From a virus: a stretch of DNA of 45,140 nt. Below the pieces are notes generated by a model. That model was not told where the DNA came from. It made no database searches and saw only the letters and a list, made by a program, of their open reading frames with translations. Location of the stretch: the IMG/VR virus record IMGVR_UViG_3300027525_000008, positions 1 to 45,140 of that record. One strand, written 5' to 3'. Positions 1-45,140 of the stretch are shown here, one piece after another (the first letter of the stretch is position 1; each line of letters begins with the position of its first letter). The position numbers and the translations under genes were made by a program.

Positions 1-690
1 AGTGCCCTCATTCAATTGTGATGACATGAATTCGCCAGCAAATGCTTCAAACAACTTACGACCAAATTCATTTTCTTTGGCTGCTGTAATGTCTTCTTTA
101 AGTGCTGTTAGTTCTGAACGTAGAGCATTAGAAATTGTACTTTCTACTAACTCTGCTGAACGTTTAACAAATGACTCTTTTGTTTTCAAAAGTAGTTCTT
201 TGCCTTCTGCTACCATGCGTACTTTAGTTTCTACTAATTCACGCTTGTCATTGTGGAACTCTGCAAGTTCACGTGCTAATTGTTTTGTAACAAATTGCTT
301 AGTTTTATCTAAGTTCTCTGCCACTTTCACACGGTCGTCACGTAGTTCTTTGACTTCGGTTGCAAGTTGAGAAGTAATGAATTTTTCAAGGATTTTAGCG
401 TGTTCAGAAATTGCTTTCTTATACGCAACTCGTTCTGCGATTAGAGATTCGCGGTCAGTTTTAAATTCTTCCATTTCAGCACGGATTGCTGTTTCCAACA
501 TATTATCCATAGCTTCAACGATAACACCTTTATCGTGTTCGAATTTCTGTGCGAATTCTTCACGCAACTCGGCTGTAATTTCCTCTCTTGCTTCATTTAG
601 TTTTGCTTCCATAGCCTCAGTAATAGCGGCACCAGCCTCTTCGGATAGTGCGCCGGACTCTAGAAGGTTAGCAAGGATTTCGTTTGCCAT
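1..690 (-). CDS. 22: Prohead core scaffolding protein, gp22-like (3' end cut by window edge)
   Basis: The minus strand is open from an ATG at 690-688 to the window edge, giving 230 codons with no stop. The start MANEILANLLESGALSEEAG is preceded by a good AGGAGA ribosome-binding site. The protein is rich in Glu, Lys and Ala and almost wholly alpha-helical or coiled-coil, with no cysteine or enzymatic motif, as expected of T4 gp22, the major internal scaffold of the prohead that is degraded by gp21 during maturation. It lies directly downstream of the prohead protease gene with a 14-nt gap, reproducing the T4 order 20-68-21-22, so gene 23 (major capsid) is expected just beyond the window. Family assignment rests on composition plus synteny; both are clear. 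Confidence 0.88.
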   Translation of the reverse strand, partial: MANEILANLLESGALSEEAGAAITEAMEAKLNEAREEITAELREEFAQKFEHDKGVIVEAMDNMLETAIRAEMEEFKTDRESLIAERVAYKKAISEHAKILEKFITSQLATEVKELRDDRVKVAENLDKTKQFVTKQLARELAEFHNDKRELVETKVRMVAEGKELLLKTKESFVKRSAELVESTISNALRSELTALKEDITAAKENEFGRKLFEAFAGEFMSSQLNEGT

Positions 691-704
691 TGTTGCTTCT
701 CCTG

Positions 705-1334
705 TTAAAGTTTCAATTCACGAATGAATTTAACTATTTGTTCTGATAAGTGCTGTTGCGCAGCCTTATCACTATGTGCATGTTGTGCGAGTTTCCAAGC
801 TTGGTAACCGCCTTTCATGTTCATCAATCCCTCGTAGATCGCCTTCGGGTACGCCTCTGGTGCACTCGGTTGCGCTACGATATCTACTGTAACAATTTCG
901 AAATTTTTCACATTACCACTGTTATCAACTTCACCAGAACCTCTTGATGAGACACCTAAAGTAGCGCCTGATTCGATTAGTGTTCTGATAATGTTACCCA
1001 TGGGTGTTGGAACAATTTTCAATTTGCCATAGCCATTAGGACCATCCATCCACATATTCTCAATCATATGAGATACACGGTCAACATTTACTGTTAACTC
1101 TGGTGGGTGGTCACATTCACCAAGAACTGGAAAGCCTTCAGAAATTTTCTTCTGGACACTTTCCACTGCTCTTGAGATTTCAGAAACTGGATAAACACGT
1201 TGGTTAGCATTTTTAACGCCGCCTTGGACGAAAATACCTTCCATGAACATACTCTTTTCACCATTGTCATTCTCAACGATGCGTGATTGTACACCCGCTT
1301 GATTATGAGATAGCGTTTCAATAAGTATTGTCAT
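705..1334 (-). CDS. 21: Prohead core protease, gp21-like
   Basis: A 209-residue protein, close to T4 gp21 in length. T4 gp21 is the serine protease inside the prohead that cleaves scaffold and capsid proteins. Visible features are the N-terminal strand with EGIFVQGG and NQRVYP (residues about 32-49), the catalytic-type His in GECDHPPE (H76) and the Ser in LGVSSRGSG (S129/S130), which match the U9/S78-type phage prohead protease fold. The start is supported by AGGAGA eight bases upstream. It sits between the acidic core protein and the gp22-like scaffold, the conserved T4 order, and is probably transcribed with them from the late-type promoter near 2240. Confidence 0.93.
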   Translation of the reverse strand: MTILIETLSHNQAGVQSRIVENDNGEKSMFMEGIFVQGGVKNANQRVYPVSEISRAVESVQKKISEGFPVLGECDHPPELTVNVDRVSHMIENMWMDGPNGYGKLKIVPTPMGNIIRTLIESGATLGVSSRGSGEVDNSGNVKNFEIVTVDIVAQPSAPEAYPKAIYEGLMNMKGGYQAWKLAQHAHSDKAAQQHLSEQIVKFIRELKL

Positions 1335-1358
1335 TGTATTTCTCCTGATCTCTGTGGA

Positions 1359-2162
1359 TTACTTTGCAGGTTTCATTGCTGGGGCAGATTTATTACCTGA
1401 CACATTAACGTTGCCTGTATTCATATCTTTTGCTGCTTCACCCGTGCCGCCTGATGTGTTACCATCATTTGTTTTTACTGGTGCTGCATTTGAATCATCG
1501 CCTGGACGCTTTGCGTTTGCATTGACTGTTGATGCTACACTGTCGCCATCATCACCTTCTGATGCTGATACTGGTGTAACATATTCGTTCAACTCTTCAT
1601 CGTCTGCTGACTCTTCTAAGTCTTCATCGTCTGATTCTTCTAGTTCTAATTCAAGTGATTCATCCATGTCTTCATCTGAATCATCTTCCATGTCCATATC
1701 CATGTCCATATCATCTTCTTCATCTGAGTCGTCACCTGCCATAATTTTTTCAAATTCTGCTTCTAGGTCTGCTAATGCTGACTCTAGATCATCTACACGT
1801 GCTTCGACATCTTCTTCTGAATCATCTTCCATATCACCCATCTCTAGGTCATCTAATGCTTCATCATCTTCCATCTCATCTTCGTCATAAAATTCTTCTG
1901 ATTCGATTTCTTCTGCATCTGCTTCTAGTTCTGCTGCGTCATCTTCTGATTCTAGTGAAAGTTCACCTTCTTCTAGTTCTTCTTCTTCTGACTCATCTAG
2001 ATCCTCAAGGTCTTCTTCTACAACTTCATCACTTTCGTTCAAAAGTTCCTCGTGGATTTGACGAGCGTTCTCTACGATAAAATCATGTAGTAGCTCTTCT
2101 GCTGCTGCACGTTCTTCGTTGATAAGAAGTTCTAGTACTTGTTCTAGTTTGCTTCTTGACAT
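1359..2162 (-). CDS. Acidic prohead core protein, gp68-like
   Basis: A 267-residue protein in two parts. Residues 1-40 form a helical segment (SKLEQVLELLINEERAAAEE and on to an AREI-like REIHEELL-type end), similar to the N-terminal domain of T4-like gp68 prohead core proteins. Residues about 45-190 are extremely acidic, dominated by Asp, Glu and Ser, with an MDMDMDM run encoded by short tandem repeats near 1687-1712. The tail is low-complexity and Thr/Asn/Gly-rich. It lies between the portal cluster and the gp21 protease, where T4 has genes 67 and 68. The start has AAGGAGA at good spacing, and a TATAAATAC late-type promoter lies 78 bp upstream. The role (minor scaffold component) is inferred from position and composition. 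The serine-rich plus-strand frame over this gene is an antisense shadow. Confidence 0.75.
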   Translation of the reverse strand: MSRSKLEQVLELLINEERAAAEELLHDFIVENARQIHEELLNESDEVVEEDLEDLDESEEEELEEGELSLESEDDAAELEADAEEIESEEFYDEDEMEDDEALDDLEMGDMEDDSEEDVEARVDDLESALADLEAEFEKIMAGDDSDEEDDMDMDMDMEDDSDEDMDESLELELEESDDEDLEESADDEELNEYVTPVSASEGDDGDSVASTVNANAKRPGDDSNAAPVKTNDGNTSGGTGEAAKDMNTGNVNVSGNKSAPAMKPAK

Positions 2163-2239
2163 ATTATGTCTCCTTATCTAAAGTTAAAGCCACGCCAAAA
2201 TAATAGTGGCAAGGTTGTAGAAACACTCTTGTTTCAAAA

Positions 2240-2248
2240 GTATTTATA
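2240..2248 (-). promoter_or_regulatory. T4-type late promoter (TATAAATAC)
   Basis: On the minus strand this reads TATAAATAC, containing the exact T4 late core TATAAATA. It lies 78 bp upstream of the acidic core-protein gene and just after a terminator hairpin, so it would start the transcript for the core protein, gp21 and gp22. A gp55-like late sigma gene is present at 13252-14142. Confidence 0.65.
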
Positions 2249-2280
2249 AGTAAATTTTTAATTGTTTGGGAAATAGCAGA

Positions 2281-2304
2281 AAAACGGCTATTTTCAGCCG
2301 TTTT
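2281..2304 (-). terminator. Intrinsic terminator hairpin between the portal and scaffold units
   Basis: The arms AAAACGGCT (2281-2289) and AGCCGTTTT (2296-2304) form a perfect 9-bp stem with a 6-nt loop. T runs follow on both strands (TTTTT on minus, two further Ts on plus), so it can work in either direction. The obvious client is the minus-strand portal/2376-2591 transcript; the next late promoter begins about 40 bp further on. Confidence 0.8.
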
Positions 2305-2375
2305 TTAGTTGTAGAGATATTTAGTTTACTTCATATAGTTAAAACATACAATATAATTAAAATATTAAATATATT

Positions 2376-2591
2376 TTACATCTCAGGAGAAGATGAATCT
2401 GCTGAACCACCATATTGTGTTTTTAACTGTTCACTCTTTAAACTTTTTTCATAATTACGATAATCACGTATTTTTCTAAGTTTGGATAGATGTCTTAGAG
2501 TTAGACGAACCTTTCTGGTATCATCTAAACTTGCAACTACCGACTTATCTTCGGTGGGATCATAATTTTCTTTTAATTCTGAATATCTCAT
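2376..2591 (-). CDS. Small conserved head-cluster protein of unknown function
   Basis: A 71-residue basic protein. Its central segment (RKVRLTLRHLSKLRKIRDYR, about residues 26-45) is strongly helical and amphipathic, followed by a Ser/Gly/Pro-rich tail. It lies 8 nt downstream of the portal frame and before a terminator, so it is co-transcribed with the portal. T4 has the small core protein gp67 at this position and other T4-like phages carry short proteins with a similar Leu/Arg/Lys segment, but I cannot assign it to gp67 from sequence alone. Its high Arg/Lys content contrasts with the very acidic core protein that follows, so a scaffold-portal contact role is possible. Confidence 0.7.
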   Translation of the reverse strand: MRYSELKENYDPTEDKSVVASLDDTRKVRLTLRHLSKLRKIRDYRNYEKSLKSEQLKTQYGGSADSSSPEM

Positions 2592-2599
2592 ACTAGTAT

Positions 2600-3172
2600 T
2601 TATGCCTCTTCGTCATTTTCTGAGTTTTCTGAACCATCAATAACTGAACCATCTTCGGTGTCATCAACATCAGTTTCATCAAAATCAAACTCACTATCAC
2701 CAAAATCAGAATCTGATGGCACAGAACCAATATCTTTCATACCAAATGAATCTTCATTATTAGAAGCAATATCATTCTCTTCGCGCCACATTCTTTCATT
2801 TTCAAGTATCTCATCTTTTGATAAGCCTAAGAAACGCTCAAGTGCAAATCTCTTACTAATATAGTCAGACCCTTCAATAGATGAGAATACATTCATTGCA
2901 ACTGCATCAACTTCAGACTGACGGAATTTACCAAAGTTTTGCGGATCATTAAATTTTAAATTAAATAGAGAACTTTCAACTTGAACTCCACGATGTTTTA
3001 AAAACATCTTAAATTCCCTATCAAACTCATCAACAATCAATGATTGAATACGTTCACAAAACTTTGTAAATCTAAACTCTTCGATCATTGCAGTTCCAAC
3101 ACGACCATCATTATAAATGCCGCTATCTCCGCCTTGACCAAGATAAGATGTAGGTACTCGCAAGCCACGCAT
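2600..3172 (-). CDS. 20: Portal protein gp20, C-terminal part (downstream of in-frame TGA)
   Basis: 190 codons from an ATG that directly follows, in the same frame, the TGA ending the upstream portal segment. It begins MRGLRVPTSYLGQGGDSG, the continuation of the gp20 family block that in T4 reads, from memory, LYMALRVPLSRI. It continues with the helical clip/stem-type region (EEFRFTKFCERIQSLIVDEF) and ends in an acidic, disordered tail rich in Asp, Glu and Ser. The two pieces plus the TGA codon total 559 codons, slightly longer than T4 gp20 at 524. No ribosome-binding site stands out before this ATG, so an independent start would have to rely on termination-coupled reinitiation; readthrough or a sequence error are the alternatives. 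Confidence 0.85.
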   Translation of the reverse strand: MRGLRVPTSYLGQGGDSGIYNDGRVGTAMIEEFRFTKFCERIQSLIVDEFDREFKMFLKHRGVQVESSLFNLKFNDPQNFGKFRQSEVDAVAMNVFSSIEGSDYISKRFALERFLGLSKDEILENERMWREENDIASNNEDSFGMKDIGSVPSDSDFGDSEFDFDETDVDDTEDGSVIDGSENSENDEEA

Positions 3173-4279
3173 TCATTTATCATTAAAATATTTTAAATCG
3201 TCAATTTGACCTAAGTTTTCGCCACCAGGGAGAGTTTCAACTTTGGATCCACGACCCTCTGCTGTTTGTGCAAAGAAATAATCTTCCATTATAGATAAAG
3301 GATTGTATGCACTATCTGTTACTGTCTGTCCACCGCCAGTCTTAGATGGAATACGTCTTTGATGAATTTCACCTTTAATACGTTCCAAATGCGCTCGGGC
3401 TTTATGTGTTGGCATTGAACCAACATCAATATAAAATACACGGCGTTCGGGTGCACGTTGTACACGATAGATAAGAATAGCATCTTCTAATAATTCTTTT
3501 TGCTTATAAACTTTAAAGATAGGCTCTAGAATACTATTACCGAACGGCCAAAAACCATCAACCCCTTCACTAAGTGAAATATGAATTACATGATTAGCAT
3601 CAACGGGCGTAGATTTTTGTTCATTTGCAAACTTTGCACCTGCGCCACTATTATAGCCCTGCATTGTGTTACCATTTAAAGATGGCGCGCCCATTGAACC
3701 TACACCATGATTTGTTAGTTTACTTTGATCGGCAGTTACATTCATACTTTCAATATTGATGTCCATATCTTTAATATAATATGCTTCTACCTTCTTGCCT
3801 TTGCCCTCATTGACAATTACCTTATCAACTTTTGCAGGATCAACCCAGTATAATTGATACGTTTCTGGATCACGGACAAACATTTGATCTCCGTATTTGA
3901 TGGCATTTCTAAAGATACGGAATATACGTTTGTTTAATTTATTAAGACTTACCCATTGTTTAAGTGTGCGACCAATAACATCACTTTCACTTTCTGTGGG
4001 CTCCTCACTAAAGTTTATCTCAAAAGGAATTTTATTCTGTTCATCTTTTAGTGTAGAAAATTCAGCAATAATATCAAGTGCAGCATTAACTTCGCTATCT
4101 AAGTCCATTTGATCATATTGTCCATATCGCTGCACACGATTGGGTTGTCCTTGATAAACTTCAGGCAACCAACTACTGTAACGTTTATTTGATGCTTCAC
4201 TGCCGCTATCAGAGTTTGTAGTTGGTGACCGCTGCGGTAAACCATCATACGTTTTAAAATATTTTTTCCAAGTTGCCAT
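3173..4279 (-). CDS. 20: Portal protein gp20, N-terminal part (ends at in-frame TGA)
   Basis: 368 residues covering the N-terminal two thirds of a T4-type portal, the dodecameric ring at the capsid vertex through which DNA enters and leaves. Family-typical stretches include the N-terminal DLDSEVNAALDIIAEF, DPAKVDKVIVNEGKGKK, the ISLSEGVDGFWPFGNSILEP segment, YRVQRAPERRVFYIDVG and the late block LPGGENLGQIDDLKYFNDK. It stops at TGA (3175-3173) exactly where the family continues into the GLRVP segment, which is found in frame immediately after. By comparison with T4 gp20 the TGA occupies a conserved Leu position, so one TTA to TGA change would explain it. A sigma70-like promoter precedes the gene at 4300-4328. 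Confidence 0.9.
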   Translation of the reverse strand: MATWKKYFKTYDGLPQRSPTTNSDSGSEASNKRYSSWLPEVYQGQPNRVQRYGQYDQMDLDSEVNAALDIIAEFSTLKDEQNKIPFEINFSEEPTESESDVIGRTLKQWVSLNKLNKRIFRIFRNAIKYGDQMFVRDPETYQLYWVDPAKVDKVIVNEGKGKKVEAYYIKDMDINIESMNVTADQSKLTNHGVGSMGAPSLNGNTMQGYNSGAGAKFANEQKSTPVDANHVIHISLSEGVDGFWPFGNSILEPIFKVYKQKELLEDAILIYRVQRAPERRVFYIDVGSMPTHKARAHLERIKGEIHQRRIPSKTGGGQTVTDSAYNPLSIMEDYFFAQTAEGRGSKVETLPGGENLGQIDDLKYFNDK

Positions 4280-4299
4280 CTTTAATTCCTATAAACCTT

Positions 4300-4328
4300 A
4301 TACTAACATATTATTTAACAATTGTCAA
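4300..4328 (-). promoter_or_regulatory. Sigma70-like promoter upstream of the portal gene
   Basis: On the minus strand: TTGACA (4328-4323), a 17-bp spacer, TAGTAT (4305-4300). The -10 box is about 20 bp before the portal ATG, so the leader would be short. The same TTGACA-17-TAGTAT arrangement recurs at 9629-9657. No clear late motif was found in the 98-bp gap 4280-4377. Confidence 0.6.
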
Positions 4329-4377
4329 TATAATATTAATTTGTTATATTTCTATTATTTAATTATTTTTACTAAAT

Positions 4378-6450
4378 TTACTTTAGTGAATTCACCATTT
4401 CTTTTAATACAGATAGTAATTGATCAATTCCTGCATTATGCGCCTTTACCTCATCACTATTGAAGTAATTACCAGGCAGCCAACTATCATCTTGCTTCAT
4501 ATCTTTAAACATTTCTTTCATTTGTTTTGCATAAGCTTCTTTATTGTCAGATTCTGAGAATTGTTTGATAAGTTCTTGTGCTTGCCTTACAATGTTACCT
4601 TCACCAGCCATTATCGCCTGCTTTCCACTTAGTCCTTCCATTGATTTGTCACCAATACCTACGCCAAAGCGACCAGGATTTAACTTTTTTAGAAGTTCTC
4701 TTACTGACAATGCGTCATAAGAAAATTCTGGTGCTGAACCTGCACTACCGGGTATTACCGCATTTGAAACTTGCATAGCACCTGCTGAAACCAAGTTAAA
4801 TCCTGACTCTATACCCAATGCTACTTCACGTGCAGCACCTCTAAGCGAAGATGTTGCAGCGCCCATCTTTGCAATTTCTTGTGTTAATATTAATGATGTT
4901 TCTACAAGCGTAGTCAACGAACCTGCCAGGTCTGTTGCCTTCAATACTAGTGTCTCATTTGCCTCGCCGGCAAGTTTAGCAAATCGTTGTGTCTCAATTA
5001 AAGCATTTATCGCTTTATCTGCTTTAGATAACGGTACTTCACCTTTAGTAGCATCTTCGATTGTCTGCCCAACCTGTGCCAATTGCGTAACGATAGCCTG
5101 AGTCATACCTTCATTTAAATTTACTAATGCTTTGTTGTCTCTTGCAAATTGTAATATAGAATCAAATTGTGGTCCCATGTTTGCATATAATGCATTTGCT
5201 GCTTCGGGTCCTTGTGTCCTTGCAGTTTCTGCCATTTGTGTTATAAGAGGCAAAAGTTTTTGTCCAATTACATCGCCCTGTAACTGCTGTGCAACATCAG
5301 TCTGTAAAAAATCCTGAGTGCTACCTGCTGCCATGGCAGTTGCAATACCAGAACCTAATATTGATCCTTCGCCGCCAAATCTACCAACCATTGCCTCTAC
5401 ATTTTTTCGCATTTCAGGTTCCATCAGTGCTAATTGTGATGCAAATTGGTCTTGTTTTAATGTTTCTGCAATAAGATGTGCAGCATCCTGTAAATTAATT
5501 TTCATAACATTTGAGGTTGAAACCACGGTATCCATAAAATTATCCATGCCCATACGCATCTGATTATCTGACAATTTATCCAATTGACCAATTGAACGTA
5601 CCGATTCCATATATGATCCTGCAATTTCAGCAACCTCACTGAATTCCATACCAAATCGTTGCATCATATCAGAATTGCCTTCACCCGATTTTGCCAAAGT
5701 ATTAGCAAAATCCATTGATGCTTGTACTCCTCTTACACCAACAGCCTGAGAAAATTGCCTTGTAAAATTTGCTGCTTCCCCAAAGGTAAAATTAGAACGT
5801 GATATAGTTTGTGACAAATTTATTAATCCAGCACCTGCAGAATCCATACCTGCAAGTATACCCGATTGTCTCATTTCTTGTGCCATATCATATCTAGCAC
5901 TGGCACCTTCAATTGTTTTAGTATTTGCCGCTTTTGTCGCTGCTCCAATTACAGTAACCACTGAAATGAGTTTCGTAATAGTATCTTTTGTTTCCTCAAA
6001 AAAAGATTCATTAGCTAAGTCAGCAGATTCAATGTTAGCACGTAAATTTGCTTCAGAAGTTGATAATCCTTGCTTTTCATATTCTGCTATACGTTTCGTA
6101 ATATCTAATTGCTTTTTAGCAGTTCTATTCGTATCACTTAATATACTACTTAATGATGCAAGAAATCCAGTTTGTTTTTTGTTTGCAGCAACATTACTTT
6201 CATTGGTTGCATTACCTTGTTTTATTGCAGTCTCAGTTTTTTTCATACCGTTTACTAGATTTGAAAGTGAATTAGATGATTTAGTTTCGCCTTTTGATAT
6301 TTTAGACAATACATTCATTATTTGTCGATTTATATTAGTATTACTACTAAATCCAGCATTTAGCGCATTTAGCACCTGCCGCTGTGTTGCTTCATTGCTC
6401 CACTGTGGTACGCCGGCGCCCAAACCTGAAATAAATACATCTTCTGCCAT
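4378..6450 (-). CDS. Tail tape measure protein (gp29-like baseplate hub/tail length determinant)
   Basis: A 690-residue protein, mostly alpha-helical and rich in Ala, Gln, Ser, Met and Asn, with a hydrophobic stretch near residues 160-175 (TKLISVVTVIGAATKAANT) and repeated helical segments. This composition is typical of tape measure proteins, which fill the tail tube and set its length; T4 gp29 is 590 residues. The assignment is strengthened by the divergent neighbour, a gp26-like gene with a built-in -1 frameshift, the arrangement expected for tape-measure chaperones. The start is supported by an AGAGAGAAA ribosome-binding site, and a GATAAATAC late-type promoter lies 78 bp upstream. No catalytic domain was recognised. 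Sequence similarity to gp29 itself is too weak to see by eye. Confidence 0.78.
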   Translation of the reverse strand: MAEDVFISGLGAGVPQWSNEATQRQVLNALNAGFSSNTNINRQIMNVLSKISKGETKSSNSLSNLVNGMKKTETAIKQGNATNESNVAANKKQTGFLASLSSILSDTNRTAKKQLDITKRIAEYEKQGLSTSEANLRANIESADLANESFFEETKDTITKLISVVTVIGAATKAANTKTIEGASARYDMAQEMRQSGILAGMDSAGAGLINLSQTISRSNFTFGEAANFTRQFSQAVGVRGVQASMDFANTLAKSGEGNSDMMQRFGMEFSEVAEIAGSYMESVRSIGQLDKLSDNQMRMGMDNFMDTVVSTSNVMKINLQDAAHLIAETLKQDQFASQLALMEPEMRKNVEAMVGRFGGEGSILGSGIATAMAAGSTQDFLQTDVAQQLQGDVIGQKLLPLITQMAETARTQGPEAANALYANMGPQFDSILQFARDNKALVNLNEGMTQAIVTQLAQVGQTIEDATKGEVPLSKADKAINALIETQRFAKLAGEANETLVLKATDLAGSLTTLVETSLILTQEIAKMGAATSSLRGAAREVALGIESGFNLVSAGAMQVSNAVIPGSAGSAPEFSYDALSVRELLKKLNPGRFGVGIGDKSMEGLSGKQAIMAGEGNIVRQAQELIKQFSESDNKEAYAKQMKEMFKDMKQDDSWLPGNYFNSDEVKAHNAGIDQLLSVLKEMVNSLK

Positions 6451-6527
6451 AAACTTTCTCTCTTTTTTAGTTATATTAGCATATAATAATAGGGTTAAAT
6501 ACTATTATAATAAATAAGTTATCAAGT

Positions 6528-6536
6528 GTATTTATC
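6528..6536 (-). promoter_or_regulatory. Late-type promoter GATAAATAC for the tape measure gene
   Basis: GATAAATAC on the minus strand, 78 bp upstream of the tape measure ATG and within the divergent spacer 6451-6554. The same nonamer precedes the plus-strand genes at 14272, 23933 and 37994. The plus-strand gene at 6555 has a TAAAGGA ribosome-binding site but no equally clear late motif; the AT-rich run around 6503-6516 could serve. Confidence 0.55.
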
Positions 6537-6554
6537 ATCAGTAAAGGAAATACA

Positions 6555-7394
6555 ATGAATTCCGAAAATCCATTAATTAAATATTTCAGAAAACCAAAAA
6601 TATATGTTACATTACCAACAGGTGGTAGATTTAATCCAGAGTTAAAAACAACACTACTTGATGAAGTAGGTGTTAGCGCAATGTCTGCTATTGATGAAAT
6701 TTCATTGAGAAATCCAGAAGCATTACTCAATGGAGAAGCGATTAAAGGCGTCATTGAAAGTTGTGTGCCAACTATAGGCGATCCAATGAAATTATGTAAT
6801 ATTGATATAGAAGCATTATTCTTGGCAATCCAATATGCTACATACGGAAATGATTTAACACACGAACACACTTGCAGTAATTGTAAAGAAATTGCAGAAT
6901 ATAAAATAGATGTTAATGAAATACTCAATCGTTTCCCTGATATAGACTACATTGATCCAATTCTTTTTGAAGATGTTAATATTCATGTCAGGCCACCTAC
7001 ATTAGAAAATGTAACACGTATGGCACTAATCGATTTGGAACAGAAAAAAATCATACAAAATTTACAAAAAGTTGATGATGACACAGAGGATATGGATATC
7101 GCAAGTAAATTCTATACCAGTTTCAAAAAAATTGCAACATTCAATGTAGACATGCTTGCAAATGCCATTAGTAGAATCGAATCACCTGATGCAGTAGTAG
7201 AAGATACAAATATGATATCAGAATTTTTACAAAACGTACCAACTACAGTAGTAGGACAATTGAATACTGCAATTGAAAAAATCGCTGTAAAACCAGAAGA
7301 TTTAAATAAAATGCAATTCAAATGCGCAGAGTGTGATACAGTAGATGAAATTTATCTGGAGATTAATCCTATAAATTTTTTAGAAGCTGGCTAA
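6555..7394 (+). CDS. 26: gp26-like T4 baseplate protein / tape measure chaperone (zero-frame product)
   Basis: A 279-residue protein of the T4 gp26 type (Pfam T4_baseplate family). The start KYFRKPKIYVTLPTGGRF is a family-typical N-terminus, and two CxxC pairs (C107/C110 in HTCSNC and C257/C260 in FKCAEC) look like a zinc-binding knuckle. T4 gp26 is described as a baseplate hub protein; genes of this kind next to a tape measure and followed by an overlapping frame are better explained as assembly chaperones, like lambda G and G-T (inference). The gene ends shortly after a U UUU UUA slippery heptamer at 7376-7382, in correct phase, beyond which the -1 frame is open for 76 more codons. It is transcribed away from the tape measure gene. 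Confidence 0.85.
   Translation: MNSENPLIKYFRKPKIYVTLPTGGRFNPELKTTLLDEVGVSAMSAIDEISLRNPEALLNGEAIKGVIESCVPTIGDPMKLCNIDIEALFLAIQYATYGNDLTHEHTCSNCKEIAEYKIDVNEILNRFPDIDYIDPILFEDVNIHVRPPTLENVTRMALIDLEQKKIIQNLQKVDDDTEDMDIASKFYTSFKKIATFNVDMLANAISRIESPDAVVEDTNMISEFLQNVPTTVVGQLNTAIEKIAVKPEDLNKMQFKCAECDTVDEIYLEINPINFLEAG
7376..7382 (+). promoter_or_regulatory. Programmed -1 ribosomal frameshift site (T TTT TTA)
   Basis: Zero-frame codons are AAT TTT TTA GAA GCT GGC TAA, so the heptamer T TTT TTA is phased exactly as a canonical X XXY YYZ site (the HIV-1 gag-pol heptamer). The zero-frame stop follows four codons later at 7392-7394. Slipping back one base enters a frame that is open to 7612. Confidence 0.8.
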
Positions 7395-7612
7395 TATCAG
7401 TAAGTCAGCAAGAAATACAAGAAAAATCAGAAAAATACGAAATAGAGCTTGACAAGTTTCATAAAGATATGTTAAAGTTAACATGGTATATGAGAGGAGG
7501 AGTGAGCATATCAGAATTATATGATATGGAAGCGAATCATATATCTCATATAAACTCAATTATTGAAAGTAATTTTGAACTTAGTAAACAAGCAGGAATG
7601 CCAATACTTTAA
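7382..7612 (+). CDS. -1 frameshift extension of the gp26-like protein (gp51-like position)
   Basis: 76 codons in the -1 frame, beginning RSWLISVSQQEIQEKSEKYE and ending KQAGMPIL before TAA at 7610-7612. It is highly charged and helical (ELDKFHKDMLKLTWYMRGG), looks like real coding sequence, and has no ATG near its beginning: the first is about 30 codons in, without a good ribosome-binding site. Expression is therefore expected through the slippery site, giving a 352-residue fusion (276 zero-frame residues plus 76). In T4 the gene next to 26 is 51, an essential hub-assembly factor not found in the virion; in lambda the G-T fusion chaperones the tape measure. The piece fits that role by position, mechanism and size, but I see no direct sequence match to gp51. 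Confidence 0.75.
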   Translation, partial: RSWLISVSQQEIQEKSEKYEIELDKFHKDMLKLTWYMRGGVSISELYDMEANHISHINSIIESNFELSKQAGMPIL

Positions 7613-7625
7613 TATAATTTATATC

Positions 7626-7654
7626 TTGCAATTGTATCCAAAAGGTAGTATAAT
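7626..7654 (+). promoter_or_regulatory. Sigma70-like promoter reading into the structured non-coding region
   Basis: TTGCAA (7626-7631), a 17-bp spacer, TATAAT (7649-7654). It starts 14 bp after the frameshift-extension stop and reads into the non-coding stretch at 7660-8383. No gene starts for more than 700 bp downstream, so the first product is probably RNA. Confidence 0.6.
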
Positions 7655-7675
7655 TGTTTAATATAATAATGCTAA

Positions 7676-7683
7676 TATAAATA
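7676..7683 (+). promoter_or_regulatory. T4-type late promoter core TATAAATA upstream of the structured region
   Basis: An exact TATAAATA core about 20 bp downstream of the sigma70-like -10 box and on the same strand. Together the two sites would let the non-coding stretch be transcribed both early and late. The sequence around it is very AT-rich, so chance occurrence is possible. Confidence 0.45.
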
Positions 7684-7764
7684 AATCACACTATTAAAAC
7701 TAACATAAAACTAACATAAAGAACACAAAGCTAATACAATGATTATCACATCTAATATAAATTA

Positions 7765-8200
7765 CATAGTGGATCTGTTAGTTGGGTTGCCAACTCGGGA
7801 TTGAATCTGCCAGTGTAAAAACTGTTGCCGTTGGACTAGTGGGGATGAATTCCTACAATCTTCTCGTAAACCACATATACAAGTATTCTAATTACAACAG
7901 CCACGGCTCTAAAGGCGCGTGGTTGACCAGTTTAATAATATAACCGATGATAGGCTACTATAGCACTATCGACTCTGTGATGTTTTTTAATGTATAGATA
8001 TCATAAGGGTGCCGTTGGGTCGTAAGACGCAATAGTGAATGACGAGGGGATCGCCAACCGACCTCGCTGTATCTGGCAGCTAGTTCACATACATTAGGTA
8101 CGAAACATAGGACAGAACACAACCTGTTTATAGTTTTTTATCAATTGTCCTGGCAACAGGGCAATTGTGGATACTCTTCAGGACAGAATATATAAGATTG
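7765..8200 (+). ncRNA. Candidate large structured non-coding RNA
   Basis: The 771-bp gap 7613-8383 has no credible gene, yet 7765-8200 is visibly richer in G and C than its surroundings and dense in hairpins. AGTTGG/CCAACT closes a GTTG loop at 7780-7795. CCACG/CGTGG pairs at 7901-7922. A 9-bp stem with one bulged A spans 7949-7970. A GTAA tetraloop lies at 8019-8028. CGAGG/CCTCG pairs at 8043-8066. An 11-bp stem with a GCAA tetraloop spans 8142-8167. CTGCCAG (7807-7813) can pair with CTGGCAG (8073-8079), which would close a large multibranch domain. TGCCGTTGG occurs at 7826 and 8010, AGGACAGAA at 8109 and 8180. Promoters lie upstream at 7626-7683. The ends are approximate. Phages are known to carry giant ornate RNAs such as GOLLD and ROOL; I cannot assign a class. 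From 8200 to 8383 the sequence is AT-rich with a weak AGGTC/GACCT hairpin at 8305-8318 and nothing else clear. Confidence 0.6.
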
Positions 8201-8383
8201 ATTATATTATATAATATCTAATACCATATAATAATATTATTAATTTAAAAAACAAATACTGAATTAATTGAATGAGTGGAACGAAAGAAATTAATGAAAG
8301 TATTAGGTCTTTAGACCTTTAAAGATAACTACATAATTACTATAGTTAAATAGATAGTAATGATTATATAGAAATGGACAGAT

Positions 8384-8929
8384 ATGGCTAGTAAAAGTAA
8401 AACAAAAGGAAGTAGTTATGAACGTGATGTTGCTAAATTTCTAAGTGAGAAATATGGTGATAGCTTTGTACGTGTTCCCAATAGTGGTGCATACATCGGT
8501 GGTAGTAACTTCCATCGTGCACAGCATCTTAGTGAAGGCCAAGTTCGTAGTTTTAAGGGAGATATTATTCCACCAGATGATTGGAAGTATTTTAATTGTG
8601 AGTGTAAGAATTATGCAGACTTTACATTTCACCACTTTTTTATGGATAAACATATACCGATATTAGAAGATTGGATTGACCAATGTCTTGATGTTGCCGA
8701 AGATAATGATGTTAATATTATGTTTATTAAAATTACTCGTAAAGGTCAATTTATTTGTTATCCGGAACGTATGTATCAGGCGGGATTCACAACAACTAAC
8801 TATACAATATATGATAGTGCAAAGCACGGTAAATGGATTTTTGCCGCATGGGATCCATTTTGGATGAAGAATACAGATAAGATCAAAGATGCGTGTGTCA
8901 ATGGATTTGACAAAAATTCTTTTTACTAA
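8384..8929 (+). CDS. PDDEXK nuclease resembling Hjc-type Holliday junction resolvase
   Basis: A 181-residue protein with the order of motifs seen in archaeal Hjc-like and related PDDEXK nucleases: KGSSYERDVAKFL at the N-terminus (E13), RVPNSGAYIGGS, then KGDIIPP (D60) and NCECKN (E73-x-K75). E13, D60, E73 and K75 would form the metal-binding catalytic set. Hjc enzymes cut four-way DNA junctions; in a T4-like phage such an activity could help resolve or debranch replicating DNA, the job of endonuclease VII (gp49) in T4, but the biochemical role here is inferred. The gene is alone on the plus strand after the non-coding region. Its TAA stop overlaps the TAG stop of the convergent downstream gene. 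The ribosome-binding site is weak. Confidence 0.65.
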   Translation: MASKSKTKGSSYERDVAKFLSEKYGDSFVRVPNSGAYIGGSNFHRAQHLSEGQVRSFKGDIIPPDDWKYFNCECKNYADFTFHHFFMDKHIPILEDWIDQCLDVAEDNDVNIMFIKITRKGQFICYPERMYQAGFTTTNYTIYDSAKHGKWIFAAWDPFWMKNTDKIKDACVNGFDKNSFY

Positions 8930-9258
8930 CTTTCTAGATAAATCTTTAAGATATACAAACAAGTCATAGTTACAAATAGGCTAATAGACAATGCAGGTAA
9001 GAATTGAATATTTTTAACTAGAAATACAAATAATGGAAAGAATACTAAACTAACTAAGACAAATATAATTGTCTCTTTTGCTAACTGTGAAAATACTTCA
9101 ACATTAACACCTGAATAATACATAAAGAGAATACTAACAACACTAGTTAAAGGTATACCCAGAATCAAAGCGCCCAACGTAGGATTACCACGTTGGGCCA
9201 CAGTGACTACACTGGCGATTATAATACCACCAACCAATGCTTTAATGATAAATTCCAT
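8926..9258 (-). CDS. Small multi-pass membrane protein, DUF3147-like
   Basis: A 110-residue, strongly hydrophobic protein with about four predicted membrane segments: residues 4-21, 28-48, 61-83 and 87-107. The stretch NPTLGALILGIPLTSVVSIL and the following short hydrophilic turn match the pattern of bacterial DUF3147 inner-membrane proteins (GGLLASLPLTS-type motif). Function in bacteria is unknown. There is no signal peptide apart from the first membrane segment, and no holin-like charged tail. It ends in a stop overlapping that of the convergent nuclease gene and follows a 61-residue gene by 2 nt, so the two are co-transcribed. It looks like a host-derived gene; a role in altering the host membrane is only a guess. 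Confidence 0.6.
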   Translation of the reverse strand: MEFIIKALVGGIIIASVVTVAQRGNPTLGALILGIPLTSVVSILFMYYSGVNVEVFSQLAKETIIFVLVSLVFFPLFVFLVKNIQFLPALSISLFVTMTCLYILKIYLES

Positions 9259-9260
9259 TT

Positions 9261-9446
9261 TTACTCTTTGGGAGTTTTGCGCAATGGTGGTTTACGAAAC
9301 TTATACTTCATATCAGCAGCATCAGTACCTAATCCTTCTTGAATAGTCTGTACTTTTCCACCCTTTTTCAAAAATTCTTGAAATGCTATATTTGCATCAT
9401 TGCGATCTTTTGTTGACTTGTCGGTAGGTTGTCGTGTGATACTCAT
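9261..9446 (-). CDS. Small basic hypothetical protein
   Basis: A 61-residue, Lys/Arg-rich protein with no recognised domain. The middle (AFQEFLKKGGKVQTIQEGLG) looks like a short helix plus turn, and the C-terminus is basic and Pro-rich (KYKFRKPPLRKTPKE). The start is well supported by AGGAGA five bases upstream and by a GATAAATAT late-type motif 27 bp before the ATG. It is read with the membrane protein downstream. I do not recognise it. Confidence 0.65.
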   Translation of the reverse strand: MSITRQPTDKSTKDRNDANIAFQEFLKKGGKVQTIQEGLGTDAADMKYKFRKPPLRKTPKE

Positions 9447-9472
9447 AAAAATCTCCTGTTTGTTATTATAGT

Positions 9473-9481
9473 ATATTTATC
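9473..9481 (-). promoter_or_regulatory. Late-type promoter GATAAATAT
   Basis: GATAAATAT on the minus strand, 27 bp upstream of the 61-residue gene and just after a strong terminator, so it starts the transcript for that gene and the DUF3147-like gene. It differs from the recurring nonamer only at the last base. Confidence 0.55.
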
Positions 9482-9504
9482 ATAACAAAATATCTAGAGT
9501 TTGT

Positions 9505-9622
9505 CAATTAAAAAACCCAGCACATTACTGTACTGGGTCTTCTTTCCCTATGATATAGGGAATAGCATAAAAAGTAGTTGCAATGAGAGTTGAGAGGGTA
9601 ACAATCTATCTTTTTATGTTAT
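9505..9622 (-). ncRNA. Candidate small RNA of about 115 nt
   Basis: This 118-bp interval has a sigma70-like promoter immediately upstream (9629-9657) and a strong intrinsic terminator at its end (9509-9538), with no open frame between. The predicted transcript folds into three hairpins: a 9-bp stem CATAAAAAG/CTTTTTATG (9618-9610 with 9574-9566) enclosing a 35-nt pyrimidine-rich loop (read on the minus strand), a perfect 8-bp TTCCCTAT/ATAGGGAA stem with a 3-nt loop (9544-9562), and the terminator stem. A simple alternative is that the hairpins only end the long minus-strand operon from 14142 and that the promoter motif is accidental. Confidence 0.5.
9509..9538 (-). terminator. Intrinsic terminator
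   Basis: On the minus strand a 10-bp stem, ACCCAGTACA with TGTGCTGGGT (one G-U pair), closes a GTAA tetraloop and is followed by TTTTTT. It would end both the candidate small RNA and readthrough from the gp55-47-46 operon before the next late promoter. Confidence 0.88.
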
Positions 9623-9628
9623 AGCTAT

Positions 9629-9657
9629 ATACTAGCATACTATTATTAGTATGTCAA
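9629..9657 (-). promoter_or_regulatory. Sigma70-like promoter for the candidate small RNA
   Basis: On the minus strand: TTGACA (9657-9652), 17 bp, TAGTAT (9634-9629), placing a start near 9622. It matches the portal promoter box for box. It lies 7 bp beyond the stop of the Hc1-like gene. Confidence 0.6.
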
Positions 9658-9663
9658 GTTTTT

Positions 9664-9840
9664 TTACATATTATTTTTCTTTTCTTGAATTTCTGCGCGG
9701 CGTGACTTGGTTAGTTTACCGATATCGCCTAGTGCTTTACGAGCCCTTGCGGCTGCTGCTTTTACTCCCTTTTCTTCAAACGATGCATGTTCTTTAATAT
9801 ATACTTCAATTTGTTCTAAAATTTGATCATGATTTGTCAT
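9664..9840 (-). CDS. Hc1 histone-H1-like small basic protein
   Basis: A 58-residue protein starting at ATG 9840-9838 after a GGAGA ribosome-binding site and ending at TAA 9666-9664. Its core, EEKGVKAAAARARKALGDIG followed by KLTKSRR (about residues 22-48), matches the conserved segment of chlamydial Hc1-type histone-H1-like proteins (EKGNKAAGTRARKAL-type), small relatives of which are common in marine T4-like phages. Hc1 proteins bind and condense DNA. In phages the role is unproven; nucleoid remodelling or control of phage DNA access is plausible. It is the last gene of the minus-strand recombination/late-sigma operon, 9 nt after the gp46 stop. Confidence 0.75.
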   Translation of the reverse strand: MTNHDQILEQIEVYIKEHASFEEKGVKAAAARARKALGDIGKLTKSRRAEIQEKKNNM

Positions 9841-9849
9841 TATTTTCTC

Positions 9850-11646
9850 CTATATGACTGTATCTAGTTCAACACCGGGTTCAAGTGTTTCAGTTTCTTG
9901 TGCAAATGTAGTGAACCCATTTTCTTTAACTACATTTAATACATCACTAACTCGTCCCACAAGTTCGTCTCGGTGAGATACTAGAAATAGTGATCGTCCA
10001 CTATCCCTTACCATCTTTTTCAGAACTGCTAGTGATGCTTCAACACCATTGGTGTCCATTCCACTGTCAATAAGTTCATCAATGAATAATACATTGATTG
10101 TACTGTACAGCGATTCAAATATATCACGAAATGCCCATGATAAACCTAAAATAAGTCTATTGCGTTCGCCACGTGATAAATTATCAAAATCTAAATCTCT
10201 ACCCAACTCAGTAATTTCTACAGATAGATCACTTTGGAAACGAACCTCGTGTGGTAACCCTAGTTTATCTAAGTATGTTTGTAGCCTTGTATTTAGAAAG
10301 TTTAAATTTTGGTCAATAATCTTTTTTCGAATGAAACTATCTTTGTTTGTTAATAATTTCATTAGGAATTCTTGATGTTCACGATATGATACAAGTGCAT
10401 TCATATTTGTATAGTCTAATTCTTCAAGTGCGCTATCTCTCATTTCATTAATTTGGTCTGTATACGGATCTTCTAAAAGTTTCTTTTGTTCAATCTGCTC
10501 TTGTAACAATCTAACTGAGTTTTGATGTTCATATGCATCATTTAGTGTTTTATAAAACACTGATGGCTTATTACCAATTTCACCGATTTCTGCAACAACA
10601 GTTTCATATTCTTGTAGTTGTGTATTATTTGCAAGTAGTTGCATCGTAGATTCTTGCTTTTGTTCTTCCTTTGCTGCAAGAATGCTTTCTTGTTTATCAT
10701 CGTGCATTTCTTGGCCACAAGCATAACACGTATGCTCTTTCAGTAATTTTATTTCATTTTTAAGTTTAGAAATAACTTTTTCTTGTTTTACATCGTCTGC
10801 ATTAATATTACTTATCCAACGTAATGCATCATCTATGCGTGTTTTCTTTTCATTGAACTCTGCGATCAAAGCATGATTCTGAATCTCTTCGTCTATATCT
10901 ATATGTGATAACGCATCTAGTCCTGCTTCAAGGTCTTTGATGTCTGTTTCATGTTTCTGTGCCCATACACGTTGTCTACGTTCAATATCTTTGATAGATT
11001 TTAAAATACGTCCATTTGCATCTTCAATTGATTTTAGACGATATTCTTCATCTTTGATTTGTTCTTTCGTAGATTTAACATCATCGCGTAAACATTCTGC
11101 CTTACGTGAAAGTTCTGTGATTCCTAGTAGTTCTTCAATGATATCACGTTGGTCGCCTGCTCTCATACTTAGAAATGGTTCTGTGTATGTATTAAGAGCT
11201 ACGATATGTTTAAACATAGAATGAGAAATACCAATAATAGAATCAACTTCTACTTGTGTTTGGCGCATTTCTCCTTGTGCTTCATCTTCAACTTCATTTA
11301 TTTCAACGTTATCACGCTTTAACCTGAATACATTAGGTGAGCGACCCCGTTCAATGCGGTAATCGCTTCCGTTATATTCAAAATCAACTGTGACTAACAT
11401 GCCTTTGCCGTTAGTCTTATTGATTAAGTTATTCTTTTTGATGTTTGTTAATGCATTACCGTATAATCCATATGATAGTGCATTGATAAGAGTTGTCTTA
11501 CCCGTACCGTTACGTGAACCATCACCGCCTAGGTCTAGGTTGTTTCCTAGAACAAGTGACAAAGAATCTCTTTCTAAGTCAATTGCTTGTGTAACGTTGC
11601 CTACACTCATAAAGTTTCGAATTGTAATATTTTTAATCTTTAGCAA
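9850..11646 (-). CDS. 46: Recombination endonuclease ATPase subunit gp46 (Rad50/SbcC-like)
   Basis: A 598-residue SMC-type ATPase. Walker A is GSRNGTGKTT (residues 43-52), followed by long coiled coils around a zinc-hook CYAC (C307, C310). The ABC signature is LSRGERNRL (residues 490-498) and Walker B is INVLFIDE (517-524). T4 gp46 pairs with nuclease gp47 to resect double-strand ends for recombination-dependent replication and to degrade host DNA; T4 gp46 is 560 residues. Translation appears to start at TTG (11646-11644), 8 nt after the SDR stop and preceded by GAGAGGTAG; the frame LKIKNITIRNF from there is the expected N-terminus. Its partner gp47 lies upstream in the same operon, separated by an SDR-like gene. 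Confidence 0.95.
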   Translation of the reverse strand: MLKIKNITIRNFMSVGNVTQAIDLERDSLSLVLGNNLDLGGDGSRNGTGKTTLINALSYGLYGNALTNIKKNNLINKTNGKGMLVTVDFEYNGSDYRIERGRSPNVFRLKRDNVEINEVEDEAQGEMRQTQVEVDSIIGISHSMFKHIVALNTYTEPFLSMRAGDQRDIIEELLGITELSRKAECLRDDVKSTKEQIKDEEYRLKSIEDANGRILKSIKDIERRQRVWAQKHETDIKDLEAGLDALSHIDIDEEIQNHALIAEFNEKKTRIDDALRWISNINADDVKQEKVISKLKNEIKLLKEHTCYACGQEMHDDKQESILAAKEEQKQESTMQLLANNTQLQEYETVVAEIGEIGNKPSVFYKTLNDAYEHQNSVRLLQEQIEQKKLLEDPYTDQINEMRDSALEELDYTNMNALVSYREHQEFLMKLLTNKDSFIRKKIIDQNLNFLNTRLQTYLDKLGLPHEVRFQSDLSVEITELGRDLDFDNLSRGERNRLILGLSWAFRDIFESLYSTINVLFIDELIDSGMDTNGVEASLAVLKKMVRDSGRSLFLVSHRDELVGRVSDVLNVVKENGFTTFAQETETLEPGVELDTVI

Positions 11647-11653
11647 AAGTAAT

Positions 11654-12256
11654 CTACCTCTCTCTTGCGAATTGTCCTGATTGAATTGGATCTAAACTAA
11701 TTTCGTTTATATTAACATATTCTGGTTGAGAAAGCAACCATAAAATAGTTTCTGCAATATACTCAACGTCTAATAGTTTTCTATCTGGATGCTTTTTAAT
11801 AACATTTGGTGTTGTTAGACTACCCGGAGATAACAATGTGGTTTTTACATTTGAACCACCAATTGCCATGTAGGATAAATCTCTGTTATAGTTTTTCAAT
11901 GCTTTCTTTTCCGTTGGGTATCTCCAAGTTCTTCCTTTAACACCTGTATCTGCAGTACTTCCAATATGTATGAAATGTGCAGACACTTGTTCATCTTTGA
12001 TACGATTGTACATTGTCTCTGCTAACAATGTTTGGTGGAACTTCCACATAGCAGAATTGTTTATAAAGACATTGCAGCCTTCAGATATGAAAAAGTCTGC
12101 TAATTTGTTTTGCATTTGCTGTGATGTAAGATCCCAATCATTTACCCTAGAAGCAGTAAAATAATCAATGTTATCCACAGTATCAAAAAGATTACATATT
12201 TCTTTACAAAGCCCATATTCTTTATTACCTGTTATTAAGACTCTCTTATAGTCCAT
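11654..12256 (-). CDS. Short-chain dehydrogenase/reductase-like protein between genes 47 and 46
   Basis: A 200-residue Rossmann-fold protein of the SDR type. The N-terminus VLITGNKEYGLCKEI (residues 6-20) corresponds to the TGxxxGxG nucleotide-binding loop, but in altered form. NNSA (residues 66-69) stands for the family NNAG. A Ser in HIGSTADT, then YPTEKKA (Tyr-xxx-Lys), provide the catalytic Ser, Tyr and Lys, and LLSPGSLTTP is the PG motif. SDR enzymes oxidise or reduce hydroxyl or carbonyl groups with NAD(P); the substrate cannot be told. The length is about 50 residues shorter than typical. The gene overlaps the end of gene 47 by 11 nt and precedes gene 46 by 7 nt, so it is translationally embedded in the recombination operon. 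Confidence 0.7.
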   Translation of the reverse strand: MDYKRVLITGNKEYGLCKEICNLFDTVDNIDYFTASRVNDWDLTSQQMQNKLADFFISEGCNVFINNSAMWKFHQTLLAETMYNRIKDEQVSAHFIHIGSTADTGVKGRTWRYPTEKKALKNYNRDLSYMAIGGSNVKTTLLSPGSLTTPNVIKKHPDRKLLDVEYIAETILWLLSQPEYVNINEISLDPIQSGQFARER

Positions 12257-13268
12257 TATAAATCTCTATTAATATATTTTTATCAAAAGTTCCATCTAAT
12301 GATGTTAACTGTGATAATACAATTTGATCGATAGTTTCAAAATGTATCTCAGCAGATGTATCTTCTTCGTGTTCGTTTGACTTCACAGGAACAAGTGTTA
12401 TATCACGCAATGAATATGTTTCAATAAAGGTATCTTTGATAAAATTTGCCTCTTCGTATGATATATCAATATCAAGTGAAACTTTAACTGTTGACTTGGG
12501 TAGTAAATACTTATCCGGATCGTCTAATAACTTTGAAAGTTGTATCGTCTTGTATTTTGGTGCATCTCTCCAAGCATAAAATTCAGGTTCACCATCCCAT
12601 TCTAAAAACATCCACCCGCGGTCATCATCCCATGCATCAGAGAAGTTATGAGGGAATGCATTACCAGTATAGATAATGTTATCTTTAACTTGTCGCTGAT
12701 GGAAATGACCAGTAAATACATAGTCTTGGTTGGCAAACATCTCACGCTTTAGACCGCCGTGATCTGGCATCTCTACCATTGCATTCAATTTGAATGTAGG
12801 CAGTTCAAAGTGACCAAACATATACTTGGATTTGATTTTCGGAACTTTCTTCCATTCATCGCCTACTAGCCAACTTACTAGTGCAACATCACCATTAATG
12901 GTTGTATCATCAACAACTGTGATATTTTCAAATTCCTTAGCAAACTCTACGCTACTAACTTCACGACTTTCACGATAAAATAAATCATGATTACCTTTAA
13001 TGAAATAAACATTTTCAAATGCATCATTGAGTTTACGTAAACTCTCAATAGAATATTTCATTGTTGATATATTTAAACTGGCACGATTATGATGCCAATC
13101 CCCGCCGAATATACACGTTTCGCATCCGCGCTCTTTTGCTTGCTCAATAAACCAATCAACAAAGTCACTACAATCTTTATTGTGTTGTTGTGCGTTGTTT
13201 CGCATTCCAAAATGTATATCTGTAAAGTATGCTAATTTTTTGAATAAATTATCACTCATCGTCTGCAT
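12246..13268 (-). CDS. 47: Recombination endonuclease nuclease subunit gp47 (Mre11/SbcD-like)
   Basis: A calcineurin-like metallophosphoesterase of about 340 residues, close to T4 gp47 (339). The metal-binding motifs are in order: DIHFG (D-x-H), GGDWHHNR, KGNHD and GHFHQRQ. With gp46 it forms the Mre11-Rad50-type complex that resects DNA ends. Two starts are possible: ATG at 13268, with AAAGAGA close upstream, or ATG at 13259 (MSDNLFKKL), which overlaps the gp55 stop as ATGAGTGA and better matches a T4-like N-terminus. The gene lies directly downstream of gp55 in the same operon. Confidence 0.95.
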   Translation of the reverse strand: MQTMSDNLFKKLAYFTDIHFGMRNNAQQHNKDCSDFVDWFIEQAKERGCETCIFGGDWHHNRASLNISTMKYSIESLRKLNDAFENVYFIKGNHDLFYRESREVSSVEFAKEFENITVVDDTTINGDVALVSWLVGDEWKKVPKIKSKYMFGHFELPTFKLNAMVEMPDHGGLKREMFANQDYVFTGHFHQRQVKDNIIYTGNAFPHNFSDAWDDDRGWMFLEWDGEPEFYAWRDAPKYKTIQLSKLLDDPDKYLLPKSTVKVSLDIDISYEEANFIKDTFIETYSLRDITLVPVKSNEHEEDTSAEIHFETIDQIVLSQLTSLDGTFDKNILIEIYNGL

Positions 13269-14142
13269 AAATCTCTTTAATAGTTTCTGTTGGTATTTGG
13301 TCGTCTGTGATATTAGTTCTAATAATTTTCTTCCACCGCTCTTGTGACTTCATTTCATGTTCAAGTTGTCTTGTCCAACTAGGAGCCTGCCCTGATTTCT
13401 CTAATAGATCATCTCTGATGCCTTGATTTTTCTTTTCGATATTAAGAACACGTGTGAATGAATTATTGACTGCTGCTGTGTAATAAGCAAATGGATTATC
13501 TGATTTTGCTTCATTAAACTGTAGTCCAATTTGTGTCAACTGTAATAATGCTTGTCCTCTCATTTCGTCAATATATGTGTATCCACGCCAGTTACCACGC
13601 TGTGAATAGCGTTCTACAAGTTTGATATACATATTTGCCAATGTAGCAGTAATCTTACCAGATGTCAAGTCAAATTCTTTATCTTTATTGTGATGTGATA
13701 TACCTACTTCAGAAACTTCGCCATTTCTTAGAATATAATGCTTGTAAGGTGGAAAGTTTAATTTAACTTTGTGATCTGCTACAGTCTTGGGATTTAGTTT
13801 TCTGCCAGGTTCATCCGGAATATGTTCAAATGTCATAACACGGAATACTAATTCTTCTTCATTGAATGAATTTTTGTCTACAGCAAAATCAACTTGTTTT
13901 TTCTTTTTGTCAGTGTTCAAATCCCATGCAGCCTTTTGAATACGGTCTGCCTTTGTCTGTCTAGCAACATCCATTAATGAATTTAGTTCTGTTTTTAGAT
14001 CAAGTTCACCAGCAATATTATCAATGATTACATCAAATTGATTGTATAGGTCACGATCTTCAAACCATGAAAAATTAGATTTAGAAATATGAATTTGTTT
14101 TAGCATATCTCTATTGTTTAAATAATTTTGCCTTCTGGCCAT
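13252..14142 (-). CDS. 55: Late-transcription sigma factor gp55
   Basis: A 296-residue protein with a sigma region 2-like block: YIDEMRGQALLQLTQIGLQF, then NPFAYYTAAVNNSFTRVLNI (about residues 197-242). T4 gp55 directs host RNA polymerase to TATAAATA late promoters. The protein is much longer than T4 gp55 (185 residues); roughly 100 extra residues lie upstream of the sigma core, including a basic, conserved-looking segment (GRKLNPKTVADHKVKLNFPP). It is first in its operon, preceded by AGGAGA and a consensus sigma70 promoter (14171-14199), consistent with expression before the late genes. It ends TGA TAA, overlapping the start of gene 47. Confidence 0.88.
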   Translation of the reverse strand: MARRQNYLNNRDMLKQIHISKSNFSWFEDRDLYNQFDVIIDNIAGELDLKTELNSLMDVARQTKADRIQKAAWDLNTDKKKKQVDFAVDKNSFNEEELVFRVMTFEHIPDEPGRKLNPKTVADHKVKLNFPPYKHYILRNGEVSEVGISHHNKDKEFDLTSGKITATLANMYIKLVERYSQRGNWRGYTYIDEMRGQALLQLTQIGLQFNEAKSDNPFAYYTAAVNNSFTRVLNIEKKNQGIRDDLLEKSGQAPSWTRQLEHEMKSQERWKKIIRTNITDDQIPTETIKEIYADDE

Positions 14143-14170
14143 TTTTGTATTCTCCTAATAATTTATTATT

Positions 14171-14199
14171 ATTATACATTGTTTTTATGTAGTTGTCAA
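14171..14199 (-). promoter_or_regulatory. Consensus sigma70 promoter of the gp55-47-46 operon
   Basis: On the minus strand: TTGACA (14199-14194), exactly 17 bp, TATAAT (14176-14171). This is a perfect match to the bacterial housekeeping consensus and lies 29 bp upstream of the gp55 ATG. Confidence 0.9.
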
Positions 14200-14215
14200 C
14201 CTATTTAACGTTTTC

Positions 14216-14248
14216 CAAATATACGCAGTTTATACTGTGATAAATACT
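14216..14248 (+). promoter_or_regulatory. Extended late promoter element, copy 1
   Basis: A 33-bp element with the blocks CAAATATACG, AGTTTATAC and TGATAAATACT. It matches the element at 23869-23901 at 30 of 33 positions. The GATAAATAC core (14239-14247) is 25 bp before the first central-baseplate gene. Conservation well upstream of the core, which is not seen in T4 late promoters, suggests an extra recognition site. Confidence 0.75.
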
Positions 14249-14271
14249 GATGTAATCTAGGAGAAGCAGTT

Positions 14272-14991
14272 ATGGCGTATAACCCATACAAAGACCAGCA
14301 ACCTGTAAATATCATTGATCCCAGTGGTCGATTGAGAGAGAGTGGAATACGAAAGTTTAACTTTCCGTATACGCCCACAGTTAGTAATATTATTAGTACA
14401 AATTATTCACAAGTTGCTACAACACATTCCAACTTTCAACAAGCATTTTTTGAATCTGCAAATAATGCATCTTTTTCCGTTACTGCTCCTATACTAATTG
14501 AGAATGAAGAGCAGGCATATTATATCTTGCAGGCATTAGACTTTTTTAGAGGTTCAATGAAAATGAGATTTGGTAAATTGGATAATGATAGAGGATTGCC
14601 ACCACCGGTTCTTAGATTTAATGCACACGGTATATTTCAAAATGTTCCTGTTGTATTAACTGATTTTACATACAACTTGGATGCTGAAGTATCTTATATC
14701 GAAATAGAAAATAAAAAGACTGGAGATCCAACTGTAGGCGGGGATCCCAGAGGCGAAATTTATGATGTGTTAAAAAGAATAGAACATAGACCTGTAGAAG
14801 ATGGTGCTATGACTGCTGAAGGAAGACTAGGTTCAGCAACCACTAATACATCAAACGAAACAATTAGAATGCCAGTAAATGGTACATTTGTATTCTCATT
14901 ATTGGCTACATATTCTCCTAAAAGTATAAGAGAAAACTTTACATTAGATGAATATCTAAGAGGAAATTTGAGAGGTAAAGGTTATGTATGA
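14272..14991 (+). CDS. Baseplate tail-tube cap/initiator protein, gp48/gp54-like
   Basis: A 239-residue protein. The C-terminal half has the tail-tube-like pattern shared by T4 gp48 and gp54: PPPVLRFNAHGIFQNVPVVL followed by TDFTYNLDAEVSYIE, i.e. a hydrophobic strand, a loop, and an aromatic-rich strand ending in V-x-Y-I-E. These two T4 proteins sit on top of the baseplate hub and start tail tube polymerisation. The first gene of a plus-strand baseplate block, it is preceded by AGGAGA and a late promoter and overlaps gene 53 by 8 nt. It is shorter than gp48 (364) or gp54 (320), and I cannot decide which of the two it replaces. It ends TGA followed at once by TAA. Confidence 0.72.
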   Translation: MAYNPYKDQQPVNIIDPSGRLRESGIRKFNFPYTPTVSNIISTNYSQVATTHSNFQQAFFESANNASFSVTAPILIENEEQAYYILQALDFFRGSMKMRFGKLDNDRGLPPPVLRFNAHGIFQNVPVVLTDFTYNLDAEVSYIEIENKKTGDPTVGGDPRGEIYDVLKRIEHRPVEDGAMTAEGRLGSATTNTSNETIRMPVNGTFVFSLLATYSPKSIRENFTLDEYLRGNLRGKGYV

Positions 14992-15274
14992 TAACAGATC
15001 ACCATGGAGAAATACTCCAATACTATTTAATAAAATTTTAGATATACAAAAACCCAGATATATAATTAAAGATCCCATGGACATTGAGTATACAATCCCA
15101 CAAAGATTAGATAACAGACCTGACCTTCTAAGTTATGAGTCATATGGAACATCTAAATACTGGTGGATATTTGCACTACGTAATCCAGATGTCATCCAAG
15201 ACCCAATAAACGATTTTACTCCTGGTAAAGTTATACGTATTCCTAAAAAAACTAATATAGATAGAATGGGCTAA
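14984..15274 (+). CDS. 53: Baseplate wedge protein gp53-like
   Basis: A 96-residue protein with the gp53/LysM-like signature: RPDLLSYESYGTSKYWWIFA followed by LRNPDVIQDPINDFTPGKVI and a final RIPK. In T4, gp53 (196 residues) joins wedge to hub at the last step of wedge assembly; marine T4-like phages often have this shorter form. It overlaps the upstream gp48/54-like gene by 8 nt and the next gene begins 2 nt after its stop, so it is translationally coupled to both. Confidence 0.88.
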   Translation: MYDNRSPWRNTPILFNKILDIQKPRYIIKDPMDIEYTIPQRLDNRPDLLSYESYGTSKYWWIFALRNPDVIQDPINDFTPGKVIRIPKKTNIDRMG

Positions 15275-15276
15275 AA

Positions 15277-18200
15277 ATGTCTACTATACCCAGAAATCAA
15301 AGAAACAATAATCCCGGTAATATCAGGCTTGGCGGAAGCAATTGGGACGGTTCTGTGACAGGCAATGACACTGAATTTGTGACGTTTGCTACTCCTGAAA
15401 TGGGAGTTCGTGCAATGGTTAAGACATTGCATACCTATCAAGACAGATATAATCTATCTAGTATAAGAGAAATAATATCACGATGGGCACCATACGGAGA
15501 AAATGATACTGGTGGATATATTGATTTTGTTTCTAAAAGCATGGGAGTAGACCCAGACCTAACTCTTGAATTAAAGAAAGATCCTGTGACTACTAAAAAA
15601 CTTGTAAGCGCAATGATACAAAAAGAGGGAGGTAATGGATCCTCTAACTATTTTAAAAATTCTATCACTAAAGGTATTAACTTAGCAAACACAACAAGTG
15701 GTGCACCAGTAACAGTTGCAACTATCACAAAACATGAAAATACTAATTCAGACAAAAGATTTGATGGCGTCCCCACACCAAGAGGTGTCCCAGATTCTCC
15801 TAGATTATCTGATATACTATCGTTAGATACTTCATCAAATCGTGGATATTTAAGTTCAATTATAAAGCACACATCAAACAACTTGCCTATTCAAACTATT
15901 GATCCACTACCCAATGTTTACATAGGTGGAGGCGTTACGCCATATGAACAGGAATATTCTAATCTAATTAAAACAGACACAAAAAGAAGTGAATTACCAC
16001 AATTAAAAAAAGAGAATGGCTTTTTTAGCGCAAGTGATTTCTCTACATTAAAGGAAGTGGTGAACGCTGCAGAAGAACAAGAACTATTTTGGTATAATGA
16101 ACTTGATAATTATGAAAATTATTCATATCATATAGAACTGTTTATTGTTCCAAAAGATGATGCAACTGCGTTTCATGAATTTAATCGTGATTCTTTTGAA
16201 AAAACTATATCAGGTGGATGGCCTACAAAAGATATTGATAAAGTAACTATTGCACAATCAGCAACATCTACTGAATTCAATATTGATAACTTAACTTTGG
16301 AGAATTTAGGTACAGGTGATGGGAATATTGCTAAAATGGTGGGTATAGATTCACATCTTGCCTTTGATATCATTCAAATCGGAAATACTGATCTAAATGA
16401 TACATTGCACACATTTGCTAATCTTATGGGATATTCAGATATTGGCACTGCGGTATATTTTATTAAAATTTCATATAAAGGATATGACAACGACAATCCT
16501 AAAAACTCAACGGAGTTACCAATTGTAAAAGTTATTCCATTTTTAATTACAAGTTATAACCAGATTAGCACTACCACAAATTCTACTGGAACTACAACTA
16601 GTTTAACTGGCACTGCGGTAAATTATATTGCATCAACTCATGTTATTAATACTACAAAACATGACTTGACGTTTGATATCAAACCCACATTAAATGAAAC
16701 ATTAAATTCTTTTGTTACAGAGTTAAACAAAACTGCATACTTGGGTACTGGTTATGATGAATCTCAAACTGGATATTTTAATAGTTATAATATTGAATTC
16801 AGTGCAAATTTCAAAGAGAGATTTGCAGAATCTAAAATGAATAATGAACTTGCAAATAAAAGTTCTGCAAGTAATGAAATTGGAAGCCGTAGTGCTAATG
16901 GTTTAAATATTGCACAGCAAATTGGACAATCAACCGCTGGAGTTAGTATTGTACATCTGTTATACGATATTTGCATACAATCATCAAAAGTCAAAGATGA
17001 ACTTTTAATCAAAAATCCAGGTTTCTCATATGCAGTTCGAATTATACCCAAAGTTGTCCAAAAAGAATTCAATCTTATTACAAATAAATCTGCTTACGAT
17101 ATTACATATCACATAACTATGCATCGTGAAATAATAATTCAGGATGTTGTAGATCAGGGTATAAAAATTTCTGAAACACGAAAATTACTATCTGAAATAT
17201 TTGATAAAGGTAGATGTAGAAAATTATATAACTACGAATATACAGGTCTTAATGACCAAATCCTGGATTTGACAGTATCATTAGACAGACAACTTGTTAA
17301 AAGTTACGGTGCACCGGGCGATGAGTATTCATGGAATAGATTCTTAAAGGGTGATACTGATTTATCTAAGCTACTTACAGAAGAACAGTTCGCAAAATAT
17401 CGTGAAGTAACTGGTCTTACAGATAAACTTGATAATAAACTAAAAAGACAGAGTACCGACTTAGAACAAAAAAGATCAGACTTACTAAGTAAACAAGAGG
17501 AACTATTTGACCGAACCCGTAATGGAATGATTGCTGCAGAAAATAGCGATGTTACGTCTTCAGACGGAGCGAGATCAGTTACACAAAGATATCAGAACTT
17601 AGATTCATTTGAAGATATGGCTGAGTTACAAAGATTGGACCCAGATTTATTTAACACAGTTCAGCGGGCAATACAGGCAGATAACATCCAAAGAAATGTT
17701 GGATTTTTGGGTGAAAGCATTGAAAAAGGCGACCGTGATATTGAAACGACTAAATCAAGTATTAGTAACAATAAAAAACAATTAGAAAAACTTGACAATA
17801 TTATAAAAGCAAAACTGGGTGTTGAAATTAATGAAAAGATACTACCAGAACTAGAAAAATTTAACAAAAATATTCGCTCTAATTTATTAAAACCAATAAA
17901 TGGAATATCTCTTGCAGAAGAATTAGGGGCTGATTTACTCGCAGACTCAAATAAATTGTCTGACACTGAATTTGCATCCATGATGGATGCAATCGCACTT
18001 AATAGTATTACATTTGAACGTGACATACTGTCTAACATGCGTAATGGAACACCTATTTCATCTTTTAGTTCAACTGACCAGAGTAACGTATCGTTAGCAC
18101 GAAGTAAATTCAATGAATCTCTTAATGCTGATCTAAGTATGCAGCGCCTTGAAATGACTATTAAAGGTGATCCATTTTGGGTAGAATATTACGTGACAGA

Positions 18201-20337
18201 AAAAACACAAGAAGCAAAGTTTGGTACAAATAATAGCATGGATGATACTAGAGGACATAATGCAAATGTTAATGGTACAAATTACATGATGTTAGTTGTT
18301 AATAAAGCGGATGGTGTAGACGAATTTGACAATATAAAAATTGATAGTTTAGATATATTCTTATACATGGTTAAAAAAATAAAAAGTACGTTCAGTCAAG
18401 GACAATTTACACAAAGTTTACAATGCATCAGACAGCCCATACCTTCAAACTTTAAATCAACAACAGTTTTTAAAGGAACAGTGGAAGGTGATGTGTTTGG
18501 TTTTGGGCCCGGTGGTGAGTTCGATGGATTCGGTGGAAGTGGGAGAGGCAGTGATGTTGGCAGTGATGTTGGCAGTGATGTTGGCAGTGATATTACAGGT
18601 ACCGCACCTGCAGGCCCTGGAGTTGGCAGAGGTGGCGCATTGGATCCTAGGATTGTTGCTGAAAACAGTTTCAACAGAATATCGGGTGGGTTATCTACAC
18701 TTGCTACTGCTATATCTGAATCTTCTTTGCCATCTGCTGACCAGGCATCTAGGCTTTCATCATTATTGAATGAAGCAAAAATGGCTAGTAGCTTTGGTTC
18801 CACTAGTGCAACAACCGCTATTGTAAATGTAAAATCATTGATGCAAGATACCTTTGGTACCCCCCAAGAGGCAAGTTTAATTTTACAAGAGTTAACTGAT
18901 GATGGAGAAATAGTATCACCAGAATTAATAGCAATGTTAAATACACAAGTGTATGATGGAGAAACTATTACCAATCCCACTGGGGTTAATGCAGCAGCAG
19001 TCCTTGAAGTTATGTCAGAGATTACAAATATTAATAATTTAAATACTAGTAGTGTCGATGAAATAGCATTGAATGTACCAGAATATATGACCCCAGTTGT
19101 CGATACTAGAACTACAAATACTACTCCTCCTACAGGCCTTGAGTTGTCAAATTCCAACATGATGTTAGATGGTTCACTTCCATTAGAGTCAACTGAAACA
19201 TATTCTGATCCTGGAAATCCAGTTGTCGAGACTAATTTAGAACAATTAGAAGCATTGGACTTGCCTGATGAAGTAGTGAGTGGTTATAAAGATGCATTGA
19301 AAACTAAGAATGGAATAAAGGTAAGAAAATATATAGATAGTCTACCAGAAGACCAAGCAGAATTATTAAAGTCTATTGATAATCCTTATACTGTTAAAAC
19401 ACTTCCATATGACGCACCAACTATTGAAACGATAGCAGCAACTCCTTTGAAAACACCCAGAGAATCAATAATGCAAGCAAGAATAGTAGATGCACAAACT
19501 CAGATGCTTGCAGAAGCAGGTGGAGGTTATAATGACTTATCAGACGATGAAAAGATTCATTATGACAATTTAAGTGATGCGTATGATGCTATTGATGAAG
19601 CTGCACAATTAGATCCTATCCGTAGTGAATCAAAATTAATTAAGATCAATGATGAATTAGATAAATCAATTAGAATATATAATGATAAATTATCTGGCGG
19701 TGATGATGATTGGAATTGGAATGATGAAGAAGAAGAAACAAAACAAGAAGAATTGGATCAAGCAAAAGATAATGTAGCAGATTTATCTATTGATTCAGTT
19801 CAACCTGGTGCCAAAGAGGTTAGAGTAAATGATGATGGTTCGACCAGTATAATTTTAGATACAACTCTACCGACTACGCCCAGTGAGGGATATACATTGC
19901 CTATTAATACTATTATTAATTCAACAGACGATGGATTTGTTCCAACTGATAGCCATATTGCACAGTTTGAGGAAGCACAACTAACACTTAGTAAACTGAC
20001 TGGACGAACCGAAGAGGTTGAAATTACAGTGGTACGACCTGATGGTTCATCTTACCCTGGTTGGGGAGTAAGTGTAAGACCAGATCCTGCATTACTTGAA
20101 GAATATGGTTTTGATAGTGGGGTATTCACAGAAGGTGAAACTGTAAGTGAAGATGACCCTAGATTTACTTATATGACTGTGCGTGATTTGGAAAAGATAA
20201 AACAAAGAGTTGCTGATAATTATCCGTTGGTTGCACTACTGAACGAATTAGATGAAAATGAGTTATCACCAGAAACTAAAAAGACGAAAATAGGAATTAA
20301 TATTAACCCGTTTATAATTATCGAAGGTAACGAATAA
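15277..20337 (+). CDS. Giant baseplate hub protein with N-terminal peptidoglycan-hydrolase-like domain
   Basis: 1686 residues. The first roughly 135 contain RNQRNNNPGNIR, GSNWDG and FVTFATPEMGVRAMVKTL, the pattern of virion-associated lysozyme-like/transglycosylase domains of the NNPGN type. Residues about 230-700 form an alternating beta-rich structural region. Residues about 705-860 are long charged helices (LKRQSTDLEQKRSDLLSKQE). A Gly-rich linker follows near residue 1080, containing GSDV repeats, and then a helical, acidic C-terminal third. Its position between gene 53 and the gp5-like spike resembles the large VrlC-type structural protein of marine T4-like phages, and it may include the gp27-equivalent hub, which is otherwise missing from the window. 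Which residues cut peptidoglycan, if any, is not clear. The 254-residue minus-strand frame inside it is a shadow. Confidence 0.75.
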   Translation: MSTIPRNQRNNNPGNIRLGGSNWDGSVTGNDTEFVTFATPEMGVRAMVKTLHTYQDRYNLSSIREIISRWAPYGENDTGGYIDFVSKSMGVDPDLTLELKKDPVTTKKLVSAMIQKEGGNGSSNYFKNSITKGINLANTTSGAPVTVATITKHENTNSDKRFDGVPTPRGVPDSPRLSDILSLDTSSNRGYLSSIIKHTSNNLPIQTIDPLPNVYIGGGVTPYEQEYSNLIKTDTKRSELPQLKKENGFFSASDFSTLKEVVNAAEEQELFWYNELDNYENYSYHIELFIVPKDDATAFHEFNRDSFEKTISGGWPTKDIDKVTIAQSATSTEFNIDNLTLENLGTGDGNIAKMVGIDSHLAFDIIQIGNTDLNDTLHTFANLMGYSDIGTAVYFIKISYKGYDNDNPKNSTELPIVKVIPFLITSYNQISTTTNSTGTTTSLTGTAVNYIASTHVINTTKHDLTFDIKPTLNETLNSFVTELNKTAYLGTGYDESQTGYFNSYNIEFSANFKERFAESKMNNELANKSSASNEIGSRSANGLNIAQQIGQSTAGVSIVHLLYDICIQSSKVKDELLIKNPGFSYAVRIIPKVVQKEFNLITNKSAYDITYHITMHREIIIQDVVDQGIKISETRKLLSEIFDKGRCRKLYNYEYTGLNDQILDLTVSLDRQLVKSYGAPGDEYSWNRFLKGDTDLSKLLTEEQFAKYREVTGLTDKLDNKLKRQSTDLEQKRSDLLSKQEELFDRTRNGMIAAENSDVTSSDGARSVTQRYQNLDSFEDMAELQRLDPDLFNTVQRAIQADNIQRNVGFLGESIEKGDRDIETTKSSISNNKKQLEKLDNIIKAKLGVEINEKILPELEKFNKNIRSNLLKPINGISLAEELGADLLADSNKLSDTEFASMMDAIALNSITFERDILSNMRNGTPISSFSSTDQSNVSLARSKFNESLNADLSMQRLEMTIKGDPFWVEYYVTEKTQEAKFGTNNSMDDTRGHNANVNGTNYMMLVVNKADGVDEFDNIKIDSLDIFLYMVKKIKSTFSQGQFTQSLQCIRQPIPSNFKSTTVFKGTVEGDVFGFGPGGEFDGFGGSGRGSDVGSDVGSDVGSDITGTAPAGPGVGRGGALDPRIVAENSFNRISGGLSTLATAISESSLPSADQASRLSSLLNEAKMASSFGSTSATTAIVNVKSLMQDTFGTPQEASLILQELTDDGEIVSPELIAMLNTQVYDGETITNPTGVNAAAVLEVMSEITNINNLNTSSVDEIALNVPEYMTPVVDTRTTNTTPPTGLELSNSNMMLDGSLPLESTETYSDPGNPVVETNLEQLEALDLPDEVVSGYKDALKTKNGIKVRKYIDSLPEDQAELLKSIDNPYTVKTLPYDAPTIETIAATPLKTPRESIMQARIVDAQTQMLAEAGGGYNDLSDDEKIHYDNLSDAYDAIDEAAQLDPIRSESKLIKINDELDKSIRIYNDKLSGGDDDWNWNDEEEETKQEELDQAKDNVADLSIDSVQPGAKEVRVNDDGSTSIILDTTLPTTPSEGYTLPINTIINSTDDGFVPTDSHIAQFEEAQLTLSKLTGRTEEVEITVVRPDGSSYPGWGVSVRPDPALLEEYGFDSGVFTEGETVSEDDPRFTYMTVRDLEKIKQRVADNYPLVALLNELDENELSPETKKTKIGININPFIIIEGNE
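18547..18592 (+). repeat. 12-bp in-frame tandem repeat (about 3.8 copies)
   Basis: GGCAGTGATGTT is repeated head to tail three times plus a partial fourth copy, encoding a GSDV repeat in the Gly-rich linker of the giant hub protein. Copies are identical, which suggests recent slippage and probable length variation between isolates. Confidence 0.9.
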
Positions 20338-20339
20338 AA

Positions 20340-22367
20340 ATGTTAAAAGATGAGAATTTAAATAATTTAGCAGGCGCATTACAAAAAGATAAACAATCAA
20401 ATCTTAATCCCGTAATGAAGAATATACAAAGTGGTATATACCATGCTATTACTGTTCCAGGTATAGATCCTGAGGGCAGAGGTAGATTGGCTGCATATGT
20501 TCCTAAATTGGGTGGCAATCCAAATAATCCTTTATATTTTCAGTATGCGTCTCCGTTTGCGGGTTCAAATACTATGGGAAGTTATGGGTTACACGCTGTT
20601 CCACCATCAGATTATGTTACTATACTTGTGTTCTTTGCTGACAATGGAGAATTAAGTGAAGGGTATTGGTTTTCTGTTGCTCAGGAAGTACCAGATATTG
20701 CTGCAGGTGGTGCATCAGGTCCTCCCAAAGTAGATGGTACAGGTCAAGGTGAAGGCGTATTTAAGGATCAGCCCAGCGCAAAAATAAATAAAACTGAACT
20801 GTCAGATTCGCAAGGCGCTGATACATCATCGGTTAGTGTTACGCCAGAATCTTTAGAAGTTGCTACTGATGTTAAGGACAGTGGATTAACTCCTAAATTA
20901 GATGGTAAAGACGGATTAATAAAAGTTGTTGAAGATGGCGAAGACCCTGCAGACGAGGTAACTAGTGGTAGAAATCAACGTAACGCATCTAACAACAGAA
21001 ATGATCCACGTGGTAGAGACCAGATACCAGCAAATCATCCTAGAAATATTAATACTGCGACACAGGGCATATATGCTGATGGAGTACGAGGACAAACAAC
21101 TGCCTCGCCATTACGTAATGCAAGTTATAAAAAACCTAAACCAAATACAGTATATGGTTTAAAAACGCCAGGATCAACAGTTCTTACGATGGATGATGGC
21201 AGTGTAGATGATGATGGTTTCGTGCATCCAAATCAAATACGACTACAAACAGGATCGGGCGCAAGTGTTATCTTAGATGGGACAAATGATTTAATCTATT
21301 TGATTAATAGTACAGGTTCAGGTTGGATAGAAATTGGTTCTGGTGGCGAAGTAATGATATATGCTCAGGGTTCTATGAGTATGAGAACAGAAAAAGATTT
21401 TAACTTACGTGCAGATCAAAATATTAATATAGAGGCTGCTGAAAAAATAAACATTAAATCTGGTGACGATATTCAAGTAAATAGCGGAGACCAGATACAT
21501 TTAAAAAGTGAAGGCTCTCAGTTCTATGATAGTGCTGGTAGTAATCATACTAAAGTTGGTAGTAATATGTATATTTCAACTGGTGGTCTATTACATTTGA
21601 ATGGACCACAGGCAGCAATGTCACCGGGAATTAATACAGTATCTCATAATGATATTCAAAATTTAGAATCTACTAAAATAGAAGAAAGCATTTTATCTAC
21701 TATGGTATCACACGAACCAATGATAAGAAAAAAACCTGCGCCTGCCAACACAAGTTCAAGTTCAGATGAAAGTGATACTGTAAATGGCGGTAATATACCT
21801 GCGACTGCTGCAGATCCCAATAGTGTTGCTACAAATGATAGTACCGTAGATCCCGATGAACAAAAAGTAAATGATGAAGCAATACAGGATCAAGTTGGTA
21901 ATGGAAGTGGAAACGTTACATATGTTGGAGACTTTAGTGGAAGAACACGCAACAAAGTTATTAGAAATGATTTGTTTAGTATACTAGAACAAGCAGCAAG
22001 TTCTGCAAGTGTTGATGTAGTTATATTCTCGGGTGGACAGGATCCAAAAGGTCCTGGTGCACGGCGTACAGGCAGTACAAGACATGATAATGGTTTTGCC
22101 GCTGATGTTTGGTTGTATAGTGGAGCAGGTAAGTTAAGTTCACGATCAAGTGCTGATATACCAATAATAAAGAAATTTGTTAAAGCGTGTTTTGATTCAG
22201 GTGCAAATGCAGTTGGTGTTGGTCCAGGTTATATGAATGATGTTGGGGTACACGTTGATATAGCAACATATAAATCTGATTCTGGCGTATGGGGATCAAC
22301 ACATTCGGTTGGGTCTGCTTCTAGTTGGTTAGTTGCTGCAAGAGATGAAAGTAATTGGAGAGCATAA
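20340..22367 (+). CDS. 5: Baseplate central spike gp5-like, with C-terminal M15-type peptidase domain
   Basis: 675 residues. The N-terminus (residues about 30-125) has the gp5/VgrG OB-fold pattern (YHAITVPGIDPEGRGRLAAY; PPSDYVTILVFFADNGE). Residues about 300-435 form the triple-stranded beta-helix of repeated short strands (IEIGSGGEVMIYAQGSMSMR; INIKSGDDIQVNSGDQIHLK). After a Ser/Asp-rich linker, residues about 525-665 contain TRHDNGFAADVW (H582, D589) and GVHVDI (H638, D640), the zinc ligands of M15 (VanY/D-Ala-D-Ala peptidase-like) enzymes. T4 gp5 instead carries a lysozyme domain between OB-fold and helix; this protein has none there. The tail tip would therefore open the wall by cutting peptide cross-links. 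The gene starts 2 nt after the hub gene stop. Confidence 0.88.
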   Translation: MLKDENLNNLAGALQKDKQSNLNPVMKNIQSGIYHAITVPGIDPEGRGRLAAYVPKLGGNPNNPLYFQYASPFAGSNTMGSYGLHAVPPSDYVTILVFFADNGELSEGYWFSVAQEVPDIAAGGASGPPKVDGTGQGEGVFKDQPSAKINKTELSDSQGADTSSVSVTPESLEVATDVKDSGLTPKLDGKDGLIKVVEDGEDPADEVTSGRNQRNASNNRNDPRGRDQIPANHPRNINTATQGIYADGVRGQTTASPLRNASYKKPKPNTVYGLKTPGSTVLTMDDGSVDDDGFVHPNQIRLQTGSGASVILDGTNDLIYLINSTGSGWIEIGSGGEVMIYAQGSMSMRTEKDFNLRADQNINIEAAEKINIKSGDDIQVNSGDQIHLKSEGSQFYDSAGSNHTKVGSNMYISTGGLLHLNGPQAAMSPGINTVSHNDIQNLESTKIEESILSTMVSHEPMIRKKPAPANTSSSSDESDTVNGGNIPATAADPNSVATNDSTVDPDEQKVNDEAIQDQVGNGSGNVTYVGDFSGRTRNKVIRNDLFSILEQAASSASVDVVIFSGGQDPKGPGARRTGSTRHDNGFAADVWLYSGAGKLSSRSSADIPIIKKFVKACFDSGANAVGVGPGYMNDVGVHVDIATYKSDSGVWGSTHSVGSASSWLVAARDESNWRA

Positions 22368-22368
22368 A

Positions 22369-23007
22369 ATGATTTACGATAAGAGAAAAGGATCGCTTTT
22401 AAATTATATTCAATTACCATTACATACTATAACTCCATACGGTACATATCTGGGAACTGGATACGATACTGACGGTAATCCCACGTATATACTATCGTAT
22501 ACACGTGTTACATCATTTGCAGTGAATAAACTTATATTTTCTAATTTAAGTAAGAATACTATTATTAATGATGTTATTCCTACACTGGAAATAAAAAATG
22601 GTATTATAGGTTATAATTATCAGATACCTGATGTAGAATTTAGATATGGTTATATTACATCTTCTTCCAAAAGAGTTTCAATTGAAAGCCAAAAAATAAC
22701 AAAACAATCAGCGCAGATAATTTTAGAAAAACAATTACGTGCTATTGGAAATGTATTAGAACAATTTATTACACAACCGTTAGGTCAACCACAATATGAT
22801 GCGTTACTTCATTATTTTTATTATGAAGGTGTAGACAAAATACCCAATCATAATATTATTAATTTAATTAATAATGAAAAATGGTTTGATATAACAGATG
22901 AAATACAGAGTAACATTAAAAGAAAAAACGGCAAAGTCGATGAACGACTTGCCGCTTTAAGAATTGAGACTGCTAAGATGTGGAGTTATGTTCCCGGCTT
23001 TAGTTAA
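22369..23007 (+). CDS. GH24 (T4 lysozyme)-fold protein, probably structural or degenerate
   Basis: 212 residues from ATG 22369 ([14 protein letters not shown]), which follows the gp5-like stop directly; an in-frame upstream ATG at 22333 lies inside gene 5 and is less likely. The C-terminal two thirds follows the phage lysozyme pattern: helices up to [20 protein letters not shown] (family TQ-x-QFDALVSFAFNVG), a short [15 protein letters not shown] and the [13 protein letters not shown] end (family RRxAExxLW). The usual N-terminal catalytic Glu and the TIGYGHT segment are not recognisable; instead there is a Tyr/Thr/Gly-rich stretch. It may be an inactive baseplate lysozyme-fold protein, or active through other residues. 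Its stop overlaps that of clpP on the opposite strand. Confidence 0.6.
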
Positions 23008-23600
23008 ACGGGTCTATGATCTATAACTTGGTCTACCAAACCATATGCTAGTGCTTCTCGTGGATCCATGAAATTATCACGTTCCATTGCTGCAAGCATT
23101 TCATCTAGTGTTTTTCCAGCACTATTGTGTTTAACATAAATTTCAGTCAGTGAACGTTTCATCTTCAAAATTTCTTTGACTTGAATTTCCATATCAGTTG
23201 CTTGTCCGCCAGCCCCACCACTTGGTTGGTGGATCATATGTCTTGCATTGGGCAGGATATATCTTTTTCCTGCTGCTCCTGCTGTTGCTAACAGTGACCC
23301 CATTGAACACGCTTGTCCCATTACAGTCGTACTGACATCTGGCTTAATAAATTGCATAGTATCATATATTGCCATACCAGCGGTTACTGCGCCACCCGGA
23401 GAGTTAATATAAAAATGGATATCTTTTTCTGGATTTTCACTTTCTAAAAATAGAAATTGTGCACATAGTAAGTCTGCTTGATAATCATTGACTTCTCCTG
23501 TTAAGAACAGTACACGTTCTTTAAGAAGCCGAGAGAAGATATCATAACTTCGTTCACCATTAGCAGATTGGTCTACAACCATTGGTACTAGAGTTGGCAT
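23004..23600 (-). CDS. clpP: ATP-dependent Clp protease proteolytic subunit ClpP
   Basis: 198 residues, full length for bacterial ClpP. The catalytic triad is intact: S99 in [11 protein letters not shown]124 in [10 protein letters not shown] and D175 in [26 protein letters not shown] is the family handle region. There is no N-terminal transit or signal sequence. ClpP forms a 14-mer chamber that needs a host ClpX or ClpA partner; a phage copy could alter host protein turnover or process phage proteins. Phage clpP is known in marine T4-like phages. It faces the plus-strand baseplate genes: its stop codon (23006-23004) overlaps the lysozyme-like stop. A small gene lies 3 nt upstream and a sigma70-like promoter serves both. 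Confidence 0.95.
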
Positions 23601-23603
23601 TAA

Positions 23604-23807
23604 TTATTCCTTATTTGTTTTTGTAGATTCAAGTTTTCGTATTTCTTCTTTCAGTTCGGTAATTCGGTCATATGCAGCATACAAATTTTTCTGAAGTTCA
23701 TTTATTTCTAACTGAAACATTTCTTCTGTAGTTATTATTTGCATTGGTAATACTCCATTACTTTTCTGAAAAGGTGCCAGTTGTATTATTTTATCTTTAT
23801 CCTTCAT
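23604..23807 (-). CDS. Small coiled-coil hypothetical protein upstream of clpP
   Basis: 67 residues. The C-terminal half (MFQLEINELQKNLYAAYDRI and on) is a charged heptad-like helix, likely a coiled coil. The N-terminal part is unremarkable and there is no known domain. It is 3 nt upstream of clpP and shares its promoter, with a GGAGTA-type ribosome-binding site. A substrate or adaptor role for ClpP is conceivable from co-expression alone; I do not recognise the family. Confidence 0.6.
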   Translation of the reverse strand: MKDKDKIIQLAPFQKSNGVLPMQIITTEEMFQLEINELQKNLYAAYDRITELKEEIRKLESTKTNKE

Positions 23808-23829
23808 TGATAATACTCCTAATATATTA

Positions 23830-23858
23830 ATATTATATTAAAAAATAGTGCTTGTCAA
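23830..23858 (-). promoter_or_regulatory. Sigma70-like promoter for the small gene and clpP
   Basis: On the minus strand: TTGACA (23858-23853), 17 bp, TAATAT (23835-23830); a TATAAT lies at 15-bp spacing in the same run. The -10 is about 23 bp from the ATG of the small gene. The -35 box lies inside the hairpin at 23847-23863. Confidence 0.7.
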
Positions 23859-23868
23859 GCACTTTTTT
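23847..23868 (+). terminator. Hairpin with T run, terminator of the central baseplate transcript
   Basis: AGTGCTT and AAGCACT form a 7-bp stem (8 bp if the loop is minimal) at 23847-23863, followed by TTTTTT on the plus strand. The only plus-strand transcript that could reach it is the one from 14248, after crossing clpP in antisense. It overlaps the clpP -35 box and abuts the next late promoter. Confidence 0.65.
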
Positions 23869-23901
23869 CAAATATACGTAGTTTATACGATGATAAATAC
23901 T
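23869..23901 (+). promoter_or_regulatory. Extended late promoter element, copy 2
   Basis: Second copy of the 33-bp element seen at 14216-14248, with 30 of 33 positions identical; the core GATAAATAC is at 23892-23900. It starts the gp25-gp6-gp7 transcript, 32 bp before the gp25 ATG. Confidence 0.75.
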
Positions 23902-23932
23902 CTTAACAAAATATTTAAAATTGAGAGAACCA

Positions 23933-24292
23933 ATGGCAGTTAATTTTGCAGGATTTAGTACTAAAAATAAAAAAGCAATTAATCACAATCTTTATGGCAA
24001 AGATTTGATTATTGAAGATTTGATGAATCATTTGATGACACGTAAAGGTGAGCGTGTTATGATGCCAACATATGGTAGTATTATTCACGACTTAATTTTT
24101 GAACCATTGACACCAGAAATTAAAGATATAATTGATATTGACATAAATTCTATTATTGATGAAGATCCTAGAGTAACGATTAACACACTTACTATATCAG
24201 AAGATGACCACAGTTTAAACATAAAATTATCAGTTTCTATCATTCCAACTGGTGAACACGTTGAACTTACAGTAAATTTAGAAAGAGAATAA
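23933..24292 (+). CDS. 25: Baseplate wedge protein gp25
   Basis: 119 residues from ATG 23933, preceded by GAGAG; an upstream TTG in frame is not needed. The family signature is the stretch DLMNHLMTRKGERVMMPTYG followed by SIIHDLIFEPLT, as in T4 gp25 and the related TssE of type VI secretion. gp25 sits in the inner baseplate ring and helps to nucleate the sheath. It is translated just ahead of gene 6, the usual pairing, with 1 nt between stop and start. Confidence 0.95.
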   Translation: MAVNFAGFSTKNKKAINHNLYGKDLIIEDLMNHLMTRKGERVMMPTYGSIIHDLIFEPLTPEIKDIIDIDINSIIDEDPRVTINTLTISEDDHSLNIKLSVSIIPTGEHVELTVNLERE

Positions 24293-24293
24293 A

Positions 24294-27200
24294 ATGAGCC
24301 AAGAAAGAGTTGATAACTTATTCGCTAGTGAAAGTTGGAGTGCAGTTTATACAGCATACACTAATATTAGTTTGAAAGCATATGATTTTGACACGATACG
24401 CGAAGCATTACTTGCGTATGTACAGCAAACATACCCAGATAAATTTAATGATTTTATTTCCAGTTCTGAATTTATTGCAATCTTAGATTTGGTTGCGTAT
24501 CTAGGGCATTCACTTTCCTTTAGACTTGATATGAATACCAGAGAAAATTTCTTAGATACTGCTGAACGCCGTGAATCAATTCTTCGTATGGCAAAGAATC
24601 TAGGTTATATTAAAACTCGCCCCATTAACGCACGTGGTTATATGAAAATTACCAGTGTCACTACAAACCAAGATGTAGCAGATAATGAAGGCAACTCTTT
24701 AGCAAATACCACAGTAAATTGGAATGATGCAAATAATGCTGATTGGTATGAAAACTTTATAACAATATTAGACTCATCGTTTTCTAAAAATTCAAAAGTA
24801 CAAGACCCAACTGCAACTCTAAATTTTCTAGGCATCGAAAATAATATATATGAGATTAATGAAAACCCTCTGACTAAACGTTTTAATTATCCTTTTACAG
24901 CAGATATTGCTGGTAGTAGTAGAAAATTTGAAACTACTAAGGTAGAAATAGTAGATGAAATTATTGGTGAAGCAGAACCAAAAGTTTCTAAAAATTTCAC
25001 AGTCATTAATCGTAATGATAACCTAGGTCCTGCAAGTGATAGAACTGGATTTTTTATCTATGCAAAAGCAGGAGAAATGAACTTTAGTGATTATACATAT
25101 GATTTGAAACTGTCTAATAGAACCCAAAATATTGATGTTACAGATATATCAAATACAGATGTTTGGATTCAGCGCACAGATAGTAATAGAAGTTATACAT
25201 CTTCTGTAACAACTGTTGACAATGATAGTAGAGAAACTGCTATATATAATTCTTTAAGAACAGGCAGTGGCGATCTAGCGAGTGTCACTACTAATATTGA
25301 CAATAGTATCGCAATTAATTTCCCCGATGGTATTTTTGGTAATGCTGCATACGGTAATTATCGTATTTGGTATAGACAAACCGCAAATGAAAATTTCACT
25401 GTAAACGCAAATGATATAACAGAAGTTGCAATCACTATACCATATATTGGCGGTGATGATCGTCCATATGATCTAACAATAACAATGACAACAACAAGCG
25501 ACTTCAGTGAAAACTATGCTGCTGAAACATTCGAAAGTGTTAGACGTATTGCACCAAGAGCATATTATGCACAGGATAGAATGGTAAACGCACAGGATTA
25601 TAATATCTATCCTCTCACTCTTGGTGCAAACGTTATATCAAAATCAAAAGCAATTAATACTACATTCTCTGGTAAATCTCGTTTCTTCGAAATGGATGAT
25701 GTTACTGGTAATCATAGTAATTTAAGTGCAACTGGTACTGACGGTAGTGTATTCTTAGAAGATGACATTATAACAATGAATCTAAGTTTTAATCGCCAGA
25801 ATGGTCAGATTGATAATTTCATTAGAAATAAAATTACTGAAGTATTAAAGCATCCAAGCTTGATGAATTTATATTATTTTGAAAATATGTATAATCCAGC
25901 ATCTACTATCTTAGCGCCAAATTTAAATTTTACAGTGCGTAGTACCAATGTTAGTATCATTGATACAGTAACATCAACTTCATTAAGCACCGTATTTTTG
26001 TATCCTGGTGATCATATTTTAACTCAGAGTAACAATGAAAAAGAATTATCTTGGACTAAAATTAAAAACATCGAAAGCAGTGTTGCAGGATCAGCAGTTG
26101 ATTCATATTATATTGAAAATATTCTACCCGAAACTACTGGTAGTATTGAAAAAATAGTACGTACATATAGAACACGATTTGAAGCAGATGAAATAAAAGA
26201 TATTAAAATTAATAAAATAGAAGATTTGTCAGTTCAGAGCTTTATTTTAAAATATGTTCCAAAAAGTAATACATCTGTTTGGGAATGGAAATTACACGAT
26301 GAAGTAAATGATGTTCCATTAGTAGAAGGAAAAGATGTTTACATAACATTTACATATGTTCCAGGTGTTAGAGAAAATGAAGCAGAATATGTTGCTAAAT
26401 TTACAGGTAAGAAAATAGTATTCGATAGTAAAAAACAAGTAAAATTCTTTTATAACAATAATAAATTAGTTGTAGATAATGAAACTAGTTTAGCAGAACG
26501 TGATAAACTATTTTTAAAATATTATACTACAGTTGCCAGTGATGCATCTAGTGGACTTGAAGAATTAATTAACATAGGCACTGCACAAGTTAGTAATGTG
26601 GTAGAACCTGGTGATAATACCGTAACATTTGATGCAGATTTTGCTGAAACTGGAGCAGTGATTACACATAACTTAGTTAACAATACATCTGCATATACTG
26701 CAACAAGTACTCGGCACATACTTATATCGCCTCTGGGAGTGGAATATCCAATTGCTCCTGTTGCGCCGTCATCTGACACTGTTATCGGTGATACCCCAGA
26801 ATATACTGTTAGTTATGATAAAGATGGTCTAAGTGAATTATTAAGTCTTAATGATTATGAATCTAATAACTTAATAGATGATAGTGACAAATATGTATAT
26901 TCAAATGCAGTAGTAATAATTGAAGATAGTGGTAATGTACCAAATGGCTTTACATACACAAGTTCTTATACACAATCTGATTTTGAACTTGAAGGGTTTA
27001 AAGGTAACTTAACTAATGCATATTTCGATCTTGCATATCCTAATAATTTTGCGTGGGTTGACACATCAGAATTGCCAGTTGGTAAAACGATAGATACCGC
27101 AATAACAGGTGATAATGGTGTACAAACTGAGTTTGGTAGATCATTTGATGGCTCGAATTATGAATTTACATTTACTGATATGTCTGCAAATGGATGGTCA

Positions 27201-28637
27201 ATAAGAAATCATAACGAGTCTGAAGATGACCCTGATAATCCTGACAATGATGTATATTGGAAACAATTTGCGTTTGGTGAAATAAACTTCCCTGCAGAAA
27301 ATATTAGTATTAATAATTTAGTATTGACAGATATTAATAATAATGTAATTAATAAAATCGATTATGAAACAATAGAAAATAATGGTTCATATAAAATTAT
27401 TTTCTGGACAGTTGATCCTGGTATTGGTAACAGTATTAATGTTAGAAGCATTGGGGGAACTGCGGTATTCTCAGATTTCTTAGTAAGAGTGGAGCGCAGT
27501 CTATTACCGATAGATGCAGACAGACTACAATCATATGCTGATGTAGAATCATATGTGTATGATTCATATATCACCCCAGCAGGTTATGTTGATTACACAA
27601 AAGTTAAATTAACAAGTATGAATATTGATCGTAACCCACATGGTATGCTACAAGTATTTACTAATTTAGATAATGTAGATAATGATGAGTTAGGCGATGT
27701 ATCTGAAGTAGAATTCTCTCATATTGTTTTAGAACAATATACAGACGTTGATAATATTGTATATGAACGTGTTAGTGATAGAATTGTAGCTACAAACCAA
27801 GCACAGTCTGATAGAATACCAGAAACAGCAGTAATTAGATTCTATATAGAAAGTGACGATCTTGATATTAATGAAGGTGAATGGCAAAGACGTTCCGGTT
27901 CAGGATGGGAAGAATTGCCCACTAGCCAATATACACTTGTAAACTCTCCTGCAAAGGATAAAATAATTTATGCTGGTAATCAATATAGAGTTGTTATAGG
28001 CAGAAGTTATGTTGAAGATAAATTCATGACATTCAGATGGGATCACTATGCTGACATTGATAAGAGAATTGATCCAAGTACAAGTAATATCATTGATATG
28101 TATGTACTAGGCACTGATTATGTCAGAAGAGTAAACGCATGGATAGATGGTGGTTTCTCTGATATAGTTCCATTGGCGCCAAATAACTTTGAACTAACTA
28201 AGATTATGGAAAGTATTAATCCTAAAGCAAGTATATCAGATCATATTAGTTATATACCTGTTAAGTTTAAATATCTATTTGGCTCATTCGCTGCATCAGA
28301 AAATCAAGCAGTGTTCAAAGTTGTTAAAAAATTAGGCACATCATACAGCGATAGTGAAATAAAAACTTCAGTAGCAAATGCAGTCAATACATTCTTTGAT
28401 ATAGACAATTGGGATTTCGGCGAGACATTCTACTTTTCCGAATTAGCATCTTATATACATACATCATTACCTAATTATATTTCTTCAGTGGTGATCACAC
28501 CCAAATATCAAACGAGTGAGTTTACAAACTTGCTAAGTATTAGTAGTGAACCTACAGAAATATTCTTGAGTATAACAACATCAGAAGATGTTAAAATTAT
28601 ATCCAGTATCGTAGCATCAGAATTATTGGGCGAATAA
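24294..28637 (+). CDS. 6: Baseplate wedge protein gp6 (very long form)
   Basis: 1447 residues against 660 in T4. The N-terminus has the gp6 family pattern (LLAYVQQTYPDKFNDFISSS; EFIAILDLVAYLGHSLSFRL; NLGYIKTRPINARGYMKI), which forms the wedge core with gp7 and gp53. The C-terminal region (RDKLFLK..., NPKASISDHISYIPVKFKY; DIDNWDFGETFYFSELASYI) matches the end of the gp6/gpJ-like domain. Between them lie long beta-rich, Asp/Asn/Thr-rich insertions, especially residues about 560-1200, that T4 lacks. It follows gp25 with a 1-nt gap and is followed by gp7 3 nt after its stop. Confidence 0.92.
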   Translation: MSQERVDNLFASESWSAVYTAYTNISLKAYDFDTIREALLAYVQQTYPDKFNDFISSSEFIAILDLVAYLGHSLSFRLDMNTRENFLDTAERRESILRMAKNLGYIKTRPINARGYMKITSVTTNQDVADNEGNSLANTTVNWNDANNADWYENFITILDSSFSKNSKVQDPTATLNFLGIENNIYEINENPLTKRFNYPFTADIAGSSRKFETTKVEIVDEIIGEAEPKVSKNFTVINRNDNLGPASDRTGFFIYAKAGEMNFSDYTYDLKLSNRTQNIDVTDISNTDVWIQRTDSNRSYTSSVTTVDNDSRETAIYNSLRTGSGDLASVTTNIDNSIAINFPDGIFGNAAYGNYRIWYRQTANENFTVNANDITEVAITIPYIGGDDRPYDLTITMTTTSDFSENYAAETFESVRRIAPRAYYAQDRMVNAQDYNIYPLTLGANVISKSKAINTTFSGKSRFFEMDDVTGNHSNLSATGTDGSVFLEDDIITMNLSFNRQNGQIDNFIRNKITEVLKHPSLMNLYYFENMYNPASTILAPNLNFTVRSTNVSIIDTVTSTSLSTVFLYPGDHILTQSNNEKELSWTKIKNIESSVAGSAVDSYYIENILPETTGSIEKIVRTYRTRFEADEIKDIKINKIEDLSVQSFILKYVPKSNTSVWEWKLHDEVNDVPLVEGKDVYITFTYVPGVRENEAEYVAKFTGKKIVFDSKKQVKFFYNNNKLVVDNETSLAERDKLFLKYYTTVASDASSGLEELINIGTAQVSNVVEPGDNTVTFDADFAETGAVITHNLVNNTSAYTATSTRHILISPLGVEYPIAPVAPSSDTVIGDTPEYTVSYDKDGLSELLSLNDYESNNLIDDSDKYVYSNAVVIIEDSGNVPNGFTYTSSYTQSDFELEGFKGNLTNAYFDLAYPNNFAWVDTSELPVGKTIDTAITGDNGVQTEFGRSFDGSNYEFTFTDMSANGWSIRNHNESEDDPDNPDNDVYWKQFAFGEINFPAENISINNLVLTDINNNVINKIDYETIENNGSYKIIFWTVDPGIGNSINVRSIGGTAVFSDFLVRVERSLLPIDADRLQSYADVESYVYDSYITPAGYVDYTKVKLTSMNIDRNPHGMLQVFTNLDNVDNDELGDVSEVEFSHIVLEQYTDVDNIVYERVSDRIVATNQAQSDRIPETAVIRFYIESDDLDINEGEWQRRSGSGWEELPTSQYTLVNSPAKDKIIYAGNQYRVVIGRSYVEDKFMTFRWDHYADIDKRIDPSTSNIIDMYVLGTDYVRRVNAWIDGGFSDIVPLAPNNFELTKIMESINPKASISDHISYIPVKFKYLFGSFAASENQAVFKVVKKLGTSYSDSEIKTSVANAVNTFFDIDNWDFGETFYFSELASYIHTSLPNYISSVVITPKYQTSEFTNLLSISSEPTEIFLSITTSEDVKIISSIVASELLGE

Positions 28638-28640
28638 AAA

Positions 28641-31600
28641 ATGGCAAATAATAAAATTTATAATCTCTTACCAGCGCACTTACAGAATAAAGAATTGGAA
28701 ACAATTTTTGACTCTACATTAGAAAGAGCATTTTCTAAGGGCAGTATAGAAAAAACAAAAGCTTTTATTGGTAGAAAAGAAAAAGGCGTATACAGTGAAA
28801 CAGATTCATATGTATCATTTCCTGAACATCTCTTCCAACGAGACAATTATGGTTTTGAACCAGTATTTTCAAATACTAGTATAGGAGACAATATATTTTA
28901 TGACGATTTATTAAACTCACTGTATAATAAAGGCGCGCTTACAAATGACCACAGAAGATTATTTAAATCAGATACATACACCATTAACTTACCAATCGAT
29001 ATCGATAAGTTTATTAATTGGGAATTATATTATTGGGTAGATAATGGATTTACTAGCGAGTATGCATTATATGAATTTAAAGAATATGAGGTGGGATTAT
29101 CAGGTTGGATTAAACAAAAGCCATATGTACTTAAAAGTAATTCTCAATATCTATTAGGCGAGTATTTGCCCAGTTCTTCATTTGGCGAGGATGGCGATTA
29201 TGCTATTGTAATAAAACAGTCAAGTCTAGTTTATTGGAAAAAGGATAGTATTGAAGGGTGGGCACGTGTTGGTTCTGACGATCCTGGCGCATCAACATTT
29301 ATTGCAACAGACCAAAGACCTATATCTCCTACATTGGGTGATACATATGTTAATACAAATGAATTGCGAATAACATTACTACAAGGAAATGAAACTTTTG
29401 TTCTTAAAGATACCATCTACGATAGATGGAATATTGATGTTAACCCTTATGCACTGAGATTTTCAGATACATCAATTGGATTACTAAGTTTAATAGAATA
29501 CAGAAGCAATTCACAAGATAGCACGCCTGACTGGGAACTATATGATGGTGAAGAATTTGTATTCAATTTAGGAAATAGTAACGATACACATTACATAACA
29601 ATTGATAAAAATACTGATAGGGCAACTAAAACTAATTGGTGGAGTGATAGAAATTCTTGGTTCCATTATGATGACATTCGGATGTATATCACTGATGATA
29701 GTAAGTCTTATGTTGAGCAAGCAAAACGACCAATTATTGAGTTTGATAAGAGTTTAGAATTAAGTGATACGAGTAGTAATGCAGACGCATGGTATGTACC
29801 AACGTTTAAAATTTATGACGATGAATTAAATTATTTAAATGATTATAAGATATTTCATTATGTAGAAGATGAAGATAGCGTGATAGATATGTTCTTATCA
29901 ATTCGTGCATTATTAACATCTGGTGATTATGCTAGTGAGTTTACATTTAATATTGATATGCCTGACACTGTTAGTTTTAAATCCGGTGACGCATATCATA
30001 AACTTTATATCAAATCTGAATTTGATTATAGAAATTTACGACATGAATATGGAACTGCAACACACTTACAACTAGAGTTATTACAAGAACCTAAATCTTC
30101 TGAAACAATAGATGTATATGTAGATGGTATTAAACAAATAGGTAACTATGTCTACAGTTCTAATACTATTACGTTTAATGAGCCTGTAACAGGTTATGTC
30201 TATGTTGACTTTACTACAAAAAATAATGTTTTCGTTGATGGCGATGGTGCTTGGCAACGTATTGATCCATCACTTGAGTATAATCCAGATAACTTATTTC
30301 ACTATAATACAAACTTTACATTTTCTACAATGTATGAACATATGGCTCGACAGTTATCAACGACAATAGGCCTAACTGGAAATTCAAACGGTGTGAATAA
30401 TTACCGTAATATTGGCGATAATACAGATAAAATGCGTAACAATAAGTACGGTTCTGTTATGGTTCGTAACTCTATTGATATTAAGAATGCTTATTTTTCA
30501 ATCACACGTGATGATTATAACCCATTCGCTGCGGTTGAATATCTTTCAGTATCATATAATAATTATAAAAATAAATTAATAACAACCGTGCAAGAAATTC
30601 TATCTGATGCTGCAAGTGAATCCAAGTCTGATGATTTTATTCTTAATGAAGCAATTGCACAGATTGCACTTATTAAGAGAGAAAATATCAGTGTATTCAC
30701 TGGTAGCCGCATGATAAATTTCGGTAGTTTTCCAACTCACTATATAACTGCAAATATTGATCCAGTTATTCCTGGCTCAGCGACACAATTTATACCTAAT
30801 AGTGTGTCTACTGAAATAGTAGAAAATGAAAATGTATCAGTGTATGTTAACGGCATACTTGCAACAGATGTTAATATAATCAATGGTATTGAGATTTCAT
30901 TTGATAATACTGTAATTGCAGCGGGCGATGTTATTGAAGTTAGATATTTTAAATTAATACAAGAAACATTTATTCCACCTAGTGCCACAAAACTTGGTAT
31001 CTCTAATGTTTATAATCCTGGATATATAGTTGACCAAGAATTTGATACACCACAAGTAATGATTGTAGGACATGATGGTTCTAAGATGCTTGCATGGGGT
31101 GACAGAACGGATGAAATTATATTATTATTTGAAAAATTAGTATATAATCGCATAGAAAAAAATACTACAAATACCTCTCTGAGTAATATAAAATATGGTA
31201 TGTATAGAGATAGTACAACTGAGTATTCATTGAATGAGAAAAAGTTTACAATGTATCCATTCTTTAAGAAGTGGATGCTGCGAAACAATATCGACAATCT
31301 TTATAATACTGATTTTGATGTCGAAGACTACAAGACTTGGAATTATCGTGCAAGTAATGATGCAGCACCGGGCTATTGGAGAGGTATATTCCAATATGCA
31401 TATGGTACAGAAACTCCACTGATAGAACCCTGGGTCACTGTCGGATATAGTATTATTCCTGATGGATTTGAAACAAATACACTGAGATATTCAGATCCAG
31501 ACTTTTGGGATATGTTAAAGACAACTTATTCTACAACATGGCCAATCCCAGTAGATAGTCTTGGTAATTTAAAAAATATCAATGATTTATTCTTTAATTC

Positions 31601-34600
31601 TCAATTAATACCTGCTGATATAACATCATTGGATCAAGATTGGGAATTTGGTGATGGCTCGCCTGTTGAACAGGCATGGAGACGTAGTAGTGAATATCCG
31701 TTCATTGAATTTTTATTATCAATGATTACTAAGCCATTTGAGATTATTGATTTATATTCAAGTGAATTAAACGATATTATTAAAATATACCACAAAGTAG
31801 AAGGCGTTGATACTGACACTATTAAAAACGAACAAGATGGTTATGAATTTAAGTTGGGATCTAAATTAGGTGGCTTTGTTAATAACTTTAAATTGAGTAG
31901 TGAGAATTCAACATTATCTAATTCTAGGTATACTGAAATACCAAGAGATAATTATGATTTATTCATACATACTGGTGAACCAAATCGTAGTGAAAGTTTT
32001 AGTGCTATTGTGATAGAAAAAGTCTCAATGGATACATTGTATCCAAACTATAGTTTAGCAGATATAGCATCTTATCGTCAGGGAGATATCGTATATAATA
32101 CATCTGATAAAAGATATTATAAAAGAAAGATAACCCAACCAACAGATAAAGAAACTTCTTCTGTGATTAATTTTGATTATAGTGGATGGACATTGGTAGC
32201 GCAACCACAAGTTAAAAATTATGGGTATAGAATTAATGGATTTGATGAATTCAATCCTCAATTTTATACTATGAATTGGGATACAACTTCACCATTCAAA
32301 TCATGGAGTACATTGGGCGACGAGGCAGTTATTAATGATTGGCTTGCAGGTTCATTTTATACGCTAGATTCTTACACAGTTTATGACGGTGTACCATATG
32401 TATCTCTTGCGGATCATACGGGTTCTGCTGCGTTCAATGATGATCTCAATGATTACTGGAAGCGTTTAGTATCGTGGCCTAGAGTTAATCAAGTAACTGC
32501 GAAAGGTTACGATGACACTCTACCAGATCAAATTCGTACACATAATTATGGTGATGTTTTATATTCACTTGATGAAATTGCACAACTATTGATTGGTTAC
32601 CAAGATTATTTAAATGCAGTGGGATGGAGCTTTACAGATACCAATGAATTGGGCGAAAATGTAGACTTTGAAAACTTATTAATTAAATTCCTTGATTGGA
32701 GTGCAGAAAAACATGATATTGGTGAATTTATTACCTTAACTCCAATTTTACTATCTGGTCGTTTCTCTGCACCATACGGTGTTGCAAGCGTCCAACGTGA
32801 AACAAATAAGAATTTCTATAGAGTGCTTGATAGTGCTGGTAAACAAATACCCAATACAGCGATAACATTCTATTCAGATGGTGATGCAATAATGTGGGAA
32901 TCAACTATCCCAGTTTATGGAATGAAAATTGATATTGTTGATGTCGAACACGCTTATGTTGTTGACCGAGTTGACACTTATGGAGATGTTATATATAATC
33001 CAATAGCGCATAATAGAAACTTACGCATGATTATTGATTGTAATAGAACTAGTGACTGGGATGGTACACTAAGTGCAGATGGTTATATAATATATCAAAA
33101 TACATTAATACCAAACTTTGAGACAATGGTTGCTGATACTAAGTTCCATAGAGACACTATCATAGATCAAAGTTTATCAAACGTTAACCTAATTAAGGCA
33201 AGCCATATAGGATTTACGCCACGTGCATATCTATCAAATCATTTAATGGAACGTGAATCTCAATTAGAATTTTACAAAGGCTTTATTAGTAATAAGGGTA
33301 CACCTGGTAGTTTAAATAATATTGTTAATAATAATTCTAATTTCAGTGAGGTAAGTTCAAATGATGTATGGGCATTCAAATTAGGAAAGTATGGAAATTT
33401 AAATAGAGATGTATCAGTTAGTAAAACTATTAATACCAAATTAATATACCGTGATCCATACTCTATTACATATGATAACCAAAGTTTATTTGATTACAAA
33501 ACAACTAGAAGAACTACACCTATAAAAACTACTGGGTATGTAGATAGTAAAGATGTGAATTACATTGTTAGAAACTCAACAATATTAGAAACAACAGTAA
33601 GTGAAAATTACTATGAAGGTGACTTGGCTTGGATACAATTCGATAATCTTAGAGATTGGGATGTAAGAAAACTTAGTGAAATATCTGAAATATCTTATGT
33701 TGGTGAAACTCAAGATTCTCAATTATACATCGTTGTTACATCAGAGATTGATACAGTGGAATCTGTTTATTTGCGAATAATCAATGACGAAATTGATCCA
33801 GTATTAAACGGATATTATAACTTTGTAGAAGACGGTACAGAATTATTAGACGGTATAACTGTTTATAAGTATCTAGTATTTGATACTGATTTTGAACCAG
33901 TTACTGTTGAAATTGATACATCTTCTCAGAATAGTATATTTGTCCCTACAAGCGATAATGCTGGGGTTGAAGCAATTAGTTTAAACTCAAATGCACCGAT
34001 TATTGAAGGCGAAGTCTTAGTCATTGACGGTAATAGTTATACATATGTAGAGGATGCTACTAGTGGTAATACTGGTATAACAATTGGTGGAGCAAGCGCA
34101 ACATCCGATCCAATTGTAACACCTGGTGAGCAGATATCTATTGTTGTTTACGACCAAAATGATATTATAAAAAATACAAATACATTAATAACATTTTCTG
34201 GAAATAGTATACTTGCAGATAATAATGTTACTTCAAACGTTGATGATAGTATTACTATTAATGATGTTACACTTGTTATAGAAGCAATAGACAATGGTGA
34301 TATCGAAGCAACTTCAACCCTCACCACATCTGATAGCATAAGTTCAAATTCTGAATTGACTGTTCAAGTAGGATCATCTGCTGCATCAAGTTATACAATA
34401 CAGGATATTGAAATAGTTGGCACTGTAGCGTCACCTACGTTTGATGAAACTAAATCTATTCAAATTAATGGACAAACTATAGCATTCACTTATAGTGGTT
34501 CTACAATAACATTAACTGATATAGTAGATACTATCAATGCATCTCCTGTAAATGTCACAGCGCAAGCCATATCAAATCATCTTGTTATAACAACATCAGA

Positions 34601-37600
34601 ACCATCACTTGTAATACAAGGACAGACTGCAATAGAGTTGGGTTTAATCACTACATCATCATATACAGAAACTAAATTAGGCAATTTAGCGGAACAGATA
34701 AATTTACAGAATGATGTCAATGCTAGTATTGTTTCTGGCAAATTGGTTATATCCACGTTATTACCTACGATGACTCTTGGCGGTAGTGAATTTAGTTTGT
34801 TTGGTTTCCCTGCTACTACATATCAATCAGAATTAGATCCAACTTCGACAAGTATCGCACAACAAATAAATGACTTGAGTATACCAGATGTTAGTGCAAC
34901 AGTTGAAACAGGTAAACTAAAAATAATTTCCGCGGGTTCTACTCTAGTAGTATCGGATCCGTCTAATACTGGATCAATGGTGCGCCTAGGATTTAACTCT
35001 AATACGATAACCTCTAATATGTTAGATAATATTGTTGATGACATAAATGCTACATTATCACTTGAAACCAATCTAACTGCCAGTAGAGCGTTTGTTGATA
35101 AATTATTAATATCAGGTGATGAATTTAAGGTAACTATTGCTAATACAAATGGTAACCCACTTGATGATTTGGGAATATCCGAAGGCGAGTATTTGACCGC
35201 GGGTTTAGCAAATTCATCATTGCTTACATTTAGAAACATAATTAATCAACAATCATCTACGTTAACAGCAAGTATATCATCAGATGGACGTTTTATTATT
35301 ACAAGTCCCGCATTGTTGTTATCTTTCGCAGGAACGAACCAAGTTTTGTTAGACAAGATAGGTTTTTATACAGAATACACTAGTGTTACAAGTAACGCAA
35401 ACTTTAAAGTTATGAGATGGAAATCAGTTAGATTTACTCCAGGATATAACGGCGCAACGTTTGACGAATTCTACAATGATTTGGGATTGAATTCTCAAAG
35501 TAAAATATGGGTAGACGAATATCCTGGAATCAATGATTGGGCAGTTCTGAATAGAACCGCGGTTGGCAATCTTGAGATTATTAATAGAAAAGCAAATGAA
35601 GTAGATGTTAGCAATGTTAAAAGAGTTATTACATCTGACGGTGACGACCATACAATTTATACACTGTATGATCCATTAAACTTAAAATTACCTGGTAATG
35701 TCATGAAAGATATTGACTACGTAGATTGGAATGATCCTTCTAAGTATGATGAATATCTAAGTAATGATCTATGGTTAGAAGAACATTTAGGTGAAATTTG
35801 GTGGGATACCACTAACACACGTTTTTATAGATACAATGATTATGGTGATGCAAATGGTAATATATTAGTTGATTATGCAATGCGTAACTGGGGTAAAATT
35901 GTTGATGGTTCTGTAGTTGATGTCAAGCAATGGGTTAAGAACGATAGACTTCCTGTAGGTATTACTTGGTTTAATCAAGAAAGAGAATGGGATCCAGTTA
36001 AGAATAAAGAAGTAACAACATTTTATTATTGGACTTCAATTGGTACATTGCCTAGATATGAAAAAGAATTCAGCACTGATGAAATTAAAATGATTATTGA
36101 GACTGGTCAAATTAAAAACAAATTTATACCAATTGATAATAATACTATAATTATTAATTATAACAAACTTACAAAAAATGACGTAATAACAGTAACAACT
36201 GAATATAGTATTGCGTCAAACAATCAAGATAGTCACAATGACTGGGAACTGTTATCACGTGAATCTACAAAGCCTATAATGTCTGAATATTTGGAAGATT
36301 TTAAAAATAGCATTGCAGATTCTAAAATTGAAAATTTAAAACAAATTATAATTGATTATCCAGATTTAGACAACGATGGTGTGTTACTTTCAATTGATTT
36401 CTTACTTGACCTTGCGCCAAATGATCTTGCAATTTCAGTTAATAATGAGTTCTTAGAACTTACAAACTTTAGTTTAAACGGTACTGAATTGAGAATCAAT
36501 AACACTTTTAATGTTATATTAGGTGATGTTATTAGAGTTTATAAAGTGGGCACGATATCTAATTCTTGGTATAGCAATCTAACGAATGCTAGAAGTAACT
36601 TCGCATCAATTGTCAACACAAGATTGAACACTACGTTACTAGAAACAGAATACCCCTTCTATGGGGATTACATTAAATTAAACCACTACATTTTCAATTC
36701 AATTAATTGGTATAAACATCCAGATTACAAAGAAATAACTCAATTTGAATACCTAAGTAATACTAGAGATATTGATATGATTAGTATGTTTAATTCTGGT
36801 ATACGTTCTTTTGGAGTAGTAAACCCTGAGTATGAAGAAGTTTACTTTGGTTATGGTTCGCCTGAAGAAATTACTATGGTTAACAAGATTAATGGTTCAC
36901 TAAATGTAGATTTTAATAATATTGTAATGCCCGGTCAGACAGGAAATTCTGATGAGATTGCAACATATTATACAAATGTTATAAATGTACAAGTACACGA
37001 ATTTATTAATATGTTGTTCTCATACTCGGAAAATAAAGTTATCAAAGACCTATTTTTTGATATGTTATCATATATGTATACTGAAAAAGAACATCCTGAG
37101 TGGTTGTTCAAAACAAGTTATATTGACTTAATTTTAATGAACAAACCATTAAGACAATATGCAATATATCAGCATGATACATTCACTGATACTATTGAAT
37201 ATGTTATGGAAGCAAAACCATATCATGTTAAACTTAGAAACACTGATAGAATTTATCCGTTAAGTGAAACTGTTAACACTGATGTAGACACTTTACACCA
37301 TATGAATTTAAAAATTGATTTAGGTGGTGATTATAGTAGATACAATTATAATACATATGATGGTGGTATTGCACCAGATGATGAGCATCCAAATATATCT
37401 GATGGTAGATACGAGCAAGGTGCATTATTACGTCATCCATACGAAGTTACAGCAGACAAAGGTGGTATCGATACTGGCTTTGTAGATAGTAGAGTTTTAG
37501 AGTCTGCAATTGTAAGAGTGGATGATTATGATTCAAGTATTGTTGGCGGTATAGGTTCTGCTGTGATTGACAAGCGTTCATTTATAGTGTATGATAGACT

Positions 37601-37931
37601 TGGACGCGGTCACTTTATGCATAGTGTTGATACTGATACAGTTGTTGCAGTAACAAATGAACACGGTTATAGAAATATTGAGATTGCAGATGAAACAAAG
37701 TTTAGATATGCTGCTGCAAATACTGTACATCTAATTATAGTTGAAAATACTGACAAAAAATTAGAGTTTATGCATTACAACAAAAAAGATGGAAGTGTAT
37801 TACAAATCAATGAACGTGGATTATTTAACGGTACAAGCCTAGATATTCAAGTTGGTGATACTGTGCATATAGTATCAACCATCGAAACAATACAGTTTAT
37901 GGCGGAACAAGCAGATAAGCACAAAATATAA
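28641..37931 (+). CDS. 7: Baseplate wedge protein gp7-like, giant form with IN-repeat insertion
   Basis: 3096 residues, three times T4 gp7 (1032). The N-terminus (NNKIYNLLPAHLQNKELETI) and the many Trp/Tyr-rich segments (WELYYWVDNGF, NRDSF-like blocks, FEIIDLYSSELNDIIKIYHK) match the giant structural protein that follows gp6 in marine T4-like phages. Residues about 1770-2255 differ: Ser/Thr/Val/Ile-rich and nearly free of Trp and Cys, with five repeats of about 55-70 residues of the form xxIN...(V/L)xASi..GkLvIts, as in flagellin/FliD IN motifs. The C-terminus (MEAKPYHVKLRN) is again typical. The role is the baseplate wedge arm, possibly also carrying fibre-like receptor-facing domains. It ends just before a late promoter. 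Confidence 0.82.
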   Translation: MANNKIYNLLPAHLQNKELETIFDSTLERAFSKGSIEKTKAFIGRKEKGVYSETDSYVSFPEHLFQRDNYGFEPVFSNTSIGDNIFYDDLLNSLYNKGALTNDHRRLFKSDTYTINLPIDIDKFINWELYYWVDNGFTSEYALYEFKEYEVGLSGWIKQKPYVLKSNSQYLLGEYLPSSSFGEDGDYAIVIKQSSLVYWKKDSIEGWARVGSDDPGASTFIATDQRPISPTLGDTYVNTNELRITLLQGNETFVLKDTIYDRWNIDVNPYALRFSDTSIGLLSLIEYRSNSQDSTPDWELYDGEEFVFNLGNSNDTHYITIDKNTDRATKTNWWSDRNSWFHYDDIRMYITDDSKSYVEQAKRPIIEFDKSLELSDTSSNADAWYVPTFKIYDDELNYLNDYKIFHYVEDEDSVIDMFLSIRALLTSGDYASEFTFNIDMPDTVSFKSGDAYHKLYIKSEFDYRNLRHEYGTATHLQLELLQEPKSSETIDVYVDGIKQIGNYVYSSNTITFNEPVTGYVYVDFTTKNNVFVDGDGAWQRIDPSLEYNPDNLFHYNTNFTFSTMYEHMARQLSTTIGLTGNSNGVNNYRNIGDNTDKMRNNKYGSVMVRNSIDIKNAYFSITRDDYNPFAAVEYLSVSYNNYKNKLITTVQEILSDAASESKSDDFILNEAIAQIALIKRENISVFTGSRMINFGSFPTHYITANIDPVIPGSATQFIPNSVSTEIVENENVSVYVNGILATDVNIINGIEISFDNTVIAAGDVIEVRYFKLIQETFIPPSATKLGISNVYNPGYIVDQEFDTPQVMIVGHDGSKMLAWGDRTDEIILLFEKLVYNRIEKNTTNTSLSNIKYGMYRDSTTEYSLNEKKFTMYPFFKKWMLRNNIDNLYNTDFDVEDYKTWNYRASNDAAPGYWRGIFQYAYGTETPLIEPWVTVGYSIIPDGFETNTLRYSDPDFWDMLKTTYSTTWPIPVDSLGNLKNINDLFFNSQLIPADITSLDQDWEFGDGSPVEQAWRRSSEYPFIEFLLSMITKPFEIIDLYSSELNDIIKIYHKVEGVDTDTIKNEQDGYEFKLGSKLGGFVNNFKLSSENSTLSNSRYTEIPRDNYDLFIHTGEPNRSESFSAIVIEKVSMDTLYPNYSLADIASYRQGDIVYNTSDKRYYKRKITQPTDKETSSVINFDYSGWTLVAQPQVKNYGYRINGFDEFNPQFYTMNWDTTSPFKSWSTLGDEAVINDWLAGSFYTLDSYTVYDGVPYVSLADHTGSAAFNDDLNDYWKRLVSWPRVNQVTAKGYDDTLPDQIRTHNYGDVLYSLDEIAQLLIGYQDYLNAVGWSFTDTNELGENVDFENLLIKFLDWSAEKHDIGEFITLTPILLSGRFSAPYGVASVQRETNKNFYRVLDSAGKQIPNTAITFYSDGDAIMWESTIPVYGMKIDIVDVEHAYVVDRVDTYGDVIYNPIAHNRNLRMIIDCNRTSDWDGTLSADGYIIYQNTLIPNFETMVADTKFHRDTIIDQSLSNVNLIKASHIGFTPRAYLSNHLMERESQLEFYKGFISNKGTPGSLNNIVNNNSNFSEVSSNDVWAFKLGKYGNLNRDVSVSKTINTKLIYRDPYSITYDNQSLFDYKTTRRTTPIKTTGYVDSKDVNYIVRNSTILETTVSENYYEGDLAWIQFDNLRDWDVRKLSEISEISYVGETQDSQLYIVVTSEIDTVESVYLRIINDEIDPVLNGYYNFVEDGTELLDGITVYKYLVFDTDFEPVTVEIDTSSQNSIFVPTSDNAGVEAISLNSNAPIIEGEVLVIDGNSYTYVEDATSGNTGITIGGASATSDPIVTPGEQISIVVYDQNDIIKNTNTLITFSGNSILADNNVTSNVDDSITINDVTLVIEAIDNGDIEATSTLTTSDSISSNSELTVQVGSSAASSYTIQDIEIVGTVASPTFDETKSIQINGQTIAFTYSGSTITLTDIVDTINASPVNVTAQAISNHLVITTSEPSLVIQGQTAIELGLITTSSYTETKLGNLAEQINLQNDVNASIVSGKLVISTLLPTMTLGGSEFSLFGFPATTYQSELDPTSTSIAQQINDLSIPDVSATVETGKLKIISAGSTLVVSDPSNTGSMVRLGFNSNTITSNMLDNIVDDINATLSLETNLTASRAFVDKLLISGDEFKVTIANTNGNPLDDLGISEGEYLTAGLANSSLLTFRNIINQQSSTLTASISSDGRFIITSPALLLSFAGTNQVLLDKIGFYTEYTSVTSNANFKVMRWKSVRFTPGYNGATFDEFYNDLGLNSQSKIWVDEYPGINDWAVLNRTAVGNLEIINRKANEVDVSNVKRVITSDGDDHTIYTLYDPLNLKLPGNVMKDIDYVDWNDPSKYDEYLSNDLWLEEHLGEIWWDTTNTRFYRYNDYGDANGNILVDYAMRNWGKIVDGSVVDVKQWVKNDRLPVGITWFNQEREWDPVKNKEVTTFYYWTSIGTLPRYEKEFSTDEIKMIIETGQIKNKFIPIDNNTIIINYNKLTKNDVITVTTEYSIASNNQDSHNDWELLSRESTKPIMSEYLEDFKNSIADSKIENLKQIIIDYPDLDNDGVLLSIDFLLDLAPNDLAISVNNEFLELTNFSLNGTELRINNTFNVILGDVIRVYKVGTISNSWYSNLTNARSNFASIVNTRLNTTLLETEYPFYGDYIKLNHYIFNSINWYKHPDYKEITQFEYLSNTRDIDMISMFNSGIRSFGVVNPEYEEVYFGYGSPEEITMVNKINGSLNVDFNNIVMPGQTGNSDEIATYYTNVINVQVHEFINMLFSYSENKVIKDLFFDMLSYMYTEKEHPEWLFKTSYIDLILMNKPLRQYAIYQHDTFTDTIEYVMEAKPYHVKLRNTDRIYPLSETVNTDVDTLHHMNLKIDLGGDYSRYNYNTYDGGIAPDDEHPNISDGRYEQGALLRHPYEVTADKGGIDTGFVDSRVLESAIVRVDDYDSSIVGGIGSAVIDKRSFIVYDRLGRGHFMHSVDTDTVVAVTNEHGYRNIEIADETKFRYAAANTVHLIIVENTDKKLEFMHYNKKDGSVLQINERGLFNGTSLDIQVGDTVHIVSTIETIQFMAEQADKHKI
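33940..35410 (+). repeat. Protein-level repeats: five flagellin-IN-like units inside gp7
   Basis: The units begin near gp7 residues 1956, 2011, 2070, 2126 and 2194. Each has a helix ending in IN or similar (DIVDTIN, NLAEQIN, SIAQQIN, NIVDDIN, NIINQQ), then V/L-x-A-S/T and a two-strand G-K/R-L/F-x-I end. The DNA is not repeated, so the duplications are old or selected at protein level. Confidence 0.6.
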
Positions 37932-37949
37932 TACCTATATAACTAAAAT

Positions 37950-37958
37950 GATAAATAC
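37950..37958 (+). promoter_or_regulatory. Late-type promoter GATAAATAC
   Basis: GATAAATAC in the 62-bp gap after gp7, 35 bp before the ATG at 37994. It lacks the extended upstream blocks of the two other plus-strand copies. Confidence 0.65.
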
Positions 37959-37993
37959 TTTAAGTTCTGATATAATAAAGAAGAGAGACCGAA

Positions 37994-38668
37994 ATGTTTA
38001 ATGATGATGTAACATCCCAGATAATTGGCAAAGTTAAAATATATGATAAAGATACTGGCAAGGTACTCCTAGAAAAAAAGAACGCCATTCACCCGGGTAA
38101 TATGGCTTATATTCTTGCTAGTGCTCTAGCAGGTAAACCAACTAGTGTTAACTCTGCTGGTGCCCCTCCTATTGTAAATTGGATGGCATTTGGTAATGGT
38201 GGCAGTAATTCTACTACCACATTAGAATATCGTGCACCTAGAGTTTTTGGAAACTATGACCAACTTCCTATAACTTCAAGTAATTCAACGTTATATTCAA
38301 AATCATATGAACAAGAGACTATTAATACAGTTTACTATGCAGGTGAAGCGATGGATAGTAATGAATCAGTCCCAGCAAATACTGCCAAGATTGTATGTTC
38401 AGTTGAAGTAAATCATACTGCATATGAAAACGCAGTTAAGTCAGTTGATCCCAGTTTAAATTTACCCGAAAGTGATAGTTCACCAGATATGCTAAGTTTG
38501 AATGCTTTTACAATTGATGAAATAGGTCTTATGGCAGGGGTGACTAGCAATGGCGAGATGGAAGAATCAAAAACAACAATGCTAACACACGTTACATTTC
38601 ATCCTGTTTTGCTATCAGCAAATAGAACAATTATTATCGACTATACCATAACAATTCAAGTAAATTAA
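37994..38668 (+). CDS. Virion structural protein, probably baseplate or fibre-attachment
   Basis: 224 residues, not recognised as T4 gp8 or gp9. Features include KVKIYDKDTGKVLLEKKNAI followed by HPGNMAYILASALAG near the N-terminus and a C-terminal segment TIDEIGLMAG...MLTHVTFHPVLLSA ending in IIIDYTITIQVN, a beta-strand closing typical of baseplate and tail-fibre-linking proteins. There is no cysteine-rich or enzymatic motif. It begins a new late transcript after gp7 and is followed by another structural-looking gene 10 nt after its stop. The assignment as structural rests on context and beta-rich composition. Confidence 0.6.
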   Translation: MFNDDVTSQIIGKVKIYDKDTGKVLLEKKNAIHPGNMAYILASALAGKPTSVNSAGAPPIVNWMAFGNGGSNSTTTLEYRAPRVFGNYDQLPITSSNSTLYSKSYEQETINTVYYAGEAMDSNESVPANTAKIVCSVEVNHTAYENAVKSVDPSLNLPESDSSPDMLSLNAFTIDEIGLMAGVTSNGEMEESKTTMLTHVTFHPVLLSANRTIIIDYTITIQVN

Positions 38669-38678
38669 GGAGTGGTGA

Positions 38679-39743
38679 ATGTCCCCGCAAAGTTATCCTA
38701 TTAGTAGCCAATTCACATCTGATGATTTCAATTTATTAGTAAATGACATTAATGAAATTGTTGGTATTGGCGCAGGTGATGCTGGCTATGGTCAAAATCA
38801 ACTTTTTGTTAATCATGTTAATAAAGGCCAGAAGTTAATGAAGAAAAATTGGATAGAACTTTTTTATGCAATGATTTTTTCAGCAGCACATCAGGGAACA
38901 GCACTTACAACACCTAATAGCATATTCGAAGGCTCTTTTGAAACACTTGATGATATAATTTATTATATTGATACTATTCGTGCAGATATAACCAATATCA
39001 GAGAAAATAAACTAAATTCTAATATTGGTAAAATGTCACTACAGAATAACGTGTCAAGCATACTACAGACATATGGTAATCCTAATGATATATCAGATCC
39101 AGATATGATATGGAGCACTGTGAATATTGGCAAGAACATGATATTTAAAACTTCATTTGCTAACGATGATGCACGAAGATGGCATTTTAACACAGGCGGT
39201 GATATTAGAATTTCTGCAGAATTATTGATAGATAGTGCACTATTATATATTCCTAGTATTGCTTGGAATAATCTTTTCAACTCAATCGGTGTTGTGATCA
39301 TTAAACATTCCGAAACAGTTTCGTCTAATCAGATTGGTACCCCTGGTCCGGGATTTACAGGACTAACTTCAGACTGGCAAACTATTTATACACGTGTGTA
39401 TTCAGAACTAGAAAGTCCAAGTTTCTTTGGTAATTCAGTTACGATTTATGCAAAACTTTCAGATGATGGTTGTATAGAAATAGATGTGACATTAACTAAT
39501 TGTGACACAAATGATAACAATAATGGATATAATGAATACAGTGAATACAGTGAATATTATTGCGGTGCTGGTGTATTAGAAACTGATCCAATAGGAACCA
39601 CAAATGGCAAATATGTATATGGCGAACTATCTGTTAAAATTTCACAAAAAAGAGCAGATGATGCACACAGTAGTAATTTGGGAGTTGTTACTGAAATGCC
39701 AATTTATAGCATACTATCTTATATCTCAGAAATAAACAGTTAA
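38679..39743 (+). CDS. Structural protein of unknown type (tail or baseplate)
   Basis: 354 residues with an AAGGAG ribosome-binding site overlapping the end of the upstream gene region. The N-terminus (SSQFTSDDFNLLVNDINEIV followed by GIGAGDAGYGQ) and the C-terminal beta-rich part (RVYSELESPSFFGNSVTIYA, GELSVKISQKRAD) suggest a virion protein. A short tyrosine-rich repeat (NEYSEYSEYY) lies near residue 288. I do not recognise a family. Its position at the end of the baseplate late unit, just before a new promoter, suggests a peripheral baseplate or fibre-related protein. Confidence 0.55.
   Translation: MSPQSYPISSQFTSDDFNLLVNDINEIVGIGAGDAGYGQNQLFVNHVNKGQKLMKKNWIELFYAMIFSAAHQGTALTTPNSIFEGSFETLDDIIYYIDTIRADITNIRENKLNSNIGKMSLQNNVSSILQTYGNPNDISDPDMIWSTVNIGKNMIFKTSFANDDARRWHFNTGGDIRISAELLIDSALLYIPSIAWNNLFNSIGVVIIKHSETVSSNQIGTPGPGFTGLTSDWQTIYTRVYSELESPSFFGNSVTIYAKLSDDGCIEIDVTLTNCDTNDNNNGYNEYSEYSEYYCGAGVLETDPIGTTNGKYVYGELSVKISQKRADDAHSSNLGVVTEMPIYSILSYISEINS
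39534..39557 (+). repeat. Short 9-bp in-frame tandem repeat
   Basis: GAATACAGT occurs twice plus a partial third copy, encoding EYSEYSEY in the structural protein at 38679-39743. Confidence 0.8.
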
Positions 39744-39759
39744 TTATTTTAAATTTGTA

Positions 39760-39788
39760 TTGACATTTTAACCTTGTTATGCTATCAT
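39760..39788 (+). promoter_or_regulatory. Sigma70-like promoter opening the glycosyltransferase/radical SAM cassette
   Basis: TTGACA (39760-39765), 17 bp, TATCAT (39783-39788), with transcription expected from about 39795. It lies 17 bp after the stop of the last structural gene and makes the ATG at 39818 the first usable start in the following frame. Confidence 0.75.
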
Positions 39789-39817
39789 TGATGGTATTAA
39801 TATGGTGGAATTATGCA

Positions 39818-40162
39818 ATGGATGATTTAGAAGATATATTATCGTATAGAAATACGATGCGAACATTTAACCTAAATAAAAAGGTTATGCAAGATAAAGT
39901 TTCTAGTATTCTAATACATCATGAAAATGGTGGATCGTTTGATATAACTCAGGAACTTATTGGGTTCTTAAACTACGCAGTACAAAATAATAAGACAAGT
40001 ATCGTTGTTCTTGATAGGAATAATTTACCTATAAAAATAAATGATATTAGTAAATTATTGGAAACTATATCTAGTAAATATTTTGAAGCAATCAATGACT
40101 TTTATATACAGTATGAACAATTGCGTAGTTCATCTAATATTAAGGTAGCATTAGAAATATAA
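39818..40162 (+). CDS. Hypothetical protein heading the modification cassette
   Basis: 114 residues from ATG 39818 (MDDLEDILSYRNTMRTFNLN). Upstream in-frame ATGs fall inside or too close to the promoter. The sequence is helical with a short strand segment (NNKTSIVVLDRNNLPIKIND), and the C-terminal helix (KYFEAINDFYIQYEQLRSSS) could be a coiled coil. There is no recognised domain. Its stop TAA shares its last A with the ATG of the next gene (TAATG), so translation is coupled to the first glycosyltransferase-like gene. Confidence 0.65.
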   Translation: MDDLEDILSYRNTMRTFNLNKKVMQDKVSSILIHHENGGSFDITQELIGFLNYAVQNNKTSIVVLDRNNLPIKINDISKLLETISSKYFEAINDFYIQYEQLRSSSNIKVALEI

Positions 40163-41022
40163 TGAATGGTATAATAATATTTTCACACAATAATGGATAT
40201 ATTGATTATGTAAAGATAGCTTGTGCAAGTGCAGGCTATGCTAGAAGAAATTTGTCTGGATTTGATGAAATATGTTTAATTACAGATGATGAATCATTAT
40301 CAGATAATCAAGAATTAGTTGATATGTATTTTGATAGAGTTATAAAAATACCAGTCCCCAAAGATTCTACTATGCGTATGTATCATGATACTCACAGTAA
40401 TAAAGAACCAGCCAAATTTATCAATACCAATAGAGGCAATGTATATGACTTATCGCCATATGATGAAACTCTAGTAATCGATTGTGATTACTTTGTCATG
40501 TCAAATGTATTAGATGGTGTATGGGGAAGTAAAAATGATTTTATGATTACTAAACATTACACTGATATTAGTAATGATGCTAAAAATGATATTACTAAAA
40601 TATCCAGTACTAGTATCGATATGTATTGGGCAACAATACTTTATTTTCGAAAGAGTAAATTTTCAGAAACATTATTTAAATTGGTTGATATCATAAAAAA
40701 TAATTGGCAGTGGTATTATATCAGATACTCATGTAATACAAAGTTATACAGAAATGATCATACATTTTCAATCGCATTGCATATTATTACCAATGGTAGT
40801 AATGATACTGTACCGGAATTGCCCGTGTATCGATTAATGAATAGTTTTGACACAGATAAAATTTTTAGAATTGATGGTCCTGCTAATATATTAATGTTAA
40901 CTGCGATGAATAAAAAATCTCAAAACATGGTCAGACTTCAACAATCTGATTTGCATATTATGAACAAACAAAGTATTCTGAATCATATAGATAATTTCTT
41001 TGAATACGGTGAATGTAAATGA
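40162..41022 (+). CDS. Glycosyltransferase-like protein A (GT-A fold, DxD)
   Basis: 286 residues resembling GT8-type nucleotide-sugar transferases: an N-terminal strand IIIFSHNNGYIDYVKIACAS, a middle YDETLVIDCDYFVM with the metal-binding DCD (D107, D109), and a later NDHTFSIALHI corresponding to the acceptor-side segment. Such enzymes transfer a sugar from UDP- or other NDP-sugars; donor and acceptor cannot be told. It is a paralogue of the next gene (same layout, DSD in place of DCD), indicating tandem duplication. It overlaps its neighbours at both ends (TAATG, ATGA). The cytosolic location is inferred from the absence of signal or membrane segments. Confidence 0.6.
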   Translation: MNGIIIFSHNNGYIDYVKIACASAGYARRNLSGFDEICLITDDESLSDNQELVDMYFDRVIKIPVPKDSTMRMYHDTHSNKEPAKFINTNRGNVYDLSPYDETLVIDCDYFVMSNVLDGVWGSKNDFMITKHYTDISNDAKNDITKISSTSIDMYWATILYFRKSKFSETLFKLVDIIKNNWQWYYIRYSCNTKLYRNDHTFSIALHIITNGSNDTVPELPVYRLMNSFDTDKIFRIDGPANILMLTAMNKKSQNMVRLQQSDLHIMNKQSILNHIDNFFEYGECK

Positions 41023-41873
41023 GTAATGGTTATATTATAATTGCACAAAATACAGATGTTGATTATTTACGTATGGCATATGCGTTAGCGTTAAGTATTA
41101 AAGCAACACAGCATGAGAATTCTGTATGTTTGTGTGTTGATGATAAAACAAACGACAGATTAGAACAAAAGCATTTTGATGTATTTGATTACATTGTTGA
41201 TATACCCTGGGATGATGATGCTGTATCTTCTAAATGGAAAATAGAAAACAAATGGAAGTATATTCATATGTCACCATTTGACCAAACTATTATACTTGAT
41301 TCAGACCAGTTGTTCACTGCATCAGTTGATCATTGGTGGGATATTTTAAACAAATATGATGTGTGCTTATGTTCAAACCCAAGAACATTTAGAGACCAAC
41401 CCATAACAAGTGATTACTATCGTAAAAAGTTTACATCGTGTGATTTACCTGATGTATATAGTAATTTTACTTACTTTAACAAATCTACAAAGTCATTCAG
41501 TTATTTTCGTTTAGTACAAGATATTATGGAAAACTGGAACTATTATTATACTAGATTTTTGAATGACCGCGGGCAGGATTGGATAAGTGCTGATGTTGCA
41601 TTTTCTCTTGCTGCGAAGTTGTTCCCAATAGATTGTATTGATACTAACATTAAAGTGCTTAAATTTATACATATGAAAAGTTATGTACAAAATATACCAA
41701 AAACAGGTATAACCTCTAACTGGAATAAAACATTACCAAGTTATGTAACTGATGATTTAAGAATTTTCATTAATAACCAAGAACTATTATTACCATTTCA
41801 TTATGTAGAAAAGGATTGGCTAACAGATAATATTATCAAAAAGTATGAGGACATTGTATGTTTGAGTGCGTAA
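41019..41873 (+). CDS. Glycosyltransferase-like protein B (GT-A fold, DxD)
   Basis: 284 residues with the same plan as the preceding gene: YIIIAQNTDVDYLRMAYALA at the N-terminus, FDQTIILDSDQLF with DSD (D94, D96), and GQDWISADVAFSLAAKLFP toward the C-terminus. The N-terminal segment resembles GT-A folds that take several sugar donors. ATG overlaps the previous stop as ATGA (41019-41022), so the two are translated together. The two paralogues may add successive sugars or form a heterodimer; that is inference. Confidence 0.6.
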   Translation: MSNGYIIIAQNTDVDYLRMAYALALSIKATQHENSVCLCVDDKTNDRLEQKHFDVFDYIVDIPWDDDAVSSKWKIENKWKYIHMSPFDQTIILDSDQLFTASVDHWWDILNKYDVCLCSNPRTFRDQPITSDYYRKKFTSCDLPDVYSNFTYFNKSTKSFSYFRLVQDIMENWNYYYTRFLNDRGQDWISADVAFSLAAKLFPIDCIDTNIKVLKFIHMKSYVQNIPKTGITSNWNKTLPSYVTDDLRIFINNQELLLPFHYVEKDWLTDNIIKKYEDIVCLSA

Positions 41874-42427
41874 ATAATTCAGATGATGATTGTAAGATAG
41901 TATATTTTGATGTTACTGGAAACATCCAATCAATCGAAAACCGTATTATACAAGATAGTAAAAACATGTATGCGTATTTTAAAACATCTGATATTAGTAT
42001 TTTCTTAGATGGGAGTACGAATGTCGATGACTATCATATCATTTATAAAAAAGATACAGTTAGTTACCAGATCATTCGGAAAGATAGTAAAAAACTTATA
42101 TCTATAAAAAATAATTTTATAAAAAAATTAGAAATAGATGATGAGCCTACAATTATGATTAACATTACATGCGGAGGATTTTCATTTCAATTAGTTGAAG
42201 ATATTTTAGGTCAGACTGAGTTGTTAAAAAGACTTAATCAAAATTTTCACATTACATTATTTGATGAACCAGATTTTATTATTGACACAATAAATTTAAA
42301 CTATGAAAATTTAATTTCAGGTGAAAAATATGTAATTAACTACCGACATAAATATAAAAAGATAAGTATGTATATAACACAAGAATTATTAAAAACTTAT
42401 TCATTAGAGGATAAAAGAATAGTATGA
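41858..42427 (+). CDS. Hypothetical protein in the modification cassette
   Basis: 189 residues, not recognised. The protein is beta-rich and acidic, with segments such as SYQIIRKDSKKLISIKNNF and PTIMINITCGGFSFQLVEDI, and has no obvious catalytic motif, signal or membrane segment. It overlaps the upstream gene by 16 nt and the next by 4 nt (ATGA), so it is an integral member of the operon. It could be an accessory or acceptor-binding subunit of the neighbouring transferases. Confidence 0.65.
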   Translation: MFECVNNSDDDCKIVYFDVTGNIQSIENRIIQDSKNMYAYFKTSDISIFLDGSTNVDDYHIIYKKDTVSYQIIRKDSKKLISIKNNFIKKLEIDDEPTIMINITCGGFSFQLVEDILGQTELLKRLNQNFHITLFDEPDFIIDTINLNYENLISGEKYVINYRHKYKKISMYITQELLKTYSLEDKRIV

Positions 42428-43377
42428 CTACGATTACAATAAAACACTTAGATATATTTTATCTCAGTTATGATGAGCCTAATAAAGAAGAGCATTATGC
42501 TGATTTATTAGAAAAATATCCACAGGCAAAACGTATTGATGGTATTAAAGGATTTGATAATGCACACAAAGCCTGTGCACGTGCAAGTAGTACAGACAGA
42601 TTTATAACTATAGATGGTGATAATATTGTTGACAAAAAATTCTTTGATCTTGTATTGAATTTTCCAGATAATACAGATTTAAGTCGCAGTGTCATATCCT
42701 GGGGTGCAAAGAATTTAACAAACGGTTTAGTATATGGCAATGGTGGTATTAAGTGTTGGCCTGTTCAACTTGTATTAGATATGAAGACACACGAAAATGC
42801 AGATAATGAAACTAAGAAACTAGATTTCTGCTGGGACTTGGATTACAAGCAAATGAATAATACTTATTCAATGATATTCAACAGTGGATCTCCATTTCAA
42901 GCGTTTCGTAGCGGATTTCGAGAAGGTGTTAAGATGTCTCTGGATGAAGGCAACATTATTGATCCCTCTGAATTTAAAACTAAAGTTTGGCCAAAGAATT
43001 ATCATAGATTACTAACTTGGTGTAATATTGGAGCAGATATAGAAAATGGGCTATGGTCAATATACGGAGCACGATTGGGGTGTTATAATATAAACTTTGA
43101 TGGTAATTTTACTGCTGAAAGTATTAGTGACTATGATTGGTTTAAATCTTATTTTCATAATGAAATATATCAACAGTTTGTGTCTGACAGTCAGATTGAT
43201 ATAGACTTGTTATATGATAAGACATTAGAAGTGGGAGATAGTCTTGTAGATAAGTTGGGAATGGAATTATGTGATCCAACAGTAGAAATGTCAAACTTCT
43301 TTAAATTAGTATACATAAATCCCAAACGTGTGGGAAATCCATTGGCAACTGAAAAATCAACCGGTTGGGATAGATAA
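42424..43377 (+). CDS. Glycosyltransferase-like protein C (DGDN motif)
   Basis: 317 residues. The N-terminal part reads IKHLDIFYLSYDEPNKEEHY, then GFDNAHKACARASSTDRFIT and IDGDNIVDKKFF. The D64-G65-D66-N motif on a strand end is the DxD-type metal/NDP-sugar site of GT-A enzymes. The remainder is Trp- and Tyr-rich with no membrane segment. Proteins of this pattern occur in marine T4-like phages next to structural genes. Sugar and target are unknown. It is coupled by ATGA overlap to the preceding gene. The following small gene has its own strong ribosome-binding site. Confidence 0.6.
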   Translation: MTTITIKHLDIFYLSYDEPNKEEHYADLLEKYPQAKRIDGIKGFDNAHKACARASSTDRFITIDGDNIVDKKFFDLVLNFPDNTDLSRSVISWGAKNLTNGLVYGNGGIKCWPVQLVLDMKTHENADNETKKLDFCWDLDYKQMNNTYSMIFNSGSPFQAFRSGFREGVKMSLDEGNIIDPSEFKTKVWPKNYHRLLTWCNIGADIENGLWSIYGARLGCYNINFDGNFTAESISDYDWFKSYFHNEIYQQFVSDSQIDIDLLYDKTLEVGDSLVDKLGMELCDPTVEMSNFFKLVYINPKRVGNPLATEKSTGWDR

Positions 43378-43399
43378 AAATATAACCTAGGAGGTAATT

Positions 43400-43579
43400 A
43401 TGGTTAAGAAAATAAGATTGTTAGACGCCCCTGTAGATGAGGTTCAAGAAAGTAACAAAGAATTTAATGCTGAAATTTTAGAACTTGCAAAGACTATGGA
43501 TTGGAAGTTATGGGAAATATTACAATCGGTAAAACGTTTGGAAGATCAAATGGATAATAAAATGGATAAAGGTAAATAA
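43400..43579 (+). CDS. Small helical protein directly before the radical SAM gene
   Basis: 59 residues, ATG 43400 to TAA 43579, with the strongest ribosome-binding site of the cassette (AGGAGGT). The sequence is a basic N-terminus (MVKKIRLLDAPVDEVQ) followed by one long amphipathic helix (ILELAKTMDWKLWEILQSVK) and a charged tail. There are no Cys, Ser/Thr clusters or Gly-Gly leader motif. The radical SAM gene starts at the next base after its stop. It could be a small partner or recognition protein for the radical SAM enzyme; a precursor-peptide role is possible but not supported by any core-peptide feature. Confidence 0.7.
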   Translation: MVKKIRLLDAPVDEVQESNKEFNAEILELAKTMDWKLWEILQSVKRLEDQMDNKMDKGK

Positions 43580-44587
43580 ATGCCCTTAGGACCACAAGAC
43601 TTTTATAACCGACTAGACCATCATCATGCAGAGTGCAAAGATTGGGTAGTTGTGAATTGGAATTTGGGCAATATGTGCAATTTTACTTGTTCATATTGTC
43701 CTAGTATACTAAATGATGGTAGTTTTGGATGGAATGATTTTGAAATTATTCGGGAATTCATTGATGCTACAGTAGAACATTATTCCCCTCGTAAAGTATA
43801 TTTCGAATTTACTGGAGGAGAAGTAACCTTGTGGAAAGATTTTATTAAGTGTGCTGAATATATTAAATCCATTGGACACGACATTGGATTTATCAGTAAT
43901 GGAAGTCGTACCTTACGGTGGTGGGAAAAGAACAAAGAGAAATTCGATCATGTTTGCTTAAGCTTTCATCCAGAAGAAGGTGATGCAGAGCATTTTCTTA
44001 ACGTAGTTAAGATTATGAGTGAACAATGTCGCACACACGTAAACATAATGATGCATTATGATCCGGAAATATGGCCAGTCTGCCAAGACCTTGCGGAAAC
44101 TGTTATTAGTATTCCTAATATTAGCCTTGCTTTGCAACCGTTAATTATAGATTTTGGCGAAACACTTTATACTTATACTGATTCACAAATAGAATACATC
44201 GACAGACAATGGCATGATCTAGCAAGTAATATAGAACACACCAAAACTTGGCCTATATATCGTGGCAGTATGCAAATGCATGATGATGTTAACAATTTAA
44301 GTGAAAATAGTAGTGCCCATCGTTTTATTAATGATAAGACAAATAACTGGAAAGGTTGGTTGTGTTGGAGTGGAATAGAACAGATTGTAGTAGACTTTGA
44401 CGGTAGTGTGATGATTGGCTGGTGTAGAGTGGGCGGAACTCTTGGTAATATGAAGTTACCAAAGAATATCAAATGGCCAACAAAACCGGTGATGTGTACA
44501 AAAAGTATGTGCCATTGTAACTTTGATATTATGAGTAAGAAGGTGCTTCCTAAAAATAGATATGAGGTCTTAGAAGATGCCGATTAA
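43580..44587 (+). CDS. Radical SAM enzyme with SPASM-like C-terminal cysteines
   Basis: 335 residues. CNFTCSYC (C33, C37, C40) is the CxxxCxxC motif that binds the 4Fe-4S cluster used to cleave S-adenosylmethionine. YFEFTGGEVTLW is the GGE motif and GFISNGSRT a later barrel strand. The C-terminal part has C262 (KGWLCWSG), C282 (IGWCRVGG) and a C306/C311/C313 cluster, spaced like a SPASM or twitch auxiliary-cluster domain, which in other enzymes serves peptide or protein modification and some sugar chemistry. Substrate unknown. It abuts the 59-residue gene and overlaps the next gene by 11 nt. Marine phages are known to carry radical SAM genes; the glycosyltransferase neighbours suggest work on a glycan or a virion protein. 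Confidence 0.85.
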   Translation: MPLGPQDFYNRLDHHHAECKDWVVVNWNLGNMCNFTCSYCPSILNDGSFGWNDFEIIREFIDATVEHYSPRKVYFEFTGGEVTLWKDFIKCAEYIKSIGHDIGFISNGSRTLRWWEKNKEKFDHVCLSFHPEEGDAEHFLNVVKIMSEQCRTHVNIMMHYDPEIWPVCQDLAETVISIPNISLALQPLIIDFGETLYTYTDSQIEYIDRQWHDLASNIEHTKTWPIYRGSMQMHDDVNNLSENSSAHRFINDKTNNWKGWLCWSGIEQIVVDFDGSVMIGWCRVGGTLGNMKLPKNIKWPTKPVMCTKSMCHCNFDIMSKKVLPKNRYEVLEDAD

Positions 44588-45140
44588 ATCAGATCCTCGG
44601 ATACCATTAGATAATAAACAACTACGTGTATATGATACAAATGGTAAGTTTATTAGAATGAGTGTAGATGAAGCTATTGCAAGAGAACATAACAAATGGA
44701 AAGGATGGCAGTGTAGCGCAGGAGTACGTGGACTTTATATAGATTATGATGGTAATATATGGAATGGCAACTGCGCAAGTAGTCATAGAAATAGTACCGC
44801 ACATCATGATACAACTGTTGAAGGCTGGAGAGTTGAACGTGAAAGAATATTTGGTTCTTACCCTCACATTGAATGGTATAATGAAAATACGATAGGTGGC
44901 TGGCCGTTACCTAAGAATGGCTGGGAAACATGTGAACAGCATATTAAACTACAAGATGCGTTGAAAGAAGCAGAAGAAACTTTTTTTAAAAATTTAGGAA
45001 AGAATATTCAAAAAGATAATATTGATACAACTGCAAGTGCATGGAAATGGGAAAGTACATTAGATGACATACCAAAAAATTGGGGATTGTTAGGCAATAT
45101 TCGTGAAGGTATTGACATACCTGAAAATTATACAGTTTGT
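44577..45140 (+). CDS. SPASM-like domain protein lacking a radical SAM core so far (cut by window edge)
   Basis: 188 codons from ATG 44577, still open at the window end. The segment NKWKGWQCSAGVRGLYIDYD followed by GNIWNGNCAS (about residues 40-67) is a clear relative of the C-terminal segment of the preceding radical SAM protein (KGWLCWSGIEQIVVDFDG to IGWC), and the last residues LGNIREGIDIPENYTVC resemble that protein's LGNMKLPKNIKW...C. A roughly 100-residue insertion rich in Trp, Glu and Lys separates the two blocks. No CxxxCxxC motif has appeared. It may be a free-standing SPASM-type partner or substrate-binding subunit. The gene overlaps its upstream neighbour by 11 nt. Confidence 0.65.
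   Translation, partial: MPIKSDPRIPLDNKQLRVYDTNGKFIRMSVDEAIAREHNKWKGWQCSAGVRGLYIDYDGNIWNGNCASSHRNSTAHHDTTVEGWRVERERIFGSYPHIEWYNENTIGGWPLPKNGWETCEQHIKLQDALKEAEETFFKNLGKNIQKDNIDTTASAWKWESTLDDIPKNWGLLGNIREGIDIPENYTVC

Follow-up and report, generated by a model that had tools for sequence, protein, structure and literature searches.

Judged from its sequence, the stretch of DNA analysed here (the window, all 45,140 nt of the IMG/VR virus record IMGVR_UViG_3300027525_000008) encodes a real structured non-coding RNA of ~430 nt at positions 7764-8190 on the plus strand. The RNA is conserved on 106 other viral contigs, its helices covary and it keeps a fixed place behind a baseplate hub gene; its ends are inferred from conservation. 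RNAs with the same core occur in cultured and in other uncultured jumbo phages. Beyond the initial annotation, the analysis shows that RNAs sharing this core occupy the corresponding locus in other jumbo phages, some with the Rfam family RF01718 beside the core.

Proteins of the window find their matches in jumbo phages of the RaK2-like group. A segment of the baseplate-wedge protein has matches in 63 of 50,697 phage records (identities of 37.8-40.3% among the best 25 of the 63), the matches listed including SCTP-2, Erwinia and Serratia phages, relatives of PA5oct and Munch; the hub protein has matches in 61 phage records. A homologue of a late sigma factor is encoded at 13252-14142 (phrog_12791). 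The T4-like baseplate hub gene (6555-7394, plus strand; PF12322 4.7e-13, phrog_150, synteny) is the constant upstream neighbour of the RNA, present in every homologue row with at least 1.5 kb of upstream sequence. The genes downstream vary. In the window a PDDEXK or resolvase-like gene (8384-8929, plus strand; PF24608 2.4e-28, phrog_244 2e-18) starts ~190 nt behind the end of the RNA on the same strand, and this gene is not found beside the RNA in many homologues. Directly after the hub gene, 7394-7612 is an open frame of 72 aa without an established start codon and without Pfam or PHROG matches.

The initial annotation had described a large structured phage RNA in a gene-free, relatively GC-rich stretch of about 430 nt, and this description holds. 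The ORF scan of the window shows no ORF of at least 60 aa on either strand between 7394 and 8384, and the G+C content is 0.424 in 7764-8190 vs 0.335 in the whole window. Folding of 7760-8200 compared with dinucleotide shuffles yields a z-score of -3.19 for the plus strand and -0.74 for the minus strand.

Viral contigs were searched with the downstream nuclease, resulting in 33 loci, of which 22 (L001-L022) carry the RNA upstream and 11 (L023-L033) are without it. Three DNA patterns together with a profile search led to 132 RNA-positive loci among 278; 26 viral or phage loci in all are without a profile match in that search. The count of 106 contigs besides the window's own record was reached after three same-contig duplicates had been taken out by hand. 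Fifteen of the 132 RNA-positive loci are partial and were excluded from the alignments. Distinct full-length sequences amount to 59 including the window (weighted number ~34 at 95% identity), with pairwise identities down to 57%. A covariance model of the window-type RNA (R1) detects a single copy in the window and a single copy per contig in six window-type contigs (78-343 kb). A scan of genome contigs with a generic pattern returned at least 120 stretches, the best with a profile E of 0.17, which was taken as chance.

The secondary structure was evaluated on an alignment of 59 sequences with 58 distinct rows (A3). The model consists of 86 pairs in 16 helices, is pseudoknotted and leaves 97.5% of the cells paired. 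Covariation in homologues, the test named by the initial annotation, is strong: two-sided changes occur in 40 of the 86 pairs, whereas shuffles reach 30.8 and slid versions of the model 5-10, and the covariation score is 0.358 vs 0.167 in shuffles. Neither value is reached by any of 500 shuffles. Further pair types are no more numerous in this model than in shuffles (83 vs 89.1).

All structural elements lie on the plus strand. P1 closes the 5' domain (GUGG 7769-7772 with CCAC 7871-7874). It is paired in all rows and nearly invariant, hence it shows no covariation. Hairpin A (7780-7785/7790-7795) has two-sided changes in 4 of 6 pairs with 100% of cells paired, hairpin B (7805-7812/7825-7832) in 5 of 8 with 86.6% paired, and hairpins C (7839-7844/7851-7856) and D (7898-7903/7920-7925) in 3 of 6 each. 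The loop of C reaches out to a strand further downstream (PK-C, GAAU 7847-7850 with AUUC 7885-7888); this pairing is complete in 53 of the 59 sequences, 97.8% of its cells are paired, and one of its pairs is C-G or U-A in 53 of the 58 distinct rows.

Further downstream come hairpin F (7949-7970, 5 of 7 pairs two-sided) and stem G (7972-8010). With the LR strand held unpaired, the predicted fold of stem G has at least 10 bp in 56 of the 59 sequences and none in 3. The long-range helix LR (7989-7995/8089-8095; 5 of 7 pairs two-sided, 99.3% of cells paired) is a pseudoknot in its own right, since the loop of stem G provides its 5' strand. A second core pseudoknot, PK-H, joins GUUGG 8014-8018 to CCAAC 8054-8058 in the loop of hairpin I. 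It is complete in 59/59, its last pair being G-C or A-U, and the column pair 8018/8054 has the highest corrected mutual information in a 47-sequence alignment, where structurally meaningless columns also rank high. Between these strands lie hairpin H with a GNRA loop (8019-8028, 2 of 3 pairs two-sided) and the 5' strand of stem I0 (8035-8040/8083-8088, 4 of 6), which surrounds hairpin I (8044-8047/8062-8065 and 8051-8053/8059-8061, 2 of 4). Hairpin K (8066-8069/8077-8080) is formed in all 59 sequences with 3 of 4 pairs two-sided. Its loop (CUGG 8073-8076) pairs with CCAG 7927-7930 (PK-K), again in 59/59, with one pair being U-A in 37 and C-G in 21 of the 58 distinct rows. Hairpin J (8142-8167) is found near the 3' end with 97.3% of cells paired and one pair two-sided.

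The local hairpins of the initial annotation are real, including its two GNRA loops (GUAA 8022-8025 and GCAA within the loop of J). Its 7-bp long-range pairing 7807-7813/8073-8079 has to be given up: it is complete in only 6 of 59 sequences and its bases are used by hairpins and loop pairings, with hairpin K formed throughout and hairpin B falling below 5 of its 8 pairs in none of the 59. Two pairs of 9-nt repeats had also been pointed out. The copies of TGCCGTTGG at 7826 and 8010 are exact, but they are no conserved duplication, as the first copy reads so in only 11 of 59 sequences.

The other pair, AGGACAGAA at 8109-8117 and 8180-8188 (plus strand), is likewise exact and represents a conserved feature. 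These direct repeats flank J and change together between lineages, with GGACAG, GAACAAG, TGACAAG, TATCAAG and GGCAAG as variants. The mean match between the two repeats is 7.0 nt (19 distinct 3' copies) vs 5.43 +/- 0.25 after permutation (0/2000), a difference that kinship may inflate; in 12 of the 59 sequences only 4-5 nt match. A complement of the repeats was sought inside the RNA and no consistent partner was found. Pairing of the segment from the 5' repeat to J with the 3' repeat is slightly above permutation (5.02 vs 4.60, 0/300), too weak to explain the co-change.

Conservation puts the start of the RNA near 7764 and not at 7626, where the initial annotation had it begin. Just upstream, at 7752-7757 on the plus strand, a CTAATA element may represent a -10 promoter element; CTAATA or CAATAA is present in 53 of 54 homologues. 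The motif is frequent in the AT-rich window, with 35 sites on the plus and 38 on the minus strand. CTAATAT is also seen 25-48 nt before four window genes (15277, 4378-6450 on the minus strand, 12246-13268 on the minus strand, and 40162), and so it may be a promoter element of the source phage. The proposed late promoter TATAAATA is indeed present exactly at 7676-7683. As a conserved promoter it was rejected, since it lies within 200 nt upstream in only 6 of the 54 homologues with enough upstream sequence.

In a comparison with all Rfam families the window has no match at gathering level, and no relevant match up to E 10 is present in 7600-8390; the sole listing within this limit, a yeast snoRNA, scores far under its cut-off. 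This agrees with the earlier suggestion of an unnamed class. The covariance models of GOLLD and ROOL leave the window unmatched at gathering level and 7600-8390 unmatched up to E 10. The likeness in scale to GOLLD and ROOL is borne out, but the RNA belongs to neither family. Group I introns, RNase P and tmRNA have no Rfam match either, and ARAGORN predicts no tmRNA. No tRNAs are found in the window or in 30 RNA-bearing loci; in the genome of phage CBB 28 tRNAs are found at 268-321 kb, at least 10 kb from any copy of the related RNA described below. A literature search on jumbo-phage non-coding RNA, covering sources outside most subscription journals, yielded no title or abstract opening that describes this RNA, and the words non-coding, noncoding, ncRNA and sRNA are all absent from the main text of the CBB genome paper (PMC5259590).

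For cultured relatives we compared the loci of Phosso, Paride, PBECO4, XaC1 and CBB. The gene order in all five is portal, structural protein, hub, a long gene-poor stretch, and resolvase or endonuclease VII, with extra small genes between the hub and the gene-poor stretch in some. A gp46-type gene comes next after the resolvase or endonuclease VII in Paride, PBECO4, XaC1 and CBB. By blastn the gap of PBECO4 is matched in 40 of 50,697 phage records, counting PBECO4's own, at 2-5 places in 38 of them. The annotation under the best match shows no feature in 27 of the 40 records and only hypothetical proteins in 11, while 2 records are unannotated. Short ORFs are annotated over the RNA in some records, e.g. 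three in Erwinia phage Hallingskeid (L312). RaK2-like phages carry a structured RNA of ~500 nt in 4-5 copies per genome, dispersed and all on one strand, for instance at PBECO4 304904-305414 (L135:5212-5739; copies L291, L294, L297). The host given in the Sharanji record is E. coli K-12 MG1655.

An alignment of the core of these RNAs, read from the strand that does not carry the hub, comprises 18 copies of nine phages and has two-sided changes in 15 of 21 pairs with 99.7% paired (0/500 shuffles); L299 and L301 were left out of alignment A5. A model of the cultured core (R2) detects 5 copies in the genomes of XaC1, CBB, Munch and GAP32 alike and 4 in that of PBECO4, with E from 2e-14 to 2e-26. 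Most of the PBECO4, XaC1 and CBB copies had gone into building R2, and 4 of the 5 copies in Munch and GAP32 had not. Neither R1 nor R2 finds the RNA in Phosso, Paride or SCTP-2. Phosso has no gene in L133:6229-7244 and Paride mostly tiny ORFs in L134:4852-7042, stretches that neither model matches. Fold z-scores of the two strands are -2.1 and -2.8 in Phosso and 0.0 and -1.2 in Paride. These stretches may hold a further diverged or a different RNA.

The window-type and the cultured RNAs have one helix order in common: the LR strand in the loop of G, the CCG-pseudoknot strand, I0, I with its CAACC loop, a hairpin, I0 and LR. CCGUUG and CAACC strands are used in both groups. The strand is that of the hub in the window group and the opposite one in the cultured phages, and blastn gives no meaningful match between the groups. 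When R1 was run without filters on 14 cultured loci (44 kb), true cores ranked 1, 2 and 7 of 14 (E 2.0, 2.3 and 4.9); on the whole records of PBECO4, XaC1 and CBB, with stricter filters, nothing appeared up to E 10. Conversely, R2 did not pick up the RNA in three window-type records, where its sole match (E 0.445) lies elsewhere, and of its 13 matches on 13 window-type loci 4 (3 of them independent) are in register, with E 6.5-9, behind noise. In a joint alignment of window-type and cultured cores the CAACC strand was misaligned, therefore a joint model was not built.

An alignment of seven hub proteins was used to collect at least 80 hub loci from viral contigs, and 72 of 80 were scanned with R1 and R2, L361-L367 and L385 being excluded as close relatives. 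R1 matches L369 (1.2e-21) and L429/L433 (0.23), as well as L404 (2.4) off the locus. R2 matches L392 (0.53), L420 (0.61), L429/L433 (0.82) and L403 (2.2), with L436 (1.2) and L378 (4.2) out of place. All matches at the locus lie soon after the hub and, except for L369, on the opposite strand. L429/L433 is an intermediate in which R1 and R2 match one and the same place. With a profile from four matched loci, 30 of the 82 loci searched (seeds included) have a match to the RNA at E <=0.01, which lies on the opposite strand in 28 of the 30. Without filters, R1 ranks true cores of ten intermediate loci 1, 2, 16 and 18 of 20 (E 0.031, 0.28, 7.7 and 8.8). The sets hold identical loci, e.g. L429/L433 (core), L373/L374, L426/L435 and L408/L411.

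A looser topology scan was unspecific, and a CC-anchored descriptor of the core was used instead. Out of 43 regions (8 cultured, 5 window-type, 30 others) it parses 37, but only 3 of 860 sequences made by shuffling these regions; some parses are misplaced by eye (L291). Bacterial DNA gives 574 hits in 1.81 Mb, counting both strands, hence the descriptor is specific only in the context of this locus. The parsed pseudoknot pairs differ (GUUGG/CCAAC, GUUGC/GCAAC, GUCAU/AUGAC, GUCGU/ACGAC), and so do the parsed LR pairs (UCUAUGU/ACAUAGA, AUUGUAU/AUACAAU, UUAGCGUU/AACGCUAA). We define a hub-locus RNA superfamily by LR, the CCG pseudoknot, I0 and I in fixed order, all of which the window RNA contains. 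Seemingly the uncultured intermediates link the window-type with the cultured RNAs, by a cross-detection that is weak (E 0.03-9) and largely in register.

Some intermediates carry a known family. Of the 20 intermediate hub loci scanned, 14 contain RF01718 (Polynucleobacter-1) by its gathering threshold, on the RNA strand just 5' of the core (L386:4377-4514, L426:5343-5479 and 12 other hub loci, minus strand). The distance to the core is ~50-60 nt in L386 and L426, which were checked. The descriptor parses the core in all 14 loci, and R1 matches the cores of L375, L414 and L377 in register, weakly (E 0.28, 7.7 and 8.8). We infer that RF01718 and the adjoining core form one RNA. The RNA of the window has no match to the RF01718 model up to E 10 and is not a member of that family; what they have in common is the adjoining core. 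By eye the window-type 5' domain resembles the RF01718 region, a resemblance that a model of this domain (R3) does not confirm: its best match touching the region has E 1.2 in an unclean register and its top match (E 0.5) lies elsewhere. The list of 5' domains does not include L153, and alignment A7 comprises 32 of the 48 listed. A blastn search of the phage collection gives no match to the RF01718-type RNA of L386. RF01718, 141 nt long, was listed in 2010 for Burkholderiales and for fresh water and estuary samples in the available text of Weinberg 2010 (PMC2864571), the only paper in which the term was found by a literature search covering sources outside most subscription journals.

Based on this analysis, we propose that the RNA of 7764-8190 is a structured, free-standing product of RaK2-like jumbo phages. 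Its 5' domain of hairpins A-D, closed by GUGG/CCAC, is joined to a 3' core with two pseudoknots. In one of them (LR) the loop of stem G pairs with the strand following stem I0, in the other a GUUGR strand pairs with YCAAC, which hairpin I presents in its loop. Hairpin K has its loop pinned back onto the 5' half, and a GNRA hairpin between the co-varying direct repeats forms the 3' end. Transcription is probably driven by an own promoter with the CTAATA element. In the infected cell the RNA would act in trans via its fold, be it as a scaffold, within an RNP or in an RNA-only assembly. We consider it likely that the RNA is of this free-standing, trans-acting kind and works through its knotted fold. 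Action in trans is favoured because the strand and the downstream neighbours change while the RNA stays, which is how an independent gene behaves. On the other hand, four to five dispersed copies fit a role in cis as well as one in trans.

Other explanations have to be weighed against this proposal. The gap is gene-sized and could stem from a decayed protein gene. No coding reading survived, however: no conserved frame was seen among the compared loci, the longest complete ORF in the RNA has a median of 53 aa and a maximum of 88 (59 sequences, either strand), and the strong compensatory changes refute this origin, to which we give practically no credence. A leader or riboswitch regulating the downstream nuclease gene in cis would agree with the window, where the RNA precedes 8384 closely and on the same strand. 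This is very improbable, as the downstream gene differs among lineages while the RNA is kept, and at the hub locus of PBECO4, CBB and GAP32 both flanking genes run antisense to the RNA. Another possibility is that the RNAs of the window and of the cultured phages are unrelated and that a similar pseudoknot arose at the same locus by convergence. The missing blastn similarity, the cross-group E-values of 0.03-9 with R1 blank in whole cultured records, and the opposite strands would be expected then. Helix order, CCGUUG and CAACC strands and locus are nevertheless all common to both groups, cross matches are in register and L429/L433 is matched by both models, so that we regard convergence as rather doubtful.

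The main rival is an element for replication origin or genome maintenance acting in cis, because the copies are evenly spaced in some genomes. Each copy would mark a replication origin, with the transcript serving as R-loop or primer, as transcripts do at the replication origins of T4. In CBB, GAP32 and Munch five copies lie on one strand, 52-84 kb apart, and the chance of so large a smallest gap is 0.0053, 0.0045 and 0.0031, respectively, assuming a circular map and with genomes that are not independent (CBB was taken without its terminal repeat). Moreover, genes for endonuclease VII or a resolvase and genes of the gp46 type are among the neighbours at the hub locus. Against this, the copies of XaC1 (0.070) and PBECO4 (0.047) are spaced less evenly, R1 finds just one copy in each of the six window-type contigs, and the GC skew of CBB has no turn at the copies except the hub copy, where the gene strand changes. 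An origin role is accordingly rated as unlikely, though not negligible. It is possible, but not probable, that the RNA forms an RNA-only cage or oligomer, by analogy with GOLLD and ROOL in function while being a different family. It is a large, ornate, pseudoknotted phage RNA whose loop pairings could be intermolecular, and ROOL and GOLLD form cages according to the available text of PMC12286853. Neither of their Rfam models matches, and the 30 RNA-bearing loci are free of tRNAs, unlike GOLLD and ROOL, which the same text places often near tRNA islands.

Returning to an RNA acting through its fold, we lean towards one ancient RNA superfamily running through the RaK2-like jumbo phages. Its sequence would have changed almost wholly while the double-pseudoknot core and the position at the hub were kept, with five evenly spaced copies on one strand in some enterobacterial phages. 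It would represent an RNA machine of infection or the RNA part of a multi-origin replication, and Polynucleobacter-1 would be a fragment of it. Giant phages that infect E. coli, Salmonella and related bacteria carry RNAs with this core, for the most part without annotation, which suggests that jumbo phages carry conserved RNA machines missed by gene annotation. As cultured E. coli phages carry the family, the job of the RNA is now testable in laboratory phages, and the orphan RF01718 gains a phage context.

Compared with known systems, the window RNA resembles GOLLD and ROOL as a large, ornate, pseudoknotted phage RNA; these too are without an established function in the available text of PMC12286853. 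It differs from both by its fixed position after the baseplate hub, away from tRNAs, and by matching neither Rfam family, and from GOLLD also by its shorter length, many GOLLD RNAs exceeding 800 nt. The manA and wcaG motifs, in the available text of Weinberg 2010, are likewise structured RNAs of phages and marine metagenomes; they are tied to metabolic genes, and the window RNA has no Rfam match. The RNA found here in the RaK2-like phages 121Q, PBECO4, Munch, GAP32, CBB and XaC1 shares LR, CCGUUG/CAACC, I0 and I with the window RNA and has one copy at the hub locus. It differs by its opposite strand and its 4-5 copies per genome, with blastn not significant and covariance model scores weak across the groups. 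Polynucleobacter-1, finally, is connected by the intermediates that carry RF01718, as these have the same pseudoknot core as the window RNA.
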